Below are positions 1-42,997 of a DNA stretch of 42,997 nucleotides, in pieces. Positions within the stretch are counted from its first letter, which is position 1. Each line of letters starts with the position of its first letter. This DNA comes from an uncultured Bacteroidales bacterium (lineage in GTDB: Bacteria; Bacteroidota; Bacteroidia; Bacteroidales; Bacteroidaceae), in NCBI GenBank assembly GCA_946055515.1, contig CAMGGA010000004.1, positions 1-42,997 of the forward strand, written 5' to 3'. The notes under the pieces were generated by a model. That model was not told the DNA's origin and ran no database searches. It was given only the letters and a program-made list of their open reading frames with translations. A program made the translations under genes and the position numbers.

Positions 1-742
1 CCGAGAAGTCGCCATAGATTTGCAGGGCAAAGAGCACGGTGGCCATCACGAGGTCGGTGCCGTCGCTCGCGGGGTTGGCATAGACGGCCTGGACCACGGG
101 GGCGAGGCGGTCGGCCAGGAGCATTTTCTTCACAAAACCCCAAAGCATCTGCCGCAGCCCGTCCACCCAGTCGGCATAGCCCACGTGGCGCGGCTGCTGC
201 ATTTGGGGCAACAGGTGGGAGGCTTTTTCGATGGGGCCGGCCACGAGCTGCGGAAAGAAGCTCACGAAGGCCGCGAAGGCCACGGCGTCGCGACAGGCGG
301 GGAGCTTGCGGCGGTAAACGTCGGCCACGTAACTCAATATCTGGAAGGTGTAGAAACTGATGCCGACGGGGAGAATGACACGCAGCGTGGGCAAATCGGC
401 CCCCAGCCCCAAGGAGTGCAACAGCGCCTGCAGGTTTTCGGCAAAGAAGTTGTAGTACTTGAAAACGCCCAACACGCCCAAGCAGACCACCGCCGTGGCC
501 AGACAAGCGGCACGTGCACAGCGCGGCTGCCGGGAGGCGCTGCCGATGGCAAGGCCGCCGAAGTAGCCCACCGCCGTCAGGCCCACGATGAGGCCGAGGA
601 AGCGCACGTCCCACCAGGCGTAGAAGGTGTAGCTCGCCACCAAAAGCCACAGGTTCTGCACCGCCAAGGAGCGGGCGCTCAGGCGGTAAAGCAACAGGGC
701 CAAAGGGAGGAAGAGCAGGAAGTCGTAGGAGTTGAACAGCAC
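1..742 (-). CDS. MBOAT family O-acyltransferase (AlgI/DltB-like), partial, runs off the window start
   Basis: Minus-strand reading from a GTG at 742 gives (V)LFNSYDFLLFLPLALLLYRLSARSLAVQNLWLLVASYTFYAWWDVRFLGLI...; the window edge encodes ...VMATVLFALQIYGDFS, matching the MBOAT YxDFSGYxD motif. Not in the ORF track because it starts with GTG and is open-ended. Confidence 0.8.
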   Translation of the reverse strand, partial: MLFNSYDFLLFLPLALLLYRLSARSLAVQNLWLLVASYTFYAWWDVRFLGLIVGLTAVGYFGGLAIGSASRQPRCARAACLATAVVCLGVLGVFKYYNFFAENLQALLHSLGLGADLPTLRVILPVGISFYTFQILSYVADVYRRKLPACRDAVAFAAFVSFFPQLVAGPIEKASHLLPQMQQPRHVGYADWVDGLRQMLWGFVKKMLLADRLAPVVQAVYANPASDGTDLVMATVLFALQIYGDFS

Positions 743-812
743 GGCGGAGGATGTTTTTGGGGAAGGTGGAAAAATATCCGGGGGGAAGGTGCCGCGCGGA
801 AAAGCGGCACTG

Positions 813-820
813 CAAAAGTA
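813..820 (-). promoter_or_regulatory. Bacteroidetes-type -7 element (TACTTTTG on minus) upstream of the MBOAT gene
   Basis: Plus strand caaaagta = minus TACTTTTG, about 70 nt upstream of the GTG start. Confidence 0.5.
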
Positions 821-966
821 CAATGTGCCGCTGAATTAACAGCCTGCCCTGGCGCGAAATCCGCACCCGGCCGTGTCCCGCGCTTTGCACGAAATCGGGG
901 GCGCAGCGCGCTTATTCAAAATATTAGCCTTACATTTGTGGCACTATTTTCAAACTTTCACTGATC

Positions 967-1791
967 ATGAACAAGCAACAACTTATCGAGAACATTCGCT
1001 CGAAGAAATCTTTCCTCTGCGTGGGCCTCGACACGGACCTCAAGAAAATCCCGCCCCACCTCTTGCAGGAGGAGGACCCCATCTTTGCGTTCAACAAGGC
1101 AATCATTGACGCCACGGCGCCCTACTGTGTGGCCTACAAACCCAACCTCGCCTTCTACGAGTGCTTCGGCCTGAAGGGCTGGACGGCTTTCGAGAAGACG
1201 GTGCGCTACATCAAGGAGAACTACCCCGACCAGTTCATCATTGCCGACGCGAAGCGTGGCGACATCGGCAACACTTCGGCCATGTATGCCCGTTCGTTTT
1301 TCGAGGAAATGGACATCGACTCGCTCACCGTGGCTCCGTACATGGGTGAGGACAGCGTGACGCCCTTCCTCCAGTATCCTGGCAAATGGGTTATCCTTCT
1401 GGCGCTCACGAGCAACAAGGGGTCGCACGACTTCCAGCTGACCACCGACGCCGAGGGCGAACGCCTCTTCGAGAAGGTGCTGCGCCGCTCGCAGGAATGG
1501 GCTTCGGACGAGCAGATGATGTATGTGGTGGGTGCCACGCAGGGCAAACTCTTCGAGGACATCCGCAAGATTGTGCCGAACCACTTCCTCCTCGTGCCCG
1601 GTGTGGGTGCACAGGGCGGATCGCTCGCCGAGGTGTGCCGCTACGGCATGACGCCCGACTGTGGCCTGCTCGTCAATTCCTCACGCGGCATCATCTACGC
1701 CGACACGACCGAGAACTTTGCCGCGGTTGCCGCTGAGAAGGCCCGCGAACTCCAACTGCAGATGCAGGAGGAACTCGAGAAAGTGCGGTAA
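967..1791 (+). CDS. pyrF: Orotidine-5'-phosphate decarboxylase
   Basis: 274 aa; [39 protein letters not shown] and PGVGAQGG motifs of the longer PyrF subfamily. Confidence 0.95.
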
Positions 1792-1874
1792 CGCCGCGGC
1801 GCTAACCGACCCGCATCGAGCGGCCCCGCAGAGACTGCAAGCCCACAGCGCACGGATGCCGGTTGAGGTTTCAT

Positions 1875-2070
1875 GCGTTCAACGAAACCCCCGAAGGGGG
1901 TGCAAGCCCCCAGCCCAGGGCAGAGCGACCGAAGGGAGCGGCACCCTGGGTCAGACGAAGCGCATACGATACGCCCCGAAGGGGCAAAAGCAATGGCAGA
2001 AGTGCTTCTGTCGCTGCTTTTGCCCCTTCGGGGCGCATTTATAATGCTTCGGGCTAACCCAGGGTGTCGC
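1875..2070. repeat. Intergenic repeat copy 1 (196 bp, internally palindromic)
   Basis: Base-by-base match to 2190-2385 with one difference (taaccc versus tgaccc); contains gccccgaaggggcaaaagca / tgcttttgccccttcggggc 20-bp arms. Confidence 0.9.
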
Positions 2071-2189
2071 TCGCTACGCTCGCTTGCCCTGGGCTGGAAG
2101 CTCATTGCCCCTTCGGGGCGCGCGTTGAACGCGTTCTTTTCGGATGAAACAGAGTGCCAAAGACAACTTCGAGGCTTATTTGCCTACAA

Positions 2190-2385
2190 GCGTTCAACGA
2201 AACCCCCGAAGGGGGTGCAAGCCCCCAGCCCAGGGCAGAGCGACCGAAGGGAGCGGCACCCTGGGTCAGACGAAGCGCATACGATACGCCCCGAAGGGGC
2301 AAAAGCAATGGCAGAAGTGCTTCTGTCGCTGCTTTTGCCCCTTCGGGGCGCATTTATAATGCTTCGGGCTGACCCAGGGTGTCGC
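2190..2385. repeat. Intergenic repeat copy 2 (196 bp)
   Basis: Direct repeat of 1875-2070 at a 315-bp offset. Confidence 0.9.
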
Positions 2386-2627
2386 GGGTATTACACGATG
2401 AGCCCCGTAAGGGCGAAACCTCTATTCGGGTGTATAAAGGTGCCGCCCCTACAGGGCTCATCGGACGTAGTCCGCGGCAACCCAGGGCTTCACCCTGGGC
2501 TATGGGCTAAAGGTCGGGCTTTCAGCCCTCTGCGTCGAACGCTTGTCATCCCAACGTGGAGCGCCGAAGCGCCGTCTTCCTGTTGGCGAAACAGACATCG
2601 CGTTTGCAGTCGCTTCGCAAGCCCCAA

Positions 2628-3659
2628 CTACTTGATGCCGCGGCGGTCGAGGGCCTCGGCGTAGCGGCGCGCATTGGCCAAATGTTCTTCGTAGGTGACG
2701 GCAAAATTGTGCGTACCCGAGAAGTCTTCTTTCGCACACATATATAAATAGGAGTGGTGGGCATAGTGGAGCACGGCATCGATGGCCCCGGGCGAGGGAA
2801 TGCAGATGGGGCCGGGGGGAAGGCCCTCGTAGCGGTAGGTATTGTAGGGGCTGTTCACCGTGAGGTGTTCGTGGAGAATGCGACGCAGGCCGAAGTTGCC
2901 GAGGGCGAACTTCACCGTGGGGTCGGCCTGGAGCTTCATGCCCTGGCGCAGGCGGTTGAGATACATGCCCGCAATGGCGGGACGCTCGGCGGCATTCGCA
3001 CTTTCCTTCTCCACAATCGAGGCCAGCGTGGCCACCTCGAAAGGCGTGAGCTGCATCTGTGCTGCCAGGGCGCGGCGGTCATCGGTCCAGAAAGTGTCGA
3101 ACTCTTTCTTCATGCGGCGCAACAGGTCGGCGGGCTGGATGTTCCAATACACTTCGTAGGTATTCGGGACAAAGAGGGCCGCCGCGGTGGCCGTGTCAGC
3201 CCCGAGCTGTTGCAGCAGCGCCTTGTCGGCAAATGCTGCCATGAGGGCCGCCGAGTCCGCCTCGAGCTTCTCGGCCAGTTTGCCTGCCAGGTGGGCCACC
3301 GTGTGGGTCACGGAAATCACGAGTTTCACGGGTTCCTGGTGTCCGCTGCGGAGGTTGCGCACCAAGCGCAGGGCCGTGACGCCCCGGCCCATCTGGTAAC
3401 GGCCGGGCTTCACCTGCGGACCGTACTGCAACAGGGCGCCGCAAAGCCGGGCTGCTCCCACGCGGCCTTCCACACCTTCGGCCGCCATCTTGCAGTAGAC
3501 CGAGTCGGCCGTGTCGTCGCCGTCTATATAGAGATAGGCGTTGCCTTCAGCGGGACAGAAGCGCATCACGGCCGTCCACAGGAAAAGGCCCGCAGCGATG
3601 GCCACAAGGACGGCGGAAATGCCTGCCGCTATTTGCCATTTCTTGAATTTCATAGGCAC
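2628..3659 (-). CDS. mltG: Endolytic transglycosylase MltG (YceG-like)
   Basis: 343 aa; N-terminal TM segment; EVATLASIVEKESANAAERPAIAGMYLNRLRQGMKLQADPTVKFALG and SPYNTYRYEGLPPGPICIPSPGAIDAVL are MltG hallmarks. Confidence 0.95.
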   Translation of the reverse strand: MPMKFKKWQIAAGISAVLVAIAAGLFLWTAVMRFCPAEGNAYLYIDGDDTADSVYCKMAAEGVEGRVGAARLCGALLQYGPQVKPGRYQMGRGVTALRLVRNLRSGHQEPVKLVISVTHTVAHLAGKLAEKLEADSAALMAAFADKALLQQLGADTATAAALFVPNTYEVYWNIQPADLLRRMKKEFDTFWTDDRRALAAQMQLTPFEVATLASIVEKESANAAERPAIAGMYLNRLRQGMKLQADPTVKFALGNFGLRRILHEHLTVNSPYNTYRYEGLPPGPICIPSPGAIDAVLHYAHHSYLYMCAKEDFSGTHNFAVTYEEHLANARRYAEALDRRGIK

Positions 3660-3708
3660 ATGTATGGATTACGGTTTGTTAATCAAGGAGTTCTCCCCCA
3701 CCCCCGCG

Positions 3709-4878
3709 CTACATTTTCAGGAACTGCGGCACGCTGACGGGTGCTCCGCCGAGCCGCGCAGACTGCTGGGTAAGTTCGGCCAGGCACGACCATTCGGCGG
3801 CGTCGTAGACGTCGATGTCGAGCGGAAGTCCCTCCCGCAGGCAGTGGATGAGCCGCGCGTCCATCGCATAGTTCATTTCGTTGGGCACACCGAGCGCATG
3901 GCCTTTCTTCCACATCTCAGCGGCGGGCGACGTGGCAAACTGCGCGAGATAGTCCCAGGCGGCTTCGCCCGTGAGTTCCTGCCCGGGAGCGGTGCAGACC
4001 GTGGGGAGAGGATATTTTTGGAGGTAGGCTTCGGTGGCACACACCGTTTGCATGCGGCTATAGGGGCGCGGTGTGGTCACGTCGAGCTGGAGCATGAGCG
4101 TCACCCCGCGGCGCGTTTTCAGCAGGGCCGTACTCACCCTGCCCCGCGGGTCGGCACCCGCCGAGACCACTCCGTCGGCCGTGAGCGCCACGAGGGTTTC
4201 GAGCGCATCGTCGCGGTGGAGGCGGAGCAGTTGGGCCATGGGCCCCATGCCGTGGGTGGGATAGGGGTTGCCGCCGTGGAGGGCACAGGAACGCTCCATC
4301 CAGTTGTGGCGCGTGTCGGTCACGCCGCGCGACGAGCGGGAGGGCACGGTGAGGTTGTGGATGTAGGCCCCTTCGAGGTGCGTAATGGTGCCGAGCAGGC
4401 CGCGGCGGTGCATCTCGAGCGTTTCGAGGGCAAAGAGGTCGTAGCAGCAATTTTCCGCCATGAAGCAGTGGCGCTGCGTTTCCTCGGCCGTGCGCACGAG
4501 TTGCCAGCACTCCTCGACCGTGGTGGCAGCAGGCACTTCGACAGCCACGTGTTTCCCTTCGCGCATGGCCCTGAGGGCCATCGGCGTGTGGGACGTCCAT
4601 TCCGTGCAGATATAGACGAGGTCCACATCGGTGCGCCGGCAAGCCTCTTTCCAGGCTTCGGGCCCCGAGAGGAGGTCGGCGGCAGGCCGCTGCGACTGTT
4701 GCAGAGCTTCTTGGCCCAAGGCACAGCGCGCAGGGTCGAGGTCGGCGAGGCAAACGATACGCGCCCCTTCGATGAAGGCATAACGTTCGAGCGTTTTCAG
4801 TCCGCGACTGCCCAAACCAATCAGGGCAATACGCACTTCGGGCAATGGGGGGGAAGCCAGTTGAAATACGTGGGACAT
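3709..4878 (-). CDS. Gfo/Idh/MocA family oxidoreductase, GH109-like
   Basis: 389 aa; N-terminal RIALIGLGSRGLKTLERY Rossmann motif; GGNPYPTHGMGPMAQ resembles the GH109 signature. Confidence 0.85.
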   Translation of the reverse strand: MSHVFQLASPPLPEVRIALIGLGSRGLKTLERYAFIEGARIVCLADLDPARCALGQEALQQSQRPAADLLSGPEAWKEACRRTDVDLVYICTEWTSHTPMALRAMREGKHVAVEVPAATTVEECWQLVRTAEETQRHCFMAENCCYDLFALETLEMHRRGLLGTITHLEGAYIHNLTVPSRSSRGVTDTRHNWMERSCALHGGNPYPTHGMGPMAQLLRLHRDDALETLVALTADGVVSAGADPRGRVSTALLKTRRGVTLMLQLDVTTPRPYSRMQTVCATEAYLQKYPLPTVCTAPGQELTGEAAWDYLAQFATSPAAEMWKKGHALGVPNEMNYAMDARLIHCLREGLPLDIDVYDAAEWSCLAELTQQSARLGGAPVSVPQFLKM

Positions 4879-5122
4879 AGCGTGAGGGATGAGGTATTAG
4901 ACAGGAAGGAGTTCGGGAAAAAAGAGCCGCTGCACTTCCGGAAGCCGGGACCGCTCGCCGCGGAAGAGGGGGCGGAGAGGCCGGCAGGCGGGGGAAGCAG
5001 GGCAGAAAAAGGAGAAAAGTGGAGCCATCGTTGCCGACGAATCCACTTTCCAAGTTCACTGGGTGTTACCGTACCCTGTTTTTTGATAACTATCGGTCGA
5101 GCGCAGCACTCGGCAAGCGGTA

Positions 5123-5374
5123 TTACTTGCGAGTCTTTGCGTAGCGGCTCATGAACTTGTCCACGCGACCGGCGGTGTCTACGAGCTTCGACTTACCCGT
5201 GTAGAAGGGGTGCGAAGTGCTGGAGATTTCGAGCTTAACGACGGGATAAGTTTCGCCTTCAAACTCTACCGTATCGGTGGTCTTGCAGGTAGAACGCGAG
5301 AGGAACATGTCGCCGTTGCTCATGTCTTTGAATACGACGGGACGATAGTTTTCAGGATGGATACCTTGTTTCAT
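5123..5374 (-). CDS. rpmE2: 50S ribosomal protein L31 type B
   Basis: 83 aa [78 protein letters not shown]. Confidence 0.97.
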
Positions 5375-5783
5375 TGTTTGCTATAGCTTTTATGGGTTTA
5401 TCAAAGTCAGTTGGTTGGTAACAACTTAGTGTAATGGTCTGAAATCGGCGGCAAAAGTACGTTTTTTTTCCAAGTGGACCAAGTCCGACTGCTGTTTTTT
5501 ATCCTTTTCGCACCGTTTTTGGCGGAAAACGGCCTGGAGCGGACGTTCTTGCAGGCGTTTGCGCTGCGGAGGAACAAGGAGGCGCGGCGAAGGATGCAGG
5601 CCAGGGCGGGACGGTTGCCGGGGCGGAGCACCCACGTCCTGACCCTTGCAGCCTTGCCCTGCCTACCTGCTGCACGGCTGCCGATTGAATTTAACATATT
5701 TAACCTTCTGTAAGATTAGAACGCCGTTTCCAAACCTCTGCTCGTGGACTTCGTTTCACCCATCCAACCCTCGGTGCGACAAG

Positions 5784-5831
5784 CCCAGGCTTCGGATTTT
5801 CAATCCCAGGCTTCGGATTTCCAATCCCAGG
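5784..5831. repeat. 21-bp tandem array, about 2.3 units (CCCAGGCTTCGGATTTTCAAT)
   Basis: Units 5784-5804 and 5805-5825 plus partial CCCAGG. Confidence 0.8.
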
Positions 5832-5910
5832 GCCAGACGGCACAAATCATGCGACTGAAAACCCTGACTGCGGGCTTATTTTGCCTATTCTTCAAACCAG
5901 GCACAGAAAA

Positions 5911-5933
5911 AGGAGCACCGCGACGATGCTCCT
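5911..5933 (-). terminator. Rho-independent terminator-like hairpin, minus orientation
   Basis: Minus strand AGGAGCA-N9-TGCTCCT followed by TTTTTC. Confidence 0.6.
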
Positions 5934-5947
5934 CTGCTTTTGTATGA

Positions 5948-5979
5948 CAAAGATAAGGCTTTGGAGCGAAAACTCCAAA
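5948..5979 (-). promoter_or_regulatory. Bacteroidetes-type promoter, minus strand (TTTG-N20-TATCTTTG)
   Basis: Plus-strand caaagata 5948-5955 and caaa 5976-5979. Confidence 0.5.
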
Positions 5980-6367
5980 TGGCGAATTTTCATTTTAACA
6001 TTTCAGAAACGCCAAGCGAGGATGCAACTGGACTGTTTAGCCTATTAAAATAAGTTATCCACCGGGAACACGAAGAGAGGCCGCCTCGGTCTTTCCCACT
6101 CCTATTTTATATACTCCCCTTTCACCCCCGTTTCTTCTGCCCGCAGCCGTCTGCCTGACCGCTCGCTCCCTCCACCCCCACTCCACGCGACCACGCGCCT
6201 CCGCACCCGCCCTTCGCGGCCTTTACACACCGAATAATGGGCGCCAAACGGGGAAATAAGGCTCAAAACCAGCAAGTCGGAAGTACACAAGGGGGCAAAT
6301 TCGCACAAAATCAGGCTTTGCGTGCATATTTTTTAAGAGATATTTATACTATGTCTTTTGAAATATC

Positions 6368-6375
6368 TATCTTTG
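6368..6375 (+). promoter_or_regulatory. -7 element TATCTTTG upstream of the serine palmitoyltransferase gene
   Basis: TAnnTTTG match 69 nt upstream of the ATG at 6444. Confidence 0.45.
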
Positions 6376-6443
6376 CGGTCACTATTAGACGAAGAACCGC
6401 TGCAGTAGACTGCACATGGCTCTCTTTTACAACCAGAAAAGTA

Positions 6444-7631
6444 ATGGGAATTTTACAAGAAAGATTAGCAAAATACACCCTGCCGCAGGAATACCAGGCT
6501 AAAGGTGTATATCCCTACTTCCGTGCCATCGAAGGCAAACAAGGAACTGAAGTTGAAATGGGCGGACACCACGTGTTGATGTTCGGCTCCAATGCGTACA
6601 CCGGACTTACCGGCGACGAACGCATCATTCAGGCTGGTATCGAAGCAATGCAGAAGTATGGCTCGGGATGTGCAGGCTCGCGCTTCTTGAACGGCACGCT
6701 CGATCTCCACATCCAACTGGAAAAAGAACTTGCCCAGTTCATCGGCAAAGAAGACGCGCTTTGCTACTCCACGGGCTTCACGGTGAACTCCGGAGTCATC
6801 TCCTGCCTCACGGGACGCGAGGACTACATCATCTGCGACGACCGCGACCACGCCTCCATCGTGGACGGGCGACGCCTCTCCTTCTCCACCTGTTTGAAAT
6901 ACAAGCACAACGATATGGCGGACCTCGAACGCCAGCTCCAGAAGTGCGCCCCCGAAGCGGTGAAGCTGATTGTGGTGGACGGGGTCTTCTCCATGGAAGG
7001 CGACTTGGCCAACCTGCCCGAAATCGTGAAGCTGAAGCATAAGTACAACGCCACCATCATGGTCGACGAGGCACACGGTGTGGGCGTGTTCGGCCGTCAG
7101 GGCCGCGGCGTGTGCGACTACTTCGGACTGACCGACGAGGTGGATCTCATCATGGGTACGTTCAGCAAATCGCTGGCCTCTATCGGTGGTTTCATTGCCG
7201 CCGACAAGAGCATCATCAACTGGCTCCGCCACAACTCGCGCACCTATATCTTCTCCGCTTCCAACACGCCCGCTGCCACGGCCTGCGCCATGAAGGCCCT
7301 CCAAATCATCCAGGAGGAACCGGAACGCATCGAGGCTCTCTGGGAGGTGACGCGCTACGCCCTGAAGCGCTTCCGCGATGCCGGCTTCGAAATCGGCGAA
7401 ACGGAGTCGCCCATTATCCCGCTCTATGTCCGCGACACGGAAAAGACCTTCGTGGCCACGGCACGCGCCTTCGACGAGGGGGTATTCATCAACCCCGTCA
7501 TCCCGCCCGCCTGTGCCCCCCACGACACACTGGTGCGCGTGGCGCTCATGGCCACACACACGAAGGAACAAGTGGACACGGCGGTGGACCGCCTGAGCAA
7601 GGTGTTCCGCGAACTGGAAATCATCAAATAA
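6444..7631 (+). CDS. spt: Serine palmitoyltransferase (alpha-oxoamine synthase family)
   Basis: MGILQERLAKYTLPQEYQAKGVYPYFRAIEGKQGTEVEMGGHHVLMFGSNAYTGLTGDERI...; GTFSKSLASIGGF PLP-lysine region. In frame with the 6237 ORF; 6444 ATG chosen because a TATCTTTG promoter element lies at 6368-6375. Confidence 0.92.
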   Translation: MGILQERLAKYTLPQEYQAKGVYPYFRAIEGKQGTEVEMGGHHVLMFGSNAYTGLTGDERIIQAGIEAMQKYGSGCAGSRFLNGTLDLHIQLEKELAQFIGKEDALCYSTGFTVNSGVISCLTGREDYIICDDRDHASIVDGRRLSFSTCLKYKHNDMADLERQLQKCAPEAVKLIVVDGVFSMEGDLANLPEIVKLKHKYNATIMVDEAHGVGVFGRQGRGVCDYFGLTDEVDLIMGTFSKSLASIGGFIAADKSIINWLRHNSRTYIFSASNTPAATACAMKALQIIQEEPERIEALWEVTRYALKRFRDAGFEIGETESPIIPLYVRDTEKTFVATARAFDEGVFINPVIPPACAPHDTLVRVALMATHTKEQVDTAVDRLSKVFRELEIIK

Positions 7632-7664
7632 ACCAAGATAAACTATTTCATTATTCTTAGCCTT

Positions 7665-9308
7665 ATGGAAAAAAGCGCATTGCAGATTGCACGTGCTGCC
7701 TATCAGCCCAAACTGCCCGCAGGCCTCCGCGGCAATGTCAGCATCAAAGAAGGAAATGCCACGCAGAGCGTAGGCGACCAAGAAGACATCCAGAAGCTTT
7801 TCCCGAACACCTACGGCATGCCGCTGGTGGAGTTCGTACCCTCTGAAGAGGAGAAGACGTACGCTCCGATGAACATCGGCATCATCCTCTCGGGCGGACA
7901 GGCTCCTGGCGGACACAACGTGATCTGCGGTCTCTACGATGAGCTCAAAAAGCAAAACAAGGAGAACAAGCTCTATGGCTTCCTGATGGGCCCCGGCGGT
8001 CTCGTGGACCACAAGTATATCGAACTGACTGACGAACTCATCGACGAGTACCGCAACACGGGCGGCTTCGACCTCATCGGCTCGGGACGCACGAAGCTCG
8101 AGGAGGAAAGCCAGTTTGAAAGCGGCCTCGAAATCATCCGCGAACTGGGCATCAAGGCCGTAGTCATCATTGGTGGCGACGACTCGAACACGAACGCTTG
8201 CGTACTCGCCGAATACTACGCTGCACACAACTATGGCGTGCAGGTAATCGGCTGCCCGAAGACCATCGACGGCGACTTGAAGAATGAACAAATCGAAACG
8301 TCGTTCGGCTTCGACACGGCTTGCAAGACTTACGCAGAAGTTATCGGCAACATCCAGCGCGACGCCAACTCGGCCCGCAAGTACTGGCACTTCATCAAGC
8401 TCATGGGCCGCTCGGCCAGCCACATCGCCCTCGAATGTGCCCTCCAGTGCCAGCCGAACGTCTGCATCATCAGCGAAGAAGTGGAAGAGAAGAACCAGAC
8501 GCTCGACGACATCGTCACCTACATCGCTGACGTGGTGGCTCGCCGCGCTGCCAACGGCAACAACTTCGGTACGGTGCTCATCCCCGAAGGCCTCATCGAG
8601 TTCATCCCGGCCATGAAGAAGCTCATCGCCGAACTCAACGACCTCCTCGCTACACCCGAAGCCCAGGAAGTGGCTGCCGCCGAACAGCGTGCATGGATTC
8701 TCTCCAAGCTCTCTGCCGAAAACGCTGCCATCTACGAAAGCCTGCCCGAAGGGGTGGCCAAGCAGCTCACCATGGAACGCGACCCGCACGGCAACGTACA
8801 GGTTTCGCTCATCGAAACGGAAAAGCTCCTCTCCGAAATGGTGGCCACGAAGCTCAACGCCTGGAAGGAAGAAGGCAAGTTCACGGGCAAGTTTGCCGCT
8901 CAGCACCACTTCTTCGGCTACGAAGGACGCTGCGCCGCTCCCTCGAACTACGATGCTGACTACTGCTACGCTCTCGGTACGAGCGCTGCCCAGCTCGTGG
9001 CCAACGGCAAGACTGGCTACATGGCCATCGTGAAGAACACGACCGCTCCCGCCGAAGAGTGGGTGGCAGGCGGTGTGCCCATCACCATGATGATGAACAT
9101 GGAACGTCGCCACGGCAAGATGAAGCCCGTAATCCGCAAGGCACTCGTTCGCCTCGACGGTGCACCCTTCAAGGCTTTCGCCGCTCAGCGCGAAGACTGG
9201 GCGCTCAACACGCGCTTCGTTTATCCCGGCCCCATCCAGTACTTCGGCCCGACGGAAGTCTGCGACCAGTGTACGATGACGCTGAAGCTCGAACAGGGCA
9301 AGGCATAA
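7665..9308 (+). CDS. pfp: Diphosphate--fructose-6-phosphate 1-phosphotransferase (PPi-dependent PFK)
   Basis: 547 aa; [61 protein letters not shown] motifs of long-type PFP. Confidence 0.95.
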
Positions 9309-9361
9309 ACCGCCGCCCGCCGCTGCTCCCCCTACCCCAACCAGCAGCGACCGCATAACCT

Positions 9362-9406
9362 AATCAGCCCGCCGCGCGGATTTTTCCTCCGCACGGCGGG
9401 CTGATT
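9362..9406 (+). terminator. Long terminator-like hairpin downstream of pfp
   Basis: AATCAGCCCGCCGcGCGGA-tttttcc-TCCGCaCGGCGGGCTGATT, followed by gtatttctttt. Confidence 0.75.
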
Positions 9407-9469
9407 GTATTTCTTTTCCCGACAATCCACATCCCAAATCCTCCTGACGGGTGTCAGCAAGTTGACAAG

Positions 9470-9820
9470 CGTTCGATGCGCGCCCCAAAGGGGGAATGAG
9501 CTTTCAGCCCGGGACAGGCGGGAGTAGCGAACGACACCCTGGGTTAGCCAGAAGCACAAACAAGTAGCCCCGAAGGGGCAAAAGCAGCGACAGATACCTT
9601 TCTGCCTTTGCTTTTGCTCCTTCGGGGCGTGTCTGGAACGCTTCGGGTAACCCAGGGTGTCGCTCGCTACGCTCGCTTGCCCTGGGCTGAGAGCTCATTG
9701 CCCCTTCGGGGCGTGCGTTGAACGCTTGGTGCAAAACCTAAATCCCTTCGGGGCGTGCGTTGAACGCTTGGTGCAAAACCTAAATTCCTTCGGGGCGTGT
9801 CCGGAACGCTTGACGCGCGA
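9470..9820. repeat. Diverged copy of the 1.9-2.4 kb repeat family with a terminal 42-bp tandem repeat
   Basis: Shares gccccgaaggggcaaaagcagcgac and acccagggtgtcgctcgctacgctcgcttgccctgggctg; 42-bp unit (cccttcggggcgtgcgttgaacgcttggtgcaaaacctaaat) begins at 9702, 9744 and, degenerate, 9786. Confidence 0.85.
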
Positions 9821-9825
9821 ACCGC

Positions 9826-11220
9826 CTAAAAGTCTGCCGACTTCGGGGTGCGGGGGAAGGGAATGACGTCGCGGATGTTCTGCATACCCGTCACGAAGAG
9901 GATGAGGCGCTCGAAGCCCAGGCCGAAACCGGAGTGGGGGCAAGTGCCGAAGCGGCGGGTGTCGAGATACCACCACATGTCCTTCATCGGGATGTCCAGC
10001 TCTTCGATGCGTGCCATGAGCTTCTCGTAGCTCTCTTCGCGCTCCGAGCCGCCAATGATTTCGCCGATTTGCGGGAAGAGCACGTCCATGGCGCGCACGG
10101 TCTTGCCGTCTTCGTTCAGCTTCATGTAGAAAGCCTTGATTTCCTTCGGGTAGTCCGTGAGGATAACGGGTTTCTTGAAGTGTTCCTCCACGAGGTAACG
10201 CTCGTGCTCGCTGGCGAGGTCCACGCCCCAGTGTACGGGGAACTCGAACTTGCGGCCTGCGGCGATGGCGTCTTCCAGAATTTGGATGCCCTCGGTGTAA
10301 GTGAGGCGCACGAAGTCGTGTTCGACCACGAAGTGGAGTCGTTCGAGGAGCGTCTTGTCCACCATCTTGTTGAGGAAGGCAAGGTCGTCCTGGCAGTTGT
10401 CCAGCGCCCAGCGCACGCAGTACTTGATGAAGTCCTCGGCGAGGTCCATGTTGTCATTGATGTCGTAGAAAGCCACTTCGGGCTCGATCATCCAGAACTC
10501 GGCGAGGTGGCGCGGCGTATTGGAGTTTTCGGCGCGGAAGGTGGGGCCGAAGGTATAGATGGCGCCGAGTGCCGTGGCGCCGAGCTCGCCTTCGAGCTGT
10601 CCGCTCACCGTCAGGGACGTCGTCTTGCCGAAGAAGTCGCCCGAATAGTCAATCTTGCCGTCTTCGGTGTGCTTCAGGTCGTAGAGGTTCTGCGTGGTAA
10701 CCTGGAACATCTGGCCTGCGCCTTCACAGTCGGAGGCTGTGATGATGGGCGTGTTGAAGTAGAAGAAGCCATGCTCGTGGAAGTAACGGTGGATGGCCAT
10801 TGCCATATTGTGGCGTATGCGGAAGACGGCGCCGAAGGTGTTTGTGCGCAAGCGCATGTGGGCGTGCTGCCGCATATACTCGAACGACTGTCCCTTCTTC
10901 TGCATCGGGTAGTCGCTGCCGCAGGTGCCGAGCACCTCGATGGCGGTGGCCTGCACCTCCACGCTCTGGCCTGCGCCCTGGCTCTCCACGAGCGTGCCCT
11001 CTACGGCGAGACAGGCGCCCGTAGTGATGAGTTTGAGCATTTCGGCGTCGAACTTCTCCACGTCGGCCACGATCTGCACGTTGAGGATGGTACTGCCGTC
11101 GTTCAGTGCGATGAAGTTAACGGATTTGCTGCCGCGGCGCGTGCGCACCCAGCCCTTCACACAAACGGTTGCCCCGAAGTCTGTTCGACGGAGTAAGTCT
11201 ACGATTTTTGTTCTTTGCAT
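9826..11220 (-). CDS. asnS: Asparagine--tRNA ligase
   Basis: 464 aa; N-terminal OB-fold [78 protein letters not shown]. Confidence 0.97.
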
Positions 11221-11320
11221 CGTGTTGTAAGTAATCTTTAATCCTTTGCTCTATTGGCAAGTCAGGCAGGAGCGAAGCGGCGTTTCGGCCACCTCTGCCC
11301 TGCCCGACTGGAAATTCCGG

Positions 11321-12625
11321 TTATTCAAAAGCGCCCATGCGCAGCATCTGCACCTCCTTCTCGGTGAGGTAGCGCCAGTCGCCGCGGCGTACGTTTTTCT
11401 TCGTGAGGCCGGCGAAATAGACGCGGTCGAGTTTCGTCACGTGGTAGCCGAGGCTTTCAAAGATTCGGCGCACGATGCGGTTCTTGCCGCTGTGGATTTC
11501 GATGCCCACCTGCTTCTTGTCCGTGGGATGGGCGTATTCGACAGCGTCGGCCTTGATGAGGCCATCGTCGAGCGTGATACCTTCAGCGATGCGCTGGATG
11601 TCGGCTGCGCTGACGTTGCGGTCGGCGGTCACGTGGTAGATTTTCTTCTTCAGGAATTTGGGGTGCGTGAGCTTGGAAGCCATTTCGCCGTCGTTCGTGA
11701 GGAGAAGCACACCCGTCGTGTTGCGGTCGAGACGTCCCACGGGGTAGATGCGTTCGGGGCAGGCGTTGGCGACGAGGTCCATCACGGTCTTGCGGTTCTG
11801 GGGGTCCTCGCTCGTCGTCACGTAGCCCTTGGGCTTATTCAGGAGCACGTAGACCTTCTTCTCGAGCTTCACCAAGTTGTCGTGGAAGCGGATTTCGTCC
11901 GTGCGGAGCACCTTGGCGCCGAGTTCGGTCACCACTGCGCCGTTCACGCTCACCACGCCGGCTTCGATATACTTGTCCGCGTCGCGGCGCGAGCACACGC
12001 CGGCGTTGGCCAAGAACTTGTTGAGGCGCAAGGGTACGGTGGGGTCGTAGTTCTCCTCCTTATATTCGAGACGTTTCTTCTGGGAGTATTTTGCATGCGG
12101 GTCGAAGTTGCCACGGCGCTGCTGCGGACGGTTGTAGCCGCCGCCATTGTAGCGCGGGCGGAAGCCGCCCTGACCACCGCGCTGCTGATAGCCGCCTTGG
12201 GTACGGCGGGGCTGGTAGCCGCCCTCCGTTTCGTGCATTTCGCCGCCGGCATTGTAGCGGGGCGCATAGCCCTGGCGCGGCTGGCGGGGCTGCCAGCCCT
12301 GGTTGTCGCCGCCACCGTAGCGCTGCTTGCCCCAGCGGTTTTCACGGGGCTGGTAGCCGCCTTGGCGCGGGTTGTCGGAGCGGTAGTTGCGCTGCGAACC
12401 GTAGCCGCCTTCGGAGCGTTCGGAATAGCGGGGGCGGTAGGAGCCCTGCTGCGACGCGCCCTGCGAACTGTAGTCGCTGCTTCCGGCGGGACGGAAGTTG
12501 CGGTTGATGCGCGGGCGCGGCGTGTGGCCACCGCCCTGCGGTCTGTTCGTGTGTCCATTTTCCTCATTCTGCCAGCTGTAGCCGTCACGGCCTTGGCTGT
12601 TGTTGTTCATGAAATCGTCACTCAT
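11321..12625 (-). CDS. rRNA pseudouridine synthase (RluB/RsuA family) with a Gly/Arg/Gln/Tyr-rich N-terminal extension
   Basis: C-terminal half has an S4 domain (LRLNKFLANAGVCSRRDADKYIEAGVVSVNG) and GRLDRNTTGVLLLTNDG; residues about 1-190 are low-complexity RGG/GGYQ-rich. Confidence 0.92.
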   Translation of the reverse strand: MSDDFMNNNSQGRDGYSWQNEENGHTNRPQGGGHTPRPRINRNFRPAGSSDYSSQGASQQGSYRPRYSERSEGGYGSQRNYRSDNPRQGGYQPRENRWGKQRYGGGDNQGWQPRQPRQGYAPRYNAGGEMHETEGGYQPRRTQGGYQQRGGQGGFRPRYNGGGYNRPQQRRGNFDPHAKYSQKKRLEYKEENYDPTVPLRLNKFLANAGVCSRRDADKYIEAGVVSVNGAVVTELGAKVLRTDEIRFHDNLVKLEKKVYVLLNKPKGYVTTSEDPQNRKTVMDLVANACPERIYPVGRLDRNTTGVLLLTNDGEMASKLTHPKFLKKKIYHVTADRNVSAADIQRIAEGITLDDGLIKADAVEYAHPTDKKQVGIEIHSGKNRIVRRIFESLGYHVTKLDRVYFAGLTKKNVRRGDWRYLTEKEVQMLRMGAFE

Positions 12626-12704
12626 GTTTCTGTTGTTTTTGATTTAGGTTTATGATTGCTGTGAGTGCATTTTCCCTAACGGGATAGATGTGTATGGTGT
12701 TCAA

Positions 12705-14051
12705 TTAGATACCCGTGTAGTTGTGGGGCGTGATGGCGCGGAGCTCCTCCTTGACGGCGTCGCTCACTTCAAGCGTGTCGATAAACTCGCGGATACGCTC
12801 GGGCGTCATGGCCTCGTTGGTGCGCGTCAGCGCCTTGAGTGCTTCGTAGGGATGGGGGTATGCTTCGCGGCGGAGCACCGTCTGGATAGCCTCGGCCACG
12901 ACAGCCCAGCAGTTGTCCAGGTCCGCGCGGATGCTCTCCTCGTGGAGCAGGAGTTTGCGCAGGCCCTTGAGCGAGCTGTGGAAGGCGATGAGCGCGTGGC
13001 CCATGGGCACGCCGATGTTGCGGATAACCGTGGAGTCCGTGAGGTCGCGCTGGAGGCGGCTGATGGGGAGTTTGCGGCTCAGGTGCTCGAGCAGTGCGTT
13101 GGCCAGTCCGAGGTTACCTTCGGAGTTCTCGAAGTCGATGGGGTTCACCTTGTGCGGCATGGCGCTGGAGCCGACTTCGCCCTTCTTGATGCGCTGCTTG
13201 AAATACTCCATAGAGACATATTGCCAGAAGTCGCGGTCCATGTCGATGACGATGGTGTGTATGCGTTTCATGGCGTCGAAGAGGGCGGCCATGTTGTCGT
13301 AGTTGCTGATTTGCGTCGTGTAGGCTTCGCGCTGGAGGCCGAGCTTTTCGCTCACAAAGCGGTCGCCGAAGGCCTTCCAGTCGTAGGCGGGATAGGCCAC
13401 GTGGTGGGCGTTGTAGTTACCCGTCGCTCCGCCGAACTTGGCCGAATGGGGGCAAGCCTTGAGCAGCTCCACCTGGCGTTCGAGGCGGTAGGCGAATACC
13501 TTCACCTCCTTGCCGAGACGCGTGGGCGAGGCGGGCTGTCCGTGGGTCTTGGCCAGCATGGGGATGTCCTTCCACGCTTCGGCATACTCGTTGAGCTGGT
13601 CGATGAGTTCCTGGAGGAGCGGCAGGTAAACCTGCTCCACGGCCTCCTTGAGCATGAGGGGGAACGACGTGTTGTTGATATCCTGCGAGGTGAGGCCGAA
13701 GTGCACAAATTCCTTGTAGGCATCCATTCCGCCCACCTTGTCGAGCTGTTCCTTGATGAAGTATTCGATGGCCTTCACGTCGTGGTTCGTGACGCTCTCG
13801 ATTTCCTTGACGCGCGCAGCGTCGGCCTCGGAGAAATTCTCGTAGAAGCCGCGGAGCGTGGCGAAGTGTTCGTGGGGGAAATCGGCCAACTGGGGCAAGG
13901 GAAGTTCACAAAGGGTGATGAAATACTCTATTTCCACGCGCACCCTGTACTTCATCAGGGCGTATTCGGAGAAGTAAGGAGCGAGGGCTTCGGTTTTAGA
14001 ACGATAGCGCCCGTCCACGGGCGACACGGCGGTGAGGATATCCAGTTCCAT
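12705..14051 (-). CDS. purB: Adenylosuccinate lyase
   Basis: 448 aa; AVSPVDGRYRSKT, TKTHGQPASPTRLGKEVKVFAYR, VGSSAMPHKVNPIDFENSEGN. Confidence 0.97.
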   Translation of the reverse strand: MELDILTAVSPVDGRYRSKTEALAPYFSEYALMKYRVRVEIEYFITLCELPLPQLADFPHEHFATLRGFYENFSEADAARVKEIESVTNHDVKAIEYFIKEQLDKVGGMDAYKEFVHFGLTSQDINNTSFPLMLKEAVEQVYLPLLQELIDQLNEYAEAWKDIPMLAKTHGQPASPTRLGKEVKVFAYRLERQVELLKACPHSAKFGGATGNYNAHHVAYPAYDWKAFGDRFVSEKLGLQREAYTTQISNYDNMAALFDAMKRIHTIVIDMDRDFWQYVSMEYFKQRIKKGEVGSSAMPHKVNPIDFENSEGNLGLANALLEHLSRKLPISRLQRDLTDSTVIRNIGVPMGHALIAFHSSLKGLRKLLLHEESIRADLDNCWAVVAEAIQTVLRREAYPHPYEALKALTRTNEAMTPERIREFIDTLEVSDAVKEELRAITPHNYTGI

Positions 14052-14187
14052 TCGGTTTTTAAGGTGTGATTAAGTAATATGGGCGCAAAAATAGGTATTC
14101 TTGTCGAATGCGTAGGTCTTTATGCGAACTTTTTATCCGTAGGTGCGTCGTTTTCTTTTGGGAGAAAGCATTGCGATGTCGCGGCGG

Positions 14188-15537
14188 CTAACGTTCCTTC
14201 ACGGGCACGTAGTCGCTGGGGTCGGCCACGCAGCGGTAAGCCGGGCGGATGATGCGCCGGCCGTTGAAGCAGAGTTCCTCATTGCGGTGTGCACACCAGC
14301 CCACGATGCGCGCCATGGCGAAGAGCGGCGTGTAGATCTCTTCGGGCAGGCCGATGAGGTCGTAGACGAAGCCCGAGTAGAAGTCCACGTTGGCGCAGAG
14401 CTTCTTGCCCTCGCCCTTCACGCTGTAGACGGCCTGTACGGCAAGGCGTTCGATGCGTTTCATCAGTTCAAACTCTTTCAGGCGTCCCTTTTCGGCGGCG
14501 AGTTTGCCAGCCATCTCGCGGAGCAATACGGCGCGGGGGTCGGAGAGCGTGTAGACGGCGTGGCCGATACCGTAGATAAGGCCGCTGCCGTCGTAGGCTT
14601 CCTTGCGCACCATCTTGCAGAGGTAGCGGAAGATTTCTCCCTCGTCCTCCCAGTCCTCGATGACGTCCTTGAGGTGCTCGATCATGTGATGCACGCGGAT
14701 GTTCGCCCCACCGTGTTTCGGTCCCTTGAGCGAGCCGATGCCGGCGGCGATGGAGGAATAGGTGTCGGTGCAGGTCGAGGATGTCACGCGCACGGTGAAC
14801 GTAGAGTTGTTACCGCCGCCGTGTTCGGCCTGCAAAACGAGCAACAGGTCGAGGGTTCTGGCGTCGAGACGCGTGTAGTTGTTGCCCACGAGCATATAGA
14901 GGAAATTTTCGGCCAGTGAAAAATCCTCTTTGGGGTGGCGGATGTGGAGCGAGCGTCCGAGCATCTTGTGGCGCAGCATGTTGTAGGCGTACGCGATGAT
15001 GGTGGGGAATTTCGACGTGAGCTCGATGCTTTGCCGCATGAGGTTGTCGCGCGAGATGTCGTCGGGGTTCTCGTCGTAGGTATAGAGTTCGAGCACACTG
15101 CGGGCCAGGATGTTCATGATGTCGCTGCCCTCGAGTTCGACGATATTGAGCATCGTTTTCGACATCAGGGGCATATTGTCCACCAAGAGCAGGCGGAACT
15201 GTTCGAGTTCCTCGGCGTCGGGCAGGCGTCCCGAGAGCAACAGATAGGCCACTTCTTCAAAGCCGAATCGCTCCTCCTCGAGCATGGCGCGGGTGAGGTC
15301 AGCGATTTCGTAGCCGCGGAAGTAGAGGCGACCTTCGATGGGCTGCAATCCGTCGGCGGTGCGTTCGTAGCCCACGACGTTGCCGATGTTCGTGAGTCCC
15401 ACCAACACGCCCGTCCCGTCCTCGTTGCGCAATCCGCGCTTCACGTCGAGTTTACGGAACAGGTCGGCATCGATTTTGATGCACCCCTTCATGTTGTCAG
15501 CCAGCTTGTAGATGAGATAGTCCTTCTTGTCCGTCAT
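14188..15537 (-). CDS. gltA: Citrate synthase
   Basis: MTDKKDYLIYKLADNMKGCIKIDADLFRKLDVKRGLRNEDGTGVLVGLTNIGNVVGYE...; GSLKGPKHGGANIRVHHMIEHL; GIGHAVYTLSDPRAVLL. The upstream extension to 16608 is not supported. Confidence 0.9.
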   Translation of the reverse strand: MTDKKDYLIYKLADNMKGCIKIDADLFRKLDVKRGLRNEDGTGVLVGLTNIGNVVGYERTADGLQPIEGRLYFRGYEIADLTRAMLEEERFGFEEVAYLLLSGRLPDAEELEQFRLLLVDNMPLMSKTMLNIVELEGSDIMNILARSVLELYTYDENPDDISRDNLMRQSIELTSKFPTIIAYAYNMLRHKMLGRSLHIRHPKEDFSLAENFLYMLVGNNYTRLDARTLDLLLVLQAEHGGGNNSTFTVRVTSSTCTDTYSSIAAGIGSLKGPKHGGANIRVHHMIEHLKDVIEDWEDEGEIFRYLCKMVRKEAYDGSGLIYGIGHAVYTLSDPRAVLLREMAGKLAAEKGRLKEFELMKRIERLAVQAVYSVKGEGKKLCANVDFYSGFVYDLIGLPEEIYTPLFAMARIVGWCAHRNEELCFNGRRIIRPAYRCVADPSDYVPVKER

Positions 15538-15858
15538 ACGTTGTGAGAGTCTTTGTTGCCAAGAATCCTTGGTTTGAGCAATCTGTGAGCGCTCGGGTTT
15601 TTGTATTGTAAAAATGCGCGATAACGGCGGCGAAGATACAACAAAATGTAAATGCAACGCAAAGTCCGACCGCTCTTTTTCCATTTTATACAGCAGAATT
15701 GCGGTTTTATGCAACAGAATTTGAAAAATCATTCCCTTTGACGCAAAATCCGCCCCCACGCCGCGGCTTTTCTCCACGGTTCGTCCTACTTTTGCATCGC
15801 CGCCGCAGCCCGCACCGCACAGTGCGGCGACATCCACTCCTTTAATATATATACACGC

Positions 15859-16425
15859 GTGAAGCCACTCCCCCACTCCCCCCGCCTGTTGCGCGCCTTC
15901 GCCTGCGCGGCCACGTTGGCCTGCGTCCTGTCGGCCACGGCGCAGAAGAAGTTCGTAGACCGCTCGACCGATGCACTCTGCCTCCTCCCCTCTGCCACGG
16001 GCTTGGTGAAAGCCTGGCTCGACCACGACCGCGAGGGCATGAAGCAATGGGCCATCACCTCGGCCACGACCCTGGCGGCGAACTATGCCCTGGAAGCTCT
16101 CGTCGAGAAAGACCGCCCCGACCACTCGGGCCACCACGCCTTCCCCAGCACCCACTCGGCCGTGGCTTTCAACGGGACCACCTTCCTCTGCCGCCGCTAC
16201 GGCTGGCAGTGGGGCGTGCCGGCCTACGCCGTAGCGGGCTACGTGGCGTGGGGACGGGTCTACGCGAAGAAACACGACGGCTGGGACGTGGCGGGCGGTG
16301 CGCTGCTGGGTGCGGCGAGCGGCCTGCTCCTGACGCGGCCGTTTGCGCGCAAAGCGAACCTCACGCTTGCTCCCGTTGCCTGGGGACGCGAGGCGGCGGG
16401 CGTCTACTGCGCCTGGCGTTTCTGA
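15859..16425 (+). CDS. PAP2 superfamily phosphatase, exported
   Basis: 188 aa; signal-like N-terminus; KDRPDHSGHHAFPSTHSAVAFNGTTFL and GRVYAKKHDGWDVAGGALLG. Confidence 0.85.
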   Translation: MKPLPHSPRLLRAFACAATLACVLSATAQKKFVDRSTDALCLLPSATGLVKAWLDHDREGMKQWAITSATTLAANYALEALVEKDRPDHSGHHAFPSTHSAVAFNGTTFLCRRYGWQWGVPAYAVAGYVAWGRVYAKKHDGWDVAGGALLGAASGLLLTRPFARKANLTLAPVAWGREAAGVYCAWRF

Positions 16426-16447
16426 CGCGACGGGGCGGACGGACAAT

Positions 16448-16573
16448 CCCTGGCTTTGAAAATTCAATCGCAGGCTTTGAAAATTCAATCCCTGGCTTTG
16501 GATTTTCAATCCCTGGCTTTGAAAATTCAATCCCTGGCTTTGAAAATTCAATCCCTGGCTTTGGAAAGGCTGT
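16448..16573. repeat. 21-bp tandem array, six units (CCCTGGCTTTGAAAATTCAAT)
   Basis: Units at 16448, 16469, 16490, 16511, 16532 and 16553, the last diverging at its 3' end. Confidence 0.95.
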
Positions 16574-16631
16574 TGAAGGCTTTGCGCACACGCTCCGCGA
16601 CGCGGCATTGCAAAGAAAGTCTTCCAAACGC

Positions 16632-16662
16632 TTTGCTTGCCCTTCCGTTTGGCTTAACTTTG
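16632..16662 (+). promoter_or_regulatory. Bacteroidetes-type promoter upstream of thiE-thiC (TTTG-N19-TAACTTTG)
   Basis: TTTG 16632-16635; TAACTTTG 16655-16662. Confidence 0.55.
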
Positions 16663-16812
16663 CATTCTAATACCGCCCCGCGGGCAGCGCGGCACACTGT
16701 CCGCGAAGGACAAGCCGCAGCCCAGCGCAACCAAAGGGTTCCCCTCGGTTTTGCCTTTCTTGCGCGGCCTTCGGGGGCTTCATCTCTCAAACTCTAAACT
16801 CGAACCTTGCCC

Positions 16813-19198
<2,386 letters not shown>

Positions 19199-19355
19199 AG
19201 GAAAATGGCGGAATCGGGGTAGGCAGATGGCAAAACCGAAGGGTTGCAAGCGTAACCGCGCTGGCTTGGTTTGTCCCGATATTTTACCCAATCAAAGCCT
19301 GTCTGCCCTGATTTCCAATCCTCTTCAACCGTTCTGATGCGAGAAAATCCGAGAC

Positions 19356-20123
19356 ATGAATTACTACTTTTTCTTCTACTCAGACAACCTGCTGCTCTCG
19401 CCAAACGGTGAGCTGCCCCGCGGCGACGTTTCGCCCCTCCCCGCAGACGCGACGGGCCCGCTGCGCCCGCTGCCCGCCCACGAGGGATGCCCGTGCTTCG
19501 CGGCGCAACTCCTGCGCACGGACTTGGGCGACGCGTGGCAGTTGGTAGGTCTGCGCAACAGCTTCTCCATCCTTCCCGCCCCGCTCTACCGGCTGGCAGG
19601 CAAGGCACGCGAACTGCTCCACTGGCATTCGACCACGCGCTACTGCGGCGTCTGTGGCGGACCGATGGAATGGCACACCGACATTTCCAAGCGCTGCACC
19701 CACTGCGGCCGGGAAATCTGGCCTTCGCCCGCGGCGGCGGTCATCGTGGCGGTCACGCGCAACGAAGGCCGCGAAATCCTGCTCGTGCAGAGCAAGAACT
19801 TCAAGCGGGACTACATGGGACTGGTGGCAGGCTTCGTCGAAACGGGCGAAACGCTCGAGGAGACGGTCCACCGCGAGGTGTGGGAGGAGACCCACCTGCA
19901 CATCCGCAACCTGCGCTACTTTGCCTCGCAGCCCTGGCCTTTCCCGTCGGTGCTGATGGTGGGCTTCACGGCCGAATATGCCGACGGCACCCTCGAACTG
20001 CAACGCTCGGAACTGAAGAAAGGCGGATGGTTCGACCGCGACCACATGCCCGAAATCCCGGGCCGCGTGAGCTTGGCCCGCCGCCTGATTGACCATTGGC
20101 TGAACGGAAACGACTCGCGCTGA
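19356..20123 (+). CDS. nudC: NAD(+) diphosphatase-like NUDIX hydrolase with zinc ribbon
   Basis: 255 aa; YCGVCGGPMEWHTDISKRCTHCGREIWP; NUDIX box GFVETGETLEETVHREVWEET; SQPWPFPSVLMVGF. Confidence 0.92.
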   Translation: MNYYFFFYSDNLLLSPNGELPRGDVSPLPADATGPLRPLPAHEGCPCFAAQLLRTDLGDAWQLVGLRNSFSILPAPLYRLAGKARELLHWHSTTRYCGVCGGPMEWHTDISKRCTHCGREIWPSPAAAVIVAVTRNEGREILLVQSKNFKRDYMGLVAGFVETGETLEETVHREVWEETHLHIRNLRYFASQPWPFPSVLMVGFTAEYADGTLELQRSELKKGGWFDRDHMPEIPGRVSLARRLIDHWLNGNDSR

Positions 20124-20219
20124 GTAACGCCCCTGCCAAGCCAAGGCTGGCGGAGACGACCTCTCCAACCCACTCCCTTTTCCCAAAGAAAACTTCACAG
20201 AAACTTAAACTCCGACTTT

Positions 20220-22439
20220 ATGACGCAACCGCTCCTTTCTCCCAACCATAGCAGTCTGCGCAACGATTGCATCCAGGCGCTCCTGCCCATCTTGCGCAAC
20301 GAACACGCCCGCCCCGCACACCACGAGGCGCGCCAGTTGGCGGACTATCTCGAAAGCACCATCGCCGCGAGCGAGACGCTGCCCACCAACGAATTTGACC
20401 AGAACCGCGTGGTCTTGGCCCTGCAAACCATCGCGCTGGCCGTGGAGGAAATCGGCCTGCGCGGCCCTGTGCTCACAGCTTTCCTGCTCCGCGCCGTCGT
20501 CCACGACATGGCCCAGGCCCAGACTACCGAACGCTTCTTCGGCAAAGAGGTGGCCGCCGCGCTGCAGGCGTTTCTCAGGGTGGAGGCCTTGGAGGTGAAA
20601 ACGGAGGCCATGCGCACCGACAATTTCCGCAACCTGCTCATTGCCCAGGCGGGCGACATGCGCATCGTGTTGATGCTCATCGCCGACAGCGTCTGCCTCA
20701 TGCGTTCCATCAAGGACGCGGACAACGACGAGGCGCGCCGGCGGGTGTCGACCGAGGCGGCTTTCCTCTATGCCCCGTTGGCCCACAAACTGGGCCTCTA
20801 CAAGCTGAAAAGTGAACTGGAAGACCTGAGCCTGAAATATCTCGAACACGATGCCTACTACCTCATCAAGGACAGCCTCAACGCCACGAAGCGCTCCCGC
20901 GACGCCTATATCGAACGCTTCACGGCGCCCATCCGCAAGATGCTCGACGCGGAGGGACTGCGCTACCACCTGAAGGGGCGCACGAAGAGCATCCACTCCA
21001 TCTGGCAGAAGATGAAGAAGCAGCAATGCGGCTTCCACGGCGTGTATGACCTCTTCGCCATCCGCATCATCCTCGATGCGCCGCCCCAGAAGGAGAAGGA
21101 GCAGTGCTGGAAGGTGTTCTCCCTCATCACGAACAAGTACGAAAGCAACCTGAAGCGACTGCGCGACTGGCTCACCGTGCCGAAGAGCAACGGCTACGAG
21201 AGCCTGCACATCACGGTGAAGGGACCGGAAGAGAAATGGGTGGAGGTGCAGATCCGCACGGAGCGCATGGACGAAATCGCCGAGCATGGCTTGGCCGCCC
21301 ACTGGCGCTACAAGGGCGTGAAGAGCAGCGGCGGAGGCGTGGACGCGTGGCTGGCGGACATCCGCTCGGCCCTGGAAACGGGCAACGAATCGCTGCTGAC
21401 GCAAAGCCTGGCTTCGGACCTGAAGGAGAAGGACGTCTATGTGTTCTCGCCCAAAGGTGACCTCTACCGCCTGCCGCCGCACGCTACGGTGCTGGACTTC
21501 GCCTACACCATCCACTCGGGCGTCGGCAACCACTGCGTGGGCGGACGTATCGACGGGAAGAACTATCCCATCCGTCAGGAACTGGAAAGCGGAAAGACGG
21601 TGGAAATCCTCACGCAAAACAACCAGACGCCGAAGGCGGAGTGGGTGAACATCGCACGCTCGAGCCACGCGAAAGCGAAAATACGTGCGGCGGTGCGCGA
21701 ACTGTCGGCACACGAAAGTGCGCTGGGCAAGGAAATGCTGGAGCGCAAAATGAAGAACCGCAAGGTGGAGTGGGACGAGGCGCTCATCAACCAGCTCATC
21801 CGAAAGGCGGGCTTCAAGGAAAGCCTCGACTTTTTCAAGGCCATCAGCGAGAACCGTCTCGAAACGAACCGCCTGCTGGACCTCTATGCCGAACTCGGAC
21901 GCCGCGAACAGGGCACAGCCGAACGTGCCGCAGTGCGCTCGGCGGAGGAGTTCAACATGGAGAGCGAAATCGGCACCAAGGCGAAGGGCGAGGAGGACGA
22001 ACTCGTCATCGGCCGCGACCTGAAGGGCCTGGACTTCCAGCTCGCCCGCTGCTGCAACCCGGTCTACGGCGACGAGGTGTTTGGCTTCGTCACAGTGAGC
22101 GGCGGCATCAAAATCCACCGTGTGGGCTGCCCCAACGCGCCTGCCCTGCGCGAACGCTTCGGCTACCGCATCGTGAAAGCACGCTGGGCGGGCAAGGGAC
22201 AGGGCTCTTACCCGATTACGCTCCACGTGGTGGGACACGACGACCTCGGCATTGTGAACAACATCACGTCGATTATCTCGAAAGAGGAGCACATCATGCT
22301 CCGCAGCATCAACATCGACTCGCACGATGGGCTCTTCTCGGGCATTCTCACGGTGATGGTGGACGACACGCAACGCCTCACGGCGCTCATCAAGAAGCTC
22401 CGCACGGTGAAGGGCGTGAAGGCCGTGAGCCGCAGTTAG
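20220..22439 (+). CDS. RelA/SpoT family (p)ppGpp synthetase/hydrolase
   Basis: 739 aa; HD-like N-terminal region, synthetase (GRTKSIHSIWQKMKKQQCGFHGVYDLFAIRII), TGS (DVYVFSPKGDLYRLPPHATVLDFAY) and C-terminal ACT. Confidence 0.93.
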   Translation: MTQPLLSPNHSSLRNDCIQALLPILRNEHARPAHHEARQLADYLESTIAASETLPTNEFDQNRVVLALQTIALAVEEIGLRGPVLTAFLLRAVVHDMAQAQTTERFFGKEVAAALQAFLRVEALEVKTEAMRTDNFRNLLIAQAGDMRIVLMLIADSVCLMRSIKDADNDEARRRVSTEAAFLYAPLAHKLGLYKLKSELEDLSLKYLEHDAYYLIKDSLNATKRSRDAYIERFTAPIRKMLDAEGLRYHLKGRTKSIHSIWQKMKKQQCGFHGVYDLFAIRIILDAPPQKEKEQCWKVFSLITNKYESNLKRLRDWLTVPKSNGYESLHITVKGPEEKWVEVQIRTERMDEIAEHGLAAHWRYKGVKSSGGGVDAWLADIRSALETGNESLLTQSLASDLKEKDVYVFSPKGDLYRLPPHATVLDFAYTIHSGVGNHCVGGRIDGKNYPIRQELESGKTVEILTQNNQTPKAEWVNIARSSHAKAKIRAAVRELSAHESALGKEMLERKMKNRKVEWDEALINQLIRKAGFKESLDFFKAISENRLETNRLLDLYAELGRREQGTAERAAVRSAEEFNMESEIGTKAKGEEDELVIGRDLKGLDFQLARCCNPVYGDEVFGFVTVSGGIKIHRVGCPNAPALRERFGYRIVKARWAGKGQGSYPITLHVVGHDDLGIVNNITSIISKEEHIMLRSINIDSHDGLFSGILTVMVDDTQRLTALIKKLRTVKGVKAVSRS

Positions 22440-22459
22440 TTTCCGCACTTTTTGAAAAT

Positions 22460-22506
22460 GAGGCTGCGAACGTTATCCAAGAAATTCCTTGGACGTTCGC
22501 AGCCTC
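22460..22506. repeat. 14-bp inverted repeat hairpin downstream of relA/spoT
   Basis: gaggctgcgaacgt (22460-22473) / acgttcgcagcctc (22493-22506). Confidence 0.8.
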
Positions 22507-22521
22507 AGCTATTTCACGCGG

Positions 22522-22748
22522 CTTTCCTTTTGCTCTGCATTCGGTTTGCCCAAGGCGTTGCCATGGGCTGGGGGCTAAAGAAAGGACTTTCAGCCCTTTA
22601 TATTGAACGCCACGATATTCCTTCGCCTTTCCTTTTGCTCTGCTCTCGCCTTGCACTATCCTTGGATAAGATAGGCGGCACCTCAGCAGAGCAAAAGTAA
22701 ATCCTATCGCCTTTCCTTTTGCTCTGCATTCGGTTTGCACTATCTTTG
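22522..22748 (+). repeat. Triplicated promoter-bearing repeat CTTTCCTTTTGCTCTGC(ATTCGG)TTTGC...
   Basis: Copies begin at 22522, 22627 and 22711; the last two end in TATCCTTG and TATCTTTG. Confidence 0.75.
22717..22748 (+). promoter_or_regulatory. Promoter of the BamA/TamA-like gene (TTTTG-N19-TATCTTTG)
   Basis: TTTTG 22717-22721, TATCTTTG 22741-22748, ATG at 22777. Confidence 0.6.
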
Positions 22749-22776
22749 CACCTCTAACGCTCGAAGCAAACCCTCA

Positions 22777-25137
22777 ATGAATGCATTTGCTCAACATATT
22801 CTGACCTTCTGTTCGCACTTTGGCCTCAAGGGGCTGAAGGCGGTGGCTTGCGCGGGGATGATTGGCCTGCTCGCTTCGTGCAGTTCAAAAAAGTTTTTGC
22901 ACCCCGGCGAACAGGTGCTCACCCACGTGGAACTCAAAGCGGACAACAAGCAGTTCAAGACTTCGCCCTACCGCTCCTACGTGCGCCAAGAGCCCAACAC
23001 GAAGTGGTTCTCGCTCGTGAAAGTGCCGCTCGGACTTTACTGCCTCTCCAAGGCGGACTCTACCCGCGAAAGCAAGGGGTTCTCCAAACTGATGCGCAAA
23101 ATCGGCGAACCGCCCGTGGTGTTTGACCCCACTCAGACAGAAGGGGGCAGACGGGCCATGGTCATCGCCATGAACAACGCGGGCTACCTCCACGCCGAGG
23201 CCGACACGCTGACCTCCACGCGACGCCACAAACGCCGCGTGACCTACGTGCTCCACCCCGGCCCGCGCTACTACATCAGCGAATGGAAACAGACCTTCGA
23301 CGACGAGGAAATGGAACAGGCATTCAAGGAGGACGCAAAGGCTTCACTCATTCGCCCGGGCATGCCCCTCGACATCAACAAACTCTCGGACGAACGCGCA
23401 CGCATCATCCACGCCCTGCGCAACAAGGGATATTATTTTCTAAACAACGATTTCATCTCCTACGACATCGACACGCTCCGCGGCTCGCTCGCGGCGGAAG
23501 TGACCCTGCGCTTCTGTCGGCCTGCGGGCATCGACTCTTCCCGCGTGTACCGCCGCCAGCGCTTCGGTGAAGTGCGCATCGTGGAGGAACCGCTGCTCGA
23601 CGAGAAACTGCTCGACGACACGGTCGAATACCACGGACTCCGCATCGTTACGGGACCTCACAGCCACATGAACAAACGCGTCTACGTGACCCACGTGGCG
23701 CCGCGCCGCGACAGCATCTACAACGAGCGGCAAGTGCAGGCCACCTACTCCAACCTCAATGCCCTGCCCGCGGTGAGCTTCACCTCGCTCCGCATCCAGC
23801 CCGCCAAGGAAAGCCCCGACGAACTGCTCTGCGAAATCACACCGGGACGAAGCAAGCCCCACGGTTTCGAAATGGAAATCGAGGGCACGAACACTTCGGG
23901 CGACTTGGGCGCGGCCATGGCGCTGAGCTACACCAACCGCAACCTCTTCCACGCTTCGGAACAGTTCACGCTGAAGTTCCGCGGGGCCTACGAGGCTATC
24001 ACGGGACTGGAAGGCTACGCCAACCAGAACTACACGGAGTGGAGCGTGGAGAGCAACCTGCGCTTCCCCACCCTGCTCGTGCCCTTCGTCTCCTTCAACG
24101 ATAAGCGGTTCATCAAAGGCACGTCCGAGGCTCAGGTCATGTACGACATGCAGGACCGCCCCGAGTTCCACCGCCGCGTGCTCACGGGAGCCTGGACCTA
24201 CCGGTGGACCCACCTGGCCCAACCGCGCATCCAGCACCGCGCTGACCTGATTTCGGTGAACTACGTGTACATGCCGTGGATTTCCGACACGTTCCGCAAA
24301 GAATACCTCGAAGGCGACGACCCATACTACTCCGTGGTGCGCGCGAGCTACGAGAACCTCTTCATCATGAAGTCGGGCTACTATTTCACCTACAACTCCC
24401 AGCGCGACGCATCCTCTCAACCCATGGGACTCTACCAGACCAACGGCTTCCAGCTGAAGGCGGGCGTTGAAATCGCGGGCAATGTGCTCTACGGACTCTC
24501 CAAGCTCTTCAAAAGCAAGAAGAATGCCTCCACCGGCAACTACGAACTCTTCGGCATAGCCTACTCGCAATACGTGAAGTTCGACTTCGACTACGCCCAC
24601 AGCTTCCTTCTGGGCGAAGGCAACTCGCTGGCGTGGCACGTGGCCTTCGGCTATGGCATCCCCTACGGCAACTCCAACATCCTGCCCTACGAGAAGCGCT
24701 ACTTCGCGGGCGGCGCCAACAGCGTGAGAGGCTGGGGCGTACGCGAACTGGGCCCGGGCTCGTATAAGGGGAAGGACGGCAAAATCGACTTCATCAACCA
24801 GACGGGCAACCTGAAGCTCGACTTGAGCGTGGAGTGGCGCACGTATCTCTTCTGGAAACTCCACGGGGCCTTCTTCATCGATGCGGGCAACGTGTGGAAC
24901 ACGCGCGACTACGCCGACCTGAAGGGCGCCCGCTTCCGCTGGAACTCCTTCATCAAGGACCTTGCCGTGGCCTACGGCTTGGGCGTGCGCATGAATTTCG
25001 ACTACTTCATCCTGCGACTCGATGCGGGTTTCAAGGCCATCAACCCCGCCGCCACGGGACGCCTCCACTACCCCTTCACGCGGCCCAGCCTGAAGCGCGA
25101 CATGGCCATCCACTTTGCCGTGGGCCTCCCCTTCTGA
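22777..25137 (+). CDS. BamA/TamA family outer membrane protein (surface antigen D15-like)
   Basis: Lipoprotein-like N-terminus (GLLASCSSKK); C-terminal barrel with FAGGANSVRGWGVRELGPG and ending DMAIHFAVGLPF. Start moved to MNAFAQH. Confidence 0.88.
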   Translation: MNAFAQHILTFCSHFGLKGLKAVACAGMIGLLASCSSKKFLHPGEQVLTHVELKADNKQFKTSPYRSYVRQEPNTKWFSLVKVPLGLYCLSKADSTRESKGFSKLMRKIGEPPVVFDPTQTEGGRRAMVIAMNNAGYLHAEADTLTSTRRHKRRVTYVLHPGPRYYISEWKQTFDDEEMEQAFKEDAKASLIRPGMPLDINKLSDERARIIHALRNKGYYFLNNDFISYDIDTLRGSLAAEVTLRFCRPAGIDSSRVYRRQRFGEVRIVEEPLLDEKLLDDTVEYHGLRIVTGPHSHMNKRVYVTHVAPRRDSIYNERQVQATYSNLNALPAVSFTSLRIQPAKESPDELLCEITPGRSKPHGFEMEIEGTNTSGDLGAAMALSYTNRNLFHASEQFTLKFRGAYEAITGLEGYANQNYTEWSVESNLRFPTLLVPFVSFNDKRFIKGTSEAQVMYDMQDRPEFHRRVLTGAWTYRWTHLAQPRIQHRADLISVNYVYMPWISDTFRKEYLEGDDPYYSVVRASYENLFIMKSGYYFTYNSQRDASSQPMGLYQTNGFQLKAGVEIAGNVLYGLSKLFKSKKNASTGNYELFGIAYSQYVKFDFDYAHSFLLGEGNSLAWHVAFGYGIPYGNSNILPYEKRYFAGGANSVRGWGVRELGPGSYKGKDGKIDFINQTGNLKLDLSVEWRTYLFWKLHGAFFIDAGNVWNTRDYADLKGARFRWNSFIKDLAVAYGLGVRMNFDYFILRLDAGFKAINPAATGRLHYPFTRPSLKRDMAIHFAVGLPF

Positions 25138-25201
25138 TGCCGCCGCCCCCGCCTCCCCGCCGGGCGACATCACTCTTAACGCAATCGCATCTCCTCAACC
25201 C

Positions 25202-26014
25202 ATGCTTCAATTCATATCCATCTGTTCGGGCAGCAGCGGTAACTGCTACTATCTGCTCAAAGACGGCTACGGCCTGCTCATAGATTTGGGCATCAGTTTC
25301 CGAAAGTTCAAGCAGCACTTCTCCAACTACGGACTGCCGCTGGCCCAAATCCAGGCCATCCTGGTCACGCACGACCACACGGACCACGTGAAGGGCGTGC
25401 CCCAGCTTTCCATCGACTTCCGCCTGCCCGTCTACACGTCGAAACTGGTCCACACGTCGATGATGCGCAACCACTATCTTTCGAAAAAGGTGCCCGCCGC
25501 CCAGCAGAACCCCTACGAGCGGGGCGACGCGCCGCTACAGCTCGGCCCGTTTGAAATCCGCTCGTTTGCCGTGCCCCACGACAGTGCGGACAACAACGGC
25601 TACGTGATCCGCGTGGAAGAGAAGTGCATCGTGGTGATGACGGACATCGGCCACTTCACGCCCGAGATGGAGCAAGCCGCGGGCGAAGCCACGCACCTGA
25701 TCATTGAATCGAACTACGACGAGGAGATGCTCGCCCACAGCAGCTACCCGCCCCGCCTGCAGCGACGCATCCGCGGGGAGCGCGGCCACATCAGCAATGC
25801 CGAGACGGGGCGCTTCCTGGCGCAGCACCTCAATCCCGAACGCATCCGGCAGGTGTGGCTCTGCCACCTCAGCGCGGAAAACAACCAGCCCGCCAAGGCG
25901 CTGGCCACAGTCACGGAGGCGCTGGAGGAAGCGGGCTACGCGCCCGGCCTGCCCGGGGGCCTGAAAGTGGACCCGCTGCCGCGCCAAACGCCGACCCTGC
26001 TCCAGACGCTCTGA
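25202..26014 (+). CDS. MBL fold metallo-hydrolase (YycJ/WalJ-like)
   Basis: MLQFISICSGSSGNCYYLLKDGYGLLIDLGISFRKFK...ILVTHDHTDHVKG...VVMTDIGHFTPEM; HxHxDH metal motif. Confidence 0.9.
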   Translation: MLQFISICSGSSGNCYYLLKDGYGLLIDLGISFRKFKQHFSNYGLPLAQIQAILVTHDHTDHVKGVPQLSIDFRLPVYTSKLVHTSMMRNHYLSKKVPAAQQNPYERGDAPLQLGPFEIRSFAVPHDSADNNGYVIRVEEKCIVVMTDIGHFTPEMEQAAGEATHLIIESNYDEEMLAHSSYPPRLQRRIRGERGHISNAETGRFLAQHLNPERIRQVWLCHLSAENNQPAKALATVTEALEEAGYAPGLPGGLKVDPLPRQTPTLLQTL

Positions 26015-26152
26015 GGCCAGCTCCGACCGTTCGGGCGCCGTTAGATGCAACCCCACTTTACGGGGGGGGCAGGCAGCGCGCGGCCTTGGCAGCCCGCTGC
26101 CCCGTTCCCGCAATCCAGCAAACCCCTTCCTTGGACCCTCACTGATACAGCT

Positions 26153-28204
26153 ATGAACCTCTTTCAAAAATGCCTGGTCGCGCTGGCTATAGCCAACCCT
26201 TTCCACCTGTCGGGCCAGGAGGCGACCTGCGATTCCGTCGCCGAGCAACTGATGGAACAGACTTGGCGGGAATTCCGTGACATCCACCCGTTTGGCTACC
26301 AGACTGTGGGACTCAAACACTGGGGCGACACCTGCGTGTTTGTCATGAGCGAACCCAACCATTGGGTGAAGGAAGAGACCCTGCGGCAACTCTTTGAGAA
26401 ATACCACGGGCAGATGGCCTTGAAGTATCAGCGCTTCGGGATTGACGGACAACTGACGGACGCTGTCGGTTGCGTGAAATTGGACAGTGGACAATTCCGG
26501 AAGTTTGAGCAAGAGGCGTTCCAGCTCCTTTATCGCACCAGCTACAAGCCATCCTACACAGACTTAGACCATCCCGCCCCACACGTTTATTTCTCCCCCG
26601 TTTCCCTGAACCTTTCCTGCCCCTTGGACAGCATCCTCTTCCAGCGGTTCTTGGTGAAAGGCCCCGATGGCTCCACCGGCAGCCGGTCTTTTGCATACCC
26701 CATGCTGGGAAAGATGGCCCAGAGCAATGAGATATACTATAGTGAACGCCGGGGGATGATTGCCTGGGTCTTCGACACCGACAAAGACTTCCTCGCCGAC
26801 GACTCCTTCTTGGTGAATGCCCGCAAGTTTGCCTTGGACAGCGACCTGATTTTGGCCACTTTTTGCCTGAAAGGCCGAATGGCCATTGTGGGCCGCGAAC
26901 GCGAAGTGCCCGTCCATATCCTCCCGCCCCTGCGGAGCGAAACCATCCTCCCGCTGGCCGCTGTGCAGGAGCCCCCATTCCTCTTCTTCGACAGGGACAG
27001 CCTGACCACGGTGAACGACACGACGGTAGCGACGCCCATCCTGATGAGTCCCCAACTGGAGAACACGGAGATGGGCAACCTCATGGTGCTGACCGACTGG
27101 TTCCTGAAGTCCTGGAGCGAGAACGGTAGCGTCAAGGAGTACACCCTCGATTATCCCCGTCCACAGCAGGTTCTTTTCCCGAAGGGTGTGGCACACGAAT
27201 TGGGAGATTCCACGCTATATCTATGGCAAACGGAGTTTGTGGAATCTGGAGCTCTCGGATTCTACCCCGTAATTCAGACAGGTAGCCTTCCCATTTGCTA
27301 TTGGTCGGCCAGCGACACGCTGCTGTCCAAGCAAAGCGCGATGAGCCATGCTGCCTACTGCTATTTTGCCGACCTGAACAACCCCGAACTGGTACGCACG
27401 GCCATGTACATGAGCATCGCTCACATCTTCCAAAAGGCAGGCGTCAGGACTTCAGCGGAGCACGGCGCTTCTTGGGTGCAAACTCCTTCGTGGATCATTA
27501 CCGATGCCCCTTTGGGCTATGGAGGATTTCCTATAAAACTATTCAAGGGGCTTGGGAAAATGGGGAAAGCCACGGGAAAGGGAATAGCGGGCAAAGCGAT
27601 TCCTGGGTGGAGAGGAATATGCGGTGGGGGGCACACTATGTCCCAAAAAGTCCCCGAAAGCAGCCTCCGTTGGGGCTACGTGCCGAGAGTTTCAGGAAAA
27701 TTCAGCAAACTTGACCAAAGACTGACGAATGAAACAGAAAGGTTCACCCCGGAGATAAAGGCATCAGAAAATTTCCACATACACCTTCGCAATGAGTTGC
27801 AGGAAAATCCTTTCAGCTGTACAAGTCCTCTTTCGCCCCACTGGCTCTCTGTCTTCCCCCCAACCGAAACACCCATCCGTCCCTTCGTTCCAGCAGCAAG
27901 CGAAGAGCGTGGCTTCCAAGCAGCAACGCAGGCCGCGCCCACCCCGCACGAGCCCGAGGATGCGGCCCGGCCCATGCCGGCCAACAAGCGGGAACAGATG
28001 ATTCTGGAGATGAGGCGGCAAATCGTCAAGCACCAGATACCGCTGAAGGCGTTCAAGGCAGAAATCCAAGAGACCGACTTCGGCTTCATCCTCTTCCTGT
28101 TCGACAACGACTGTCCAACATTTTGCAACGACTATCCTACCTACCTCTATGGCGAATATGAAGATACTCTTTCTCATTTCCCTGCCCCGGAGCAAGGAGT
28201 TTGA
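26153..28204 (+). CDS. Uncharacterized large protein, probable signal peptide, with internal Gly/Lys-rich segment
   Basis: About 683 aa from MNLFQKCLVALAIANPFHLSGQEATCDSVAEQ; no family recognized; internal GYGGFPIKLFKGLGKMGKATGKGIAGKAIPGWRGICGGG. Confidence 0.75.
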   Translation: MNLFQKCLVALAIANPFHLSGQEATCDSVAEQLMEQTWREFRDIHPFGYQTVGLKHWGDTCVFVMSEPNHWVKEETLRQLFEKYHGQMALKYQRFGIDGQLTDAVGCVKLDSGQFRKFEQEAFQLLYRTSYKPSYTDLDHPAPHVYFSPVSLNLSCPLDSILFQRFLVKGPDGSTGSRSFAYPMLGKMAQSNEIYYSERRGMIAWVFDTDKDFLADDSFLVNARKFALDSDLILATFCLKGRMAIVGREREVPVHILPPLRSETILPLAAVQEPPFLFFDRDSLTTVNDTTVATPILMSPQLENTEMGNLMVLTDWFLKSWSENGSVKEYTLDYPRPQQVLFPKGVAHELGDSTLYLWQTEFVESGALGFYPVIQTGSLPICYWSASDTLLSKQSAMSHAAYCYFADLNNPELVRTAMYMSIAHIFQKAGVRTSAEHGASWVQTPSWIITDAPLGYGGFPIKLFKGLGKMGKATGKGIAGKAIPGWRGICGGGHTMSQKVPESSLRWGYVPRVSGKFSKLDQRLTNETERFTPEIKASENFHIHLRNELQENPFSCTSPLSPHWLSVFPPTETPIRPFVPAASEERGFQAATQAAPTPHEPEDAARPMPANKREQMILEMRRQIVKHQIPLKAFKAEIQETDFGFILFLFDNDCPTFCNDYPTYLYGEYEDTLSHFPAPEQGV

Positions 28205-29453
28205 AGCATACACAGAGTTGGCCGCCTGGTGCGTGAACCAGCTCCGCGAGAAAGGCGTTGAGGTGCGGGAGCGCATTCATCCCGAGGACTTAGGGCACAT
28301 CACGGGGTACGACATCGTCATCGTGGTGGCCCACCATGACGCAGACGCGAATATACTCCGCCTCGCCGACGGCGACCTCTCCGTGGAGCGTTTTGTGCAG
28401 AGCCTTCCCGCGGATTTCAGTGGTGTCCTCGACTTCTCCTCCTGCTTCAGCGCATCGGCAAAGGAGGCCATCAAGCAGCGCTGCCCCGGGTGTCTGGTGC
28501 AAGTGGCCCGGGAGACGACCCGACTGGCCGTTCGCCTCGTGGCCTATCCCTTTGTGGTAGACCTCGTGGAGGAGAACAAGGACAAGGACTACCACTTCAA
28601 CTACATGGAGGGCCTCCGGCTGGGCCAGGAAGCGGCAGCGGGAAATCCCGAAGATGAGCAATACGACGACGATTCCGTGCGGCTGGGCCAGAAGAAAGCC
28701 TCCGTCTATGCGCCCTTGGCCACAGAGAAGAAGTCCTTCGTCCTCATCAATGTGTTCATCCACTACGAGGCGGAGAAGCCTGAGGTCCGCGCCAGTGCCA
28801 ATCCGGGAACGGAGGTACACATCAACGCCCGGGACCTGGGCTGCCTGGGCTTGGGCGACCGGGTGAGGCTTCAGCTCGAAATCATGCCAAGCGAACACTC
28901 CAAGCACCTCCACATCGTGGGCGACGAGACGAAGGCCGTCACCATCACGGACGAAATGGTACAGGAGGACTTCGTCGTCTATGTCGATGAACTATTTGAC
29001 GCGAACAATTTCGGCTGCTTCGTCCATCTCTATCAAGGAGAGGAGGTGAAGAAGTCGTTTGTCCTGACCGTCAAGATCGCGGGCAGGCCATGGAATCCCG
29101 AAGCCGAACAGGTGGACTGGAGCAGCATGGTTCAATACCCGTTCCGGGCGAAAGGGCCCAAGAACCTCGTGCAGGTTCACGCCTTTCTCCACAACAACCA
29201 CATCATCCCGGAATACGTGGATTTCAACTTTCTGCGCAACTGCATCGTCCACGCCTACTTCAAGCCGCTGTGGGACAAAGGCCACAACACCTTCATCCTC
29301 CACCTCATGCACAAGGCGAAGAAAGGTTTTGCCGACGAGAGAAAGTGGGCCGACGAAGCCTGCAACAGCGTAGGCATCGAACGCGACAGGCTCGGGAAGA
29401 ATCCGCCGAGCCAGACACGGTTTGGAGAGAAGATGCCCGACCTCGAGTTTTAG
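28149..29453 (+). CDS. Caspase/CHAT-like (clan CD) putative protease with C-terminal beta-rich extension
   Basis: MKILFLISLPRS... alternating strands/helices; YDIVIVVAHHDADANILRLADGDLSVERFVQSLPADFSGVLDFSSCFSAS fits the His and Cys strands of a caspase-like fold; ATG overlaps the upstream gene. Confidence 0.65.
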   Translation: MANMKILFLISLPRSKEFEAYTELAAWCVNQLREKGVEVRERIHPEDLGHITGYDIVIVVAHHDADANILRLADGDLSVERFVQSLPADFSGVLDFSSCFSASAKEAIKQRCPGCLVQVARETTRLAVRLVAYPFVVDLVEENKDKDYHFNYMEGLRLGQEAAAGNPEDEQYDDDSVRLGQKKASVYAPLATEKKSFVLINVFIHYEAEKPEVRASANPGTEVHINARDLGCLGLGDRVRLQLEIMPSEHSKHLHIVGDETKAVTITDEMVQEDFVVYVDELFDANNFGCFVHLYQGEEVKKSFVLTVKIAGRPWNPEAEQVDWSSMVQYPFRAKGPKNLVQVHAFLHNNHIIPEYVDFNFLRNCIVHAYFKPLWDKGHNTFILHLMHKAKKGFADERKWADEACNSVGIERDRLGKNPPSQTRFGEKMPDLEF

Positions 29454-29510
29454 GCCCATCGCCCCTCGCGGCGTCTTCCAACCCGCAAAAAACACAGAAT
29501 TCCCCGCCAT

Positions 29511-29542
29511 CCCCATACATCCCATAGGTATGGGGATTTTTG
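29511..29542 (+). terminator. Rho-independent terminator after the caspase-like gene
   Basis: CCCCATAC-ATCCCATAG-GTATGGGG followed by ATTTTTGTTT. Confidence 0.8.
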
Positions 29543-29786
29543 TTTCACTGAAACTCAGCGCATTCCGACGTTTCATCTCAACAATCCGCCATAGCTTTTG
29601 GGGGCGCGGCGCAGGACGGGTTGCCGTAGCTTTGCAGCAGAAATCAGCATAAAAGGTTTTCACCGCCCGTTTAGTGGCATCTTAGAGCTACGGGAAGAAG
29701 CGAAATCTTCAACGGGCACTCCTCAAACGAGGGCTCGGTCTCCAACGGGAACGAGAGAATTATTCACTTACAAACTCATTCCAATT

Positions 29787-30134
29787 ATGAAAAAGAATCT
29801 TATCCTCGTCGTCCTCGTCGTCTGCTGTGCCTTTGCATGGCCCACGACAAGTTGTTCCGCCCAGGGATGTGGCTTCACGCGCTGCATGAAGGTCCTCCTC
29901 GACCGTGCACCGATGGCAACAGCATCCAGTATGGTGCGGGCCCACTATGCTATCCAGAGAGAACGAGACAGACAAAGCACCCTGATTAGAACGCGTGCCT
30001 ACCAAACCTCCCTGCTCAAATCTCAACGAATCGACAAACGCATTCAGACCAAGACACAACCTCTTCCGAAAGGCAACTTGTTACGCAAGCCCCAGCCCAT
30101 GTCCATGCCTCACAGAAAATGCCCGAAGCCATAG
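29787..30134 (+). CDS. Small secreted basic protein, uncharacterized
   Basis: MKKNLILVVLVVCCAFAWPTTSCSAQGCGFTRCMKVLLDRAP...; strong signal peptide; Arg/Lys-rich mature region. Confidence 0.65.
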   Translation: MKKNLILVVLVVCCAFAWPTTSCSAQGCGFTRCMKVLLDRAPMATASSMVRAHYAIQRERDRQSTLIRTRAYQTSLLKSQRIDKRIQTKTQPLPKGNLLRKPQPMSMPHRKCPKP

Positions 30135-30396
30135 CACGCCGACCTGCAAGAGATGGAAGACTTCCGCAGCCTTTGGCTGACAATCATCCAGGCGGCCGTC
30201 GGGCTCAAGTAGCCCTGGCCGCCCATTCCTACACCTATTGACTCTCGGAGATTATGGGGTAATTAAGTTTGTTTCAAGTGAGGCTGGGCCAAGCTTGCTT
30301 TCAAATGCGAACGCCTCTTGATAACCATATCCACCTGGGGGCGAAGCGACCCTGACCTAACAACCTTCAAGCTCCAGAACTTGAATTACATATAAT

Positions 30397-32622
30397 ATGA
30401 AAAGTAACAATTACTATCAGATGTGCTGGCAAAGCCTGTCGGAGGAAGAGAAACGGCTCTCTTCATTTCTCTCCATTGTGGCTGCAGAGGGCATCTCAGA
30501 GCAAACGGTGTTTCAGGTTCTCCAGCCCGTCCATGCAAGGGACTTCCACGCGTCCATTGAAAAGCTGTGCTTGCTCCACTGGATCACACTGGACCACCAT
30601 ACCATCGTGGCACCGCCACAGACAGCCGACTTCTTCCTGAAGATGAGGCCCATCAATGAGCCGACCATCGAGAAGGTACTTGGAGCACTGGACAAGCTGC
30701 TCCCCCTGCGCCCGCAGGACGATATGCTGGCGAAGCAGGAGTACTTTGTGCTGGCCCGTCTGTTCTTGGAACACCTGCTGGCCGCCCCCCACAGACGGGC
30801 GGTCAAGAAATCGCACATCGCCCCGCTTTTCGCAGCAGTGGTGATTGTCTTCGTGAGCAACTTCGAGCTGTCGCTCTGCGGAAACAAGCGGCAACCCGTC
30901 GCTGCGCTGGAAGACCGACTGGACTACCGGCTCTTGAAGTTCGTCACGGAAATCAACAGCGACAACAGGCGCACAGGCCATGCCTACCGTCTGCTCGGCG
31001 AACTGTATACGAACATTTTCCGGTATGGCGAGGCAAAAGCCTGTTTCCAAGAGGCAGAAGCCCTTCTGGGCCCAAACGCCCAGCTCTGGATGGCGCAGGC
31101 AAGGATGTATGAGAACCTCGGCATCTTCTCGCGCGCCTTCCAGCTGGCCTATCGCGCCTACCTGTTCAACAAGGGGAAGAACTGGGGCGAAGACAACATT
31201 CCCGTTTGCCTCTACCTCTCCTACCTCTGCGCCTCCAGCCAAGCGGCCGCAGACAGCAAGGTCTGGCGAAACAAGGCTTGCGCCCTGTTGGGCATGAAGG
31301 AGGTGCCGCCCTGCCATTCCGTCAGCATTACGCTGAAGGAAATCGAGGCGCTGGTACACCAGCAGGACACGGCCCTTGCCCACCAGATTGCCGACGCCGC
31401 AGAACTGGAGATTGTCCACCTCTACGGCGGCGGTGCGCCCGAACTGGCCCGCCTGGCCTTTATCCGCTGCGTGATTGACGAACAGGCAGGACTGGACCGC
31501 AAGAGCATGGCCCACTACGCGGACTACGTCCACTTCAACCACACCAACTATGGCTTCAGCGTGGGCGACCAGGCCGTACTCTACGCCGGCATCATCTTCA
31601 ACCACATTCAGCGTGGCAACACGACGACCACCGCCTTCTACTCCGCCAAGATGCAAGCGCTCTATGCGGAAGGGGACAACATCGCTCCCGGCGTGCGCTT
31701 CAACCAGGCCATTGCCAACTATCTCTCCCATTCCGCCGAAGCATCCTACAGCCTGTGCGAGGCTTACTTGGAGACAGCGGTAGAAATCTACGAGAAGGAA
31801 CTGAAGCCCGACGACGCCCTGCTCGCGGAGATTGCCCCCGTCTTCCACAACGGGAAGATTCCCGCTTCGGTGATGGAGGCAGATGCTTATAAGACCATCC
31901 ACCTCTGCACCATCCACCACTGCATGGCAGAAGGGCGTATTGGCGATGCCAAGGCTATCATCGGGAAATTGACCCGCAACGAGGAAGATGCCCTGGAGCG
32001 CCAGAAATGGGCCGTACAGCTGGGCCGCGCCCTCATCGCAGAGGGCAAGAGGGAGACCGGCCTGCGTGTGTGGAACAAGACGCTCGAGAAGGTGTCCAAA
32101 GCCTCCAGGTTTGAAATAGCCAAGGAAATGGCCGAATGGGCAGACCACTTCAATCTGCACTTCGACTCCCTCCATTTCTACGAGGAAGCCCTGCAAAGGG
32201 ACACGATGGCCTACGGCAACTCCCGCGACATCGTGGAAGCCCTGCAATGCTATGCCCACGAGCTCGAACAGTGTGGATTGGAGGAAATATCCGACGAGCC
32301 CTGGAAGCAAGCGCTCACGCTGGCGCAATCCACGGGCGACAAGGACGGCATTGCCCTGCTCTACTTCACCTGGAGTGCCACCAAGCAAGGCCACGAGGCC
32401 GAGGTGCTTCTGGAGAAAGCCATCAGCCACTGGACGCCCGAACCTTCTCTCTTCGACGAAACGCTCGCCAAAATGTACTTCAGCTTGGCCTGTGTCCAGG
32501 CGCAGCAAGGCCATACAGAAGCGTTCGAGGCCGCCAGCCTCAAAGCCATGGCCCTCTGTCCTGGGGATATCCCCAAGGAGTGTGTAGAGGAAATGCTGAG
32601 CCAACTGCCCAAGGCAGAATAG
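30397..32622 (+). CDS. wHTH + TPR-repeat protein, STAND-regulator-like but with no recognizable NTPase domain
   Basis: 741 aa; N-terminus WQSLSEEEKRLSSFLSIVAAEGISEQTVFQVLQPVHARDFHASIEKLCLLHWITLDHHTIVAPPQTADFFL resembles STAND winged helix; remainder helical-repeat (AYRLLGELYTNIFRYGEAKACFQEAEALL). Confidence 0.75.
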   Translation: MKSNNYYQMCWQSLSEEEKRLSSFLSIVAAEGISEQTVFQVLQPVHARDFHASIEKLCLLHWITLDHHTIVAPPQTADFFLKMRPINEPTIEKVLGALDKLLPLRPQDDMLAKQEYFVLARLFLEHLLAAPHRRAVKKSHIAPLFAAVVIVFVSNFELSLCGNKRQPVAALEDRLDYRLLKFVTEINSDNRRTGHAYRLLGELYTNIFRYGEAKACFQEAEALLGPNAQLWMAQARMYENLGIFSRAFQLAYRAYLFNKGKNWGEDNIPVCLYLSYLCASSQAAADSKVWRNKACALLGMKEVPPCHSVSITLKEIEALVHQQDTALAHQIADAAELEIVHLYGGGAPELARLAFIRCVIDEQAGLDRKSMAHYADYVHFNHTNYGFSVGDQAVLYAGIIFNHIQRGNTTTTAFYSAKMQALYAEGDNIAPGVRFNQAIANYLSHSAEASYSLCEAYLETAVEIYEKELKPDDALLAEIAPVFHNGKIPASVMEADAYKTIHLCTIHHCMAEGRIGDAKAIIGKLTRNEEDALERQKWAVQLGRALIAEGKRETGLRVWNKTLEKVSKASRFEIAKEMAEWADHFNLHFDSLHFYEEALQRDTMAYGNSRDIVEALQCYAHELEQCGLEEISDEPWKQALTLAQSTGDKDGIALLYFTWSATKQGHEAEVLLEKAISHWTPEPSLFDETLAKMYFSLACVQAQQGHTEAFEAASLKAMALCPGDIPKECVEEMLSQLPKAE

Positions 32623-32664
32623 CCGTGCGCCGGGAGCGCGCGGCCTCCAGCGCCGCCCAAAAAT

Positions 32665-32700
32665 ATGGCCCAACTTCGCGATGGGCAGAAGTTGGGCCAT
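32665..32700 (-). terminator. Terminator hairpin for the panC-panD direction
   Basis: atggcccaacttc / gaagttgggccat 13-bp perfect stem, 10-nt loop; minus strand continues ATTTTT. Confidence 0.75.
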
Positions 32701-32785
32701 GATGGGATCGAGAGAGGCATTGCCTCGGGAAAGCACGGTCGGGGGCGGAATTTTCCCGGTGCGGCAGACCGAAGCCGCGCGTGGA

Positions 32786-33133
32786 CTACAGCGCGTTGTC
32801 GGGCCCCACGGGGAAGACGACCTGCGGCTTGAAATACTGCGCTTCTTCGGGTGTCATCTGCGCGTAGGCCATGATGATCACCTCGTCGCCGGGCTGGAAG
32901 AGTCGGGCGGCGGCACCATTGAGGCAGATGCAACCCGAACCCGCCGGGCCCGTGATCACGTAGGTCTCGATGCGCGAGCCATTGTTGTTGTTGACCACAT
33001 GGACATGTTCGCCCGCCACCAAGCCCGCGGCCTCCATCAGCCGCTCGTCGATGGTGATGCTGCCCATGTAGTGAAGGTTGGCCTCGGTGACGCGGGCGCA
33101 GTGTATCTTGGACTTTAAGATTGATAGCAACAT
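32786..33133 (-). CDS. panD: Aspartate 1-decarboxylase
   Basis: 115 aa [38 protein letters not shown]...[23 protein letters not shown] processing site. Confidence 0.97.
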
Positions 33134-33194
33134 ATCTATTATAATAGGAGTTTCGGAGGTTCAGAGAATCTATTGGCCGAGGGAAGCGGCCGTT

Positions 33195-34046
33195 TCAGCC
33201 TTTGTACTTCACATTGTCAATGAGGCGGACGGGGCGCGCGCCGCAGTAGACCGTGATGCAGCCCACCACATAGCCGCTCTCGTTCCAGTCGCAGACGGGT
33301 TGCAGCGAGATACCATCGACAATTTCGTAATACTCTACCTCCAGGCCCTCGGTGGCGTTGAGCTGGTCCACGACGAAGCGGTGGGTTTCCTCCACGCTGT
33401 GGCTTTGGGCGAAGGAAACGCTTTCCTTCAGGGCACGGGAGATGGCCACGGCTGTTTCGCGCTCGGCGGGCGTGAGCAGGGCGTTGCGCGAACTGAGCGC
33501 AAGCCCGTTAGCTTCGCGCACGATGGGACAGGGGCGCAATTCCAGGTCGAAGCCCAGGTCCTTGACCATGGCACGCACCACGGCAATCTGCTGGAAGTCC
33601 TTCTCGCCGAAGTAGGCCCGCGTGGGCTTCACCCAGTCGAAGAGTTTGCTCACGATTTGGCACACCCCGTTGAAGTGTCCCGGGCGGCGCCCCCCCTCCA
33701 TCACCGTGTCGATGGGCGGGTAGGAGAACTGGCGGGTATCGGGCTCGGGATAGGCTTCGCTGACAGTGGGTGCAAATACGAAATCGGCCCGGAGGCTTTC
33801 GAGGAGGGCACAGTCGGCCTCGAGGTCGCGGGGATAGTTCTGGAGGTCTTTGGGGTCGTTGAACTGCGTGGGATTGACAAACACGCTGACCACGGTACAG
33901 TCGTTTTCGGCAACGCTGCGCTCCACGAGTGAAGCGTGGCCGGCATGGAGGGCGCCCATTGTGGGCACTAAGCCAATGGTTTTACCTTCAGCACGCACGC
34001 CGTCTAAGGCTTCCTGCAATGCTTTCGTGGTGTTGAAAACTCTCAT
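33195..34046 (-). CDS. panC: Pantothenate synthetase
   Basis: 283 aa; GLVPTMGALHAGHASLV, VSVFVNPTQFNDPKDL, YFGEKDFQQ, SSRNALLTPAER. Confidence 0.97.
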   Translation of the reverse strand: MRVFNTTKALQEALDGVRAEGKTIGLVPTMGALHAGHASLVERSVAENDCTVVSVFVNPTQFNDPKDLQNYPRDLEADCALLESLRADFVFAPTVSEAYPEPDTRQFSYPPIDTVMEGGRRPGHFNGVCQIVSKLFDWVKPTRAYFGEKDFQQIAVVRAMVKDLGFDLELRPCPIVREANGLALSSRNALLTPAERETAVAISRALKESVSFAQSHSVEETHRFVVDQLNATEGLEVEYYEIVDGISLQPVCDWNESGYVVGCITVYCGARPVRLIDNVKYKG

Positions 34047-34282
34047 TGCTTTGTTTGTTGGTTTGCGTGTCGGCAGCCAGCCCTCTGCGGCCGCTACGGC
34101 TTCGCGCAGGGGCGACAGGCGATGGCTGACAGGGACACTTGTTCGGTTTGGAACGTTGTTCGGGGCTGCAAAATAACATATTTATTACGAGATAAAACAC
34201 TTTTTGCTCTTCGAAAACGGCTTTTTTCGCACGGAAAGCTGTTCTGAAAAGTGAAGAAGGACGTTTAATCAGTTTTTTTCCT

Positions 34283-34290
34283 TACCTTTG
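34283..34290 (+). promoter_or_regulatory. -7 element TACCTTTG upstream of the glycogen-synthase-like gene
   Basis: TAnnTTTG match about 195 nt upstream of the ATG. Confidence 0.45.
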
Positions 34291-34485
34291 CTGCCCAAAC
34301 GATGCTTCTGGCGCGCTGTATCGAGCCGTCCTCCGTATGGTTGCAGCATCGCTTTACCCCTTACTTATTCGACTAACGGTTTTTCTTTTCCCTGAAAGGG
34401 CACTCGCCGCGTTGCGGGCGAGAGTCAGGTTTTCCGCTGAGGCATATCCCCGCCCTGAGGAAAGAAACGACGCAAAAAAAGCAAG

Positions 34486-35298
34486 ATGAATCCAAAGAAA
34501 GTTTTGTTCATCACCCAAGAGATGGTGCCTTACGTGGGCGAGACTGTAGCCAGCCTCGATGGACGCAAGTTGCCGCAGGCCCTGCAGGAGCAGGGATGCG
34601 AAATCCGCACGTTTATGCCCCGCTGGGGGATCATCAATGAGCGCCGCAACCAGCTGCACGAGGTGATTCGACTCTCGGGAATGAACATCATCATCGACGA
34701 CACCGACCACCCGCTCATCATCAAAGTTGCCTCCATCCAGGCGGCCCGCATGCAGGTCTACTTCATCGACAACGACGACTATTTCCACAAGCGCCGCATG
34801 ATGGTGGACGAAAACGGCGAACCCTACGCCGACAACATCGAACGCGCCATCTTCTACGCCCGCGGCGTGCTCGAAACGGTCAAGAAGTTGCGCTGGTGTC
34901 CCGATGTCATCTACTGCCAGGGTTGGGTTTCGGCCGTAGTGCCCTTCTACGTGAAGACGGCTTTCCGCGAAGAGCCCCCCTTCGCCCACGCGAAAGTGGT
35001 CAGCTCGCTCTACAACGGCATGCCCGACAGCACAACGGCCGAACGCTTTGCCGAATGCCTGCAGTTCCGCGATGCTACGCCCGAAGCCGTGAAGGAAGCA
35101 GGCATTGACCTCTCCACCCCCGACAGCCTGATGCGCCTCGGAGTCACCTTCAGCGACGGCATCATCGAAGGCGAGGCTGGCGCCATGCCCGAAATGATTG
35201 CTTTGGCCAAGGAAAAGGGCATCCCCGTGCTCAACGCTCCCGCAGCGGAAGAGCAGGCCACAGCCTACAACGCTTTCTTCGAAAGCCTCATCGGATAG
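34486..35298 (+). CDS. Glycogen/starch synthase-like protein, N-terminal (GT5-type) domain only
   Basis: 270 aa; MNPKKVLFITQEMVPYVGETVASLDGRKLPQALQEQGCEIRTFMPRWG...DVIYCQGWVSAVVPFYVKT; ends without the C-terminal nucleotide-binding domain. Confidence 0.85.
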   Translation: MNPKKVLFITQEMVPYVGETVASLDGRKLPQALQEQGCEIRTFMPRWGIINERRNQLHEVIRLSGMNIIIDDTDHPLIIKVASIQAARMQVYFIDNDDYFHKRRMMVDENGEPYADNIERAIFYARGVLETVKKLRWCPDVIYCQGWVSAVVPFYVKTAFREEPPFAHAKVVSSLYNGMPDSTTAERFAECLQFRDATPEAVKEAGIDLSTPDSLMRLGVTFSDGIIEGEAGAMPEMIALAKEKGIPVLNAPAAEEQATAYNAFFESLIG

Positions 35299-35332
35299 GG
35301 ACGCTTTGCGCACCTTTGTATCCAAGGTTATA

Positions 35333-35416
35333 AGGGATAAGGTTATGAGGTTATAAAGTTACTGTTAGAGCGACAACCTTTAGCCTGTAACTTTATAACC
35401 TCATAACCTTATCCCT
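35333..35416. repeat. 30-bp perfect inverted repeat with 24-nt loop
   Basis: agggataaggttatgaggttataaagttac (35333-35362) / gtaactttataacctcataaccttatccct (35387-35416). Confidence 0.95.
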
Positions 35417-35483
35417 CAAAACTTTTTCAGCAATTTGTTCTATTAACCAATAAACTTGGGTATCACCCCAGCCCATTCTTCCT

Positions 35484-36962
35484 ATGAAGTACAAACTCCT
35501 ACTGCCGCTGCTGCTGGTCGCGCTGGCCTTCACCGCCTGCGACGACACCACGCAAATGATTGGCATGGACTTGATGCCCGACGGCGACAACGTCACGGCA
35601 CAGGCCAAGGTCTATCAGGTGACCACGAAAACCGTGCCCGTAGACGCTGTATTGGCCCGCACGGCCAACTGCTACTTAGGCAGCATCGTTGATCCTGACC
35701 TCCACGTGCAGACCACCTGCGACTTCATGGCGCAACTCCACCTCCCCGAACAGTTCAGGCTGCCCACCCTCGACCGCCTCATGACCGACGCCGAGGGAAA
35801 GCCCTTCTGCGACTCGTGCGACGTGCGCCTCTATTTCGAGGAATACAACGGCGACTCGCTGGCCTCCATGAAGCTGAAGGTCTTCGAACTCGACAAGCAC
35901 ACACCCATCGACGAGAAGGTAGCCTACTACTCCAACATCGACCCGATGGACTACGTCACGCCCGACCAAAACTTCAGCAAGGAAATCACCTACTCCGTCA
36001 AGGACCTGACGCGGCCGGAGTATGAAACGAGCGGCGGAACGTATTACAGACAAGTGGTGGTGAAGATGCCGAAGGACTACGGCACACAGCTCTTGCAGAC
36101 CTACTTCGCCCACCCCGAATATTTCACAGACACCTACCGCTTCAACCAGGAGGTGTGCCCTGGCTTCTACTTCAAGCACGCGGGCGGCACGGGCGCCGTG
36201 CTGAAAACCAAGATGATGGCGCTCAACGTCTATTTCCGCTACCACACGCTCACCGAAGCCGGCCAAGACACCATCGTGGACGGCATGCAGCGCTTCGGCG
36301 CCACGGAGGAGGTGATCCAGAGCACACGCATCAACAACCAGTACCCTGGCAGCCTGTCGCTCGAGAAGATCCAGCAGATGCCCTACACCTTCGTGAAGAC
36401 GCCCGCGGCCTTCTTCACGGAAATGACGCTCCCCGTGGACGAAATCGTGGCGGGCGAACACTACAACGACAGCATCAACCAGGCCAAGGTCACCATCCGC
36501 AAGTATGCCGAAGAGAAAGACCAGGTCATTCCCCCTCCCTCCTTCCTGCTGCTCGTCCGCAAGGACTACATGAACACGTTCTTCGAGAAGAAGGAACTGC
36601 CCAACAGCAGCGAGGCGTACCTGAGCAACCAGTATTCCGTCTCGAGCAACGCCTACCAGTTTGCCAACATCGGCCAGCTCATCACGAACCTGCGCAACGA
36701 GCGTGACCTCGGCGCCGGCGTGACGGCGACCGACACCGAAGCACAGCGCGCCGAGAAGTATGCCCGCTGGGAGGCCGAACATCCCGACTGGAACCGGGTG
36801 ATGATCGTCCCCGTGGCGGTGAAGACCACGACCTCGAGCATGACAGGCAGCCAGACCATCCAGAGCGTGAGCCACGAAATGGGCCTCACCTCTGCCCGCC
36901 TCGAAGGGGGCTACGGCGTTCCCCTCAACATCGAAGTGGTCTACAGCCGCAACAACCATTAA
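35484..36962 (+). CDS. DUF4270-like lipoprotein
   Basis: 492 aa; MKYKLLLPLLLVALAFTACDDTTQMIGMDLMPDGDNV lipobox; overall DUF4270-like layout. Confidence 0.8.
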   Translation: MKYKLLLPLLLVALAFTACDDTTQMIGMDLMPDGDNVTAQAKVYQVTTKTVPVDAVLARTANCYLGSIVDPDLHVQTTCDFMAQLHLPEQFRLPTLDRLMTDAEGKPFCDSCDVRLYFEEYNGDSLASMKLKVFELDKHTPIDEKVAYYSNIDPMDYVTPDQNFSKEITYSVKDLTRPEYETSGGTYYRQVVVKMPKDYGTQLLQTYFAHPEYFTDTYRFNQEVCPGFYFKHAGGTGAVLKTKMMALNVYFRYHTLTEAGQDTIVDGMQRFGATEEVIQSTRINNQYPGSLSLEKIQQMPYTFVKTPAAFFTEMTLPVDEIVAGEHYNDSINQAKVTIRKYAEEKDQVIPPPSFLLLVRKDYMNTFFEKKELPNSSEAYLSNQYSVSSNAYQFANIGQLITNLRNERDLGAGVTATDTEAQRAEKYARWEAEHPDWNRVMIVPVAVKTTTSSMTGSQTIQSVSHEMGLTSARLEGGYGVPLNIEVVYSRNNH

Positions 36963-37085
36963 CCCGCTTTTTCCCCGACAGACCTATATGGGCTATGGCT
37001 CTGGTGCTGCCACGCGCCCGGCCATAGCCCTTTCTTTTTCGACAAAGCCGAAGCGCCGCGTCGCCCCTCCCAAATCCGTACTCCC

Positions 37086-37811
37086 ATGAAAGTGCTTATC
37101 TTTGCAGCCGGCCTCGGCACACGCCTGAAGCCGCTCACCGACACCATGCCGAAAGCCCTCGTTCCGCTCCACGGCACTCCCCTACTCGCCCACACGCTCC
37201 AGCGGCTCATCGACAGCGGAGCCACGGAAGCCGTGGTGAACATTCACCACTTCGGCCAGCAAATCATCGACTACCTCGGCAGCCGCGACTGGGGCATCCC
37301 CGTGCGCATCTCCGACGAGCGCGACCTCCTGCTCGAGACGGGCGGCGGCCTGCGCCGCGCGGCCCCGCTCTTCACCGACGGAGAAGCGCCCATCCTCATC
37401 CACAACGTGGACATCCTCTCCAACGCCGACCTGCCCGCGCTCTACCATGCGTCCACAAGCCACGATGCCCTCCTGTTGGTGAGCGACCGCCCCACGCAGC
37501 GCTACCTGCTCTTCGACGACGACCTGCGCCTGCGCGGCTGGACCAACCTGGCCACGGGCGAAGTGCGATCGCCCTACCCCGACCTCGACCCGAGCGGACT
37601 CCACCGCCTGGCCTTTGCGGGCATCCATTGCTTCTCGCCCCGCCTGCTGCCGCGCATGGCGGAGTGGCCCGAAAAGTTTTCCATCATCGACTTCTACCTG
37701 AAAGTCTGCGCCGAGGCCGACATCCGCGCCTGCCTGCAGCCCGGCCTGCAACTGCTCGACGTGGGCAAGGTCGATTCGCTCCGCCAAGCCGAAACATTCC
37801 TCCGTCCCTGA
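37086..37811 (+). CDS. Nucleotidyltransferase family protein (NDP-sugar pyrophosphorylase-like)
   Basis: 241 aa; MKVLIFAAGLGTRLKPLTDTMPKALVPLHGTPLLAHTLQRL. Confidence 0.92.
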   Translation: MKVLIFAAGLGTRLKPLTDTMPKALVPLHGTPLLAHTLQRLIDSGATEAVVNIHHFGQQIIDYLGSRDWGIPVRISDERDLLLETGGGLRRAAPLFTDGEAPILIHNVDILSNADLPALYHASTSHDALLLVSDRPTQRYLLFDDDLRLRGWTNLATGEVRSPYPDLDPSGLHRLAFAGIHCFSPRLLPRMAEWPEKFSIIDFYLKVCAEADIRACLQPGLQLLDVGKVDSLRQAETFLRP

Positions 37812-37873
37812 CCGAAAAAACAGCTTTTCCCCGCCCTTTTCTATACGTATTTTTAAACGGGAAAAAATCCGTC

Positions 37874-37951
37874 AATCCTTCAGCCACTGCTTCAAAGCCG
37901 TTGATAATCAGCGAAAAAGTGGCTGAAGGATTTGATTTTTAAATCCTTCAG
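37874..37951. repeat. Two overlapping, mutually exclusive inverted repeats
   Basis: aatccttcagccact/agtggctgaaggatt (37874-37888/37918-37932) versus ctgaaggattt/aaatccttcag (37923-37933/37941-37951). Confidence 0.85.
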
Positions 37952-38011
37952 CAAGGTTCAGCAGTGGGTCGGCATCCGTCCGCCGCCCGCCTCTCCCTCC
38001 CGCGTTTCAGT

Positions 38012-38064
38012 CGCAGGCTTCGCCGCGCCAATCCCGGCCTTCGGCATGCCAGTCCCTGGCTTTG
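38012..38064. repeat. Degenerate 21-bp array, about 2.5 units
   Basis: CGCAGGCTTCGCCGCGCCAAT, CCCGGCCTTCGGCATGCCAGT, CCCTGGCTTTG in 21-bp register. Confidence 0.6.
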
Positions 38065-38130
38065 TCCGCCCCACGCGATGCCCTGCCGCGCAGCGTTCCC
38101 TCCGCCCCCTTCCTGAAGCATCGCTGAACG

Positions 38131-38165
38131 AGGCTGAAGGATTTGAAAATCAAATCCTTCAGCCT
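38131..38165. repeat. 16-bp perfect inverted repeat, 3-nt loop
   Basis: aggctgaaggatttga-aaa-tcaaatccttcagcct, followed by gttttcc. Confidence 0.95.
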
Positions 38166-38469
38166 GTTTTCCATTGATTTCCAGCACCTTACGCACATCC
38201 GCTGAAGGATTGAAGCATTTTTTGAAGGATTTAAAATGCGTATATAGTCGGCGGTTTGGGCGAGCCAGTGCCCCGCCCGAACGTTTCATTCTGCCCCATG
38301 CACGCCTGCCAAAGCGGTTGGCGTCTTACCCGCGCGAGCCTTACGCGCTTTTCGGGAAAACGTCCCCGCCGCTGGGCAAACAAACAGGCATGCGGCATCC
38401 GTCTGTCCGAGAAATTCATTAAATTTGCGAACATAAAAACATTTGTCTTTTAACCCCTCCGTTCCACGT

Positions 38470-39564
38470 ATGGACCAAACGCTGTATCGCTACTCGCTCT
38501 GCATGGCCCTGCCGCTGATGTGGTTTTTCGGGTTCCACATGCTTTTTGCCCCGACACCCGGCAAGAAAATCTATTCCAACTTCCTGCGGTCGCGCCGCCT
38601 GATGGGCACGGCCCTGCTCCTTCTGTCGGCCAACTACGCCGTACACTTCGCCTTTTCCCTACGGCTCAAAGACCCCAACGCCACCATCCTGCTGAACCTG
38701 GCCACCTACTTCCTCTGCTACTGGCTCTTCAGTTCGGCCATGATGACGCTGCTCGACAACCGCTACCTTTCCCGCCGGCGCACGTTCCGCCACTTGGGGC
38801 TGTGCCTGGCATTTTCCGCCGTGGCCTGTGCGGTCGGCGTGTGCGGCCCGCACGGGTGGTACCGGCAATGGGGCACGTTTGCGTTGGCGGCCGGACTGGT
38901 GGTCTACGGGCTCTTTCTCTCCGTCCGCCTGCTGCGGACCTACAGGCAGGCCCTCAGGATGTTCGAGGACACACATTCCGACGACATCGGCGCCTACATC
39001 CGCTGGCTCTCCGTCTTCACCTATTGGGCCATCGGGTTCGGGGTGAGCTGCGGCCTGCTCACGTTCCTCCCCGACGCGTATGTGTTTGTCTGGGTCCTGT
39101 CGTCAGTTCCCTTCTACGTCTACCTCTACTGCTGCTACCAAAACTACATGCTGTTTTACGAGAAAGTGGAGAATGCCCTGCAGGAGGACGCCGCGCCGGA
39201 AGCGACCGACGGGGAGGACGCGCCGGCCTACCATGCCGAGATTGCCCGCCGCATCCAGGAGTGGATTTCGCAGGAAGGCTACCGCCGGCCGGGACTGACG
39301 CTGAACGAGTTGGCGCAGTTGCTCTGCACCAACCGCACCTACCTCTCGGAGTATATCCACAGCGTCTACGGGACAAGTTTCCGCGACTGGATTTCAGGGC
39401 TGCGCATCGAGTATGCCAAGGCAGCCATGGAGCAGCACCCCCGGCGCAAGATACAGCAGGTTTCCGAAGAGGCGGGATTTCTGTCCCAGAGCCACTTCTT
39501 CCGCACCTTCAGCGAGAAAGAAGGCTGCTCGCCGGCCCGCTGGCGCAAGAGCCGCATGGAGTGA
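38470..39564 (+). CDS. AraC family transcriptional regulator with multi-TM N-terminal domain
   Basis: N-terminal hydrophobic segments; C-terminal GLTLNELAQLLCTNRTYLSEYIHSVYGTSFRDWISGLRIEYAKAAME...SEEAGFLSQSHFFRTFSEKEGCSPARWRK. Confidence 0.9.
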   Translation: MDQTLYRYSLCMALPLMWFFGFHMLFAPTPGKKIYSNFLRSRRLMGTALLLLSANYAVHFAFSLRLKDPNATILLNLATYFLCYWLFSSAMMTLLDNRYLSRRRTFRHLGLCLAFSAVACAVGVCGPHGWYRQWGTFALAAGLVVYGLFLSVRLLRTYRQALRMFEDTHSDDIGAYIRWLSVFTYWAIGFGVSCGLLTFLPDAYVFVWVLSSVPFYVYLYCCYQNYMLFYEKVENALQEDAAPEATDGEDAPAYHAEIARRIQEWISQEGYRRPGLTLNELAQLLCTNRTYLSEYIHSVYGTSFRDWISGLRIEYAKAAMEQHPRRKIQQVSEEAGFLSQSHFFRTFSEKEGCSPARWRKSRME

Positions 39565-39780
39565 GCGTTCCGCAGGGCGGAGATGCCACCCGGCACCCAG
39601 CGGCCACTGCAAAGGCTTCCGGGCTGCCCATTCTTCAAAAAAAGTGTCCAGTCATCAAAAAGAGCGTCCGCAGTGCAGCCGCGGCCTTTTCCACTACCCC
39701 ATATTCCTTATATTTGCATGGCAACCTGCCCTGTGCAGGCGATAGGCATTCACTTTATCCCTTCATCTAAACCTACTATT

Positions 39781-41010
39781 ATGACTCACTTTAAATTCGC
39801 GAAGCATTTTGCCATGCTGTACACCTGCGGCATGCTGCTGTCACTGGCCACCGCAGCCTGCAGCGACGACAACACCCCCGCTCCCCCACCTTCCACGCCT
39901 ACGGAAAACAAGGCGCTGCTGCTTACCGACGAGAAGAAGCTGGCGATGGTGCATTCCCTGGTAGACCTCGAGGGCAACAAGGGACGCATCTACGAAATGA
40001 CCTACGACGTGGACTACAAGCTCGACGAGGCCCTCCAGTTCGAGATCGACGGCACGGCCACGCTGAAGCAGTTTGTGGCGCAGTACCTGCTGGACGTTTC
40101 TCCCTCGGCCCGCAACCTCAGTCTACGTTTCGATGCGGGCTGCAGCGTCTTTGCCTGCCCCGACAAGTCTACGGGCCATTACCTGATGGGCCGCAACTTC
40201 GACTTCAATCACCTCGACCCCGACACGAAGGAACGCATCATGATTCCCGCCATTGTGGTCCACACGGCGCCGGCAGGCGGCAAGAAGTCGGTGTCGTTCG
40301 TGGACGGCCAGTTCATTGACTACAAGAGCGGTTTCTACACCGACGGCACTTCCGACCTTTCGATGTTGATGGCCTTGCCCTACCTGTTGCTGGACGGCAT
40401 CAACGAGGACGGCTTCGCCATCAGCGTGCTGAAACTGGACGGCAAGCCCACCTGGCAGCAGGAGGCGGGCAAGAAGACCATCTTCACCACCGTGGCCATG
40501 CGCCTGCTGCTCGACAGGGCCAGCACGGTGAAGGAAGCGCTGGAGATGCTGAAGGCGTACAACATGAGTATGGACAAGGACCCTAAGGCCAGCTACCACT
40601 TCTTCATGGCCGACGCCACGGGCGACTATGCCATTGTGGAATACACCAACCCCGACCTTTCGTGCCACCCCGACAGGATGGAAGTGCTCACGGGCACGGA
40701 CACGCTGCGCTGCCTGACCAACTTCTACGTGTCGCCGACGATGGCCAACACGGACCATGGCATCAACAAGTCTTCCCACGGCATGGAGCGTTACCGCATT
40801 GTGCGGGAGAACCTGCTGCAGTATGCCTACAACCTGACGGCCGCGCAGGGCATGGGCGTGCTGGGCAAGGTGGCGCAAGGCCCGGAAGACAGCTATATGT
40901 CCACTGGCTTCACCCAATGGTCTGAAATCTACAATCTCAGCAAGAAGAGGGTGACAATGTCCCTGCTGAGGGAGTTTGACAAGACCTTTGAATTTGGCAT
41001 CAGCCAATAG
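39781..41010 (+). CDS. Choloylglycine hydrolase / linear amide C-N hydrolase-like lipoprotein (Ntn fold)
   Basis: MTHFKFAKHFAMLYTCGMLLSLATAACSDDN lipoprotein signal; DAGCSVFACPDKSTGHYLMGRNFDFNH nucleophile-Cys region; GINEDGFAISVLKLDG. Confidence 0.8.
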   Translation: MTHFKFAKHFAMLYTCGMLLSLATAACSDDNTPAPPPSTPTENKALLLTDEKKLAMVHSLVDLEGNKGRIYEMTYDVDYKLDEALQFEIDGTATLKQFVAQYLLDVSPSARNLSLRFDAGCSVFACPDKSTGHYLMGRNFDFNHLDPDTKERIMIPAIVVHTAPAGGKKSVSFVDGQFIDYKSGFYTDGTSDLSMLMALPYLLLDGINEDGFAISVLKLDGKPTWQQEAGKKTIFTTVAMRLLLDRASTVKEALEMLKAYNMSMDKDPKASYHFFMADATGDYAIVEYTNPDLSCHPDRMEVLTGTDTLRCLTNFYVSPTMANTDHGINKSSHGMERYRIVRENLLQYAYNLTAAQGMGVLGKVAQGPEDSYMSTGFTQWSEIYNLSKKRVTMSLLREFDKTFEFGISQ

Positions 41011-41173
41011 CACTGCCGCCCATGCCGGCCTTGGGGCTCCGCCGCGCAGGCAATGCCCCCGACCGGCGCGGGCCGCGGCCTGCAGTCCGGCCCGATGGCG
41101 AAAGGGACACGATATTCTTTGTAAAAGTGCAAACGTTTGGGATTTTTTGTACTTTTGCAGGGAATGCGCTTCT

Positions 41174-41278
41174 ATGGATATAATTGACAACATACACAAG
41201 ACCCTCAAAGAGGATTTGGTCATTGAGCTCACACGAGGCAGCAAACTCTCCATTGCTGCCTCTTGCTTTTATGTATGA
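41174..41278 (+). pseudogene. N-terminal remnant of a PLD-like/DEAD-box helicase associated with type III R-M
   Basis: MDIIDNIHKTLKEDLVIELTRGSKLSIAASCFYV then stop; resembles the first about 33 residues of helicases often found beside Mod genes (recall, not searched). Confidence 0.45.
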
Positions 41279-41527
41279 ACCTCGACAGCGTTTGCAGCCA
41301 CTTGGTGGCTCGGCGTCGGCTACATTGAAGAAGCCACTCAATCACGAGCATCAATTCAACAGGCAAATGGATATCCGCGCGCATATCAAAGCAGTCAAAA
41401 AAAACAACTCACACAATATGGAACTCCCACGAATGGAACTCAAATCGGTGTCGGGCAGCCAGCTGAACTTGGATGCCCTCTACCAACTCTGCCCCTCTTG
41501 TTTCACGGAAGTGCGTGACGAAAAATC

Positions 41528-41536
41528 GGGGGGGGG
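41528..41536 (+). repeat. Homopolymeric G9 tract inside mod
   Basis: gaaaaatcGGGGGGGGGtaaaacg, counted from both sequence and ORF translation (SGGGKTQD*). Confidence 0.95.
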
Positions 41537-42384
41537 TAAAACGCAAGATTGACTTCAAAGTGCTGCGCGAACTCCTCGGCGACAATGCCTTTGAGGGCGC
41601 GGACGAACAGTATGGTTTCTCCTGGGTGGGCAAGAATGCCGCCCGCCGCGAAGCCGCCAAGGTGTGCCACAAGACGCTGCGCCCCTGCCCCAAGGAGAGC
41701 GTGGACTGGAACACTACGGAGAACCTCTATATCGAGGGCGACAACCTCGAAGTGCTGAAACTCTTGCAGAAGTCGTACCTCGGCAAGGTGAAAATGATTT
41801 ACATTGACCCGCCCTACAACACGGGCAATGATTTTGTGTATAGGGATGACTTTGCGCAGTCAGCCGACGACTACGACATGTCGGCTGGAAATGTGGACGA
41901 GGTGGGCAACCGCCTGCGCAAGAACACCGACACCAATGCCCGCTTCCATTCAGACTGGTGCTCGATGATTTATGAACGGCTGTTGGTGGCGAGAAGTCTG
42001 CTGACGGAGGATGGGGTGATATTTATTTCGATAGATGACCATGAGCAGAAGAACCTCAAGAATGTTTGTGATGAGGTTTTCGGATCTAACAATTTCTTAG
42101 CTCAAATAGTTTGGGAAAGAGCCTTTTCACCAATTAACCTAATGAAACATTTTTCTCCTTCACACGACTATATTTTGTGCTATGCTAATAACATAGAAAG
42201 GGCTTTTTGCAATGGGATAGGTCGTAGTGAGGAGGCAAATGATAGATATAGCAACCCCGACAATGACCCACGTGGCGTATGGTCTTCAAGTGATATATCA
42301 GTAGGTCCTCCTATAGAAGCTAATATTTATCCTATCATCACACCCTCTGGGCGCAGTGTAGAGCCTCCAGCTGGGCGCAGCTGG

Positions 42385-42416
42385 AGTCTCTCACGAAAAG
42401 CTTTTCGTGAGAGACT
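42385..42416. repeat. 32-bp perfect palindrome within mod
   Basis: agtctctcacgaaaagcttttcgtgagagact. Confidence 0.95.
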
Positions 42417-42997
42417 AGAGGATAATAGAATTTGGTTTGGCCCTGATGGTGATGGAGTACCAAGAATAAAACGCTTCTTATCGGAATTGCGTAAAACAGG
42501 TATTACTCCAATGACAATTTGGAAATATACCGAAGTAGACCATTCACAGGGAGCAACCCAAAAACTAGCCAAACTATTTGACGGGAAGAAATATTTTGAT
42601 TATCCAAAGTCTGTGCCCTTGATAGAAAGGTGCTTACAACTATACACAGATAAAGACAGTCTTATCCTCGACTTCTTCTCCGGCTCCGCCACCACCGCCC
42701 ATGCCGTGATGCAACTCAACGCTGAGGACGGCGGCAATCGCAAATTCATTATGGTGCAGTTGCCCGAGGAAACAGATGAGAAGAGCGAAGCACGCAAAGC
42801 GGGCTATGCCAACATCTGCGAAATCGGCAAAGAGCGCATCCGTCGCGCTGGCAAGAAAATCAAGGAAGAGTCTCCGCTGACTACACAAAACCTCGACACA
42901 GGCTTCCGCGTATTCAAGTGCGAGGAGAGCTTTATGAACGAGGTGTATTTCAACCCGTCAGCACTGGCCCAAAACGACCTTTTCAGACAGGTGGACA

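Follow-up and report, generated by a model that had tools for sequence, protein, structure and literature searches.

A four-gene accessory cassette in Bacteroidales resembling caspase-based conflict systems, with a constant N-terminal module and an exchangeable tail in its probable caspase-like protein

Organization of the locus

The window analysed here is a 42,997-nucleotide stretch of contig CAMGGA010000004.1 (assembly GCA_946055515.1) from an uncultured member of the Bacteroidales. Between a WalJ-like hydrolase gene ending at position 26014 and panD (32786–33133, - strand) are four open reading frames, here called A to D, which occupy 26153–32622 on the + strand exactly as originally predicted. 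Gene A (26153–28204) codes for an exported protein of 683 aa with a signal-like N-terminus, gene B (28149–29453) for a probable caspase-like protein of 434 aa, gene C (29787–30134) for a small, secreted, basic protein of 115 aa in which position and a signal peptide are the only conserved traits, and gene D (30397–32622) for a protein of 741 aa with a winged-helix (wHTH)-like N-terminus and a TPR superhelix, lacking a P-loop. The overlap between A and B, predicted at about 56 nt, is exactly 56 nt (28149–28204). A, B and C fall under no family of Pfam, NCBIfam or PADLOC; the PADLOC defence library has no match for any of the four proteins, nor for homologs of B and D, and an Rfam search across the cassette returned no match.

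The terminator predicted at 29511 is present to the 3′ side of B as a 10-bp perfect stem (29509–29537, + strand) followed by a T-run, with a folding energy of -15.2 kcal/mol (z -2.8). Upstream of C there is a Bacteroidota-type promoter-like element, TTTG ... TAGCTTTG (29597–29634, + strand), with a spacer of 26 nt that is above the usual length, and a -7-like element, TAAGTTTG, is located upstream of D (30264–30271, + strand). We therefore rejected a common A–D operon, and the suspicion of more than one transcript is supported; these elements suggest that C and D probably have promoters of their own. The separate promoters did not feature in the original prediction, nor did the empty site, the constant-plus-variable-tail design of B, or the Ig-like domain that B has in common with TIR proteins, all described below.

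Distribution and insertion

All of these genes are rare. In a single-sequence search B was found in 5 of 399 genomes of the family, one of them through its tail only, and in 1 of 58 congeneric genomes; A was found in 1 of 136 genomes, and full-length D in 4 of 399 family genomes, in three of which it adjoins B. The complete A-B-C-D set recurs in identical order in another genus, in a yak-rumen metagenome-assembled genome (L012), and there are two partial sets: A2-B-x-D at L015, where most of A is missing (A2 being its C-terminal part), and A-B followed by DUF4062/TPR at L013, where C and D are missing. A, B and D are all very scarce, so their joint occurrence in matching order in an unrelated genus is beyond chance, and the A–D set is a real module. 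Homologs that never co-occurred in other genomes would have counted against the original prediction; they do co-occur, at L012 and in part at L015 and L013, and this objection thus falls. It is also quite unlikely that A-B and C-D are two unrelated units that are merely adjacent. Such an arrangement would agree with the terminator after B, with the promoter-like elements in front of both C and D, with the ability of D to stand alone, and with the presence of A-B without D at L013, but three genomes, from different genera, have B next to D, although either gene is present in only about 1% of the genomes of the family.

The cassette is an accessory element: in two congeners the site is empty, with a 258-bp gap where the window carries 6.8 kb, which places the extent of the cassette at 26015–32785. 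The flanks of the loci consist mostly of housekeeping genes and are not defence islands, the exception being the solo D homolog in G082, which adjoins a Type IIG restriction gene. Searches of phages, plasmids and viral contigs with B, and of viral contigs with A and D, gave no homologs. A second match to B in its own genome (G000:C5, E 0.015) was dismissed as noise, since the match overlaps, in a different frame, a nucleotidyltransferase-like gene.

The exported proteins A and C

Protein A consists of a conserved N-terminal part of about 445 aa and a divergent, low-complexity C-terminal part, A2, which is a separate ORF at L012 and the sole part of A present at L015. Its hydrophobicity profile has an N-terminal signal-like segment only. 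There is no match to A in Pfam, NCBIfam, PADLOC or PHROG, and comparing the A and A2 ORFs with Pfam up to E=10 gave chance matches only; the AlphaFold2 (AF2) model of A has a pLDDT of 44, too low for interpretation. As a conserved domain A2 is without statistical support, although its position and its overlap with B are kept. The description of C as small, secreted and basic is correct, as it has a signal peptide and a mature part with 20 K+R against 4 D+E, but there is no support for C as a conserved component, with mature C of the window and of L012 aligning no better than shuffles (z -0.3).

Export signals are thus found on A and C, and there are none on B and D. For this reason, and because mature C is not conserved, the proposal that the protease acts on a secreted neighbour, either A or C, is the weakest part of the original prediction and is not established. 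A and/or C could instead be antagonistic secreted toxins or effectors, with B and D as cytosolic immunity or maturation partners, and the overlap of B with the exported A, the divergent A C-terminus, and the small, basic, secreted character of C fit this. We consider it very improbable, because module exchange affects the tail of B rather than a toxin domain in A, no such domain was matched in A, mature C is not conserved, and most of A is missing at L015 and both C and D at L013. An envelope-stress or housekeeping regulator, in which periplasmic A and B–D make up a unit for envelope quality control or cell-surface regulation not directed at phages, is unlikely. In its favour, A and C are exported, housekeeping genes dominate the flanks, and standalone, TM-anchored A homologs occur in another family with no adjoining conflict genes. 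Against it, the patchy presence, the empty site, the swapped tails and the TIR and DUF4062 links are typical of conflict systems and not of housekeeping genes.

The constant and variable parts of B

The main new finding is the architecture of B, in which a constant N-terminal module is joined to a tail unrelated from one homolog to the next. The constant module (aa 1–312; 28149–29084, + strand) is composed of a caspase-like alpha/beta domain (aa 1–165) and an Ig-like beta-sandwich (aa ~186–312), and aligns between homologs with z values of 17–82, whereas the tails (aa 313–434 in the window; 29085–29453, + strand) give z values of about 0. The tail in the window is homologous to the C-terminus of an unrelated 295-aa protein in another genome (G281, locus L006; z 16.8), and that of one B homolog is a DUF4062 domain (2.7e-13), encoded by a gene that adjoins one for a TIR-TM protein. 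Transglutaminase-kinase-TIR proteins of TIR-rich islands also contain the Ig-like domain.

The caspase-like His and Cys strands predicted for B are supported. His62 (codon 28332–28334, + strand), the predicted catalytic histidine, and Cys99 (codon 28443–28445, + strand), the predicted nucleophile, are invariant in all five homologs and each ends a predicted strand. The AF2 model, with a pLDDT of about 85 over aa 1–163, has H62 after strand 3 and C99 after strand 4 (secondary structure E6-11 H22-34 E38-40 H45-49 E56-64 E69-72 E75-78 H79-84 E93-95 H102-111 E116-118), giving the caspase strand order beta1-alpha-beta2-alpha-beta3(H)-hairpin-alpha-beta4(C)-alpha-beta5. By eye, an SxCx[ST][GA] pattern around C99 is CHAT-like.

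Profile comparisons do not provide proof of caspase or CHAT ancestry. Pfam has no caspase, CHAT or other peptidase match for any of the five homologs; the hhalign score of B against 29 local Peptidase_C14 domains is 15.0, equalled by 24 of 200 column shuffles, and that against CHAT (PF12770) is 12.8, equalled by 101 of 200. In the best of these alignments the Cys is in register and the invariant His lies one residue before the catalytic His, and they are therefore not used as evidence. Foldseek queries of the PDB and viral libraries with the full-length model list flavodoxins and beta-sandwiches, with a viral C14 caspase at rank 28 (prob 0.54), and do not confirm the fold. From motif and strand order, the N-terminal domain of B probably has a caspase fold, which the profile comparisons do not confirm.

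The clan CD His-Gly motif is not kept in the B homologs, with HH or HY at residues 62–63. This replacement, and the lack of a peptidase model matching B, would suit a pseudo-protease, in which the constant module, caspase-like and Ig-like domains together, would act as a structural hub, a homotypic or heterotypic adaptor to which the variable tail is recruited, while D and the tail would carry the signal without proteolysis. In VMAP systems, about 70% of the caspase domains in effector position are reported to be catalytically inactive (PMC7159879). We find this somewhat unlikely, given that a His and Cys invariant in five of five divergent homologs would not be expected of a decayed active site.

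Protein D

The TPRs of D are recognized by Pfam, and the predicted lack of a P-loop is supported by a pattern search, with GxxxxGK[ST] not found in D or two homologs, and one degenerate chance match at L012. The STAND-type winged helix is a reading by eye that no library model confirmed.

Proposed function

We lean modestly towards the cassette being a horizontally acquired conflict module of Bacteroidales, either anti-phage or cell-death, built on a constant caspase plus variable tail. B would be a cytosolic caspase-like cysteine protease whose constant half, protease and Ig-like domain together, is inactive until triggered, and the swappable tail would serve as a sensor, adaptor or effector differing between strains. 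D, as a STAND-like wHTH-TPR protein without an NTPase, is probably the scaffold or sensor in the cytosol by which B is switched on. On the envelope side, the exported A, whose translation would be coupled to that of B, and perhaps also C may signal envelope disturbance or serve to anchor the complex. Once activated, B would process itself or cleave a cellular target, with growth arrest or death as the outcome. The protease activity of B, the sensor and scaffold roles and any anti-phage role are what we infer from these features. More tentatively, it is possible that this is an undescribed immune module of gut Bacteroidales, comprising a caspase-like protease with an Ig-like hub, exchangeable C-terminal cassettes, a periplasmic partner and a STAND-like switch that has lost its NTPase. 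Such a module would connect the sensing of the envelope with cell death driven by a cytosolic protease.

Several observations weigh against a conflict module: the lack of PADLOC and peptidase matches and of an HG motif, flanks that are mostly housekeeping genes, the absence of B from the phages and plasmids searched, export signals on A and C and not on B and D, hhalign scores equalled by shuffles, and Foldseek results that did not rank caspases.

Predictions of caspase-like proteases with swappable tails have come mainly from multicellular actinobacteria and cyanobacteria. A compact rumen and gut Bacteroidales version, tied to TIR and DUF4062 proteins through a shared Ig-like domain, would extend the design to host-associated bacteria. 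With only four genes, the cassette would allow direct tests of how tails are swapped, how the protease is activated and how the envelope is sensed.

Relationship to known systems

Among Bacteroidales effector proteins, those with TIR or DUF4062 share the Ig-like domain of B or occur as its tail, but differ from it in their N-terminal domains (transglutaminase, kinase). D resembles the wHTH (by eye) and TPR (Pfam) half of STAND NTPases of the AP-ATPase/NB-ARC class, without their NTPase domain or P-loop. TPR-CHAT/Craspase (Csx29) likewise pairs a CHAT/caspase-like protease with TPRs, whereas here the two are on separate proteins; Cas7-11, Csx30 and CRISPR are not among the annotated neighbours of A–D.

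The nearest known design appears to be that of the predicted EACC1 and EACC2 caspase conflict systems, which follow the same constant-plus-variable principle (PMC7159879, PMC8195603), with no family test placing the cassette among them. The EACC1 membrane-associated caspase system (System 4, Kaur et al. 2020), for which auto-proteolytic effector deployment was proposed (PMC7159879), likewise has a 3′ gene whose N-terminal caspase is constant and whose C-terminal domains vary, the caspase identity of B being probable. It differs in that its 5′ gene, with the EACC1 domain, has one central conserved TM helix, whereas A is a large, predicted periplasmic protein with an N-terminal signal and no Pfam match; B carries an additional Ig-like domain and its active site is divergent, C and D are extra, and EACC1 systems are found mainly in actinobacteria, the present cassette in Bacteroidales. 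With EACC2-caspase systems (PMC8195603) it shares a constant caspase-containing N-terminal module, a variable C-terminus and a TPR neighbour gene. In EACC2 an alpha+beta domain precedes the caspase, whereas the caspase-like domain of B starts at residue ~5 and the extra domain is C-terminal, and Pfam gives no match among A–D to the EACC2 neighbours TRADD-N, ECF sigma and DUF1822. Overall, the cassette appears to be a novel version of the caspase-based systems for immunity or cell death known from other bacteria.

Organization of the four-gene set

The four genes between a WalJ-like hydrolase gene (ending at 26014) and a convergent panD gene (32786–33133) are all on the + strand, and the open reading frames are present as originally predicted. 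Gene A (26153–28204) overlaps gene B (28149–29453) by 56 nt, and to the right of these are genes C (29787–30134) and D (30397–32622). A and B have no above-chance match in Pfam, NCBIfam, PADLOC or PHROGs, nor does C in the three databases searched with it (Pfam, NCBIfam and PADLOC), and tetratricopeptide repeats (TPRs) are the only database match of D. A and C are exported neighbours of B, which has no export signal; the AF2 model of A has a pLDDT of 44. D had been described as a winged-helix (wHTH)-TPR protein without a P-loop, and both the TPRs and the P-loop absence hold, with the wHTH recognized by inspection.

A terminator follows B at 29509–29537, with a 10-bp perfect stem and then a T-run (−15.2 kcal/mol, z −2.8). 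The Bacteroidota-type −7 promoter motif TAnnTTTG is enriched across the window (1–42997; 22 sites vs 9.1 expected), which is helpful in mapping transcription starts, and within the cassette it occurs on the coding strand only at 29627, before C, where a TTTG precedes it at unusually long spacing, and at 30264, before D. Because of this terminator and the placement of the motifs, A-B and C/D are probably separate transcripts, a possibility that the original prediction had raised. A long hairpin at 32655–32705 (GGCCCAACTTC...GAAGTTGGGCC), in the gap where D and panD converge, is probably a bidirectional terminator; different hairpins fill this position in congeners.

Modular structure of B

Five full B sequences are available, the four from outside the window all coming from metagenome-assembled genomes (MAGs); the genome to which the window belongs has a completeness of 76%. 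These homologs align over the segment corresponding to residues 1–312 (z-scores 17–82), whereas their C-terminal tails (78–327 aa) do not, with z-scores of −0.7 to 1.9 for every pair. The tail of the window B (residues 313–434) matches, end to end, the C-terminal part of a 295-aa protein from genome G281 that is otherwise unrelated (z 16.8), the likeness beginning where the constant region stops, and the tail of the B homolog in Candidatus Colivivens equi (L014) is a DUF4062 domain (2.7e-13). By these alignments B is composed of a constant module and exchangeable C-terminal cassettes, and this is the main new finding. The 295-aa protein (L006:961-1848) has no assigned function; the module that it shares with the tail of the window B is its C-terminal 117 aa, and its neighbouring genes are plasmid- or phage-like.

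The first half of the constant module bears on the proposal that B is a caspase. Among the five divergent homologs there is exactly one invariant histidine (H62, at the end of strand 3) and exactly one invariant cysteine (C99, at the end of strand 4). The caspase order of elements includes a hairpin after strand 3, and the AF2 model of B (pLDDT about 85 over residues 1–163) has this order, hairpin included. Against this, B has no Pfam peptidase match, the HG motif of clan CD is replaced by HH/HY, and hhalign comparisons with 29 CHAT and 29 C14 domains from relatives score no better than shuffles. Foldseek, run with the full-length and floppy model, gave no clear assignment in either direction. 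We consider a caspase-like B to be quite likely from the invariant residues and the modelled order of strands.

The second half is Ig-like, with AF2 strands forming a beta-sandwich at 196–310 and profile matches to designed Ig proteins. This domain also sits between other domains of transglutaminase-kinase-TIR proteins and a related TIR protein (L038:7827-10550, L039:8116-10902 and L134); L038 and L039 are TIR-rich islands, each with several additional TIR proteins.

Recurrence and accessory character

A search of 399 same-family genomes with B gave five positives, counting the window and including G281, which matched through the C-terminal tail of B only. The fullest counterpart is in a Bacteroidaceae MAG of a different genus from yak reticulum (L012), with A, a separate ORF for A's C-terminal part (A2), B, a small secreted ORF and D, in that order; its D and A share 40% and 39% identity with those of the window. 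Partial sets are seen in L015 (goat reticulum; A2, B, a transmembrane protein and D) and L013 (Muribaculaceae, goat duodenum), in which a 1062-aa A overlaps B, and B overlaps a TPR gene with a DUF4062-like N-terminus, read by eye. DUF4062 is fused to B in L014, next to a TIR-transmembrane protein, and in L013 a DUF4062-like protein is encoded by a separate gene overlapping B, so the two loci display fusion and fission of the same pair. A or A2 overlaps the start of B in all four loci possessing either. Full-length D is present in four of the 399 genomes and adjoins B in three; the fourth (G082) is solo, beside a Type IIG restriction enzyme. Because such rare genes repeatedly adjoin, a chance association is very unlikely and the gene set is real.

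Several features of these loci were also noted. Similar-looking transmembrane proteins of about 205 aa flank D in L015 (11827–12444 and 14913–15533), the first occupying the position of C. Downstream of B, L013 has a larger array (11112–19897) that comprises the DUF4062-like TPR gene together with genes for two TPR proteins with export signals, one outer-membrane-like protein and an exported protein that combines LRR with Peptidase_C14. The TIR-transmembrane gene of L014 (45–2705) is immediately upstream of the B fusion, and the solo D homolog (L031:5803-11691), which comes from a complete genome in the same genus as the window, is divergent to its adjoining Type IIG restriction-methylation gene.

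In a set of 136 family genomes, A was found in that of the window alone; elsewhere in the order, two genomes from a single genus have it as a standalone gene. These homologs (L036:9182-11518 and L037:8493-10853), in another Bacteroidales family, have an N-terminal transmembrane anchor and no B nearby, and constitute an undescribed periplasmic protein family.

The cassette is accessory. Among 58 genomes from the genus of the window, one has B, and in two congeners the WalJ-like gene and panD are close together (258 bp in L071, vs 6772 bp in the window). The L012, L013 and L015 loci are at different chromosomal sites, and no integrase, tRNA or convincing flanking repeats were found at the cassette.

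Proposed mechanism and comparison with EACC systems

From sequence, B combines a predicted Cys/His active site with a swappable tail, within a rare movable set. We propose that D, similar to the wHTH-TPR portion of STAND proteins, would hold or trigger B, that the B tail would supply specificity or effect, and that A may monitor or anchor at the envelope; activation could then lead to auto-processing and to cell arrest or death. Action of the protease on A or C, as first suggested, is possible, and is the weakest step because both proteins are exported and C shows no conservation in its mature part.

This logic is modelled on the EACC1 and EACC2 predicted conflict systems (PMC7159879, PMC8195603), in which a constant caspase, together with a membrane component encoded 5′ of it, drives C-terminal domains of diverse kinds. 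When tested for membership, the A-D cassette did not fall within EACC1 or EACC2; we propose by analogy that it works like these systems, and claim identity with neither.
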